DNA of 41,909 bases, from the IMG/VR virus record IMGVR_UViG_3300042475_005476, positions 1 through 41,909 of that record; one strand, given 5' to 3'. This DNA is from a virus. The position numbers and the translations under genes are program-made. Position 1 is the stretch's first letter; every line of letters begins with the position of its first letter. The notes under the pieces were generated by a model. The model was not told the DNA's origin and made no database searches. It saw only the letters and a list, made by a program, of their open reading frames with translations. Shown here piece by piece: positions 1 to 41,909 of the stretch.

Positions 1-25
1 TATTTAGGTGAGGCCAATCTAATGA

Positions 26-271
26 TTAAAATTCTTCAAAATTAGGATGAACAAAATAAATACCAGCAGGTACACTAACTACTCCATTCATTGTATTCCA
101 ACTGCAGGGTTCATTAAATACCATTGGTTCATAAGTTGCGTATATTGAACCATTTATAATTTGACATTCTTCTAATGTTGATTCATTAAAGTTCATTGAA
201 AAATGAGGTAATGCAGGGTCTAACCATACCTGCTTTAAATCGTCTATTGAGTTTAATTTTACGTAATGCAT
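26..271 (-). CDS. hypothetical protein, 81 aa, last gene of the fibre cluster
   Basis: I do not recognise this protein. It is a complete 81-residue reading frame starting MHYVKLNSIDDLKQ and ending NFEEF, with several aromatic residues and no signal peptide or membrane segment. Its ATG lies one base after the TGA stop of the RCC1-like gene, so it is almost certainly co-transcribed and translationally coupled with it. Its length, mixed composition and tight packing argue for a real gene. By position it could be a small accessory or assembly factor for the RCC1-like tail protein, but nothing in the sequence shows a function. Only 25 bases remain beyond its stop in this window. Confidence 0.6.
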   Translation of the reverse strand: MHYVKLNSIDDLKQVWLDPALPHFSMNFNESTLEECQIINGSIYATYEPMVFNEPCSWNTMNGVVSVPAGIYFVHPNFEEF

Positions 272-272
272 A

Positions 273-1625
273 TCATTCAGGTTTTAAATACATCCAAAGT
301 GAATATAATCCAGTACTTGTATCACTATTATAATTTGCAAATGCTGCTGTACTGGCTGTAATATTTAAATTACTACCATAACTTCCACTAAAGAATGGAG
401 TCCAAATTGTATTAGTGGATGGGCCTCTAAAGTATGAAGCACTTTGGTATGGTTGATTTGATACAGGGAATACTGCTATATAATTAAATGCACCCGGTTG
501 TAAATAATAAGGTCTGTTATTACATACCCCAATTAAGCCTATATTATTGTTAACAAACTTTGGGTAATAAAATGCTGACCAACTGGATGAAAATTCAGCT
601 GAGGCTGTATGTAATCGAGTCCAAGTAGTTATTTGTGCATTTGAATTATCACCCCTTACATAGGTTTGGTTACCTGTATGACATACAAAACTTTCAGTTG
701 TGATAACTTTACCAAATTGGACACCACTAAATACTTTATCAACTGTAAAACCACCTACTGAAATAGCGTTACCGAATGAAGTTCTTTGGGTAGTTGTACC
801 ATCACCTAATTGATAACCTGAGTTTAAACCAGTTCCAAAAAATTGGCCACCTGATACTAAGTAAGTATTAGATTGGCCAGCATTCATATCAGTCCATATA
901 CTACCTGTTTTACCAAATGGTTCAGCCCTATTATTAGTGGTACCTGTTGCAGTATTCATACCAGTTCTACCACTTGCATTGTTACCTGATATCCATACTG
1001 AACCTGATGCTTTAGAAGAACCTGACATAAAACAAGTATGGGTTTGACCTGCTTCTACTCTAACCCATCCTTGATTAGTTGAAAGTTGTCTCCAAGTCCC
1101 AAAATCAGAATAAGCAGCACTACCTGAACCAAATTCACCATTACTGGGGGCACCTGTACCCCATATATAACCATTATTAATACCAATAGCAGCAAGTTGT
1201 GTCATTGTAATGTCTGTCCAACTTGAAGTAGGGGTTACACCTGTTATTTTATCTAATCTACCATTTACAAAACCTGATGATGGTCTGCCTGAATAAACAT
1301 AAGATGTACCTGCTGAAAATAATTCACCACTTGAAGATAAACAATAAACTGCACTTGAATTAGCTACAATTTTAGTCCACACACTTGCTGATGAAGCACC
1401 TGTACCATAATTTGGTCTAACAAACCAACTTGGGGATGAACCACTTGCACCATTTAAACTCCAAATTGTACTATTTGTACCATCATAAGTGTTATTATTA
1501 GGTGCACCTGAGTTTGCTATTAAACCACCTGTTGGGTAAACAGTTGGTGCGGGGGTACTACCCCCAACACCAATCTGCCCTAAACCTGCTATCGCCGAAG
1601 CTTCTATCCCGTTTATTTTCGCCAT
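273..1625 (-). CDS. RCC1-like beta-propeller tail protein (putative receptor-binding)
   Basis: The 450-residue protein opens with MAKINGIEASAIAGLGQIGV, a short hydrophobic/Gly stretch typical of phage tail proteins that dock on a baseplate or fibre. From about residue 45 it carries repeated blades with the pattern W-x-x-I/V...G...G-x-x-W-x-x-G-x-N-x-x-G-x-x-G, for example VEAGQTHTCFMSG followed by VWISGNNASGRTG, and later FGTGLNSGYQLGDGTT. This is the signature of RCC1/BLIP-II-type seven-bladed propellers. Such propellers mediate protein or glycan binding, so a receptor-binding tip role is an inference from fold and position at the end of the fibre cluster. It lies 4 bases after the repeat fibre at 1630-3213 and just before the 81-residue gene. 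No catalytic motif is visible. Confidence 0.72.
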   Translation of the reverse strand: MAKINGIEASAIAGLGQIGVGGSTPAPTVYPTGGLIANSGAPNNNTYDGTNSTIWSLNGASGSSPSWFVRPNYGTGASSASVWTKIVANSSAVYCLSSSGELFSAGTSYVYSGRPSSGFVNGRLDKITGVTPTSSWTDITMTQLAAIGINNGYIWGTGAPSNGEFGSGSAAYSDFGTWRQLSTNQGWVRVEAGQTHTCFMSGSSKASGSVWISGNNASGRTGMNTATGTTNNRAEPFGKTGSIWTDMNAGQSNTYLVSGGQFFGTGLNSGYQLGDGTTTQRTSFGNAISVGGFTVDKVFSGVQFGKVITTESFVCHTGNQTYVRGDNSNAQITTWTRLHTASAEFSSSWSAFYYPKFVNNNIGLIGVCNNRPYYLQPGAFNYIAVFPVSNQPYQSASYFRGPSTNTIWTPFFSGSYGSNLNITASTAAFANYNSDTSTGLYSLWMYLKPE

Positions 1626-1629
1626 AATA

Positions 1630-3213
1630 TTATAATTGTATCCAAGTGAAATCAGGGTTAAAATATACTTGTCTGCTACCTGAATCTATAACATAACCAA
1701 CATACCTGGCGACATGTCCTACAGTTGAAGGTGGTGTTTGAGTAATTGTACCATTTGAAGAAGTAGCTAAATATACTGGTGAACCATTTGTAAAACCAGC
1801 TAAACTTTGACTAACTCTAACTAATCCATGCAACACTATATCATTTTGATTAGCAGTTGTTGTAACAACTCCTAAAACACCAGTACTACTACCAATAGCA
1901 CTAGCCACCGCCTCAGCCCACTGACCACTTCCTGATAGATATACTACTCTACCAGCTATTAAGGTAGGACCTGAAGATGACCAAGTATCTGCTAAGGTTA
2001 CTCCTCTATCATATTGGCCTGCATTAGTTAGAGATGTTTCTTTTATTCTAATAGCATCTATTCCCCCTTGAGTTGTGTCTAAGTTACCTGTTACTATTAA
2101 ACTACCTGATATTATAGCTGAACCTGTATAAGGGAATGTAGCACCCCCACCTCCCCCAGTATTAGTTATAGTTACATTACCTGTAGATTGGTTAATTGAA
2201 ATACCTGAACCAGCAGCTATAGAAGTAACACCCCCATTTAGAGCATAAGAGGAGGTTGTAGCAAAAGAACTGCTAATAGCGTTTAAAATATAAGAAGCTG
2301 TTAAAGCATTAGTAGCCCAAGAAGATGTTCCTAATAAAGAACCTGTATACCCATTAAAAGAATTTATTGAACCTGTAAATTGAGTATCACCTATAACTCT
2401 TAATTCAGGCAAAGCTGATCCTGATATAACAACTGCCCCTGTTATAGATAAATTTTGGTTTAAATTATTTACAAAGGATGATGTTAAAGCATTAGTAGCC
2501 CAACTTGAAGTTATATTATAAGTTCCAATAGGTAGGAATGAAGCAGTTAAAGCATTAGTAGCCCATGAAGATGTGCCTAACAAAGAACCTGTAAATCCAT
2601 TTAAACTATTAACTGATCCTGTAAATTGGATTTCTCCAATTACCTGCAACTCAGGTAAAGAAGAACCAGATAAAATAACAGCTCCTGTTATTGATAAGTT
2701 TTGATTTAAATTATTAACAAAAGAAGCTGTTCTAGCATTGATAGCATTAGACGCGGATTGAGCCCAACTTGAGGTTATGTTATAAGTTCCAACAGGTAAG
2801 AATGAAGCGGTTAAAGCATTAGTAGCCCAACTAGCAGTTCCAAATAAAGAACCAGTAAATGAAGAGGCACTAATTATAGAAGCTGTAATAGGTACAGTAG
2901 TAGAAGCTCCTAAAGCTGTTACTTGAGCTAAAGTACCAACACTTCCTCCCCCACTACCAGTGTTAACTGTTATAGGGAATGTTGAACCATCACCTTTTGT
3001 AAAAGTGATTGTATTGAGAACAACTGAAGCTGTAGTTAATAAAGAACCAGTATTAGTACTTCCACCACCTCCCCCATTAACAACATTTATAGCCCAACTA
3101 GCAGTTCCAAATAGTGAACCTGTTATACCTTGAGAGACATTAAGGCTACCTGAAATAGTTAAACTGCCTGAGGCTTGAGAAGAACCTGATATTGTTGGGC
3201 TAAATATCTTCAT
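1630..3213 (-). CDS. repeat-rich tail fibre protein with distinct C-terminal domain
   Basis: This 527-residue, Ser/Thr/Gly/Asn-rich protein is a probable fibre. Residues 1 to about 370 are built from recurring units: TGSLFGTASWATNALTASF, PVGTYNITSSWA, NNLNQNLSITGAV and LPELRVIG..QFTGS, each present two or three times, separated by poly-Gly hinges. The same units occur in the fibres at 5555-10159 and 10418-12763. From about residue 383 a different, non-repetitive domain begins (AGRVVYLSGSGQWAEA, GVLGVV, GLVRVS, GSPVYLATS, VGHVARYVGYVID, ending FNPDFTWIQL). This looks like a small beta-domain similar to those ending other phage fibres or decoration proteins. The repeats probably form an extended trimeric shaft and the end domain a tip. 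A promoter-like motif lies immediately before the ATG. Confidence 0.75.
   Translation of the reverse strand: MKIFSPTISGSSQASGSLTISGSLNVSQGITGSLFGTASWAINVVNGGGGGSTNTGSLLTTASVVLNTITFTKGDGSTFPITVNTGSGGGSVGTLAQVTALGASTTVPITASIISASSFTGSLFGTASWATNALTASFLPVGTYNITSSWAQSASNAINARTASFVNNLNQNLSITGAVILSGSSLPELQVIGEIQFTGSVNSLNGFTGSLLGTSSWATNALTASFLPIGTYNITSSWATNALTSSFVNNLNQNLSITGAVVISGSALPELRVIGDTQFTGSINSFNGYTGSLLGTSSWATNALTASYILNAISSSFATTSSYALNGGVTSIAAGSGISINQSTGNVTITNTGGGGGATFPYTGSAIISGSLIVTGNLDTTQGGIDAIRIKETSLTNAGQYDRGVTLADTWSSSGPTLIAGRVVYLSGSGQWAEAVASAIGSSTGVLGVVTTTANQNDIVLHGLVRVSQSLAGFTNGSPVYLATSSNGTITQTPPSTVGHVARYVGYVIDSGSRQVYFNPDFTWIQL
2240..2960 (-). repeat. tandem fibre-repeat block (ASWATNALTASF units)
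   Basis: At least three imperfect copies of a unit of about 70 residues (TGSLLGTSSWATNALTASF, P-x-GTYNITSSWA, NNLNQNLSITGAV, LPELRVIG) lie in tandem in the fibre gene. DNA-level similarity between copies is high. Near-identical stretches recur around 6170-6690 in the 1534-residue fibre gene, so the block can serve as recombination homology between fibre genes. Confidence 0.8.
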
Positions 3214-3215
3214 AT

Positions 3216-3230
3216 ATAATAAATATTTTA
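3216..3230 (-). promoter_or_regulatory. AATATTTATTAT motif before fibre gene
   Basis: The coding strand reads TTTAAAATATTTATTATAT immediately before the ATG at 3213. The TAA in it is the stop of the upstream 86-residue gene. It matches the recurring motif TTAATATTTATAA seen before many genes here. It is a candidate late promoter or leader element, but very close to the start codon. Confidence 0.4.
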
Positions 3231-3488
3231 AATCATTGGTTGATTAGGAGTCCATTCTTCAGTACTAAGGATATCTATTATTTCAGTATAAGTGTAAGGT
3301 CCTTCAGCTGTTGTTAAAGTGTTAATACTTGAAGGTGTAGATCCTTCCCATTTAATAAAAGTTTTAGTTCCATCTACTGATCTACGAACAGTATCAGCTG
3401 ATGTTTCTAAAACTTGGGTAAAATCAATTTTATCAAGTTCATTAACTGAGAAAATCATAAATTCTCTATTTTCATATTCTTCTGTCAT
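3228..3488 (-). CDS. hypothetical protein, 86 aa, between LamG and fibre genes
   Basis: An 86-residue acidic protein starting MTEEYENREFMIFSVNELDKIDF. The pattern DFTQVLETSADTVRRSVDGTKTFIKWEG and then PYTYTEIIDILSTEEW resembles small conserved proteins I associate with tail-fibre regions of marine T4-like phages, but I cannot attach a function. Its ATG overlaps the TGA of the LamG gene at 3485-4171 by the ATGA arrangement, so translation is probably coupled. No signal peptide, membrane segment or catalytic motif is visible. An adaptor or folding helper for the neighbouring adhesion proteins would fit the context; that is an inference only. Confidence 0.65.
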   Translation of the reverse strand: MTEEYENREFMIFSVNELDKIDFTQVLETSADTVRRSVDGTKTFIKWEGSTPSSINTLTTAEGPYTYTEIIDILSTEEWTPNQPMI

Positions 3489-4171
3489 AATCCAAATCTT
3501 GTTTTGTTATTATTATAATTTTGTAGGACTTCTGCTGCTGATAATCCTCTAGTATATATTCTACCAATAGCTATATTTCCTGTTAAATATGTGTGAATTC
3601 CAACAGCTGCTCCCAAAGTTATATTTTCATTTGAAGCAGTCCAAGGACCAGTCACAGTAGCAGTTCCAATTGAAGAACCATTTAAATACACAGCATGAGA
3701 AGTTCCAATAGAAGTAGCCGCTATATGATACCATGTATTGTAATTTAAAACATTAGCTGGTTGTATACTTACATTATTAGTTCCTAATCTTTGCCATAAT
3801 AAAGTTCTTGTAGTAGAATACCATAAACCAAATGTTCTATTTCCTGAAGGGTTAGATCCTGTACCTATAACACGAACCCAATCACTAGGTCCTGATGATA
3901 TTCTTATCCAAGCTTCAACTGTTATATCGCCTGTTAATAATGATGATATACCAGGCCCATTAACATAATCATCGGACCCATCAAATATAAAAATACCTCC
4001 ATTATCCCCACTAAAAACAGGACCGTTTGTTAATGTACTACTTCTATTTTCTATACTAATATCTCTCCATATCGACCCAGATCTTGGGTAAGAGTCTTGT
4101 TTAGCGGCATCTAAATTTAATGTTAATCCATTTATCACTATACCTCCATAATATGCTACTCTTCCTGCCAT
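3485..4171 (-). CDS. LamG/concanavalin-like tail protein, copy 3 of tandem set
   Basis: A 228-residue protein with a LamG (Laminin_G_3-type, concanavalin-like) jelly-roll pattern. It has GLTLNLDAAKQDSYPRSG near the N-terminus, then W-x-D-I, STLTNGPVFSGDNGG, FDGSDDYV, ITVEAWIRI, NTWYHIAATS..AVYLNG, and NIAIGRIYTRGLSAAEVLQNY near the end. LamG domains bind glycans or proteins, so a surface-adhesion role on the tail is likely. It is the last of three tandem paralogues (with 4173-4865 and 4862-5551) that share the C-terminal signature NYN..KTRFGL. It starts one base after the stop of copy 2 and overlaps the 86-residue gene by four bases. No signal peptide is present, as expected for a virion protein. 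Confidence 0.8.
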   Translation of the reverse strand: MAGRVAYYGGIVINGLTLNLDAAKQDSYPRSGSIWRDISIENRSSTLTNGPVFSGDNGGIFIFDGSDDYVNGPGISSLLTGDITVEAWIRISSGPSDWVRVIGTGSNPSGNRTFGLWYSTTRTLLWQRLGTNNVSIQPANVLNYNTWYHIAATSIGTSHAVYLNGSSIGTATVTGPWTASNENITLGAAVGIHTYLTGNIAIGRIYTRGLSAAEVLQNYNNNKTRFGL

Positions 4172-4172
4172 G

Positions 4173-4865
4173 TTAAAATAATCCGAATCGGGTTTTAGTT
4201 GTGTTATAATTTGATAAAACTTCTGTAGCTGTTAAAGCTCTATTATAAACATCAAGTTTAGCTACTCTAGAGTTTTGATAAACTCCAACAAAATTTCCTA
4301 TAGAAGCTGTAAGTGGTGTTTTAATAGTTCTAGTTTTAGCTCCTCCTGTAGTATTTAATCTTCCATCTAAATAAATGTTCATTACTCCTGTACTAGCATT
4401 TTTAGTAAAAGTCCAATAATGCCAACTATTTTGCCATTGAGCTGCTGATAAAGCTGAAGTGTTGACTCTATCAAAGTTAGCTCCATCATTCCCACAGTCC
4501 CAATAAACTACACTGTCAATCCAAGGTAAATGAATATTTATAGTTCTATCAGAACCGCTAGAAGCTCCAAAAATTGAACCTGTTACTAAATTTACACCAT
4601 AGTTCCAAATCCCAATTGTAATTTCATTCCCCGTTGGTATAGTAGAAGGATTCAAACTAACATAATCATTAGTCCCATCAAGTACTAAACTCCCACCATT
4701 AGCACTATTATAAGTAGGCCCATTAAGTATAGAACCTGTAGTTTGGGTAGGGCCCAAACTATTTAAAACTAAAGATCCACTTATATATGATTTAGAATTA
4801 GCTATATCATAACTAAATACTAAATTTCTTGTAACTGTAGTAGGTCCTCCTGATAAAGTACTCAT
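4173..4865 (-). CDS. LamG/concanavalin-like tail protein, copy 2 of tandem set
   Basis: A 230-residue LamG-like paralogue of its two neighbours. Visible family elements are NLVFSYDIANSKSYISGS, SILNGPTYNSANGGSLVLDG, TNDYVSLN, ITIGIWNYG, WHYWTFTKN..MNIYLDG and KLDVYNRALTATEVLSNYN. The DIANSKSY and NRALTATE motifs are typical of phage LamG proteins. Copy 2 differs from copies 1 and 3 mainly in the middle of the domain, where loops of a concanavalin fold would contact ligand. Its ATG overlaps the TGA of copy 1 (ATGA, 4862-4865), which suggests coupled translation and similar stoichiometry. Ligand unknown. Confidence 0.8.
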   Translation of the reverse strand: MSTLSGGPTTVTRNLVFSYDIANSKSYISGSLVLNSLGPTQTTGSILNGPTYNSANGGSLVLDGTNDYVSLNPSTIPTGNEITIGIWNYGVNLVTGSIFGASSGSDRTINIHLPWIDSVVYWDCGNDGANFDRVNTSALSAAQWQNSWHYWTFTKNASTGVMNIYLDGRLNTTGGAKTRTIKTPLTASIGNFVGVYQNSRVAKLDVYNRALTATEVLSNYNTTKTRFGLF

Positions 4866-5551
4866 AGTCCAAATCTTGTTTTAAGAGAATTATAGTTTTG
4901 TAAAATCTCTGTAGCTGTTAAAGCTTTATTATAAACAGACATGTTATATATATTACCTGGTAAATTAAATCCACTAGAAGTATATTTACCAATATTAATT
5001 GTCCTGTCTAACCCAGTGAATGTAAAAGTAGCTGAGCCTGGGAAGGTATATTGGGTTCCATTTAGGTAAAAAAGAGCTGTTGTACTATTTTTTACCCATA
5101 CAATATTAGATATTTTATTTAAAGAGATATTACCTATATCATTTGTTGTTAATGTCAAAAAGTTATTAGGTGACCCTAAAGTTCCTATATAAGCTGATCC
5201 TGATTGAACTTGCATAAACAAATTATTAGATCCTGTAGCGCTTAATAAAACTGAACCATTCCCACCATATGAAGTCACTCTAATCCAAAATGATACTGTA
5301 TAAGAAGTTAAACTAGAAAATATATTAGTTGTTGGATGAGTTGATAATACAAAATCATCTACCCCATCAAACACAATACTTCCTCCATTAGCTGAATTAA
5401 AAGTAGGACCATTAGTTAAAGTACTATTATTATTACTTCTACTTAAGTCAGCCCAAGTAGTACTACCACTAACATATGACCTACTATTAGCTGCGTCTAA
5501 ATTTAGGATTAATCCATCAGTTACTGCTCTTGGTGAAAAACTAAATGCCAT
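4862..5551 (-). CDS. LamG/concanavalin-like tail protein, copy 1 of tandem set
   Basis: A 229-residue LamG-like protein and the first transcribed of the three. It shows DGLILNLDAANSRSYVSGSTTW, LSRSNNNSTLTNGPTFNSANGG, IVFDGVDDFVLS, YTVSFWIRVTS, ALFYLNGTQYTF and NIYNMSVYNKALTATEILQNYN. The order (N-terminal strand, STLTNGP..NGG, FDG.DD, W-x-R, YLNG, KALTA-E-LQNY) is the same as in copies 2 and 3. This identifies gene duplication. It follows the 1534-residue fibre by three bases. It probably decorates or tips the fibre apparatus and binds a host surface glycan; the latter is inferred from the fold. Confidence 0.82.
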   Translation of the reverse strand: MAFSFSPRAVTDGLILNLDAANSRSYVSGSTTWADLSRSNNNSTLTNGPTFNSANGGSIVFDGVDDFVLSTHPTTNIFSSLTSYTVSFWIRVTSYGGNGSVLLSATGSNNLFMQVQSGSAYIGTLGSPNNFLTLTTNDIGNISLNKISNIVWVKNSTTALFYLNGTQYTFPGSATFTFTGLDRTINIGKYTSSGFNLPGNIYNMSVYNKALTATEILQNYNSLKTRFGL

Positions 5552-5554
5552 AAC

Positions 5555-8500
5555 TTATATACCTCTTACAATTGTTTTTATAGTCCATGAACCTGTTGTT
5601 GAAGAACCTGTTAAAGCCATATTTGAACCTGTTATAATAACAGCAAATGAAATAGCTGAGGTACTTCCAAATTGAGAAGCTGTTGTCTCCATGAAGTTTA
5701 CACTTGAAGCACTTTGAATAGCCATAATAGTTCCAACTCTAGCATTTGAACCTGATCTAACAGAATATTCAAAGAATGCTGTATCATATGAAGCTGTTGG
5801 TAACCTATAAACTGTAAACGATCCTGAGTTAGTTTGTGTTACTTTAGCTGTGCTAACTAACATAGGATCTAAGTAACTACCAATCAATACTGAGTTATCT
5901 GAGAATACTTCTAAAATAGGTAAACCTGAGATATCATTAACTGAGAATAAACTTCCTGTTAAACTATCTGTTACTGAGAATAGTTCACCTGAAGAACCTT
6001 GAACTGTAAATACTGGTTGAGCGGAACCTGATCCATAAACTGTTAAAGTAGATCCACTAACTGTTCCAACAGAACCTGATAGGAATGTTCTAGAAGCTGT
6101 TATATTTGTAGAAACAACTAATGAACCAGTCATTGAAGTTGTACCTATTGTAGAAACAGAACCACTTAAAATAATTGAACCTGTAAATTGGGAGTCTCCA
6201 ATTACCCTCAATTCAGGTAAACCTGACCCTGATAGGATAACAGCTCCTGTTATAGCTAAATTTTGATTTAGATTATTTACAAATGATGCTGTCAAGACAT
6301 TAGTAGCCCATGAGGATGTTATACTATAAGTTCCAACAGGTAAGAATGAAGCTGTCCTAGCATTATTAGCCCAACTTGATGTTCCTAATAAACTACCTGT
6401 AAACCCCCCTGTTGATCCTACTGACCCTGTGAATTGGGTTTCTCCAATTATTCTCAATTCAGGAAGAGCAGAACCAGATAAAATAACAGCTCCTGTTATT
6501 GATAAATTTTGATTTAGATTATTTACAAAGGATGATGTTAAAGCATTATTAGCCCAACTAGCAGTTCCAAATAATGAACCAGTAAATGAAGAAGCACTAA
6601 TTATAGAAGCTGTAATAGGAACAGTTGTACTAGCTCCTAAAGCAGTTACTTGGGCTAAAGTACCAACACTTCCTCCTCCACCACTGCCTGTATTAATGGT
6701 TAAATTAAAAGTAGTGTTATCACCTTTTGTAAAAGTGATTGTATTAGAACTGACTGAGGCTGTTAGTATATTTCTACTCGCTAGAGAAGCAGTACCAAAT
6801 AATGAACCTGTTATACCTTTAGTATTATCTGCTACTAATTTACCTCTTAAAAGAATATCATCATTAGCTACATCTATACTAATTCCTGTACCATTACTAA
6901 CATTATTAAAATCACCAATAAAAACGCCTAAAGTACTATTAGCTATAGATCCTTCAGTTTTAAATATATCTTCACCATCTGGGTCTTGGATTAAGAAACC
7001 AGCATAAGTATCACTACTTAAGCCTCTAAATTGATGAGTTGTATCAGCTACAGCTGCTCCTCCAAATTGTGATCTACTAGCATTAATTAAAATAGAACTA
7101 CTATATTGTAATCCTACTTCACCATTTAATGTATTAGCAGTACCTGTAGCAGTAACTAAATAATTGTCAACATTATTATTAATTGTAACTCCGCTTCCTC
7201 CGGTTAATAAGTTTGTACCTGCACCTCCAACACATGCTGTCAAATCAATATATGCTCCTCTTGCTGCCCCACCTTGTTCAAAGAATCGAATTTTGTTTTG
7301 GAAGGAGTCAATAGTAATACCACTACCTGTAAGAGAGTTATTAGTAACTGATTTGTTTAATAATATTTCACCACCTTCGTCTCCTGATTGGTATAATACA
7401 CTTAATTTAGTACCATCAAATGTTAAAAGTGATTCAGCATTTAATGTTCCATTACCATTAGCTGTTGTAATTCTAGTGTCACTGTCATTTGATATAGCGG
7501 GGGATATGTTTGAAGCAGTAGAAGCAAATGAAGCTGTTAAGGCGTTAGTAGCCCAGCTTGAAGTTCCAAATAATGAACCTGTGAATCCTTCACTAGAGTT
7601 AGTACTTCCTATTATTATTAATCCACCTGAAATAATCTGATTAGAACCAGTAGTCCAAATAAATTTATTAGCTTTAATTTTATTAGTTAATGATGACCCT
7701 GGGGATGATGGGTCGGTAGCAAATCCCATCAAATAATCAGTTCCGTTTAGGGTTGTTATTTCATTGGTACTCGGGATATAGAAATAAGAACCACTCTGCC
7801 CAAATAAATCTAAAACAGTATCAGTTATTTTAGTTGTATTACCATTACTTTGAATTATTCCACTACTATCTCCACTCCCAGCTCTATAAACATAAAATTG
7901 ACCTCCTCCAATTTTTAATAATTGATTATTTGTTGTAATATTTCCTCCATCAGATCCTGATGTGATGCGAAGGGTATTAACATTATGAATTAAAAATTCA
8001 TTGGTTGTTGCTGCTGTATTAACATCAACCATCTCAACATTTCCTATTTTTAGGAAATTATGGTGATTTTGATCAGGCATGTTACCTGATATTATCAAAC
8101 CAGCTCCTGTAATAAAGAAAGTATCAAGTCCTCCTATATCATACCCAACATTATAAGTACCTAATTGAATTTTGGATCCTTTATTACCTAAAGCTTCAAA
8201 TCCTCCTGTTATATAAGTTGAACCTGTTATAATAACATCCTGTCTAAGAGAATTAACATAGGAGGCTGTTAAAGCAAATGAAGAAGTTATAGTAGAACTT
8301 CCTGTATTAACTGTTATGTTAAAAGTTGAACTATCACCTTTTGTAAAAGTAATAGTATTAAGATTAACAGAAGCTGTAGTTAAAGATTGGCTATAATAAG
8401 TTAAAGCTGAAGTTCCTCCGACAGCTGTAGCGTAACCTGATTGAGAAGTAGGGAAGTATATTTTTAAGTTATTAGTGTCTTCTCCATCAATTTCTTGGGG

Positions 8501-10159
8501 AATAATAACTTGCCCGCTAGTATCATATACTGTTATAACAGGATATTGAGTGCCAAGATTATGGGCGAAAGACCATGTAGTAGCTGCTGTAGATTGATTT
8601 AAAAAGGCAGAGTCTGACCCACCTCCTCCTCCACCACCTCCATTAACAACATTTATAGCCCAAGAGGCAGTACCAAAAAATCCTACACCTGAGAATGAAG
8701 ATGAAATAGCATTTGTTGTAGTATTACCTGCATCTGTTACTTGTTGTAAAGTACCTACACCTGAAGCTAATGAAGCGAGGGAGGCAGAAACACTTGGAAA
8801 TCCTGTTATTCTTAAATCACTTCCTGTTATACCTCCGCTGGCGCTAATGATTGAACTTGTAACATTAGTAGCAAACAAATTAGAAGTAAAAAGATTAGGA
8901 ATGCTAGCATCATAAATAGTCCCAGCACCAGAAAAACTCCATCCAAATATACTACTATAAGTTATTCCTATAGCATTAGCTATATCCCCAGTACTACCTG
9001 TGAACATAACTAAAGCCTGGTTAGTAGGAAGTACACCACTACCTACTTCAATATAAGGAACAGAACCAGTAGGTAAAGTTCTTACTCTCCCTACAGAATC
9101 AACAATTAAAAGATTATTATAATTTCCTGTAGTTCCTACTGAGAGGTTTGGTAATTCTAAAATAGCACCACTTAATCTTACAGTGTTACTAGCAGAGATT
9201 TGACTTGTGGTAAGATCACCAGACATCCCTAAACTTCCAGTTACTATAACAGAACCGTTTACATCAAGGGCAGCCCCAGAACTAGATTTTCCTACTCCAA
9301 TTCTAGGGCTATTTCCTGATCTTGAAATGAATAACATTTCTCTTAAATCATTCTTTCCTACAGATATAGATAAACTTGAACTATCCGGAGCTATAGTAAA
9401 TTTAACACTAGCACTTGCGACAGGAGATAACAAGGCCCCACTAGGGTTAAATTGCATCGAGTTACTTTCAAACATATAAAATCCTCCATCTCCTAAAACA
9501 AAACCAGGAGAGGCAGGTGGAATTACAAATCCATCAGTATATAATTTAGTTTGCCCTGTATCAGCTTCAGTTATACCATATAAAGTTTTTCTTATCTTTA
9601 AACTCCCAGCGTAAACCTCACCCGCGATAAAACTATCATAATCATCAATTCCAGCATGGGAATATGCAACACCAGTATCTAAAGTAATAGCATTTTTTCC
9701 CCCAAACCCTAAAATAATAAAAGGTTCATTTGGTTCAGCTGCTTTAGCATTAGTAAATAATTCTCTACCATCTTTTAAAATATGACTTCCTGAGGGTTGG
9801 GATGGTTCGGGATCAAGTTCTCCTACTCTAAGGCTAACAGGTCTATCAGAAAGAGTATTATCATTATAATGTTTAATAGATGTAGCCAATAAATAACCTG
9901 AGGAAGAAGCAAATCCCGCTATAGAGTTGGGGGTACTGTCCCAAAAAAGGTTATTATTAACAGTTAAATTATTAACAATAGCTGTACTACCACTTAAATA
10001 AGAAGAAGATACAGCTCTTATAGCCCAACTTGAAGTACCAAATAGAGAACCAGTAAATTGACTAGCACTTATAACAGAAGCTGTTATAGAATTAGATACA
10101 CTTAAAGTGTTTAGGGCAGCATCACTGCCTGAAAGGATGACTTTTTTCCAACTTGGCAT
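5555..10159 (-). CDS. giant repeat-rich tail fibre protein, 1534 aa
   Basis: The largest fibre gene. The N-terminus MPSWKKVILSGSDAALNTL matches that of the fibre at 12777-15284 (MAEWKKVIVSGSNAELNSI) and is likely the anchoring segment. The body is Ser/Thr/Gly/Ile-rich with repeated TGSLFGTSSWA, LTASF and ITFTKGD..TFNITVNTGS units. A module around residues 625-830 (GGFEALGNKGS, NHHNFLKIGN, EMVDV..) is homologous to part of the 781-residue fibre. Residues of about 1157-1330 repeat the ASWA..NALTASF block shared with the gene at 1630-3213. Poly-Gly hinges separate segments. No peptidase, pectate-lyase or chaperone motif is seen, and the C-terminus (GSWTIKTIVRGI) is plain. Very likely a long adsorption fibre; receptor unknown. 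Confidence 0.75.
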   Translation of the reverse strand: MPSWKKVILSGSDAALNTLSVSNSITASVISASQFTGSLFGTSSWAIRAVSSSYLSGSTAIVNNLTVNNNLFWDSTPNSIAGFASSSGYLLATSIKHYNDNTLSDRPVSLRVGELDPEPSQPSGSHILKDGRELFTNAKAAEPNEPFIILGFGGKNAITLDTGVAYSHAGIDDYDSFIAGEVYAGSLKIRKTLYGITEADTGQTKLYTDGFVIPPASPGFVLGDGGFYMFESNSMQFNPSGALLSPVASASVKFTIAPDSSSLSISVGKNDLREMLFISRSGNSPRIGVGKSSSGAALDVNGSVIVTGSLGMSGDLTTSQISASNTVRLSGAILELPNLSVGTTGNYNNLLIVDSVGRVRTLPTGSVPYIEVGSGVLPTNQALVMFTGSTGDIANAIGITYSSIFGWSFSGAGTIYDASIPNLFTSNLFATNVTSSIISASGGITGSDLRITGFPSVSASLASLASGVGTLQQVTDAGNTTTNAISSSFSGVGFFGTASWAINVVNGGGGGGGGSDSAFLNQSTAATTWSFAHNLGTQYPVITVYDTSGQVIIPQEIDGEDTNNLKIYFPTSQSGYATAVGGTSALTYYSQSLTTASVNLNTITFTKGDSSTFNITVNTGSSTITSSFALTASYVNSLRQDVIITGSTYITGGFEALGNKGSKIQLGTYNVGYDIGGLDTFFITGAGLIISGNMPDQNHHNFLKIGNVEMVDVNTAATTNEFLIHNVNTLRITSGSDGGNITTNNQLLKIGGGQFYVYRAGSGDSSGIIQSNGNTTKITDTVLDLFGQSGSYFYIPSTNEITTLNGTDYLMGFATDPSSPGSSLTNKIKANKFIWTTGSNQIISGGLIIIGSTNSSEGFTGSLFGTSSWATNALTASFASTASNISPAISNDSDTRITTANGNGTLNAESLLTFDGTKLSVLYQSGDEGGEILLNKSVTNNSLTGSGITIDSFQNKIRFFEQGGAARGAYIDLTACVGGAGTNLLTGGSGVTINNNVDNYLVTATGTANTLNGEVGLQYSSSILINASRSQFGGAAVADTTHQFRGLSSDTYAGFLIQDPDGEDIFKTEGSIANSTLGVFIGDFNNVSNGTGISIDVANDDILLRGKLVADNTKGITGSLFGTASLASRNILTASVSSNTITFTKGDNTTFNLTINTGSGGGGSVGTLAQVTALGASTTVPITASIISASSFTGSLFGTASWANNALTSSFVNNLNQNLSITGAVILSGSALPELRIIGETQFTGSVGSTGGFTGSLLGTSSWANNARTASFLPVGTYSITSSWATNVLTASFVNNLNQNLAITGAVILSGSGLPELRVIGDSQFTGSIILSGSVSTIGTTSMTGSLVVSTNITASRTFLSGSVGTVSGSTLTVYGSGSAQPVFTVQGSSGELFSVTDSLTGSLFSVNDISGLPILEVFSDNSVLIGSYLDPMLVSTAKVTQTNSGSFTVYRLPTASYDTAFFEYSVRSGSNARVGTIMAIQSASSVNFMETTASQFGSTSAISFAVIITGSNMALTGSSTTGSWTIKTIVRGI
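6170..6690 (-). repeat. fibre-repeat block shared with the gene at 1630-3213
   Basis: Two to three copies of the NNLNQNLSITGAV / LPELR-x-IG / TGSLLGTSSWA / ASF-x-PVGTY unit lie here. The segment of about 6538-6690 is near-identical at DNA level to about 2811-2960 in a different fibre gene, differing only at scattered, mostly silent positions. Confidence 0.78.
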
Positions 10160-10244
10160 TTTTCTGGTTCTCTATCGCGGTTAGATACGAATTAAAATCG
10201 CCTACTTCCCTTTTGGGCCAACAATAGTATTAACACCTATTATA

Positions 10245-10397
10245 TTATTGTTTTACTTCTTGTATTGTAGCTAATTTTTCTTCAAATTTTTTTAAAAGAT
10301 TTGACACTGTATGAGCATCCTTCCCATAAATTTGTACATTATGGATAGCTGCTATTGCAAATTGTATTTCTTGGGGTTCTAATCTAACTTGTAACAT
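10245..10397 (-). CDS. small alpha-helical protein, 50 aa, paralogue of the protein at 15289-15498
   Basis: A short frame between two large fibres, start ATG at 10397 and stop TAA at 10245. The product begins MLQVRLEPQEIQFAIAAI, continues HNVQIYGKDAHTVSNLLKKF and ends ATIQEVKQ. It aligns with the C-terminal half of the 69-residue product at 15289-15498: LE-x-E...A with LEIEEAKYLLALVA, and G-K-D...V...L-K-x-E-E with GQDVQIVYNIALKLQETV. That paralogy plus a promoter-like motif about 30 bases upstream supports a real gene. It is helical with a likely amphipathic C-terminus. Function is unknown; a fibre assembly helper or small regulator are both possible. About 85 bases without a visible feature separate it from the next gene. 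Confidence 0.7.
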   Translation of the reverse strand: MLQVRLEPQEIQFAIAAIHNVQIYGKDAHTVSNLLKKFEEKLATIQEVKQ

Positions 10398-10417
10398 TTT
10401 AACATAAATTTAATTTA

Positions 10418-12763
10418 TTAAGCATATATATAAATATCGCTAGTGTTTGTTTGAATATACATCTGTCCTAAGGAATAATTACCTACTCCTCCATCTCCAA
10501 AATTAACAGGAGCACCTGTAGGAGCAGTTGCTGAAGCGCTAACTGTAACTATGTAATCTGTAGTAGCTCCTGTTGATATAGAAGTAGCATTAGCAGCTAC
10601 AGAACTACTTCGAGCCACCATCCAACGATTAGCTTCTTGATCATAGAAAATAGCAGTACCAAAAGCATCACCAGCACTAGCTGAGGTTTGTATTATAATA
10701 CCTCCTTCATGGGATGGTGTTCCTTTAGACCCACTATTTAATAATATAAATTTATCTTCAATAGCTAAATTTTGAACATTTATAAATGAAGAAGATCCAA
10801 AGAATGAGGCAGTTCCGTTAACTACAAGATTACCATTTAATGTAGTTGTATTACCTGCATAACTACTTATCCCAGCATACCTTGATAAGAAATTTCCAAT
10901 ATTAGTAGTTTGTACTTCATCCTCAACAGAATGGTAAAACATGATTTGGTCAGAAGTAGGACTAGCGGATCCATCTAAGCCATTAGCACTTGTGATTATA
11001 TTAGGTGTTGCCCCATAATTTACACTAAATACATTACTAGCTAGAGATAAACCAACACCAGCAGTATATATAGCATTTAAAGCATGTGAAGCTGTTATAG
11101 CCCAACTTGCTGTCCCTAATAAACTTCCTGTTATACCTCCATTAACAGATAATCCACCTGTCACTATTAAAGCTGAGATACTACCTGATCCTCCTAATAT
11201 TCTTAAAGCATGGATATTACCAGATCCTGAAATTACCTGACCTGCTGAAGAGCCTGTTGATGTTATAAATTTTGATGGAAGGACCCAACCTATAGTTTGG
11301 GCGTTGGAAGATGGGTTAGAATCAAAAGCTAATAAAAAATTTAAATTTGTAGTCTCAGCTGCTTTAATACCTGTTGTATTAGAAGATATAACTGTTGAAG
11401 TTGTACCAACTGTTAATGGGGTGGAGTTGTTTGTACTATAAACTTTAAATGTTCCCTCTTTATGTTCTAATAAAAGACCATTATTAAGTAAATCTTCCCC
11501 ATCACTTAAACCCCCAGACCTAATATAAAATTCATTAACATTATTTATAAAAAATCTATTGGCTGTTGGACTCAAATCATAATCAACTAACTCAGTATTA
11601 CCAATCTTAACAAAATTATGATGGTTGGAAGGGAGATTAGAAGAACTTATTATCAAACCTGACCCAGTTATCCCACTCCCTACAATTCCAACTATATGGG
11701 TTCCTAAATAAGCTCTAGACCCACTAATTCCTTGGGCTTCAAATCCCCCACTTACAAAAACTGATCCTGTAAATTGGGCATCACCTATAACTCTTAATTC
11801 TGGGAGAGAGGAGCCTGATAAGACAACTGCTCCTGTTATTGATAGGTTTTGGTTTAAATCATTAACATATGAAGCAGTAACACCATGTGAAGCACTTACA
11901 ACATTGTTAGCCCAACTAGCAGTTCCAAATAATGATCCTGTAAAACCTTGAGTAGCTATAACATTACCTGATACTACTAATTCATTTATATTACCACTTC
12001 CACTTATTAATAATGAACCTGTTATAACAGCGCTGCCTGAAAATGGAAAGCCTGTACCTGATCCTCCTCCCCCTATACTATTATCTTCTATTTGACTTCT
12101 TAATGTTCGGCCTACATATTGATAAACTGTAGCCCAAACATATTGGGTACTTGAAGGAGCAGCTGTATTACTATTAAATATTAAAACACCTGTTTTATAA
12201 TCAAAAGTATAATTAATAGCGTCAACAGATGTATAATCACCTGAACCTGGGGTAGCTGTATTTGAAGTATAAACTTTAATGTTATAGCCTGGGGGGTTAT
12301 CCTCAGCGAAGGCTAAAGATATAGCGGGTGAGCCAAATTTAGGAGATATAAAATCTGTAACTTGGGAAGCATCTATAATTTGTTCAGACACCTCACTTAA
12401 AGATCCAGTTAAGAAAAACCAAGTTTCTTTTTTAGTATCTGTAATAGAAGTTGTAGATCCTGGGGTTAATTGTTTTCTATACCAAAATTTTAATATAGGT
12501 AAATCATCTTGGCCTGCTAAAGTTGGGTCAGTGCGACTAGCTGATACTATAAAACCATTTTGAGAAGAACCACTAAAAGGTAAACTTGAACTAGGAATAT
12601 ACCTATCATCTGTAAAAATTTCATCAGAACTGATAGCTAATGTTGAGGTAAAAGCTTCTTGAGAATCAGCCAAACCTATTGTTCCTCCTGCTAAAGAGAT
12701 AGGAACTGTAAATCTTCTATCTTGGAGTTTTCTATTACTAAATGAAGCACTTACAAAAGCCAT
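10418..12763 (-). CDS. tail fibre protein, 781 aa
   Basis: Residues 1 to about 230 form a non-repetitive N-terminal domain (MAFVSASFSNRKLQDRRFTV, then YTSVDAINYTFDYKTGVLIF and YVWATVYQYVGRTLRSQIED). This could be a baseplate-docking domain, with the YTFDYKTGVLIF stretch resembling beta-structured attachment modules. After GGGGSGTG the shaft repeats begin (TGSLFGTASWANN, NDLNQNLSITGAV, LPELRVIGDAQFTGS). A module at about 300-515 with SNHHNFVKIGN and FEAQGISGS is homologous to one in the 1534-residue fibre. The C-terminal part contains LAIEDKFILLNSGS and EGGIIIQTSAS..FYDQEANRWMVA, a pattern known from other phage fibre tips. It lies 13 bases after the 835-residue fibre gene. Receptor unknown. 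Confidence 0.75.
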   Translation of the reverse strand: MAFVSASFSNRKLQDRRFTVPISLAGGTIGLADSQEAFTSTLAISSDEIFTDDRYIPSSSLPFSGSSQNGFIVSASRTDPTLAGQDDLPILKFWYRKQLTPGSTTSITDTKKETWFFLTGSLSEVSEQIIDASQVTDFISPKFGSPAISLAFAEDNPPGYNIKVYTSNTATPGSGDYTSVDAINYTFDYKTGVLIFNSNTAAPSSTQYVWATVYQYVGRTLRSQIEDNSIGGGGSGTGFPFSGSAVITGSLLISGSGNINELVVSGNVIATQGFTGSLFGTASWANNVVSASHGVTASYVNDLNQNLSITGAVVLSGSSLPELRVIGDAQFTGSVFVSGGFEAQGISGSRAYLGTHIVGIVGSGITGSGLIISSSNLPSNHHNFVKIGNTELVDYDLSPTANRFFINNVNEFYIRSGGLSDGEDLLNNGLLLEHKEGTFKVYSTNNSTPLTVGTTSTVISSNTTGIKAAETTNLNFLLAFDSNPSSNAQTIGWVLPSKFITSTGSSAGQVISGSGNIHALRILGGSGSISALIVTGGLSVNGGITGSLLGTASWAITASHALNAIYTAGVGLSLASNVFSVNYGATPNIITSANGLDGSASPTSDQIMFYHSVEDEVQTTNIGNFLSRYAGISSYAGNTTTLNGNLVVNGTASFFGSSSFINVQNLAIEDKFILLNSGSKGTPSHEGGIIIQTSASAGDAFGTAIFYDQEANRWMVARSSSVAANATSISTGATTDYIVTVSASATAPTGAPVNFGDGGVGNYSLGQMYIQTNTSDIYIYA
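10426..10440 (-). promoter_or_regulatory. CGATATTTATATATA motif upstream of the 50-aa gene
   Basis: The coding strand carries GATATTTATATATATG inside the last codons of the 781-residue fibre, about 30 bases before the ATG at 10397. The core TATTTATA is the same as in the other motif copies, although here coding constraint could also explain it. Confidence 0.35.
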
Positions 12764-12776
12764 TTATTCTGTATTT

Positions 12777-15284
12777 TTATGATGAATAGGTTATTTTTGT
12801 TATTGGAGAAGCATCACCTCTATATCTCACTACAACATAAAATTTAGGATATGTAGCATTTAAGGTCATACCTTGACCAGCGTTAACTAATATAGTATAA
12901 ACTGAGTTAGATCCTGCTATTGTTTTAGAAGATCCATTATTACCAACAATATTCATAGTTGTTGTAAATGGATTTTTAATATTATCAGTAATTGTACTTC
13001 CTATACCTATATTTTCAACATTTTGATTTATATCAAATAAAGTACTAAAAGAACTACTCATAACAAGACCTAAAGCTATTTTATTATTTGATGTAGAATC
13101 CCAATTTACTACATCATTAGTACTATTAATATTATTAAAAGTTAAAGTAAAACTATTAATAGTAGTAGATGTACCTGTATTAAACTCTCGTATATACCAA
13201 TAATAATTATCAGTATGATAATAATCAGAACCATACCAATAAGCTCTACCTGAGGTAGCCGCCCCAGGGGCTATTAAATAGCCAGGCTTAACTTGGAGAG
13301 CTCTAGGAACTGCATTTACTAATCTTGAGCTACTATTAAATACATTAGCTGCTGTTAATAAATTCATACTAGCAGCATCACTAGCTCTGCTAGCACCATT
13401 TAATTGAACTCTTCTAGATTCATCTTGGAAGTTTTCAACAATATTAGTTGAAGTACTAAAAACAGGATTATGAAAAGCCATAGATCCTGATGATGAAGGT
13501 TGACCAAAAGCACCAGCGTCATGATAATTAAAAACATTAGTTCTAAGAGCACTAATACCAGGTCTTCCTCCTGATCCTGTAGTTGATATAGTAAAAGTAG
13601 TAGGAGATATATTTGTAGCTCCTATATTAGTACCTCCACTAACAGTTAAAGTTATAGAGCCTGATATTCTTCCTATATCATTATAAAAAGGAATACTCCC
13701 TACTGCCCTAACAGTCCCAGTTGAACTATAGATTCTATCAGCTGAAGATATTGTAGCCTGATTATTAGTTACAGTTGTAGAACCTGTGACTGGAAAATTA
13801 CTACTACCTGAAGATATAGAGGTTGATATAAATCCTGAAGTTACAGAGGATGAAAATAATGTACCCCCTAAGTAAGTAGGACTAAATAAATCATTAACAC
13901 TCATAGATATCCCCCAAGTAGCCCTTGTTAAATAAGGAGCCCCAGATAAACTATTAGAGACAGCTGTAAGAGAACCAGACCCTATATTTGTAAAACTTAC
14001 AGTTTGGAGAGGAACACTTATACTACTTAAAGGAGCCCAAAATATTATGCTTTGAGTAGTATAATAAGTAGCACCTATAGGTGGAGTTGAACCAGAATTT
14101 ACAGCTATAGAAGCTGAGACTTCATACCATCCGGAAGAACTAACACTTGTTCTGGAAAACCCAGCTATATTGTTGTTTGAAGTATTAAATATTGAAGAAG
14201 TAAAAGATTTATCAAATCTTCCATCTTGATATGAAGGAGGTATAATAGTTGGATTAACTGTTTGTATTATACCTAATTTAATTCCTGTAGTATTATCAAT
14301 TCCATTAGTATTACTACTAATTGTAGAGACTGATGTAGAAGTAGCTGTGGTTAAAGCTCTTTTAGAAAGAGTAGAAGATAAAGCACTAGATGCACTTATA
14401 TATCTAAAAGTTATTCCTCCTGAAATGAATAAAGAAGTTAAAGTGGCACTATTAACTGTTGTTCCTGTTCCAAAAAGTAAAGGATCAACAGAAGAACTAA
14501 CAGAAGTATTTCCAGAGGCTGTGCTTGAAAAACTTAAATTATAAGCAGATTGAGTATATATAGTTAAACCTGGGAAAAGAGGATATCCATTTCCTGTTAA
14601 ACTTTGGCTAGATAAATAGATTATATCTTGGTTACTAGATATAAGCCCAAAATCTTGAGGAACATAACCAAACCCTATAGACGAAGAAACCCCAGTAAAT
14701 AAAGAACTAGTATTGATACCAGAATATACTTTAGTATTAGGAGTAGCATCTGGGGCAGAAGAACTTAGTAAACCTGCTATAAATCTTAATATTTCAGATG
14801 TATCTGTATTAGCTGTAAAATTATTAAAATAAGATCCATTTAAATTAGCTTTCCAAGCATTTGAAGTAGGATATCCTACATTATGATTATAAAAATAAGC
14901 TGATTGGCTAACAACTAAGGCATAATTATTAGTACTTTGAGTAGCTACCCCCTGTATATAAGAAGGAGCAGCTAATAAAGATGAAGCTCCTGTTATTGAT
15001 AAATTAGAGGGATCTATAGTTGTAAGACTTTCAGACCCAGCTGTTGTAATGTATTCTTCAAAAAAAGAATCTCCACCACCCCCTCCATAAGACCCAGTTT
15101 GGAAAAATTTACCAGTACCAGGATCATATACAACAGTTTTAAAACTGGTATTATCATTAATACTTAAACTAGCAAATAAATTACCACTAGAGCTAATATG
15201 GCTACCTGTGATAGCTCCTCTAGCAAATATACTATTTAACTCAGCATTAGAACCTGATACTATTACCTTTTTCCACTCAGCCAT
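12777..15284 (-). CDS. Ser/Thr-rich tail fibre or adhesin-like protein, 835 aa
   Basis: The N-terminus MAEWKKVIVSGSNAELNSI is shared with the 1534-residue fibre. It is followed by TVVYDPGTGKFFQTGSYGGGGGD, closely like VVYDITTQQLFYTGAYGGSGGD in the 176-residue protein at 15524-16054, so these proteins share an anchoring module. The remaining 750 residues are extremely rich in Ser, Thr, Asn and Ile with beta-strand alternation and few charges, lacking the ASWATNALTASF repeats of the other fibres. No enzymatic motif is visible. The composition suits an elongated beta-structured fibre. It begins four bases after the stop of the small 69-residue gene. A fibre or baseplate spike role is inferred from composition and neighbours. 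Confidence 0.65.
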   Translation of the reverse strand: MAEWKKVIVSGSNAELNSIFARGAITGSHISSSGNLFASLSINDNTSFKTVVYDPGTGKFFQTGSYGGGGGDSFFEEYITTAGSESLTTIDPSNLSITGASSLLAAPSYIQGVATQSTNNYALVVSQSAYFYNHNVGYPTSNAWKANLNGSYFNNFTANTDTSEILRFIAGLLSSSAPDATPNTKVYSGINTSSLFTGVSSSIGFGYVPQDFGLISSNQDIIYLSSQSLTGNGYPLFPGLTIYTQSAYNLSFSSTASGNTSVSSSVDPLLFGTGTTVNSATLTSLFISGGITFRYISASSALSSTLSKRALTTATSTSVSTISSNTNGIDNTTGIKLGIIQTVNPTIIPPSYQDGRFDKSFTSSIFNTSNNNIAGFSRTSVSSSGWYEVSASIAVNSGSTPPIGATYYTTQSIIFWAPLSSISVPLQTVSFTNIGSGSLTAVSNSLSGAPYLTRATWGISMSVNDLFSPTYLGGTLFSSSVTSGFISTSISSGSSNFPVTGSTTVTNNQATISSADRIYSSTGTVRAVGSIPFYNDIGRISGSITLTVSGGTNIGATNISPTTFTISTTGSGGRPGISALRTNVFNYHDAGAFGQPSSSGSMAFHNPVFSTSTNIVENFQDESRRVQLNGASRASDAASMNLLTAANVFNSSSRLVNAVPRALQVKPGYLIAPGAATSGRAYWYGSDYYHTDNYYWYIREFNTGTSTTINSFTLTFNNINSTNDVVNWDSTSNNKIALGLVMSSSFSTLFDINQNVENIGIGSTITDNIKNPFTTTMNIVGNNGSSKTIAGSNSVYTILVNAGQGMTLNATYPKFYVVVRYRGDASPITKITYSS

Positions 15285-15288
15285 TTAA

Positions 15289-15498
15289 TTAATTATTTAA
15301 ATTTTTTACAGTCTCTTGCAATTTTAAAGCTATGTTATAAACAATTTGAACATCTTGACCTTTAAAATCAGAACGAGCTACTAAAGCTAAAAGATATTTA
15401 GCTTCTTCAATTTCTAATTGTGGAACTTTAATTTCTTGGGTTAAAGATTCTTGAGTAGACTCTTTCGCTGCTTGTTTTATTTCTTGAAATGTTGACAT
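15289..15498 (-). CDS. small alpha-helical protein, 69 aa, start revised
   Basis: The frame can open at 15549, but that start lies inside the preceding gene. The ATG at 15498 (MSTFQEIKQAAKESTQESL) is preferred because it follows the upstream TAA and a copy of the recurring AATATTTATAA motif. The product is helical and charged, with LEIEEAKYLLALVARSDFKG and VQIVYNIALKLQETV in its second half. The second half is related to the 50-residue product at 10245-10397. No domain is recognised. Sitting between a short fibre-like gene and a long fibre, it may be a tail-fibre assembly factor; an unrelated regulatory role is equally open. Confidence 0.68.
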   Translation of the reverse strand: MSTFQEIKQAAKESTQESLTQEIKVPQLEIEEAKYLLALVARSDFKGQDVQIVYNIALKLQETVKNLNN

Positions 15499-15511
15499 GA
15501 AACTTAATATT

Positions 15512-15528
15512 TTATTATAAATATTATT
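15512..15528 (-). promoter_or_regulatory. TAATATTTATAATAAA motif before the 69-aa gene
   Basis: The coding strand reads CCAATAATATTTATAATAAA; the first TAA is the stop codon of the upstream gene. The core TATTTATA is at 15516-15523, 18 bases before the chosen ATG at 15498. It is one of the best matches to the recurring motif and helps decide the start. Confidence 0.5.
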
Positions 15529-16054
15529 GGAAACCAAAATAATATTCATTATCTTTATAAATTATACCACCGGTTACCGCTGTTGGGAAACTACTAGTAG
15601 GCATTAAAGTGAATACACCTTGGTTATCAACTTTTACTTTAGTTATACCTGATTTTTTGATAAGGAATATATCTTCGTTATTATATTGGTCAACTGTTAG
15701 TGATGAAGTTATTATTACATCTTTACTATCTTTGTTAACAATATTATCATTTATTAATTCCCAATAACCAGGGTCACCACTACCTGTATCAATTGTTATA
15801 TTAAATTGGGAATTATCACCTTTGGTAAAAGTAATTACATTAAGGTTAGCTGAAGCAGTTTTAAGGAGAGAACTTGTTAAAAAGGAACCAGATATAATAA
15901 TATCCCCCCCACTTCCTCCATAAGCCCCAGTATAAAATAACTGTTGGGTAGTTATATCATAGACAACAACACCATCGGTTATCCCTGCTCCATCAAATGA
16001 AAGGGAACCAAATAATGATGGATATCCTAAATCTATTCTAAACCTTTCAGCCAT
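15524..16054 (-). CDS. short fibre-like protein, 176 aa
   Basis: A 176-residue protein beginning MAERFRIDLGYPSLFGSLSF, then GVVVYDITTQQLFYTGAYGG, a module shared with the 835-residue fibre. The middle has LLKTASANLNVITFTKGDNSQF, matching the ITFTKGD..TFNITVNTGSG unit of other fibres. The C-terminal part contains KDSKDVIITSSLTVDQYN and ends GGIIYKDNEYYFGFQ. It resembles a truncated or short-tail-fibre member of the local fibre family, perhaps a connector between baseplate and longer fibres. It is preceded by a promoter-like motif, so the fibre cluster may begin its own transcript here. No enzymatic motif is visible. Confidence 0.65.
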   Translation of the reverse strand: MAERFRIDLGYPSLFGSLSFDGAGITDGVVVYDITTQQLFYTGAYGGSGGDIIISGSFLTSSLLKTASANLNVITFTKGDNSQFNITIDTGSGDPGYWELINDNIVNKDSKDVIITSSLTVDQYNNEDIFLIKKSGITKVKVDNQGVFTLMPTSSFPTAVTGGIIYKDNEYYFGFQ

Positions 16055-16069
16055 TTATTGAGTTGGGTT

Positions 16070-16087
16070 TAGTAATAAATATTAAAA
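16070..16087 (-). promoter_or_regulatory. TTTTAATATTTATTACTAAA motif at the head of the fibre cluster
   Basis: The coding strand carries CTTTTAATATTTATTACTAA in the 43-base gap between the 194-residue gene and the 176-residue fibre-like gene, about 20 bases before the ATG at 16054. It matches the recurring motif and is placed where a transcript for the whole fibre cluster could start. Confidence 0.5.
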
Positions 16088-16097
16088 GATACCATAT

Positions 16098-16682
16098 TTA
16101 TTTATAAAATTCTAAATAATTATTGTTTAAATAGGACTTTAATCCTACTATTCTTAAGTTTCTTTCAATAGTAGAAACTACTTTTTCATTTGTTTGAGAT
16201 ACAAAATCTTTATCTCCTTTTATAACCCAAGTTAAATTAAATATTTTATATAAAAAAGAAGCGTAACTTGGGTCACTATTCTTTAATTTATCAAAAGTAT
16301 CTTTTGATACCTCAGTATAAATATTTTCATTAATTTTTTTAACAAAATATCTTTTAAAATTGCCTATCTCATAATCTTGGTTAGTTGGAGATGGTTTTTG
16401 ATAAGCTGGGATTATTAATGTTTGGGAAGTATTAATTTGTTTAGCTCTATTGTAAATTTCATTTCCTTGATTTAAAGTTATAGTATTAAAACTACTCTCT
16501 TTCTTTTCAGGAATTAACTCTAAACTAATAGGTACCCCATCACTTGGATTACGTCCCGAAAAATATTCTCCTTTTGAAGTCTTCCAGTAATATCCAATAT
16601 ATTCTTTTTGAGAAGATATTTCTCTTAATTGGTTACCTTTAGTGAATAAATTATTTTTTACTTGGCTCTTTGGATAATACAT
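16098..16682 (-). CDS. hypothetical structural protein, 194 aa
   Basis: I do not recognise a named family. The protein begins MYYPKSQVKNNLFTKGNQL and has EYIGYYWKTSKGEYFSGRNP followed by ISLELIP. This Tyr/Gly pattern recalls conserved proteins of unknown function next to baseplate genes in environmental T4-like phages. The rest is Lys/Asn/Tyr-rich and soluble, with YEIGNFKRYFVKKINENIY and a helical C-terminus ending YLNNNYLEFYK. It lies 15 bases after the hub-like gene at 16698-19163 and before the fibre cluster, so a baseplate periphery or fibre-attachment role is plausible but unproven. Confidence 0.6.
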   Translation of the reverse strand: MYYPKSQVKNNLFTKGNQLREISSQKEYIGYYWKTSKGEYFSGRNPSDGVPISLELIPEKKESSFNTITLNQGNEIYNRAKQINTSQTLIIPAYQKPSPTNQDYEIGNFKRYFVKKINENIYTEVSKDTFDKLKNSDPSYASFLYKIFNLTWVIKGDKDFVSQTNEKVVSTIERNLRIVGLKSYLNNNYLEFYK

Positions 16683-16697
16683 TAGAAGTAATATTTT

Positions 16698-19163
16698 TTA
16701 GGACTTAGGTATACTAAATTCACCATTATCTTTAAATTGAACATTCTTAGTTTTATCAGATTTTTTAGCTACTGATAAAGTATTTAAAGTTGTAGTCCAA
16801 GTGTTGTTTTGAATAGTATTATCAATACCTTGAACTATAAAATCAATCTTATTAGCATAGTTTTTAGGTAAAATCTCACTGGTGACCATTAATCTTTGAT
16901 AAGGTAAAATTCCTGATATGCCATCTAAACCTAAAGTAAGATTAACAGGGATAAATCCTTTACCTGGGATATTACCATTTATTGTTTTAATACCTAAATC
17001 GTATTCTAATAATAAAATTAAGGTGTTTGAAGCTGAGGTTATAACATCTCTACCCGGGTATTTAAAGTCTTTATAAAGGGGGATAATAAATTTTTCTATA
17101 TGTTCATTATATTTTTTATCTAAATCTTTTTTAAACTCACTCCCAGAAACATTACTCTCAAGATTATTAGTGTTATTTTGTACCCTGTCTAATAAACCTT
17201 CATTCCATCGAGCTAAAAGAGAAGCATTTGGATTAGCTGAGTTGTTACTTGCTGTTGATCCTATTGATATTTGGGTAACTAATTTGTTTGTTATCTCAGA
17301 CTGAACACTTACATTTCTAACAAAACTTCCTTCTATATTTGGTAAAACCCCGTATAACCTAAGAGGATGAGCCTCATTTGGATCATCAACAACTACACCA
17401 GGTATTATAGTGTCATCTTTAATTTGAAGACCATTTTCTTCATCAAAAGTAATAATAAAACTATTTATATTACCTAAAGCATTTTGAATTCCATAAACTA
17501 ATTTATCCAAAAAGCTATATAAATTAGCTTGGCTGCTTTCAGGATCAAAAGAAGCGGCTAAAGTAGTAGCTATAAATTCAAGATTAACATGAATAGCCAT
17601 TAACCTCCCAGCATAAGGATTATCCTCAACTCTAAAGGAATTACTTAAGATTTCTCTTAAAGCTTCACCTCCGTCACTAAAAGGTATTAAACACACTTCA
17701 GGATCTGTAGAATGTTGAAAAAAATGAGTAAACATATAATTGTCATTATAACCATTACTTACTTTTATACCTTTAGCCCCATTTTTACTATGAGGTAAAA
17801 TTTCTTGTTTTATAATTTCTAATAATCCTCCTAATGTTATATAATTAAACTCAAAAGCATTTTTATTATTCTCAGGATTTATAAACTTAATAGATATTAA
17901 CTCAGAAAGAGATGATATTCCTTGTTGGGTTAATATTTCTGTTCTATTATCTAAAGAAGATTTTTTATAATTAACCTTATATTTAGTACTCCATTTAATA
18001 TTTTTTAAAGTTAAATTTAGTGAAAATAATCTTTTATTAAAAACAGATTTATTTTGATCTAAAATAATAGTAGCACTATTATCATCAATTTCTGAAAGGG
18101 AAGATCCAACATCTAAAGTTGTTGGGGGGTTAAGTGAAAGAGGATCAACCCTAATAGCCGCTCCTACTTCTATAAGTTTTTCATACCCCCCGGCTAAAGA
18201 TAAATTATCAGCTATAGCTTTATTATAAACTGAATCGATATCTTCTTTTTTTGCATTTCGACCTAATTTTTTTAGGATAGCTTTTTTTTCATCTGTAGTT
18301 TTAGCTACTATTTTATAATCAGTTAGATTAGTTATAGTATCATTTAAAGTAACAGGACCATCTAAAACTAAACTATCTATAACGCCTCCTTTAGATACAC
18401 CTTTTAAACTAATTCCATAAGAGCCATTACTATTAAAGTCCCAAGAAAAGTTAGTTATTTTTATAAGAGCACCATCATAATTTCCTCCTGATTTTTCTTT
18501 ATACTCACTAATACCAATTTCTACATCAGAATCTTTTTTTCCCTTTTCAAAAAAAGTATTAAAAGCTTGAGTATAAAACTCAGGGCTTGAAATAAACTCA
18601 CTATCAGAAGTAATATAGTTAGTATGTCCCCATTCTAATAACATATAATAACCAATTCTTAAATATAGAGCTTCTATTATTTCTAATTGATCTTTATTAT
18701 GAACTGTTAATTGAATATCATAATTTCTAATAGCTCCTCTATTAACATGACTAATTTTTACAGAATCTAAACCAGGCATAGGAACATAACCATACTCTGA
18801 AGAACCAAGACCGTAAGAATATTGGGCTGCTCTAAGAGCATTATTTCTTTCATTTAAATTAGGAACAACTCCCCCCAATCTTGAGTAAGAATTATCAATG
18901 CTATATATTCCTCCAAATAAAACAAAGTTTTTAGCTAATAAATCTCCTGAGTTATTTGGGAGGTTGAGATTTTTTCTTAGATCATCTGATCCTTCTATTA
19001 AATCAACAGATGAAGCTAATCTAACCCAGGCATTTTTATTATTATTATATAATACTCTTTGGTCTAAAGTTAAAACTTCAGGATTATTCCCTATAATTTG
19101 TTGTCTTATTCTAATTTGATCTTGTACCCATTTAGCTAAAGGATCTCCAGTAATATTAGCCAT
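16698..19163 (-). CDS. large baseplate hub-like protein, 821 aa
   Basis: An 821-residue soluble protein. Supportive features are IRNYDIQLTVHNKDQLEIIE and LYLRIGYYMLLEWGHTNYI in the first third, a central long domain with IKITNFSWDF and SYGISLKGVSKGGVID, and a C-terminus reading PYQRLMVTSEILPKNY followed by FIVQGIDNTIQNNTWTTTL. The last motif (F-x-V-x-G-I-x-H/N-x-I-x-x-N-x-W-x-T-x-L) is typical of tail hub and baseplate proteins of contractile tails. T4 hub proteins gp27 and gp5 are analogous, but no lysozyme domain is visible. The start overlaps the gp53-like gene by eight bases. The assignment rests on motif and context; a large wedge protein is the alternative. Confidence 0.6.
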   Translation of the reverse strand: MANITGDPLAKWVQDQIRIRQQIIGNNPEVLTLDQRVLYNNNKNAWVRLASSVDLIEGSDDLRKNLNLPNNSGDLLAKNFVLFGGIYSIDNSYSRLGGVVPNLNERNNALRAAQYSYGLGSSEYGYVPMPGLDSVKISHVNRGAIRNYDIQLTVHNKDQLEIIEALYLRIGYYMLLEWGHTNYITSDSEFISSPEFYTQAFNTFFEKGKKDSDVEIGISEYKEKSGGNYDGALIKITNFSWDFNSNGSYGISLKGVSKGGVIDSLVLDGPVTLNDTITNLTDYKIVAKTTDEKKAILKKLGRNAKKEDIDSVYNKAIADNLSLAGGYEKLIEVGAAIRVDPLSLNPPTTLDVGSSLSEIDDNSATIILDQNKSVFNKRLFSLNLTLKNIKWSTKYKVNYKKSSLDNRTEILTQQGISSLSELISIKFINPENNKNAFEFNYITLGGLLEIIKQEILPHSKNGAKGIKVSNGYNDNYMFTHFFQHSTDPEVCLIPFSDGGEALREILSNSFRVEDNPYAGRLMAIHVNLEFIATTLAASFDPESSQANLYSFLDKLVYGIQNALGNINSFIITFDEENGLQIKDDTIIPGVVVDDPNEAHPLRLYGVLPNIEGSFVRNVSVQSEITNKLVTQISIGSTASNNSANPNASLLARWNEGLLDRVQNNTNNLESNVSGSEFKKDLDKKYNEHIEKFIIPLYKDFKYPGRDVITSASNTLILLLEYDLGIKTINGNIPGKGFIPVNLTLGLDGISGILPYQRLMVTSEILPKNYANKIDFIVQGIDNTIQNNTWTTTLNTLSVAKKSDKTKNVQFKDNGEFSIPKS

Positions 19164-19473
19164 TTTGATTTAATTTGTTGTAACTGTTTAATATATTTGA
19201 TATATCACTTGGTATTCTAATTTGAACCCCAACAGGAGGTACTAAAGAATTTTGTATTAAAGCATCAGCATTAGCTATAGATATTATCCACCATAAAGTA
19301 GGATCATTATAATATTGATTAGCTAATAAATCATATCTATCATTTTGTTGAGTTATAACATAAATATCACTTACAGACAAAGGGATTTCAGGATATTTAG
19401 TTGTAGCTAAATATCTTTTTTCTGGTCTAAAAGGAGAATTTTGTAATTCAGATATATTTTGATAACGTCTCAT
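19156..19473 (-). CDS. gp53-like baseplate wedge protein with LysM-type fold
   Basis: A 105-residue protein containing YVITQQNDRYDLLANQYY, then NDPTLWWIISIANAD and LVPPVGVQIRIP. This is the LysM-like pattern (a first strand, helix ..DLLA..YY..., W-W-I...N, then P-G-x-x-I-x-I-P) used by T4-type baseplate wedge gp53 and related small baseplate proteins. T4 gp53 is longer (about 196 residues), so only the LysM-like core and a short N-terminal extension are present. It overlaps the preceding baseplate gene by ATGA (19470-19473) and the hub-like gene by eight bases, so the three are translationally linked. In virions it would join wedge proteins around the hub. Confidence 0.75.
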   Translation of the reverse strand: MRRYQNISELQNSPFRPEKRYLATTKYPEIPLSVSDIYVITQQNDRYDLLANQYYNDPTLWWIISIANADALIQNSLVPPVGVQIRIPSDISNILNSYNKLNQNG

Positions 19474-21230
19474 TGTTGATTTAATCTAGCATTTCCATTT
19501 ATAGCTATTTCTCCACTATAACCTCTACCTGTATCTCCTAATGAGATAAATCTGGAGTTGCCACTATTATAAGGGTTAGATTTGCTGCTGACTGTACTTG
19601 GAACAAAATTATGTATAGGCTTAAAGCTAAAACTACCAACATTAATTAATAAAGGCAACTCAGCTGAGTTTTCATCTATTTCACCATCATCCTTTTTAGC
19701 TATATCCCATGAGGAATCATCAGGGAAACTATAATTAATTCCACCTAATACACCATACATATTATTTATGTAATCTCCAACTGTTAATTGGATTATATTA
19801 CCTCTCATAAAACCACCCTCAGAATAATCAGGAGCCATTATAGACCCTAAATAATTAAGTTTATCATAAACAGGGAATAATTCAATACGAGATCCTACAA
19901 GAATATCAAAACTTAAAGATATATCTCTGGAAAACCCATTATATTTATAGAAATCTTCTCCTCTGCCCATATATTTAAATGAGTCCCAACTTGCTCCAAA
20001 AGAATCTGATAAACCTTTTAGATAAGCTCTAAAATGGATATAAGTTTTAAACTCAGGGTTGTCATTATTTAAAACAGCTATATGGAATTTGATTATATCA
20101 TCATAACCTTGCCCTGTTTTAACATTTTCACTGGTGTATAAGGTATTATAATTGATAAGATCAACCCCAGCTGTCTTTACAGGAGCTCCAGAATAATAAG
20201 CTTGTCTATCAAGATTAGCATCATTGCCCTGATCTCCAGCACCATATTTTTTAACTCTATTGAAAACATTATAATCAGTTAGTCTACCTAAAATTCTTTT
20301 CTTTTCAGGTGTAGAAGGAGCATTATCATTTACTTCTTTAACAAAGTTAGTGACACTATTAAACCCAGTGTCTCTTCTTATACCAACAGCTGTAATTGTT
20401 AAGTCTCCCTTAGTACTTATTTCTGTATTAGTTAAAACAAAAATATTTTTATATTGACCATTTTGTCCTTCTCCAGGTTTATAAGTTGAAGTATCTGTAA
20501 CTCTATTTATAGTAACTCTATTTGGATTACCATTAGGATTAGAATCTTCTACATAACTAATTAAAGTTGTAGGATCACTTTGACCAGTAATATTAAAAAT
20601 TCCTGGTTGGTTTATAGTTTTAGAAATCTTAGTATCATATAGTAATGCCAGTCTATTATCTGTGTTACTACTATGAAAAGTACGAGTTTGATACTCATAT
20701 TTTTGATCAAAATTTATAATAGAAGATGATTTTTTACTATCAAGAGAAGTCTTATCTAATAGTAATACTAATCTATTACTTGAATCATCATTATAAAAAG
20801 TACGAGTTTGATACTCATATTTTTGATCAAAACCTATAATAAGAGATGATCCTTCTCTATCAAAATGGATACCAGTTCCTGATACTCCTATTTGGGCTAA
20901 CATATTAGCTGGGTTAAATATCCTATTAGGACCATAAGGTAATTTTGGAGAAGCTTTCTCTAAAAGTTGTTGTTTTAGAACAAATAGAGATCCTCTAGGA
21001 TTTTTTCCATCTATTAAAAATTTAGAAAGACGGGATACATCATCCGCTAAAGCGCGAAGAGATCCCTGTCTTCCTAAAATATCAACCCCTAAAAAACTAT
21101 CATTAGGAGTATCAAAATAATCAGTAGTTAATGATTTCCTAATATACGGTTCATTACTACTGGTTCCTCCAATCCTATCCTTACCATATTTAAGGGTCCT
21201 TAAATTAGTTTTTAAGTTAATAAGACCCAT
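19470..21230 (-). CDS. baseplate / tail-tube junction protein, 586 aa
   Basis: A 586-residue protein starting MGLINLKTNLRTLKYGKDRI. The N-terminal third includes a tandem duplication of IINFDQKYEYQTRTF. The C-terminal part (about residues 370-560) has FRAYLKGLSDSFGASWDSF, YKYNGFSRDISLSFDILVG, LYDKLNYLGSIMAPDY-type text and QLTVGDYI...GVLGGINYSF. This resembles the tube-like fold of T4 gp48/gp54, which cap the baseplate and initiate tube polymerisation. It lies between a small gene after the tape measure and the gp53-like gene, the position expected for such proteins. A specific equivalence to gp48 or gp54 is not certain from sequence alone. No enzymatic motif or membrane segment is seen. Confidence 0.6.
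   Translation of the reverse strand: MGLINLKTNLRTLKYGKDRIGGTSSNEPYIRKSLTTDYFDTPNDSFLGVDILGRQGSLRALADDVSRLSKFLIDGKNPRGSLFVLKQQLLEKASPKLPYGPNRIFNPANMLAQIGVSGTGIHFDREGSSLIIGFDQKYEYQTRTFYNDDSSNRLVLLLDKTSLDSKKSSSIINFDQKYEYQTRTFHSSNTDNRLALLYDTKISKTINQPGIFNITGQSDPTTLISYVEDSNPNGNPNRVTINRVTDTSTYKPGEGQNGQYKNIFVLTNTEISTKGDLTITAVGIRRDTGFNSVTNFVKEVNDNAPSTPEKKRILGRLTDYNVFNRVKKYGAGDQGNDANLDRQAYYSGAPVKTAGVDLINYNTLYTSENVKTGQGYDDIIKFHIAVLNNDNPEFKTYIHFRAYLKGLSDSFGASWDSFKYMGRGEDFYKYNGFSRDISLSFDILVGSRIELFPVYDKLNYLGSIMAPDYSEGGFMRGNIIQLTVGDYINNMYGVLGGINYSFPDDSSWDIAKKDDGEIDENSAELPLLINVGSFSFKPIHNFVPSTVSSKSNPYNSGNSRFISLGDTGRGYSGEIAINGNARLNQQ
20641..20850 (-). repeat. in-frame tandem duplication, period 120 bases
   Basis: Two copies of a segment of about 40 codons lie head to tail in the junction-protein gene. 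The bases at 20676-20712 and 20796-20832 are identical over 37 positions (coding FDQKYEYQTRTF), while flanking codons have diverged (NRLVLLLD versus NRLALLYD). Confidence 0.85.
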
Positions 21231-21238
21231 AAGTTAAA

Positions 21239-21418
21239 TTATTGAGGTAAAGAATCTAAGTATCCTGGAGGTGTTCCACCGTTTAGTCTGTCTAATTGAG
21301 AGACATTTAAACATTTAACACCATTAGGACCAAGTGGATTTGGGTTAGTAACTGGTGGGGTTTGCCCTTTAAATCCCAAATTAGAGACTCCTAAGGATTG
21401 TAAAAGTGATGTTGCCAT
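21239..21418 (-). CDS. small protein after tape measure, 59 aa
   Basis: A short frame with ATG at 21418 and TAA at 21239, eight bases before the junction-protein gene. The product starts MATSLLQSLGVSNLGFKGQ, is Pro/Gly/Asn-rich in the middle (TPPVTNPNPLGPNGVKC) and ends LDRLNGGTPPGYLDSLPQ. Coding is supported by its tight spacing, by the absence of another frame in the gap and by a copy of the recurring AT-rich motif about 43 bases upstream. I do not recognise it. Its position between tape measure and tube-junction protein suggests a small structural or tail-tip component; a single cysteine is the only notable residue. Confidence 0.65.
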   Translation of the reverse strand: MATSLLQSLGVSNLGFKGQTPPVTNPNPLGPNGVKCLNVSQLDRLNGGTPPGYLDSLPQ

Positions 21419-21458
21419 GTGTTATTTTATTTTTTAATATTAATTAATATTGTTAACA

Positions 21459-21473
21459 ATAATAAATATGTAG
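21459..21473 (-). promoter_or_regulatory. ACATATTTATTATTG motif after the tape measure gene
   Basis: The coding strand reads CCTACATATTTATTATTGTT just after the tape-measure stop, with its core at 21461-21468. It fits the recurring motif and could start a transcript for the 59-residue gene and the baseplate genes that follow. Confidence 0.42.
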
Positions 21474-21476
21474 GGT

Positions 21477-24400
21477 TTACATTCTGTAAGCATTTTGACC
21501 TAAAGCTTGACCTACTTTATTTCCATTTAATTCTACTGTTATTGGGCGATTAGCTATAGATGGGATCTGTGATATTAATCCTGCCATTAATTGTTTCATT
21601 TCTTGAAGTTCTTTTTTAAGGTCACTATTATCTGATTCTATAACTGTAGTTGAAGTTTGAGGAGATTCTTGGGCTATTTGATCTAAAGGTACCACAGCTT
21701 CAGGACCAGCTTCACCTATTAAAGCTACTGTTGGTTTAGACACCATTCCTCCTTCAGCCAATTTAGGCATAGCTGCCTCTTCTAATGATAGGTTTTCACT
21801 AATTGACTGGCTAACACTAACTAAATTGGAACCAACCCCATCATTAACCTTTTGAACCATAACTCCTTTAGGTGAAACTTTAACATCTAAAGCTCCAAAT
21901 TTCTCACTAACAGGGAACACTGGTCCTTTTTTACCAGTAACTCCATCATTAACATATGAAATATTAGGAGATACAACAATACCATCTTTAGGGTGAGTAA
22001 CTGCTACATTACCAAAACGATCTGCTATTGTGAATGGTCCCTTTGATGAAGATGAACCATCAGATACATGTTGAAAAGTTTTTAATTCAGATGTTAAATA
22101 TGAGCTAATATTATTTTTAACATTTTGAGCTGTAGATGAGGTCTCCTTAGTGACTAAAGCGTCCTTAACCTTTTGAGCTATTGATGAGGTTTCTTTAGTG
22201 ACTAAGGCATCCTTAACCTTTTGAGCTATTGATGAGGTTTCTTTAGTGACTAAGGCATCCTTAACCTTTTGAGCTATTGATGACTCCTTAGATAAGGTTT
22301 CCTTAGTGATTAGGGCATCCTTAACCTTTTGAGCTATGGATGACTCCTTAGATAAGGTTTCTTTAGTGATTAGGGCATCCTTAATCTTTTGAGCTATGGA
22401 TGACTCCTTAGATAAGGTTTCCTTAGTGACTAAGGCATCTTTAACTTTTTGGGCTATAGATGAGGTTTCCTTAATAGTTAGAGCATCCTTAACTTTTTGG
22501 GATGTAGAAGATTCTTTAACTAAAGTTTCTTTAGTAACTAAAGCGTCTTTAACATTTTGAGTTATGGATGAGGTTTCCTTAGTGATTAAGGCATCCTTAA
22601 TCCTTTGAATTTCTTTAGTAACTAAAGCGTCTTTAACTTTTTGGGCTATAGATGACTCTTTAGATAAAGTATTTTTAGTAACTAAAGCATCTTTAACCTT
22701 TTGAGTTATGGATGACTCTTTAACTAAGGCTTCCTTAGTGATTAAGGCATCTTTAACAGTTAAAGCATCCTTAACCTTTTGAGTTGTAGATAAGGTTTCC
22801 TTAGTGACTAAAGCGTCCTTAACTTTTTGGGCTTCTTTAGTAACTAAGGCATCTTTAACTTTTTGAGCTATGGAAGATTCCTTAGATAAGGTTTCCTTAG
22901 TGACTAAAGCGTCCTTAACAGTTAAAGCATCTTTAACGTTTTGAGCTATTGATGATTCTTTAGATAAAGTATTTTTAGTCACTAAAGCATCCTTAACTTT
23001 TTGGACTAATACTTTTTTAGGAGATACTTTAACATCTAACGCGCCGAATCCCTCACTAACTGGGAAGACTTTGTTTTGTGGGGTAGGTGTTGCTCCATCA
23101 TTAACATATGAAATATTCGGGGATACTACGAGTTTATCTTGAGGATGAGTAATAGCTACATTACCAAATTTATCAGATATAGTAAATGGTCCTTTATTTG
23201 AGACTGTAGAACCATCTTTTACCTTTATCCCAGTTACACCCTTTAAATTTTTAAAGATATCCTCAAACATTTTATTCTCAGGGTCTTTACTGGCTTCTAA
23301 TTGAACTTGAATTTCAGTGAAAGTTTTAAAGGCTAAAATTAAACTATTGAATAATTTAGCTAAAGTAGTTGTAAAAGAATTAAATAATTTAGGTATAGAC
23401 TGGAAAGATGGGGTTATAGAACCAATTGACTTATTAAGAGTTGTTAAAGCCTCAGTAAGCATTTTATTAGCTGAATCAACAGCCCCAGCACCTGGAGTCC
23501 CGGCTTTACCAGCGGGAGCAGCCGCTTTACCAGCTGGGGCTTTAGCATCTGGTGCTTTTGAGAATAAACTCGCTAAACTGGCTCCTATTCCACCTAAAAT
23601 TGAAGGGGTTTTAGAAATACTTCCTTCTTTAGGGGCTTGAGCAGGTTGAGCTGCCGCAGGTTGAGTTTTATTAGATGAGAAAAGACTGGCCAAACCACCA
23701 AACACCCCCATACCACCTAAAGCTAAAGCTTTACCTACTTTACCTTCTTTAGGAGCTTCAGCAGGTTGGGTAGCAGTTGGTTGGGGTTGAGATTTTGGTG
23801 AGAAAAAACTGGCTAAACCACCAAATATTCCCATACCACCTAAAGCTAAAGCTTTACCTACTTTAGGAGCCTCAGCTGGTTGAGTAGCTTGGGCTGTTGG
23901 TTGGGAGGGAGGAAGAGTTGGGGGTGCTGGTGGTACTCCTGGTGCTTGTGGTACTGGTGATGGGACCCCTGGTACTTGTGGTACTGGTGATGGAGCCCCT
24001 GGTGCTTGTGGTAAGGGTGCTGGTACTCCTGGTGCTTGTGCTCCTGGGGTAAGTTTAATAAATTTAGTTCCACCTATACCTTTTAAGGCTTCATTAAATT
24101 TAGCAGCATCAGTCCCCGCCAGTTCAGTTAGCTTTTCTGTTAATTGCTTTTGTATATCACCTAACTGTTTAGGATCAACTTTTCCTTTTTTGTCTTTTTT
24201 AACTTCTATACCTAATGAAGTTAAAGTTTCTTGTAATTTCTTATCTGTTTGTAATTTTGAAATATCAACTTTACTTACAACATCTGTAGCTCCTGTAGCT
24301 TCTATTCTTTTTAAGGCTGTAACTTTGGCTTGTGATCCTTCTGCCTCAGCTTTTACAGAAGCTTGTGTGATATTTCTTTCAAGTTGATTATTTACTGTAT

Positions 24401-27400
24401 CCATAAGTTTTTGGATATTTTCAGCACTATCAAGAGTTATATTATCCTTAGCAAAAATATCAGCCGCATTTTTCATAGCCTTATCTATCTCCGCATCGGT
24501 GGCTCCTGAAGCAGCAAATTGTTTTTTCAAGTCAGCCATAAAAGCTTTAGAATCAGCATCTTTACCAGAAAGAGCACCTGCAGCTGTAGTATTAAGTCCT
24601 TCTGTAAGAGCATCTCCATATTTAACCATTAAATCTTGAGATATATTAGCAGTTTGTTCTTTAAAATTATTAAGAGCTGCTAATTGGGCTTCAACTAAAG
24701 CAGTATTAACACCAGCATCTTCAAGAGCTTTTTGGGTAAGTTTTTTACCTAAAGCATCAGCTGCATTTATTGAAGCATCAGTTAATTCTATTAATCTTGA
24801 GCCAGCATTTTCAGCGGCCATATTCATAAGATCTAAAGGACTTATAGCTCCTTTTAAAGCTGAATTAAACTCTTCTTCAGTAATGTTACCCGCGTTAAGC
24901 ATATCCCCTGCTAACTTTTTAAAGGATTCACTGGATGGGTCTATGCTCATAGTTTTTAAATCTTCAAAAGATTTACCAGTTCCAGCTAACGCTTCAGCAA
25001 ATTTAGCTTTTTCCTCTTGTTCAGTTATCCCTGCTTTTCTAATAGCATCTATTTTAAGTTGAGTTTGTAAAGTTTGAGATTCTTCTTCAGCTATTTGTAT
25101 ACGTTGTAAATTTCTATTATATTCTTCTTGAGCTTTATAAGTTTCTGTGTTTCTCCATTCATTAGCTTTTTTCATGTCTGAATTAGCTTTCACAGCACCT
25201 ATAACAAGACCACCAAGAGCTCCAGCTACAGCACCAGCGGGACCAAGCATAGCACCAAGACTGGCACCCATGGCTGTATACTTAGCCACAGTTCCAGCAG
25301 CCGCTAACTGATCAGCTTGTCTAAGTTTTTGTTTCTTTTTTTCATCTAACTCTGCGGCTTTAGTTCCATCTGTAGTAGCTACTATTTGTGCTTCTAAAGC
25401 CTCAGCCGCTTTCTCAGCGTTTTTCTGGAAGTGGCCGATGGCTGCTTCAATAGCTATACCAGCTACAGCTCCAACAGCACCTCCAGCTGCTATTTTACCT
25501 ATACCTCCTGCTAAACTACCCGCTTTTGGAAGTATACTTCCTGCCTTAGAAGCTAAACCTCCAGCTTTAGAAGCTAAACCTCCTATTTTAGAAGTAGCTT
25601 TAGAAGCTATACTTCCAGCTTTAGAAGCTACATTTCCTACCTTAGAAGTTACTTTAGAAACTAAATTACCAATTCTACCAGCTTTACCTGGTGCTTTTCT
25701 TGTAAATCTGCCTTTACTGTCTCGAGCTTGAGGTTTTCTACCTTTTTTCTTTTTACCATCAGAACTATCAGAACTATCTAACATATCAGTCAAACTTTCA
25801 TTTGCGGCTCCACCTCCTCCTCCTATATCTCCAGCGTTAATTACCTCAACATACATTGGATTGCTGGATGAGGTGCCTAAGTTTTCTTTATCAGATTGGG
25901 TCATACCAAATATCTTTCCAAAACCTAATTTACTACTTAATAAATTTCCAGCTCCTTTAGCGAGATCAAGTGTTTTCGCACCAGCCATTTTTATTAAATT
26001 CCCTCCTGCTCCTAAAATAGCATTAGTTAATTCTGGGGCTACCTTACTACCTAAACCTATAGTGAGGGCTCCTCCACCTAATATTTTAGTTAAAGTAGGA
26101 TGGTCTTTAGCAAAGGCGACAATTTTATCAAACATACCTTTTATAAAGGTGAAAGCATCTTTTACACCTTGTATAAAACCTTTAACATCTTCAATTAAAG
26201 CTTCAACATCTATACCATTAATTTTTTCAATTACCTTATCTAAAATATCAGCCATACCACCAAAAGCACCTGAAGCCATTTTATCGGCTCCTCCTCCCAT
26301 TTCAAAAACTTTACCTATTATTTCAGCTACTTTTGAGTATATAGCTCCAAATACATCAAATATTTTTGAGAATATATTTTTTATTTCAGGCCCGTGAGTT
26401 TTAAAGAACTCAACAAGTTTTAGACCAATTTCATTTAATTTAGTACCTAATTTCCCAACAGGTCCTTCAGCCATTTCTTTAAAGCTTTTTCCACCTTGCC
26501 CAACTAATCCCCCAAATGCTTTAAAGAAGGGTTGCATTTTATCTATTAAAATAGCTCTTAAATCTTGAACATATTGAACTACTTTCCTAAAAGCTTGAGC
26601 TACAGGTAACATAGCCTTAGCCATCTCCATTTGAGTAGCTACTAATTGCCTTTGACGAAGTGCATCTTGTTCAGCGTAAGAAGCTTTAGCTACTTGTTGT
26701 GATAAGGCTTCATTACCATATTTTTGTCTAAATTTAGCAGCGGCTTTTTCAGCATCTCCAGTCTCCTTAAGCATTTTATTATATTCTTCTTGAGCCTGGT
26801 CCATATCTGAGAAACCTGTTCCCGCTAATAATTCTTGGGTTTCTAATGTTTTAGCTAATTCATCACGAGTCATACCAACAGCGGCTGCTAAAGCTTCTTG
26901 TTGGATAACATTCTTTTTACCAAACTCAGCTGCTGATCCTATATTTTTAGCTAATTCTTTAGCTAAAGTAGCTGAGTCGCCTTGTAAGGCTGCTTGTCTG
27001 GCTCTTTCAAGATTTAAATCTTTACCAATAAGCAACTCAGCTTCCATTTCTTTAGCTATAGAATCTTCAAAATTGAGTAAACTACTACCTATATCTTCTA
27101 ATTTACTCATTTCTAAACCTAAAGCTGTAGCTTGATAGGCGGCTTCTGCTAAATCTTTACCTTGACCTCTAAATGTTAATCTTGTAGCAGAACTGGTTTT
27201 AGCTATTTGTTGTAAAACTGCTTTTTGAGACACAGCTGAATTATTAATTGCCTTCTGATACCTTATCTGATCTTCATAAGCTTTTAAGGTGTCATCAACA
27301 CTTTCACCTTGAAGTTGAGAAAGTTTAACAAACTCAGCGGCTTCTCCTGCTGCAAATCCAGCACTTTGAATAAGTCTATTATATGATCTGGCTGTAGCAT

Positions 27401-29027
27401 CTGAGAATTCCATTGTGGTGCCAAATGCCTTGTTAAGTTCAACCATATTTGCGGCTAATACTTCAGGGAAAGCTCCTAATTCACCACTAAATTTAGATAC
27501 CTGGTTGGTTAATCCTTGGGCTTGTTTAGTCGAAACTCCTAAATCTGTAGCTATATTTTTAGTAGCTGTAGATAATTCTTTCATTAGGTTTTCACCTTCT
27601 TTGAAAGAATCCATAAATCCTCTTATACTAAAGAAAGAATTTTTAATATAATCAATCCCTTCAGAAAATAAACCTCCAATTTCACTTACTACTTGTTTAG
27701 CAGGACTAATGAGGACATTAAAAGCACCTTTTAATCCTTTCCCAATCATTGAAGCTATGTTTTTAACAAGCCCTCCAAATAATTTACTTACTCCTGCTAC
27801 TAAAGCTGTAGCTCCTGCTATTAAAGCTGGTCCTGATAAAGCTTCTTTTATACTTCCAAATGTGGCTTTAATACCTGCTCCTAACACTGTGATATTTTTA
27901 CCAAACATCCCAGCTTTTTCCTCCCCACTTTCAATCTTCCTAGCCATTTCTTCAGCGGCTTTTTTACCTTCTTCAAATCTTAAAGCTATAGAAGCTCCTT
28001 TAAGACCTAAACCTTCTAAAAGACCACCAGCTGCTCCTATAGTAAGATTAAATAAACTTAAACTTTTAGTTATTCTATTTTGTTTTTCTTCTTGTTCTTT
28101 TAAGTATTGGATTGTTTTTTTATTTTCTTCTGAAGCTTTTTGGGCTAAAGCATATTGTTTCTCTTGAGTAGTTAATCCTAAGTGGAGGAGATTGTTTTTA
28201 GTTTTTTCATCAGATAGCTTTTTCTGGGTTTCGGCTAACTCTTGAGTAGCAGAATCACTTTTTTTTACTTGAAAGTCATATTCTTTTCGTTTTTCCTCAA
28301 CAGTTTTTAAAGCTATATCATATTCTTTTTCTGAAAGGGAATAAGAATCCATATGTCCCTTATATAGAGTATTTTGAGCTTCATATAGTTCTTTAGCGGC
28401 TGTTATTGCTTCTTTATTAGTACCCTTTAAAGCTGCAGTATAAGCATCTAAAGCTTTTTGTCTACTTTCAGCTAATGCTTTTTCATTTTTCTTTTTAACT
28501 TCAAAAGACTTTTTATCAATTCCTCCTTCTTCTTCTAAGGAACTTAATTTTTCTTTATTTTTTAGTAAATCTTTTTCTAAAGAAAAAAGCTCATTAGCTT
28601 TATCTACTCTTTCTTGTCCCGCCTCCTTAGCTAAATTTTTATATTCTTCTTCTAAAGAAATTATTTTTTGTTGTCCTTCTGTATATTCCTTTACTCTTTC
28701 TTTACTATCCTCTGTTATTTTTTGGCCTAATGATAATAGAGTATTATCTAATTTAATTTGATTTTTTTTAGCTTCTTTAATAGCATTAGTGATATCTTTC
28801 ATAGAAGAATATTCACTAGTCAAATTACGAGCTGAGGTGTTTATAGATTTTAAAATCTTTAAAGTCTCAGACTGATCTCGAGTAACATCTCTGCTTCTAT
28901 TATTTAGTCTTCTAAAGGTATCAACTAAATCACTAGTTCGAGATACAAGTAGCCCTATAAATTCTTGAGCTTCCTCTAAGCTACTAGTGAATTCTTTTTG
29001 GTTATTTAATTGTTCTTCAGAAGCCAT
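21477..29027 (-). CDS. giant tape measure protein, 2516 aa
   Basis: Residues 1-330 are charged coiled coil (KSLEEEY-type heptads, many Lys/Glu), followed by a first hydrophobic stretch (SLFNLTIGAAGGLLEGLG). Residues of about 330-1400 alternate amphipathic and hydrophobic helices, including Gly/Ala/Lys-rich SKAGSIASKATSKIGGLASK and membrane-like AAGGAVGAVAGIAIEAAIG. Residues of about 1660-1820 hold Pro-rich and three-copy KALALGGMGIFGGLASFFS-like repeats. Residues 2011-2303 are an 18-copy KDAL array. The end contains VALIGEAGPEAVVPL, a hallmark of phage tape measures. The protein sets tail length and is threaded through the tube. T4 gp29 has about 590 residues, so this one is extraordinarily long. 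It follows a hairpin and a promoter-like motif. Confidence 0.88.
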   Translation of the reverse strand: MASEEQLNNQKEFTSSLEEAQEFIGLLVSRTSDLVDTFRRLNNRSRDVTRDQSETLKILKSINTSARNLTSEYSSMKDITNAIKEAKKNQIKLDNTLLSLGQKITEDSKERVKEYTEGQQKIISLEEEYKNLAKEAGQERVDKANELFSLEKDLLKNKEKLSSLEEEGGIDKKSFEVKKKNEKALAESRQKALDAYTAALKGTNKEAITAAKELYEAQNTLYKGHMDSYSLSEKEYDIALKTVEEKRKEYDFQVKKSDSATQELAETQKKLSDEKTKNNLLHLGLTTQEKQYALAQKASEENKKTIQYLKEQEEKQNRITKSLSLFNLTIGAAGGLLEGLGLKGASIALRFEEGKKAAEEMARKIESGEEKAGMFGKNITVLGAGIKATFGSIKEALSGPALIAGATALVAGVSKLFGGLVKNIASMIGKGLKGAFNVLISPAKQVVSEIGGLFSEGIDYIKNSFFSIRGFMDSFKEGENLMKELSTATKNIATDLGVSTKQAQGLTNQVSKFSGELGAFPEVLAANMVELNKAFGTTMEFSDATARSYNRLIQSAGFAAGEAAEFVKLSQLQGESVDDTLKAYEDQIRYQKAINNSAVSQKAVLQQIAKTSSATRLTFRGQGKDLAEAAYQATALGLEMSKLEDIGSSLLNFEDSIAKEMEAELLIGKDLNLERARQAALQGDSATLAKELAKNIGSAAEFGKKNVIQQEALAAAVGMTRDELAKTLETQELLAGTGFSDMDQAQEEYNKMLKETGDAEKAAAKFRQKYGNEALSQQVAKASYAEQDALRQRQLVATQMEMAKAMLPVAQAFRKVVQYVQDLRAILIDKMQPFFKAFGGLVGQGGKSFKEMAEGPVGKLGTKLNEIGLKLVEFFKTHGPEIKNIFSKIFDVFGAIYSKVAEIIGKVFEMGGGADKMASGAFGGMADILDKVIEKINGIDVEALIEDVKGFIQGVKDAFTFIKGMFDKIVAFAKDHPTLTKILGGGALTIGLGSKVAPELTNAILGAGGNLIKMAGAKTLDLAKGAGNLLSSKLGFGKIFGMTQSDKENLGTSSSNPMYVEVINAGDIGGGGGAANESLTDMLDSSDSSDGKKKKGRKPQARDSKGRFTRKAPGKAGRIGNLVSKVTSKVGNVASKAGSIASKATSKIGGLASKAGGLASKAGSILPKAGSLAGGIGKIAAGGAVGAVAGIAIEAAIGHFQKNAEKAAEALEAQIVATTDGTKAAELDEKKKQKLRQADQLAAAGTVAKYTAMGASLGAMLGPAGAVAGALGGLVIGAVKANSDMKKANEWRNTETYKAQEEYNRNLQRIQIAEEESQTLQTQLKIDAIRKAGITEQEEKAKFAEALAGTGKSFEDLKTMSIDPSSESFKKLAGDMLNAGNITEEEFNSALKGAISPLDLMNMAAENAGSRLIELTDASINAADALGKKLTQKALEDAGVNTALVEAQLAALNNFKEQTANISQDLMVKYGDALTEGLNTTAAGALSGKDADSKAFMADLKKQFAASGATDAEIDKAMKNAADIFAKDNITLDSAENIQKLMDTVNNQLERNITQASVKAEAEGSQAKVTALKRIEATGATDVVSKVDISKLQTDKKLQETLTSLGIEVKKDKKGKVDPKQLGDIQKQLTEKLTELAGTDAAKFNEALKGIGGTKFIKLTPGAQAPGVPAPLPQAPGAPSPVPQVPGVPSPVPQAPGVPPAPPTLPPSQPTAQATQPAEAPKVGKALALGGMGIFGGLASFFSPKSQPQPTATQPAEAPKEGKVGKALALGGMGVFGGLASLFSSNKTQPAAAQPAQAPKEGSISKTPSILGGIGASLASLFSKAPDAKAPAGKAAAPAGKAGTPGAGAVDSANKMLTEALTTLNKSIGSITPSFQSIPKLFNSFTTTLAKLFNSLILAFKTFTEIQVQLEASKDPENKMFEDIFKNLKGVTGIKVKDGSTVSNKGPFTISDKFGNVAITHPQDKLVVSPNISYVNDGATPTPQNKVFPVSEGFGALDVKVSPKKVLVQKVKDALVTKNTLSKESSIAQNVKDALTVKDALVTKETLSKESSIAQKVKDALVTKEAQKVKDALVTKETLSTTQKVKDALTVKDALITKEALVKESSITQKVKDALVTKNTLSKESSIAQKVKDALVTKEIQRIKDALITKETSSITQNVKDALVTKETLVKESSTSQKVKDALTIKETSSIAQKVKDALVTKETLSKESSIAQKIKDALITKETLSKESSIAQKVKDALITKETLSKESSIAQKVKDALVTKETSSIAQKVKDALVTKETSSIAQKVKDALVTKETSSTAQNVKNNISSYLTSELKTFQHVSDGSSSSKGPFTIADRFGNVAVTHPKDGIVVSPNISYVNDGVTGKKGPVFPVSEKFGALDVKVSPKGVMVQKVNDGVGSNLVSVSQSISENLSLEEAAMPKLAEGGMVSKPTVALIGEAGPEAVVPLDQIAQESPQTSTTVIESDNSDLKKELQEMKQLMAGLISQIPSIANRPITVELNGNKVGQALGQNAYRM
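21846..22040 (-). repeat. tape-measure flanking module, copy 2
   Basis: This copy codes for residues 2330-2394, from GPFTIADRFGNVAVTHP to FGALDVKVSPKGVMVQKV. It is homologous to copy 1 (residues 1946-2011), sharing VVSPNISYVNDG and VFPVSE-x-FGALDVKVSP. Together the copies bracket the KDAL array. Confidence 0.85.
22119..22997 (-). repeat. VKDALVTKETLSKESSIAQ repeat array in tape measure
   Basis: The array has 18 KDAL cores in about 293 residues. The commonest unit is VKDALVTKETLSKESSIAQK, with shorter variants such as VKDALVTKETSSIAQK and VKDALT. DNA copies around 22140-22400 are almost identical (actaaggcatccttaacc-type units on the plus strand), indicating recent unequal recombination or slippage. 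The reading frame is kept throughout. Confidence 0.92.
22998..23192 (-). repeat. tape-measure flanking module, copy 1
   Basis: This copy codes for residues 1946-2010, from GPFTISDKFGNVAITHP to SPKKVLVQK. The module ends in VQKV, which runs straight into the first KDAL unit, so the array appears to have grown from the C-terminal edge of this copy. Confidence 0.85.
23565..23880 (-). repeat. three-copy hydrophobic Gly-rich unit in tape measure
   Basis: The unit A-P-K..GKALALGGMGIFGGLASFFS occurs twice nearly unchanged. A third diverged copy reads SILGGIGASLASLFS. Copies are joined by TQPAEAPKEG-type linkers. Each unit is hydrophobic enough to form a helix that could insert in a membrane. Confidence 0.8.
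23930..24050 (-). repeat. PQAPGVPSPV proline-rich repeat in tape measure
   Basis: Four units of the type PQAPGVPSPV (variants PQAPGAPSPV, PQVPGVPSPV) form a likely extended linker. At DNA level the repeat period is about 30 bases and strongly GC-biased compared with its surroundings. Confidence 0.85.
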
Positions 29028-29041
29028 ATTAAAGAAATAGT

Positions 29042-29058
29042 TTATTATAAATATTAAA
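29042..29058 (-). promoter_or_regulatory. TTTAATATTTATAATAAA motif before tape measure gene
   Basis: The coding strand reads CCCTTTAATATTTATAATAA directly after the hairpin and 18 bases before the ATG at 29027 (core 29046-29053). It is one of the best matches to the recurring motif, and the hairpin-motif order supports a promoter restarting transcription. Confidence 0.55.
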
Positions 29059-29088
29059 GGGTAACGTTTTTAGCGTTACCCTTTTTTT
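29056..29088. terminator. hairpin terminator between gp51-like and tape measure genes
   Basis: An 11-bp stem with a 7-base loop: AAAGGGTAACG pairs with CGTTACCCTTT. On the plus strand it is followed by a run of T. On the coding (minus) strand the run is only TTTAATATTT. It may work in both directions, blocking antisense readthrough better than sense transcription. Confidence 0.7.
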
Positions 29089-29317
29089 ATATCCTTTCCC
29101 CTGGTCTAATATCTGATGGAGGAGCTTCGAAGTTTATTTGGCGAACTTTACCTTTACTTGTTTGAGTAGTTGAGTTTTGAGCCTCATTCTTTTCTCTAAA
29201 ATGTTTGATTAATTTGTTATAAGTAAACTTTCTTAACCAAATAGGCATATTATATATAGTATACCAATCAAATCCTCCATTCCCATGAAACACGATATCG
29301 TGTATCATTTCAAACAT
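29087..29317 (-). CDS. gp51-like baseplate hub assembly protein, 76 aa
   Basis: A 76-residue protein with MIHDIVFHGNGGFDWYTIYN, then MPIWLRKFTYNKLIKHF. The pattern G-x-F-x-x-x-x-I-x-x-M-P-x-x-x-R-x-F/W is what I associate with T4-like gp51 proteins and with the small second tail-assembly chaperone of many phages. In T4, gp51 helps assemble the hub. The gene follows the gp26-like gene by 13 bases and precedes the tape measure. This arrangement also matches the chaperone pair found upstream of tape measures in many tailed phages. The charged, disordered C-terminus ends PPSDIRPGERI. The equivalence is by pattern and position. Confidence 0.6.
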   Translation of the reverse strand: MFEMIHDIVFHGNGGFDWYTIYNMPIWLRKFTYNKLIKHFREKNEAQNSTTQTSKGKVRQINFEAPPSDIRPGERI

Positions 29318-29330
29318 ATATATTCTATAC

Positions 29331-30152
29331 TCAGGCGTCAGGCCAAAAAAACGTGACCCCTATAGGAATCTTTACATTTTCTTGAGTATCATCTCCATTT
29401 TCAGGATAGAAATCAAATGTAAGATCCATATCGGGCTGTATCTCTTTAATATGTTCTCTTAAGGCTCTTGAATCTCGAGCTAAGAAATGGTTATCAACAA
29501 AATCTCTAATAGTCTTTCTTGAATCATCTCCATTTACAGAAAGAATCATCTGCTTTAAACGAGTAGACAACTCAGGAGAAGAAAGTTTATTTATCTTTTT
29601 TAAACCTTTAACTTCAGCTTCAATAGCTTTTTCATCTTTATTGCTTAAGATTTTAAAAGTTATATGAGTACCTGAGTGGGGTAATGTGTATTTAAACTCA
29701 TTAGTATAAGGTTCAACTAAATGTTCTTCATTAATCCATTTAGGTTCAATTTCTGAAAGATCAACTGTTACTTCTTGTCCATCATATTCAAAGGTATAAT
29801 CTTTACCATAACCTAAAATACGAGAAGCTACCATAACAGCATTCTTATCACCTACTACAAGATCATCATAATTAACCTTAGATACAATTAAAGATTGCAT
29901 CAATTTGTCAAGAACAATACCTTGTTTAATGTAGTTTTGGTTTGTTAAAATATCCTCTTCTTTAGCGGTCATATACTTCATCTCAATTTTACCTGAAGAG
30001 AGAGGATTGTCTTTAGGGTAAAGGAGACCTTTAGAAGGTAATTCTACAACTTCAGTTGGGAAGTCATATTTTGGTTTACTTTGTTCAACAGGTTGAACAG
30101 GTGCAACAGGATCTGTTACAATAGGATTTAATTGTGGTGTTTCTTCACTCAT
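29331..30152 (-). CDS. gp26-like baseplate hub/assembly protein, 273 aa
   Basis: A 273-residue protein with a Pro/Gln-rich N-terminal tail (PIVTDPVAPVQPVEQSKPK), then FPTEVVELPSKGLLYPKDNP and IEMKYMTAKEEDILTNQNYI. It continues with SLIVSKVNYDDLVVGDKNAV and a helical second half (EKAIEAEVKGLKKINKLSS), ending PIGVTFFWPDA. The sequence LPSKGLLYP...G-x-x-M-x-Y-M-T-x-K-E-E-D-I-L-T fits the T4 base plate protein family that includes gp26. Members contribute to hub assembly and in many phages act as a tail chaperone. It is the first gene after the terminator behind the tube gene and is preceded by a promoter-like motif. Confidence 0.75.
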   Translation of the reverse strand: MSEETPQLNPIVTDPVAPVQPVEQSKPKYDFPTEVVELPSKGLLYPKDNPLSSGKIEMKYMTAKEEDILTNQNYIKQGIVLDKLMQSLIVSKVNYDDLVVGDKNAVMVASRILGYGKDYTFEYDGQEVTVDLSEIEPKWINEEHLVEPYTNEFKYTLPHSGTHITFKILSNKDEKAIEAEVKGLKKINKLSSPELSTRLKQMILSVNGDDSRKTIRDFVDNHFLARDSRALREHIKEIQPDMDLTFDFYPENGDDTQENVKIPIGVTFFWPDA

Positions 30153-30185
30153 GTTATTAATAACTTTTGAATATAAATGTTTATT

Positions 30186-30200
30186 TGATATAAATATATC
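30186..30200 (-). promoter_or_regulatory. CGATATATTTATATCAAA motif before gp26-like gene
   Basis: Just after the terminator the coding strand reads CTCGATATATTTATATCAAA (core 30189-30196), about 36 bases before the ATG at 30152. A second, weaker ACATTTATATTC lies nearer the start. The terminator-then-motif order is the same as at 29042 and 37928. Confidence 0.5.
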
Positions 30201-30204
30201 GAGA

Positions 30205-30236
30205 GATAAAAAGAGCGCGTTTTCACGCGCTCTTTC
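30205..30236 (-). terminator. intrinsic terminator after tail tube gene
   Basis: A 10-bp GC-rich stem (AAGAGCGCGT / ACGCGCTCTT) with a GAAA tetraloop, followed on the coding strand by TTTTTATC. It is 23 bases after the stop of the tube gene. Its symmetry and T-run make it a convincing rho-independent terminator. Confidence 0.88.
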
Positions 30237-30258
30237 TAATAAGGTCTCTATTCTGATA

Positions 30259-30747
30259 TTAGTAGTTTAATATGCAGTAGTCAGGGGCTAAAGTCATTGT
30301 AATATTTACAGCTGCACTTTCGTTATCCCAACCATAATCGCCAAAGTTAGCGTCAACAATGAAGCATCCTTTTAACACCCACTCAGAAACGATATCACCT
30401 ACAGGACCTAAAATGTTTAATGTTACATCCTTCTTGTAGAAGTCAGAGTAACCATCTCTACCTGTTACTGATTCGTGGTGTAATCTTACCCATTCCATAA
30501 TAGTTTGTGTACCTGATGGAGAGATAGGGTCATGAAGTGTTAAAGCTACGTTACCCCAAGTTGTTTTACCCTTAACTTTTCTGTAAACGTTAATGTGGTT
30601 AAGAGTTACTTCACCTTGTGTTACTGTAATAGCACCAACTCCCTTAATGAAGTATGATGGAACACCATCAACTAACATTATATATCTGTTCTGCTGTTTT
30701 GGTTCAAACGCTGTGAAAAATATTTCGTTTGGATCTAATATTGCCAT
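30259..30747 (-). CDS. 19: tail tube protein (gp19-like)
   Basis: A 162-residue protein, close to T4 gp19 (163). It starts MAILDPNEIFFTAFEPKQQN and has RYIMLVDGVPSYFIKGVG, VTLNHINVYRKVKGKTTW, VALTLHDPISPSG and WVLKGCFIVDANFG. It ends NITMTLAPDYCILNY. This is the phage T4 gp19-type tube pattern (a VD-x-x-P-x-F-I-K strand, a helix, then a terminal beta-hairpin ending in A-P-D-x-C). It polymerises as stacked hexamers to form the inner tube through which DNA passes. It directly follows the sheath gene in transcription, as in T4. Confidence 0.93.
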   Translation of the reverse strand: MAILDPNEIFFTAFEPKQQNRYIMLVDGVPSYFIKGVGAITVTQGEVTLNHINVYRKVKGKTTWGNVALTLHDPISPSGTQTIMEWVRLHHESVTGRDGYSDFYKKDVTLNILGPVGDIVSEWVLKGCFIVDANFGDYGWDNESAAVNITMTLAPDYCILNY

Positions 30748-30772
30748 AATGTTTTTATTTTTTAATTGTTGT

Positions 30773-30790
30773 TATTTATACATATTAATT
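30773..30790 (-). promoter_or_regulatory. TTAATATGTATAAATAAC motif before tail tube gene
   Basis: In the 55-base gap between sheath and tube, the coding strand reads TTAATTAATATGTATAAATA about 26 bases before the ATG at 30747. It aligns with the recurring TTAATATTTATAA and also contains TATAAATA, the known T4 late-promoter core, in sense orientation. It could raise expression of the abundant tube protein. Confidence 0.5.
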
Positions 30791-30802
30791 AAAATAGCTT
30801 TA

Positions 30803-32806
30803 TTATGCAGGGAATTCAGCTCCTGTTGGAGTTAAATTGAAGTCAATTACAATAAATTCAGCTGTTTTAACAGGCTGTAAATAGATCGCACCTCTTAACT
30901 CATTTCTGTCAATTACATCAGGACCGTTGTTTGAAGCATCCATTACAACTTTGAAAGCATACAAACCTTGGTTTTGTTGAACTGTTTCTAAGTATGGGTT
31001 AACAACACTCAAGAAGCTGTTTCTGGTTTGTAATGAGTTAGGTTCAAACACCAAGTTCTGAGAAACTGTACCAATGAATGATTTTAGAGCAATCAATAGT
31101 CTTCTAACGTTAACTCTATCAAGAGCTGTAGACAAGGTCTGTAATGTTTTCTGACCGTAAACTACAACACCAGTACCTGGGAAGGTAGCGATTGGGTTAA
31201 TTTTATTGTTGTAAAGAGTATCTCTTAAACTTCTTGGTAAAGTCTTTTCAGGAGTTATAACATTAGGCATAGTACCTCTGGTGAAACCAGCAGGTGCGAA
31301 CCATGCTTCAGAAGTATTATCATTATAAACATACACTGAAGGGATAACAGTTGAAGCGGGGCACCAAACATTAGCACTAGTATCTTCGTTTCTAACTAGT
31401 AACCAAGGCCAGTAAGCTGCAGCATAGTTAGTGTTTAACAAATTAGCTTGACCTACAACATCTGAGGTGGAAGAATTAAAATTAACTAAGTCAATTGGTA
31501 AAATACTATCACCTCTGTTAGTTGTGTTGGTTATAAGAGTATCAAGGACAGTTTTATGAGCTGCAAATTCATAAATCAAACCAGGAACACTAATTACATT
31601 AAATGCATACTGATCTTTGTTTCTTAATAAGTTAATTGAAGCTGTATAGTTAGCGGCGGTTAAACCTTGAACATTGGTTTCTGTAATATCACCATACCAC
31701 TTAACTTCACCGGCCGCAAATAAATTACCTGTACCTCCTGTAAAACCACCATTTTGGAGAATAGGTAATGAAGAAGTGAATTGGGATTTAAAATTACCAG
31801 CGCCATCTAAATAATATGGGGTAGGTTTCTCAACACTACTAACAATAATATATTTACTCTTATTTGGATATTCACCGTCTACAGTGATATAAGCATCAGT
31901 ACCATCTAATCCTTGTGTAAAGGTTTGGTTACCAATTACTTTAGCGATATAATCATCTCTAGTTGGGTCAAGAGATACAGCTCTCCATGTTTCAAGAATA
32001 GTTTTATCAGCAGTTCTATCATCACCTTGTCTAACTAATAAGGTAAAGGTACCAGAAGCACTGTCAACCTGAGAAATTTCAAATCTTAAGTTGTAATTAG
32101 AACCAGAATCAAGAGCACCAGCCGCGCTTTGATCATTACCAGAGTTCATAACTATACCTTGAGAAATAGTTTTTAAAGTAAATGATGAAGCATTTATAAT
32201 ATCTTGGTCACGTAAAGTAAACACTAAATTATTACCCCCACTTTTTGATCCCGCAAAAGATTGAGAAGGGAAGGTTATATTTTGACCAACAGTGAATGTT
32301 CCTCCTTGAGCTGTAATTGTTACAGAAGATAAAGAATTTGAAGCTGCTAAAGTTATTGAAGCAGTAACATTAGCTCCTGAAGCAGATCCTATAAGGGCTG
32401 TGCTTAAAGCTGATCCTGTAAGGTTAAAGGTTCCGGATACAGCTGTTAAAAGAGCGTCACGAGTTGTTCTTAAAGTTGTTCCTTCTACCTCACTCTCTAC
32501 AATAGTTTCAGCTGATGTGAATGTTCCGCTAGCTACTCTAGTAACTAATAAATTAGTTCCACCTTGCTTAAAGTAGTTTTGGGCTGAGATGTTGGTAAGG
32601 TAAGAATAGGGTAAACCACCACTAACTATAGCTCCACCAAATCTGGTTAAGAATTCACTATAAGTGGTAACAGTTGTTGGGATTCCAACAGGTCCTAAAA
32701 CTGTAGGACCTATAATAGCTGCACCTATAGGAGCAGCGGCCGCCTCAAGGACGGTAGGGACATTTTCATTATAAAATACCCCTGGGGAAATTATTTGTTC
32801 TGCCAT
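30803..32806 (-). CDS. 18: tail sheath protein (gp18-like)
   Basis: A 667-residue protein (T4 gp18 has 659). The N-terminus reads MAEQIISPGVFYNENVPTVL and AAPIGAAIIGPTVLGPVG, then YSEFLTRFGGA and AQNYFKQGGTNLLVTRV, classic contractile-sheath motifs. A beta-rich, Ser/Thr-rich insertion lies at about 110-290. The conserved C-terminal region includes RVNVRRLLIALKSFIG and YLQPVKTAEFIVIDFNLTP followed by TGAEFPA, which is the interlocking arm typical of sheath proteins. It forms the contractile outer tail and must be one of the most abundant virion proteins. It lies upstream of the tube gene. Confidence 0.95.
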   Translation of the reverse strand: MAEQIISPGVFYNENVPTVLEAAAAPIGAAIIGPTVLGPVGIPTTVTTYSEFLTRFGGAIVSGGLPYSYLTNISAQNYFKQGGTNLLVTRVASGTFTSAETIVESEVEGTTLRTTRDALLTAVSGTFNLTGSALSTALIGSASGANVTASITLAASNSLSSVTITAQGGTFTVGQNITFPSQSFAGSKSGGNNLVFTLRDQDIINASSFTLKTISQGIVMNSGNDQSAAGALDSGSNYNLRFEISQVDSASGTFTLLVRQGDDRTADKTILETWRAVSLDPTRDDYIAKVIGNQTFTQGLDGTDAYITVDGEYPNKSKYIIVSSVEKPTPYYLDGAGNFKSQFTSSLPILQNGGFTGGTGNLFAAGEVKWYGDITETNVQGLTAANYTASINLLRNKDQYAFNVISVPGLIYEFAAHKTVLDTLITNTTNRGDSILPIDLVNFNSSTSDVVGQANLLNTNYAAAYWPWLLVRNEDTSANVWCPASTVIPSVYVYNDNTSEAWFAPAGFTRGTMPNVITPEKTLPRSLRDTLYNNKINPIATFPGTGVVVYGQKTLQTLSTALDRVNVRRLLIALKSFIGTVSQNLVFEPNSLQTRNSFLSVVNPYLETVQQNQGLYAFKVVMDASNNGPDVIDRNELRGAIYLQPVKTAEFIVIDFNLTPTGAEFPA

Positions 32807-32838
32807 GTTATTAATAAAAGGTTAAAAAATTGTTGTCT

Positions 32839-32853
32839 AACATAAATACCATA
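32839..32853 (-). promoter_or_regulatory. TGGTATTTATGTTAGAC motif before sheath gene
   Basis: The coding strand in the 63-base gap upstream of the sheath gene reads CTATGGTATTTATGTTAGAC (core at 32841-32848). It is a weaker match to the recurring motif, 34 bases before the ATG. Confidence 0.35.
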
Positions 32854-32869
32854 GAAAATTTCAAAAAAA

Positions 32870-33121
32870 TTAAGTTTTAGTGAAAATACCTTCTTCAATA
32901 TTTATTGTACCATTACCATATTTTTGGGTCAATTCTTGAGCTATATCTTTTTCTTTAGTTCTTATGTTTTCTAAAAGTTCTAATAAACCTTTTTTTTGCA
33001 GTTCAAGAAGTTGAATTTGATATTCAAGTTGCCCAAATGAATTAATTAAAGAGTCTTGTTGGTCTTGTAATTCTTTTATTTGAAGGATTTCACTTTCAGT
33101 TAATTTTGTAACATTTTCCAT
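32870..33121 (-). CDS. small coiled-coil protein, 83 aa
   Basis: An 83-residue, Glu/Gln/Leu/Lys-rich protein (VTKLTESEILQIKELQDQ, then LINSFGQLEYQIQLLELQKK and LLELLENIRTKEKDIAQEL). Residues 8-70 show clear heptad spacing of Leu/Ile, so it should form a coiled coil. The C-terminus (YGNGTINIEEGIFTKT) is not helical. I do not recognise a family. It lies between the gp15-like and sheath genes, where T4 has gp16 and gp17 (terminase), so it is a local insertion or replacement. Its placement suggests tail assembly, but no direct evidence exists. A promoter-like motif lies immediately upstream. Confidence 0.65.
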   Translation of the reverse strand: MENVTKLTESEILQIKELQDQQDSLINSFGQLEYQIQLLELQKKGLLELLENIRTKEKDIAQELTQKYGNGTINIEEGIFTKT

Positions 33122-33122
33122 G

Positions 33123-33136
33123 AATATAAATATGGA
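33123..33136 (-). promoter_or_regulatory. CCATATTTATATTC motif before coiled-coil gene
   Basis: The coding strand reads TTTCCATATTTATATTCATG, placing the core (33125-33132) three bases before the ATG at 33121. If this is a promoter the mRNA would be nearly leaderless; alternatively it is a translational leader element. Confidence 0.4.
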
Positions 33137-33151
33137 AATTTTCTTGTAAAA

Positions 33152-34087
33152 TTAAAGATTAGTATTGATATCTTCTATAAAATTATTAGCTGAAGTTCTC
33201 CCTAAATTTTCTATATTTTCAGAACTAATATTAACTTGAGAAGTACTTGAATACTTTTTAATAGCGTTAAGATCCTTTTGAATCACATCAGGAATTATAT
33301 AGCCATTTAATTTAATTTCAAAAGATCCTCTAACTGTACGTTGTTGTCCAACATTTAATTCTGTTATAGTTTGATATGAACCTATATTAGCTTTAAATTT
33401 AAATCTTTGAGGATCACCCCAATATGAATCAGCAGCGTAGTTTATAGCTTCTACAATTTTGTTTAATTGTTCCATATAATATGTGTATATCATACAAGAA
33501 TAATTAAGGGTTACAAAGTCAGGTATTACAATAGCTTGATAAGTTTTTATAGGGGTAGCTCCATTTAATACACTTAATTGATTATAAAAATTTTGTTTAG
33601 TATATTTTTGCTGAAAAATAGCATATGTCTGAGGAAAATTGGAGTCAACTTTAGAAGTCATTCCTCTATTTCTATCAATTGATGTTCTTTTGTACATGAT
33701 AAGTGGAGCCATAATCCTACCATTTACATCTCTGTAATAACCATCACGTTGAACTGATTTCCATCTTTCAGGAGAACCATAAATTACAGGTACAGCTACT
33801 CTGGCTCCGTTTTGAGAAACAAAAGGTTTAATAACATTATCAAAATAATACTTAATAGTCTCGTCAATGTCTTTTAAACCTATAGTAAAAGGTTTCCAAG
33901 GATCATCTTTAAGAGAAGTTTGAGCTGCTCTAGCAGGATTAACTACTTGATCATTAATTCTATTATCAGCTGTTGCTCGAGTTGGAATAGGGTCATTAGG
34001 TACTCCATATGTTTGACGAGATTGAACATAGTCATTTGAAATCTCAAGTTGAGACTTTGGTATTGGGATTTTTCCTTGTTCAGCCAT
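33152..34087 (-). CDS. 15: gp15-like tail terminator / sheath-completion protein
   Basis: A 311-residue protein resembling T4 gp15 (272 residues), which caps the tail and joins it to the neck. Matching landmarks in order are VAVPVIYGSPERW (T4: RVPITYASKEHF), RIMAPLIMYKRTSID, FVTLNYSCMIYTYYMEQLNK followed by IVEAINYA (T4: ELSIFTRYEDDMFQIVEQIL), and RTVRGSFEIKLNGYIIPD (T4: RRIEWSLTFEVNGWMYPP). The resemblance was judged from memory. The N-terminal 60 residues are an extra charged segment with several Pro and Arg. It follows the gp14-like gene with a TAATG overlap and precedes the sheath, as expected. Confidence is good on pattern and context. Confidence 0.75.
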   Translation of the reverse strand: MAEQGKIPIPKSQLEISNDYVQSRQTYGVPNDPIPTRATADNRINDQVVNPARAAQTSLKDDPWKPFTIGLKDIDETIKYYFDNVIKPFVSQNGARVAVPVIYGSPERWKSVQRDGYYRDVNGRIMAPLIMYKRTSIDRNRGMTSKVDSNFPQTYAIFQQKYTKQNFYNQLSVLNGATPIKTYQAIVIPDFVTLNYSCMIYTYYMEQLNKIVEAINYAADSYWGDPQRFKFKANIGSYQTITELNVGQQRTVRGSFEIKLNGYIIPDVIQKDLNAIKKYSSTSQVNISSENIENLGRTSANNFIEDINTNL

Positions 34088-34596
34088 TATAATCTTTCTT
34101 TAGTTATTCCAAATTTATCAGCTGGCTCATAATGAGCTTTACATAAAACTGAGTAGTTAGAACCAAAATCACTTAAACCTGGGTTTAATGGATTGGATTC
34201 ATTTGGGAAGTCTGGGTTTTTTCCAAGTAGATATTGGTTAGCAGTAATACTGTCTATTTCATAATATCCATTTTGGTATAAAATTAAATCTCCTATTTCG
34301 GGTACTAACTTAGCATCAACTAAATCTTCTCTTAAGAAATAAAAGTTTATGATCCAATTAAAATCTACCCCAAATTCATTTTCTTCATATGCTTGGTCTT
34401 CTCTATTAATTAAACAATTAAATAAGATAGGACCATCATAGTACTTTCCACCAGCAGCTTCACCATATAAATTAAAAGTAGTTTGAGCTAATCTTAATTT
34501 ATAAAAAGAACATTGTTGGGTTATGATATCCCCCATCAACTCTCGAGTGACAGTTGTAAATAAATTAATATCCCTGGACCTTCCAAATAGTGCCAT
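34087..34596 (-). CDS. 14: gp14-like neck protein, 169 aa
   Basis: A 169-residue protein starting MALFGRSRDINLFTTVTREL, then MGDIITQQCSFYKLRLAQTT. This R-D-x-x-L-F-x-x-x-N/T-R-E-L-x-x-D-I-I-x-Q pattern is characteristic of T4-like neck protein gp14. It continues NLYGEAAGGKYYDGPILFNC, FNWIINFYFLREDLVDA and GDLILYQNGYYEID. T4 gp14 is longer (256 residues), so this is a compact version. It forms the head-tail connector together with gp13. It is coupled to both neighbours by TAATG overlaps, which supports balanced production of the neck proteins. Confidence 0.68.
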   Translation of the reverse strand: MALFGRSRDINLFTTVTRELMGDIITQQCSFYKLRLAQTTFNLYGEAAGGKYYDGPILFNCLINREDQAYEENEFGVDFNWIINFYFLREDLVDAKLVPEIGDLILYQNGYYEIDSITANQYLLGKNPDFPNESNPLNPGLSDFGSNYSVLCKAHYEPADKFGITKERL

Positions 34597-35747
34597 TAGC
34601 CAACATAAATTGTGTAAGGTACATTATTTAATTCTTTTTGTAAACTATCAGATTCTAAAGCTCGTTTTTCTAACAATTTAGTTCTTGAAGTTTCATCTAA
34701 ATAAGCTCTTAATCTTTCAATTAAAGCTGTTTTTTCAGCTGTAGCCGCTGATATTAAATCTCCATGATTTAAAGTTACTTCAGCATTAGGTATAGGAACA
34801 GTTGTATATTTACCTCTAATATAACCTAACATTTCTTTACATAATGCTAAAGTATATTCAAATACCCATTGTCTACCTATAGAATTTATATAAGAATATC
34901 TTGGATTAGTATAAGGAGCATTTGAAACATTAGTTATTTTACCTTGTCCCATACTACCAGATACAATAGGATTATTACGGTCTGATTTTAAAATATATTC
35001 AAAAAATAATTTTTGGTCTGAGAAAGGGATAGGGAATATTCTAAGTTGGTTATTAATTACTTCAAAACTGTAGTTTGATTTTCTAATTTGATCATTAAAT
35101 TCAATGGCTTGAATCTTTTGTAAATCATAATTAATAGGCATTAATAAGAAATTAATACCTGGTGAGTATGAACCAAATTCAAAAGCTTGGAGTAAACCTT
35201 GAACATCAGTACCTGTACCAGCGTAGGGGTCAAAATATCTTATAATTGGTGGGACTGATTCATAAAAAATTCTCTTAATTTCTAAATTACCAGCATCAAT
35301 ACTTTGACTAATAGCCCATTCATTTAAGTTATATTTTTGAACATTTCTTTTTAAATCTAAACTACCTGTTCTCCAAGTCACATTACCCCCCACCCCAGCT
35401 TCAACACCATATTGTTCAGAAATTCTAACAATAGCTCCTAAATTAGGACGTGTTAAAGTATTATTTAAGTTTGAACCTGTTGGGGACCCTTCTAAAGATA
35501 GGAAATTTTGAGCTATTTGATAAGCATAAACCTCATTACCATATGTTGTTACCGCTTCTTCAAAAGCGGTATAAAAATTAATATCTTGTAATTCTACATC
35601 TACTAAGGGATATCCTAACCTACGAGCTACAAATATAGCTACTCTATCAGCATCTGTTTGGAAATCTGTGTCGTTATCATAAAACCCAAAAGGAGTATTA
35701 CCTGGGAAAAATGATGAGGAGCCTGGCCAGATAGAAGTGTTTGCCAT
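34596..35747 (-). CDS. 13: gp13-like neck / head-completion protein, 383 aa
   Basis: A 383-residue protein with PGNTPFGFYDNDTDFQTDAD, VAIFVARRLGYPLVDVELQD and INFYTAFEEAVTTYGNEVY. This opening recurs in T4-like marine phages in neck genes related to gp13. Later landmarks are YLNEW-type helical text, VPPIIRYFDPYAG, SFEVINNQLRIFPIPFSD and GRQWVFEYTLALCKEMLGY. The last part is a helix with EKTALIERLRAYLDETS. gp13 (309 residues in T4) is part of the connector that closes the filled head. It begins the 13-14-15 run and is preceded by a good promoter-like motif. The family assignment is by pattern and synteny. Confidence 0.65.
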   Translation of the reverse strand: MANTSIWPGSSSFFPGNTPFGFYDNDTDFQTDADRVAIFVARRLGYPLVDVELQDINFYTAFEEAVTTYGNEVYAYQIAQNFLSLEGSPTGSNLNNTLTRPNLGAIVRISEQYGVEAGVGGNVTWRTGSLDLKRNVQKYNLNEWAISQSIDAGNLEIKRIFYESVPPIIRYFDPYAGTGTDVQGLLQAFEFGSYSPGINFLLMPINYDLQKIQAIEFNDQIRKSNYSFEVINNQLRIFPIPFSDQKLFFEYILKSDRNNPIVSGSMGQGKITNVSNAPYTNPRYSYINSIGRQWVFEYTLALCKEMLGYIRGKYTTVPIPNAEVTLNHGDLISAATAEKTALIERLRAYLDETSRTKLLEKRALESDSLQKELNNVPYTIYVG

Positions 35748-35755
35748 AATATTTT

Positions 35756-35770
35756 GTTATAAATATTAAG
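35756..35770 (-). promoter_or_regulatory. CCTTAATATTTATAACAAA motif before gp13-like gene
   Basis: The coding strand reads TTCCTTAATATTTATAACAA, in which TAA is the stop of the upstream fibre gene. The core is at 35758-35765, ten bases before the ATG at 35747. It is a strong match to the recurring motif at the start of the neck-gene run. Confidence 0.52.
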
Positions 35771-36794
35771 GAAGAGAAGTCATTATAACAGCAGTTTGGT
35801 CTAAAATTGATGAAATATACAGTTGAGTTAGATTAAGAGATGCTCCTGATTGGTCAAAAAAGAAATAATAAGTATAACTTTGTCCTGGAGTTAGGTTTTC
35901 TATAATCCATTTAGAAGAAACCTCAAATATCCCTGAGTCTGTATTACCTGTGTTTTGAGGTAGAGAAAAGAAATCTTTATAATTTTTTACAGTTGTAAAA
36001 GATCCTGAAGTTGATGATAAGCCTATCTTATAGTAACGAATAGAGGATCCCATATTATTTTCAGATGATAAACTTATATTTGCTAACTCAACTAAGATTT
36101 TACCATTACTTGGAGATATAAAACTAGCTGAAAGATTAGTGAAAGAACCAGTAGTTGAACCACTGAGAGTTATAGTTTGGGTTGATGGAGCTAATTGATA
36201 TCCTATGACTCTACCTAAATTTTCATTATCTAAAACATAAGAAGCAGTTAAAGCATATGACGCACTAGTAGTCTGATCTGAAATTGATGAGGTTAATGAA
36301 TATGAAGATGATAGAGAATATGAAGCTGTTAGGGCATTAATAGCCCAAGAAGCAGTGTTAATATTAGTAGCCCAAGAGGCAGTGTTAGAATTAGTAGCCC
36401 AAGAAGATGTTATATTATAAGTACCAACAGGTAAGAATGAAGCAGTTAAAGCATTAGTAGCTAAAGAAGAACTAATTGAAAATGAAGAAGTCCCATTTAA
36501 ACTTCCTGTAAGAGATGAAGCTATAATATACCCTGAAGAAGAAATATTACCACTAGAAGTAATATGACCATTAGACCCGCTAGCCCAAACAGAACCTGTC
36601 ACTATTAAATCTGTGTGAGAGGTTATAGAACCAGGTATTCCTTGAAGACCTTGAGGGCCCACAGGGCCCTGAGGTCCTAAAGTTACTACTTCAACAACTG
36701 AACTAATAGGTTGGGTTAAATTAATAGTATTAGACCCTTGATCAGTTATTTGAACTGTAGTCCCTTCAGAAGAATTTATTTCAATAGTAGACAT
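35766..36794 (-). CDS. collagen-like repeat fibre, candidate whisker protein, 342 aa
   Basis: A 342-residue fibre. The N-terminus MSTIEINSSEGTTVQITDQG is followed by LGPQGPVGPQGLQGIPGS at about residues 55-72, a short collagen-like G-x-x run that would make a trimeric segment. Next comes a shaft of TGSLNGTSSF, NALTASFLPVGTYNITSSWA and NTASWATNINTASWAINAL repeats shared with the distant tail fibres, then a non-repeat C-terminal region (SFISPSNGKILVELANISL, YKIGLSST, YTYYFFFDQSGA). T4 places the whisker gene wac immediately before 13-14-15, and this gene sits in the same position. A neck-whisker or collar fibre is therefore plausible, but there is no sequence match to fibritin that I can see. 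Confidence 0.65.
   Translation of the reverse strand: MSTIEINSSEGTTVQITDQGSNTINLTQPISSVVEVVTLGPQGPVGPQGLQGIPGSITSHTDLIVTGSVWASGSNGHITSSGNISSSGYIIASSLTGSLNGTSSFSISSSLATNALTASFLPVGTYNITSSWATNSNTASWATNINTASWAINALTASYSLSSSYSLTSSISDQTTSASYALTASYVLDNENLGRVIGYQLAPSTQTITLSGSTTGSFTNLSASFISPSNGKILVELANISLSSENNMGSSIRYYKIGLSSTSGSFTTVKNYKDFFSLPQNTGNTDSGIFEVSSKWIIENLTPGQSYTYYFFFDQSGASLNLTQLYISSILDQTAVIMTSLP
36345..36480 (-). repeat. NTASWAT / NALTASF fibre repeat block
   Basis: Successive short units (NTASWATNINTASWAINALTA and the NALTASFLPVGTYNIT segment) lie here. The DNA of about 36400-36455 is nearly the same as copies at about 2500-2560 and 2760-2830, over 33 kb away. Confidence 0.75.
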
Positions 36795-37195
36795 TAATAT
36801 GATCCTTCAGTTATTTCTTTGGATAATTTGACTTTTCCTTCTAATAATCGAGTTACAGTGTAGCAATTTCCACTTCCTGATGAAATTTCAAGGTCATAGG
36901 AAGCCAAATCAAAATCTAACAAAGAAGAAGAAGCAGCTGAAATGTATATTCCTATAGTTCCTGAAGTAGGAGGGTTTAAACTTCTTGAACCACTCAAATT
37001 TAAGCCTGTACCACAAGGATCTAAACTACTAGATAAGGTAAGGTATAAAGCACTTGAACCTGGGGAAGGTCTAAGTTGCATTCTAGCCTGGTATCCTGTT
37101 AAGTCAACAGGATTTCCATTTGAATCTTTATAAGTTATCTCAAAATCTACAGTAGATCCTTGCTCTATAGTAAAAGAATATTTTCCGGCTGCCAT
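36794..37195 (-). CDS. small beta-rich structural protein, 133 aa
   Basis: A 133-residue protein beginning MAAGKYSFTIEQGSTVDFEI, then TYKDSNGNPVDLTGYQARMQ. The pattern F-x-I-x-Q-G-x-T...Y-x-D-x-x-G-x-P-x-D-L-T-G-Y-x-A-x-M-x-x-R recurs in phage baseplate or tail attachment proteins with an N-terminal BppU-like beta-sandwich, which suggests an Ig-like or attachment domain. The rest is Ser-rich, with GTIGIYISAASSSLLDFD and a terminal LLEGKVKLSKEIT strand. It follows PhoH by 11 bases and overlaps the whisker-like fibre by TAATG, so the two are probably made together, perhaps as anchor and fibre. No named function is assigned. Confidence 0.62.
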   Translation of the reverse strand: MAAGKYSFTIEQGSTVDFEITYKDSNGNPVDLTGYQARMQLRPSPGSSALYLTLSSSLDPCGTGLNLSGSRSLNPPTSGTIGIYISAASSSLLDFDLASYDLEISSGSGNCYTVTRLLEGKVKLSKEITEGSY

Positions 37196-37196
37196 A

Positions 37197-37212
37197 ATAA
37201 TAAATATTAAGG
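37197..37212 (-). promoter_or_regulatory. CCTTAATATTTATTATT motif after phoH
   Basis: The coding strand reads TCCTTAATATTTATTATTAT, including the phoH stop TAA, with its core at 37199-37206, only three bases before the ATG at 37195. It is the same motif as at 35756 with identical CCTTAATATTTAT. Confidence 0.45.
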
Positions 37213-37908
37213 ATTTATTAAATTCTCAGCATAATAATCTCTTAGATCTTCAACAATTTCATTTCTATGGTTTGAAGTAAGTGTTAAAGCTTCTAAATTC
37301 TTAATTTTCTTAGAGGCAGTATACAAAAATTTAAACCCAGAGTCACCTTTCTTTTTAAGGTCTATTTGATAGGTGTCACCACATACAATCATTTTAGAAC
37401 GTAAACCTAAACGAGTGACAATCATTTCCATTTGTTCATGGGTTACATTTTGAGCTTCATCAACTATAACACAAGAATCAACAAATGTTCTACCTCTCAT
37501 AAAAGAAACAGGTACAATTTCTATTTTACCGTCAGCTATAAGTTTTTCAACTTTTTCTTTATCATATAAGATAAATAGATTTTGGTATATAGGTTGGACC
37601 CAGGGATCCATTTTTTCTCGAAGATCTCCCGGTAAAAATCCAATTTCTTCTTTAGATACCGTGGGTCGTGTTATAATTATTTTTTCATATATTTTACGTA
37701 ATAATCCATCTAAAGCCACTTGACAAGCCAATAATGTTTTACCTGATCCAGCCTGTCCTGCTAATAATGTTATAGTATTATCTAATATTTTTTGTTTGGC
37801 TTCTTTTTGTTCCTCATTTAAATTAACTTTAAATTTAATTGGATTTTTCACTACTTTTTTTTCTCGAAAAATCTCCTCAGCCTCAGGGGTATTATTAAAG
37901 TGAGTCAT
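37207..37908 (-). CDS. phoH: PhoH-like P-loop ATPase
   Basis: A 233-residue PhoH-family protein. It has a Walker A motif GQAGSGKT at 51-58, IIITRPTV and LPGDLREKMDPWVQPIYQN, the FMRGRTF motif, a Walker B motif VIVDEAQN at 147-154 and CGDTYQIDL at 176-184. The conserved sites are intact, so nucleotide binding and hydrolysis are expected. PhoH-like proteins are frequent in marine phages and have been linked to phosphate regulation or RNA metabolism, but their role during infection is unsettled. It is the first gene after the capsid terminator and has its own promoter-like motif, within a structural region. It is about the usual size of phage PhoH. Confidence 0.93.
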   Translation of the reverse strand: MTHFNNTPEAEEIFREKKVVKNPIKFKVNLNEEQKEAKQKILDNTITLLAGQAGSGKTLLACQVALDGLLRKIYEKIIITRPTVSKEEIGFLPGDLREKMDPWVQPIYQNLFILYDKEKVEKLIADGKIEIVPVSFMRGRTFVDSCVIVDEAQNVTHEQMEMIVTRLGLRSKMIVCGDTYQIDLKKKGDSGFKFLYTASKKIKNLEALTLTSNHRNEIVEDLRDYYAENLINP

Positions 37909-37927
37909 AGAACATAAGGTTTTTTTG

Positions 37928-37941
37928 TTTATAAATATTAA
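37928..37941 (-). promoter_or_regulatory. TTTTAATATTTATAAACAAA motif before phoH
   Basis: Directly downstream of the capsid terminator the coding strand reads TTTTAATATTTATAAACAAA (core 37930-37937), 21 bases before the phoH ATG at 37908. Terminator-then-motif is the clearest case for a promoter function. Confidence 0.55.
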
Positions 37942-37976
37942 AAAAAAAGACCCGAAGCTAAGCTTCGGGTCCTTTT
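37940..37976 (-). terminator. intrinsic terminator after major capsid gene
   Basis: An uninterrupted stem GACCCGAAGCT / AGCTTCGGGTC around a tiny loop, followed on the coding strand by nine T, 25 bases after the capsid stop. It is the strongest terminator in the window and insulates the very highly expressed head genes from the tail region. Confidence 0.93.
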
Positions 37977-38000
37977 ATATTAAATTACTAACTTAATCGG

Positions 38001-39653
38001 TTAGAGTGTGTTCAAACCGTTCAAGTAAACCTTACCGTAGTATTCTGGTCTCAACATCTTCTTAGCATAACGAGTCAAGAGACCTTTTCTTGGTGTGAAG
38101 GTATCTGGATCGTATACAAGAGGAGTCATGATCAATGGAATATAAGGAGAGAAGGTAGCACCAGTTTCAAGGAACTGTGAACCTCTGTAACCCATCAAGA
38201 TGACGTTTTCAGTCATGTATGGGTTCTTATAAACCTCATATCTGTTGTTCAATTGACCAATTTTCTGAACGCCGAAAGCGTACTTCATCTTAGCTGAATC
38301 ACCATCTGTGTTAGCAGCAAATCCTGGGATTGATTCAAGGACTGTAGCTGCAGTTGGAGATAATACTAAGAAGTTAGCGCCACCTCTTAAGGTTAACTGG
38401 TGGATCTTGTTACTAACTTTTTGTAGTTTAGTACCAAGAGTTTGGAACCATTGGCCTTGTGTGTTAAAGAATCCACTAGCTAAGGTAGCAGGAGCTGAAG
38501 TAGCTGTAGCAACTGTATTGTTAACTGCTGACCAGTACTCAACTGTTAGAGCGTTTTCAATTAACATGCCTAGGATTTCAAGGTCGATTTCCATAGAAAT
38601 ATATTCACTCATAATACTTGTCAACTCAGCCTCAGCATCAATACTGTGGTAAGCATTTAAGTCTTGAGCAAATTCAGGTGTCCAAACAGCTTTTAGTTTT
38701 CTGGTTTTAGCAACAATTGCTTCAGATTTCATCTTAACGTTGATTTCTGGGATTGAAATACCAGTATCTGAAGTAGCATTAGGGAATGCTGAAGAAGCAC
38801 CATCCTCAAAATCACCTCTAACATTATCAGCTGGTTGTTTAACATAGTTAATAACGTTTGTGTTAACATTACCAATACCAGCACTAGAAGAGATAAACAC
38901 ATAAACATGAGTGGCATCAGCGTAGTTATAAGCTGGGAGTTGTTCAACAACATTAGCAGTTGAGCCACTGTAAGTAGTAACTGTGTATCCTCTAACCCCT
39001 TCTAAGTCTGGGTTTGTTAAAAGAGATTTTGGGATTTTAACTTTAACAATAGCTCCAGCTACTATAGAAGAAGATAAAGCTGAGTCATATCCAACTTCTG
39101 ACCAAGTAGCATCAGAGCCAGTAGCTCCCACAGAAGCTGAGAAGATATTAGTTGAATATGTCCATCTACCAGCCCCATAAAGACCATCAGTTGGTGAGTT
39201 AGTTTGATCTGTTCTACCGTACATAGAACCTGCTCCAAATACATCACCACCAACTGTAAATTTGCCATCACCTTTTGTAGTACCATACTGGAAGTCAAGG
39301 AAGAAGACTAGACCAGAAGGAAGATTCATTGGTTGAACGCTAACAAAGTCTTTTGCCGCGATTTGACCAAATACCTTTCTTACAAGTGGAAGAGCAATAC
39401 CAGCCCATTGTTCACCAGTACCAGCAGTAAAGGTACCTCCAGCAGCACCAGCACCACCACCTGTTTGGGAAGTTTCAACAACAAGTTGTTTAGCTTGGTT
39501 TTCAAGAATGAGAGCCATGTTATTTCTTTCGGTCTCAGAGCTTAAACCTTCTAACAAACCTGTTTTTTCCCATTTTGAAGCTAATCTAGCGGCGTCGCTT
39601 TGAACGACTCTCCACTGGTTAGCACTTTCTAAAAGAGAGTGTAAGTTTGACAT
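38001..39653 (-). CDS. 23: major capsid protein (gp23-like)
   Basis: A 550-residue gp23-type HK97-fold capsid protein. After an N-terminal helical segment (MSNLHSLLESANQWRVVQSD) come LILENQAKQL and GTGEQWAGIALPLVRKVFGQ, then SVQPMNLPSGLVFFLDFQYG, matching the T4 motif VQPMNSPTGQVFALRAVYG. Conserved later elements are KSEAIVAKTRKLKAVWTPEF, AQDLNAYHSIDAEAELTSIM and the C-terminal FSPYIPLIMTPLVYDPDTFT followed by RKGLLTRYAKKM. T4 gp23 has 521 residues. Candidate prohead-protease sites fit the I/L-x-E rule at E51 and E60 (VVE, then TSQTGGGAG). It is the most expressed gene, followed by a strong terminator. Confidence 0.96.
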   Translation of the reverse strand: MSNLHSLLESANQWRVVQSDAARLASKWEKTGLLEGLSSETERNNMALILENQAKQLVVETSQTGGGAGAAGGTFTAGTGEQWAGIALPLVRKVFGQIAAKDFVSVQPMNLPSGLVFFLDFQYGTTKGDGKFTVGGDVFGAGSMYGRTDQTNSPTDGLYGAGRWTYSTNIFSASVGATGSDATWSEVGYDSALSSSIVAGAIVKVKIPKSLLTNPDLEGVRGYTVTTYSGSTANVVEQLPAYNYADATHVYVFISSSAGIGNVNTNVINYVKQPADNVRGDFEDGASSAFPNATSDTGISIPEINVKMKSEAIVAKTRKLKAVWTPEFAQDLNAYHSIDAEAELTSIMSEYISMEIDLEILGMLIENALTVEYWSAVNNTVATATSAPATLASGFFNTQGQWFQTLGTKLQKVSNKIHQLTLRGGANFLVLSPTAATVLESIPGFAANTDGDSAKMKYAFGVQKIGQLNNRYEVYKNPYMTENVILMGYRGSQFLETGATFSPYIPLIMTPLVYDPDTFTPRKGLLTRYAKKMLRPEYYGKVYLNGLNTL

Positions 39654-39687
39654 TTTGTTTTTTAATTAATTTTTTTAAAGTTAAACA

Positions 39688-41097
39688 TTATAAAATTCCA
39701 GCCAATTTTTGGAACCTTTGAACCATTTGATCCGATTCAACAATTGGCTGCTTTGGAGCTACACCCGCTGCTTTTGAAGCCATACCTAATGATTCTTTAA
39801 TTGAAGATTTCGCGGTTGTTTTACTAACTAATCCTTCATTTAAAGTTTCATAGATAACTTTGGTTTCTCTTACAGAGGTAGCTTTATCAAAGGCAGATAA
39901 AACCTTTATTTTTTGACTTTCAGTCAAATTTTTATTTCTAAAGATCTTATTGACATAAAGAAGTTTAGAGTTAAGAAGATTACTTTCGTTAATTTCTTTT
40001 TTAAGGATTTTAATAGTTTTAAGAGCTTCATCTAATCCAACAGATTTTTCTTTTCTAAATTTTCTTAGATTTTCATTCATCTCTGCTTCATCTTTTAATT
40101 CCTCAGCTGCTTTTGTAGCTTCTGCTTTAGGATTTCTGCTCGCCATAATTTGCTTAATTTTATCTACTAAAGCATCTTTCTCATCTTGTAAATAAGCTAA
40201 AAGAAGTGAACCTCCTCCAAGTCCTACAATAGTACTTAAAAATAGAGCAACCGCATAAGCATCATTAGCTATTTCCGGATTAGAACCAGGTACATTGAAA
40301 TCAAATTCATTTATATCTTTTTTCATATGTTTATTTTCACCCATAGCACTGGTGCCCATATCAGAACCAGCTGCTTTAGCACCTGATGCCATATTCCAGA
40401 AAGTTTTAGCTGCATTTAACATAGCCATAAACTCTTTGTTGTCTTTTAATTCTGGGTTGGCTTTGAGTTTAGCTAAGGCATCTTTGTAGACATCTTCAGG
40501 GTAGCCAGCTAATGATTTAAGAATACCTTTAGCAGTACCTTTAGCTTTGTCTAAAAGATTTTCACTTAACTCAACTTCTTCTTCAGCTTCCATTTCATCT
40601 CCTTCTTCTTCCTCTTCACCAGAGAACTCAACAGGATCACCTCCAGCTTCTAATTCACCAGATTCAATCATGTCTTCAATAACATCTTCAATAAGAGCTT
40701 TTAGCTCATCTTCATCCATCTCATCAAGGTTGATTTCTTCTTTAAGATCTTCAGCTTCTTCAGCTTCATACATATCTTCTTCCATTTCATCTTCCTCATC
40801 GAGTTCTAACTCAGCTAAGATTTCTTCAAGGTCAAATTCCTCATCAATTTCTTCAGCCTCATTAGTATCATCCATACCATAGCCTTCTTCCATTTCATCT
40901 TTCTCCATGTTAACTTTATCAGCTTCAGCTAAATCGTCTTCTTCTTCTTCTTCAGCTAAGATCTGAGCGGCTAACATAGATTTGATTTGAGGAGTAAAAG
41001 CTTCTTCAAGAGCAGCTTTAGCATTAGCTATAGCAGTCTCTTTAACAGCCTTCGCATCAGCGATAGCCTCTTTTAGCAAATCTCTGTTTGTTGACAT
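39688..41097 (-). CDS. 22: prohead scaffold / core protein (gp22-like), 469 aa
   Basis: A 469-residue acidic protein. The N-terminal helix (MSTNRDLLKEAIADAKAVKE) is followed by a strikingly Glu/Asp-rich tract at 49-180 and then a more ordinary helical part. It ends DQMVQRFQKLAGIL, as T4-like scaffold proteins often do. In T4, gp22 forms the head core and is digested by the gp21 protease during maturation, and its place between protease and capsid genes is diagnostic. Unusually, residues 279-303 (YAVALFLSTIVGLGGGSLLL) are hydrophobic enough for a membrane helix. Several I/L-x-E sites suit protease cleavage. It has a more SD-like leader (AGGA five bases before ATG) than its neighbours. Confidence 0.85.
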   Translation of the reverse strand: MSTNRDLLKEAIADAKAVKETAIANAKAALEEAFTPQIKSMLAAQILAEEEEEDDLAEADKVNMEKDEMEEGYGMDDTNEAEEIDEEFDLEEILAELELDEEDEMEEDMYEAEEAEDLKEEINLDEMDEDELKALIEDVIEDMIESGELEAGGDPVEFSGEEEEEGDEMEAEEEVELSENLLDKAKGTAKGILKSLAGYPEDVYKDALAKLKANPELKDNKEFMAMLNAAKTFWNMASGAKAAGSDMGTSAMGENKHMKKDINEFDFNVPGSNPEIANDAYAVALFLSTIVGLGGGSLLLAYLQDEKDALVDKIKQIMASRNPKAEATKAAEELKDEAEMNENLRKFRKEKSVGLDEALKTIKILKKEINESNLLNSKLLYVNKIFRNKNLTESQKIKVLSAFDKATSVRETKVIYETLNEGLVSKTTAKSSIKESLGMASKAAGVAPKQPIVESDQMVQRFQKLAGIL

Positions 41098-41127
41098 TTT
41101 GTTCCTAAAATTTTTTAATTAAGAAAG

Positions 41128-41149
41128 TACGCTTATTTAGAAAAGCGTA
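41128..41149 (-). promoter_or_regulatory. hairpin in leader of the scaffold gene
   Basis: A 7-bp stem (TACGCTT / AAGCGTA) with an 8-base loop lies about 30 bases before the scaffold ATG. The coding strand afterwards is ACTTTCTTAATT, a weak T-run, so it may be a leaky terminator or a stabilising leader hairpin. Confidence 0.45.
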
Positions 41150-41168
41150 ATAATGGTTAATAAAATTA

Positions 41169-41195
41169 ATGCTACATAAAGTAGATTGGTAGCAT
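41169..41195 (-). promoter_or_regulatory. second hairpin between protease and scaffold genes
   Basis: A 7-bp inverted repeat (ATGCTAC / GTAGCAT) with a 13-base spacer lies in the 142-base gap between the protease stop and the scaffold start. Together with the hairpin at 41128 it may modulate the large expression step from protease to scaffold. Confidence 0.4.
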
Positions 41196-41239
41196 ATTAT
41201 GTTAATACATATAACAGGAAAAATCAAAATGTGACTTCC

Positions 41240-41845
41240 TTAAAAATTTATTGGGCACTGCCCATTATTACAGAGTATTTCTGTGATAATTTCGTTTATT
41301 TTTGAATAATCAACACTAGTTAAATTCAAACTTTCATTAATAGGATGAACATAAGCACCAGGTGTTGAAGGTGTTGAGACAAAGTCCCAACATAAAAGTT
41401 CAAAATCATCTTGAACTTCTTGTGTTTCTCCAATAGGCTTTAAACTACCCATACCTCTTGATGAAACACCAACAGTAATACCATTTTTAAATAATTGAAC
41501 TAAAATATTACCAGAAGGGGTAGGTAATATTTCTATTTTACCCATAACATCATTCCCATCCCACCATACATCTTTAATATTATGGGAAACATTTTTTAAG
41601 TTTATTATTTGAGAATCTGGGTGGTCTAGTTCTCCTAAAGCTCTGCTTTCTCTAATAGGGCCATCCTTATAACGCTCAATTTCTCTTTCTAAGATTTCTC
41701 TAGGGTAACGTCTGCCATTACCGTTTTTAGTTTCAGCAGTTTGGAGTCTTCCTTCAACCATAAGGTTTCCCCCTACAACTTTAGCTTCACTAAGTTGTTG
41801 GGGAGAAAGATGAAAAAGTTGAGTGTCTACAAGGACTTGTTTCAT
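41240..41845 (-). CDS. 21: prohead maturation protease (gp21-like)
   Basis: A 201-residue serine protease of the T4 prohead-protease type (T4 gp21 has 212). It shows GRLQTAETKNGNGRRYPREI, the usual N-R-x-Y start of these proteases, then ALGELDHPDSQIINLKNVSH with the catalytic-type histidine at 75. VGVSSRGMGSL follows, with Ser128/129 as nucleophile, and an FELLCWDFVSTPSTPGAY segment typical of the family. It cleaves the scaffold and the N-terminus of capsid protein after I/L-x-E motifs during head maturation. It overlaps the upstream partial gene by the A of TAATG. Both likely catalytic residues are present, so it should be active. Confidence 0.92.
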   Translation of the reverse strand: MKQVLVDTQLFHLSPQQLSEAKVVGGNLMVEGRLQTAETKNGNGRRYPREILEREIERYKDGPIRESRALGELDHPDSQIINLKNVSHNIKDVWWDGNDVMGKIEILPTPSGNILVQLFKNGITVGVSSRGMGSLKPIGETQEVQDDFELLCWDFVSTPSTPGAYVHPINESLNLTSVDYSKINEIITEILCNNGQCPINF

Positions 41846-41909
41846 TAATAGTCGTAATCAGATTCGTCAATAGTATCATCAACTTCTTCTACAGTTCCTT
41901 TGAGTTTAT
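41845..41909 (-). CDS. C-terminal end of an acidic protein, probably portal (gp20) or a small head-core protein; partial
   Basis: Only the last 21 codons are in the window. They read KLKGTVEEVDDTIDESDYDY and a TAA stop that overlaps the protease ATG by one base. The tail is extremely acidic. In T4, genes 20, 67 and 68 precede 21, so either the portal C-terminus or a small core protein fits. The start lies outside the window. Confidence 0.6.
   Translation of the reverse strand, partial: KLKGTVEEVDDTIDESDYDY

Follow-up and report, generated by a model that had tools for sequence, protein, structure and literature searches.

What does an 18-copy repeat contribute to a tape measure protein (TMP)? 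TMPs are mainly treated as rulers, and an array of KDAL repeats inside one of them could belong to the measuring part or could have some other function. The window, a virus record of 41,909 bases, contains a block of myophage structural genes, all read from the minus strand, for a prohead protease, major head protein, PhoH, sheath, tube, hub, TMP and wedge. The candidate TMP gene, P0001 (21477..29027, minus strand), is a 2516-aa ORF with a weak match to phrog_167 (tail length tape measure; E-value: 8e-5) and 38% identity over 164 aa to an annotated Flavobacterium phage TMP (E-value: 1e-18). It is a long gene found after the sheath, tube (30259-30747) and hub (29331-30152) genes and before the baseplate wedge gene (19156-19473). 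Based on the PHROG match, the similarity to Flavobacterium phage TMPs and the gene position, this ORF can be classified as a phage TMP. Elsewhere in the structural block, positions 273-1625 match phrog_4219 (E-value: 6e-7), which is RCC1-like (RCC1: regulator of chromosome condensation). Three adjoining genes at 3485-5551, each encoding about 229 aa and all matching phrog_24074 and phrog_8510, are probably tandem paralogues.

The N-terminal part of the TMP (residues 1-1284; 25176..29027, minus strand) is common to all of the giant relatives described below and shows 60-64% identity to L003, L004 and L006 (blastp). The C-terminus (residues 2401-2516; 21480..21827, minus strand) is conserved, being 92-93% identical in L002, L003 and L004. 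The array (22119..22997, minus strand) is flanked by two copies of a domain designated GPFTI, each including its hooks (a boundary motif, see below). GPFTI-1 (residues 1935-2010; 22998..23225, minus strand) was delimited using alignments and the identity jump to L006, while GPFTI-2 occupies residues 2319-2397 (21837..22073, minus strand); the two copies are 73% identical. Tandem Repeats Finder identified the array as one among several repeat tracts in this protein. A 123-nt duplication at 23623-23865 creates repeated hydrophobic GG.G.FGGLASLF segments, three per protein, which are possibly membrane-active. A proline-rich 10-aa repeat of about four copies is located upstream of GPFTI-1 (23931-24047), and SKAGGLASKAG-type repeats are located at 25510-25665.

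The array corresponds to TMP residues 2010-2303 and contains exactly 18 KDAL motifs. These run from 22994 to 22119 on the minus strand, in a single reading frame that is interrupted by neither a frameshift nor a stop. This agrees with the preliminary description, which had reported 18 copies of varying length. The units measure, in order, 20, 6, 20, 12, 16, 6, 20, 20, 12, 16, 20, 16, 20, 20, 20, 16, 16 and 16 aa, and 16 of the 18 read Q[KNR][VI]KDAL. A possible VKNN remnant directly follows unit 18; no other degenerate copy stood out. The array has no proline, no glycine and zero aromatic residues in 296 aa. Periods of 48, 60 and 222 nt (the last equal to 74 aa) were detected with Tandem Repeats Finder. 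Because the 12-aa units always precede a 16-aa unit and the 6-aa units always precede a 20-aa unit, this fixed pairing is consistent with older block duplications.

Purifying selection acts on the array unit, whose copies have diverged strongly at synonymous sites (mean pairwise dN 0.085, dS 0.70, ratio about 0.12). KDAL is intact in 18/18 units with synonymous change in each of its four codons, a conservation that is partly by construction as the units were defined by KDAL. The claim that neighbouring copies are almost identical in DNA is correct locally (units 13-15 and units 16-17) and fails for the array as a whole, where distant units are no less alike than close ones (Spearman 0.07, permutation p 0.75) and a neighbour-identity gradient was rejected. 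The longest exact repeat in the array is 74 nt (22210-22283). The youngest part comprises units 13-18 (22119..22463, minus strand), with near-identical 48-bp and 60-bp copies.

Structure prediction of the repeat, which had been proposed as a check, was carried out with AlphaFold2 and gave a helical model of low confidence: almost all of the array was modelled as long helices, mostly with a pLDDT of about 40-78, and GPFTI-1 was modelled with strands at very low confidence. Structure models of repeats made without a real alignment lean to helix. The model fits a helical or extended spacer and is not proof of either. Hydrophobic periodicity at 100 degrees gave no global signal along the array, as the unit lengths break the helical phase. 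A classical coiled coil was considered and rejected, the heptad or hendecad hydrophobic phase not being kept along the array. Comparison of the array with Pfam and PDB returned chance-level matches only (IcmE, E-value: 0.12). A PHROG match (phrog_8172; E-value: 2e-8) was judged to be composition-driven, with no stretch significant alone.

TMP searches identified the relatives L002, L003, L004 and L006, and alignment of the GPFTI domain extended the comparison to 63 loci. At most of these loci, the TMP is about 600-820 aa long and has a single GPFTI domain close to its C-terminus. A giant-TMP subgroup (the window, L002-L004, L006 and L011-L015; 2291-3001 aa where complete) has one to three GPFTI domains with cassettes between them. 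A cassette of ~400 aa recurs in L003, L004, L011, L013 and L015; its AlphaFold2 model was unusable (pLDDT 38.6). A second cassette of ~175 aa is found in L002-L004, twice in L011 and as diverged copies in L012. The TMPs of L012 and L013 contain the Pfam domain PG_binding_1 above its cut-off. The TMPs of L002, L003 and L004 are 56-64% identical to that of the window. In L003 and L004, the slot between GPFTI-1 and GPFTI-2 is filled by the ~400-aa domain with no array, whereas in the window it is filled by the KDAL array; L002 has neither a ~400-aa cassette after GPFTI-1 nor a GPFTI-2. A simple chimera of GPFTI-1 and GPFTI-2 from L003 is a weak interpretation of the single L002 GPFTI domain, as a consistent switch is limited to the last four informative sites. 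The L004 TMP is open except for two in-frame TGA codons (L004:10785 and L004:11451), which may represent sequencing error, mutation or readthrough; that of the closely similar L003 is open throughout. Among the relatives, the KDAL array was found in L006 only. The array peptide had no match in phage records (tblastn) or genome contigs, the TMP core had no match in genome contigs and the GPFTI profile had no match in PDB. The host probably belongs to the Bacteroidota.

GPFTI domains are preceded by a short motif, Q-x-V-x-D-G, referred to here as the hook. Across 52 distinct domains, the hook residues upstream of GPFTI are Q in 36, V in 47, D in 50 and G in 47, and [VI]x[DE][AG] is found immediately upstream in 49/52. 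Each giant TMP has 2-10 matches to a looser form of the hook outside of the array, compared to 0.2-0.4 in shuffled sequence, and these copies are mostly located at domain or cassette edges. The start of the array unit, QKVKDAL, resembles the hook (QxVxDG/A) found at the GPFTI domain start and at cassette edges. This likeness suggests that the array is a multiplied hook, an origin that would rest on a motif of 6-7 residues with G changed to A. The preliminary description, while correct about the repeat itself, had missed both the likeness of its unit to this module-boundary motif and its setting in a module-exchange slot.

Comparison with L006 places an exchange breakpoint at the hook. Aligned codon DNA identity between the window and L006 is 0.50-0.87 over the aligned N-terminal part. 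It is 0.35-0.40 immediately before codon 1935 and rises there to 1.00, followed by 0.95 and 0.99 through GPFTI-1. Because the slot content varies and this jump in identity sits exactly at the hook, the slot can be described as a hook-bounded swap site. The L006 contig ends inside its array, and the order of its units differs from that of the window. Its first unit is identical at 59/60 nt to window unit 8 and at 55/60 to the positional equivalent, unit 1, while no difference separates its units 2 and 3, which match window units 16/17 at 46/48 nt. This arrangement indicates a probable reordering or deletion between the two arrays, which lends support to the earlier suggestion that the array turns over by recombination.

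Tandem repeats in TMPs have been described previously, so the earlier statement that the array has no described equivalent is wrong in general. Siphophage TMPs carry 11-aa or 11-11-18 units that evolve by duplication and loss, with copy numbers that differ among relatives (Belcaid et al. 2011, PMC3271669). Lactococcal phage TP901-1 has 29 repeats in its TMP; deletions in the repeat region shortened the tail in proportion, and the authors propose that the repeats ease length gain and loss (PMC5099701). The KDAL array is similarly made up of tandem units inside a TMP, but the repeats of Belcaid et al. follow a constant period of 11/18 aa marked by W/F, whereas the KDAL units are 20, 16, 12 or 6 aa with no aromatic residue, and the array was not assigned to that type. 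Its unit instead resembles a domain-boundary motif beside swapped cassettes, in a contractile-tailed phage. The TP901-1 repeat region also lies within the TMP; in contrast to that region, where deletions shortened the tail, the KDAL array, known here from sequence alone, occupies a C-terminal slot where cassettes are otherwise found. A parallel is found in the distant relatives L081 and L085, which have a 12-aa IDLNNFIIPPN-like array in the TMP C-terminal region; in L081, another end-domain (DFI.RPG...DDL.IGG) is present in two copies, one on each side of this array. The L081/L085 unit is unrelated in sequence to the KDAL unit and probably has a separate origin. The literature searched contained no description of a repeat similar to the hook that bounds exchanged TMP cassettes. 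Tandem repeats with gain and loss of units are already known from TMPs as a general kind; against that literature, the hook-like unit and the swap-slot setting are new.

The proposed model for the KDAL array, which we consider reasonably probable, is as follows. About 18 hook copies (QxVxDG/A), without cassettes, would fill the slot between the two GPFTI copies. A hook-linker would have been duplicated, followed by block duplications and then by the recent 48/60-bp duplications. Recombination at the hook would carry the array, together with GPFTI-1, from phage to phage. Its role in the virion would be that of a passive spacer, mostly helical and free of aromatic residues, within the C-terminal region of the TMP on the baseplate side; a location near the baseplate hub is suggested by analogy with other phages. 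Only one relative, itself partial, carries the array, and this counts against the model. More tentatively, the TMP end as a whole may be a cassette-exchange platform in which the hook and GPFTI serve as recurrent recombination points for swapping whole domains (cell-wall-binding and other), with KDAL arrays as expansions by which the slot stays open and primed to take up new cassettes.

We favour a passive spacer in a swap slot over both a ruler and a specific binding array. Under the ruler explanation, the array would be part of the length-measuring helix and the number of units would set tail length. The array does lie inside the TMP and is modelled as a helix, its length of about 293 aa would contribute about 44 nm at 1.5 angstrom per residue, and both repeat and non-repeat deletions shorten the TP901-1 tail (PMC5099701). 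This explanation is nonetheless unlikely: a ~400-aa cassette takes the place of the array in L003/L004 and is missing from L002, the spacing from GPFTI to GPFTI is not conserved (384 in the window, 470 in L003, 452 and 701 in L011), and the units have neither a constant period nor aromatic anchors. Under another explanation, the units would serve as multivalent docking sites for a partner such as an assembly chaperone, the hub or, after ejection, a host target. The strong conservation of the unit protein sequence despite diverged synonymous sites speaks for this; such strong purifying selection could reflect a specific binding role instead of a passive spacer. The peptidoglycan-binding cassette in the corresponding TMP region of L012/L013 indicates that this region can carry host-facing functions. 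We regard docking sites as rather unlikely, as no known binding repeat was matched in Pfam or PDB and the array is absent from all relatives except L006.

The array might instead be a neutral slippage product or an assembly artefact with no role. Tandem repeats expand readily, and the termination of the L006 contig within its array suggests that assemblers struggle there. Set against this are the purifying selection on the units, the uninterrupted reading frame, the high synonymous divergence and the presence of the array in a second, independent contig with an exact repeat length limited to 74 nt in the window. Absence of any role is very unlikely, and the assembly artefact that the preliminary description had named as a possible refutation is likewise improbable.

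According to the favoured model of a passive spacer in a swap slot, the giant TMPs would form a group of 2300-3000-aa proteins that have grown as domains were stacked and exchanged between copies of a single short boundary motif, with one phage filling the slot with 18 copies of the motif itself. If this is true, it would provide a testable rule for where such TMPs recombine, and it would distinguish the measuring part of the protein from a variable end with possible functions in cell entry.
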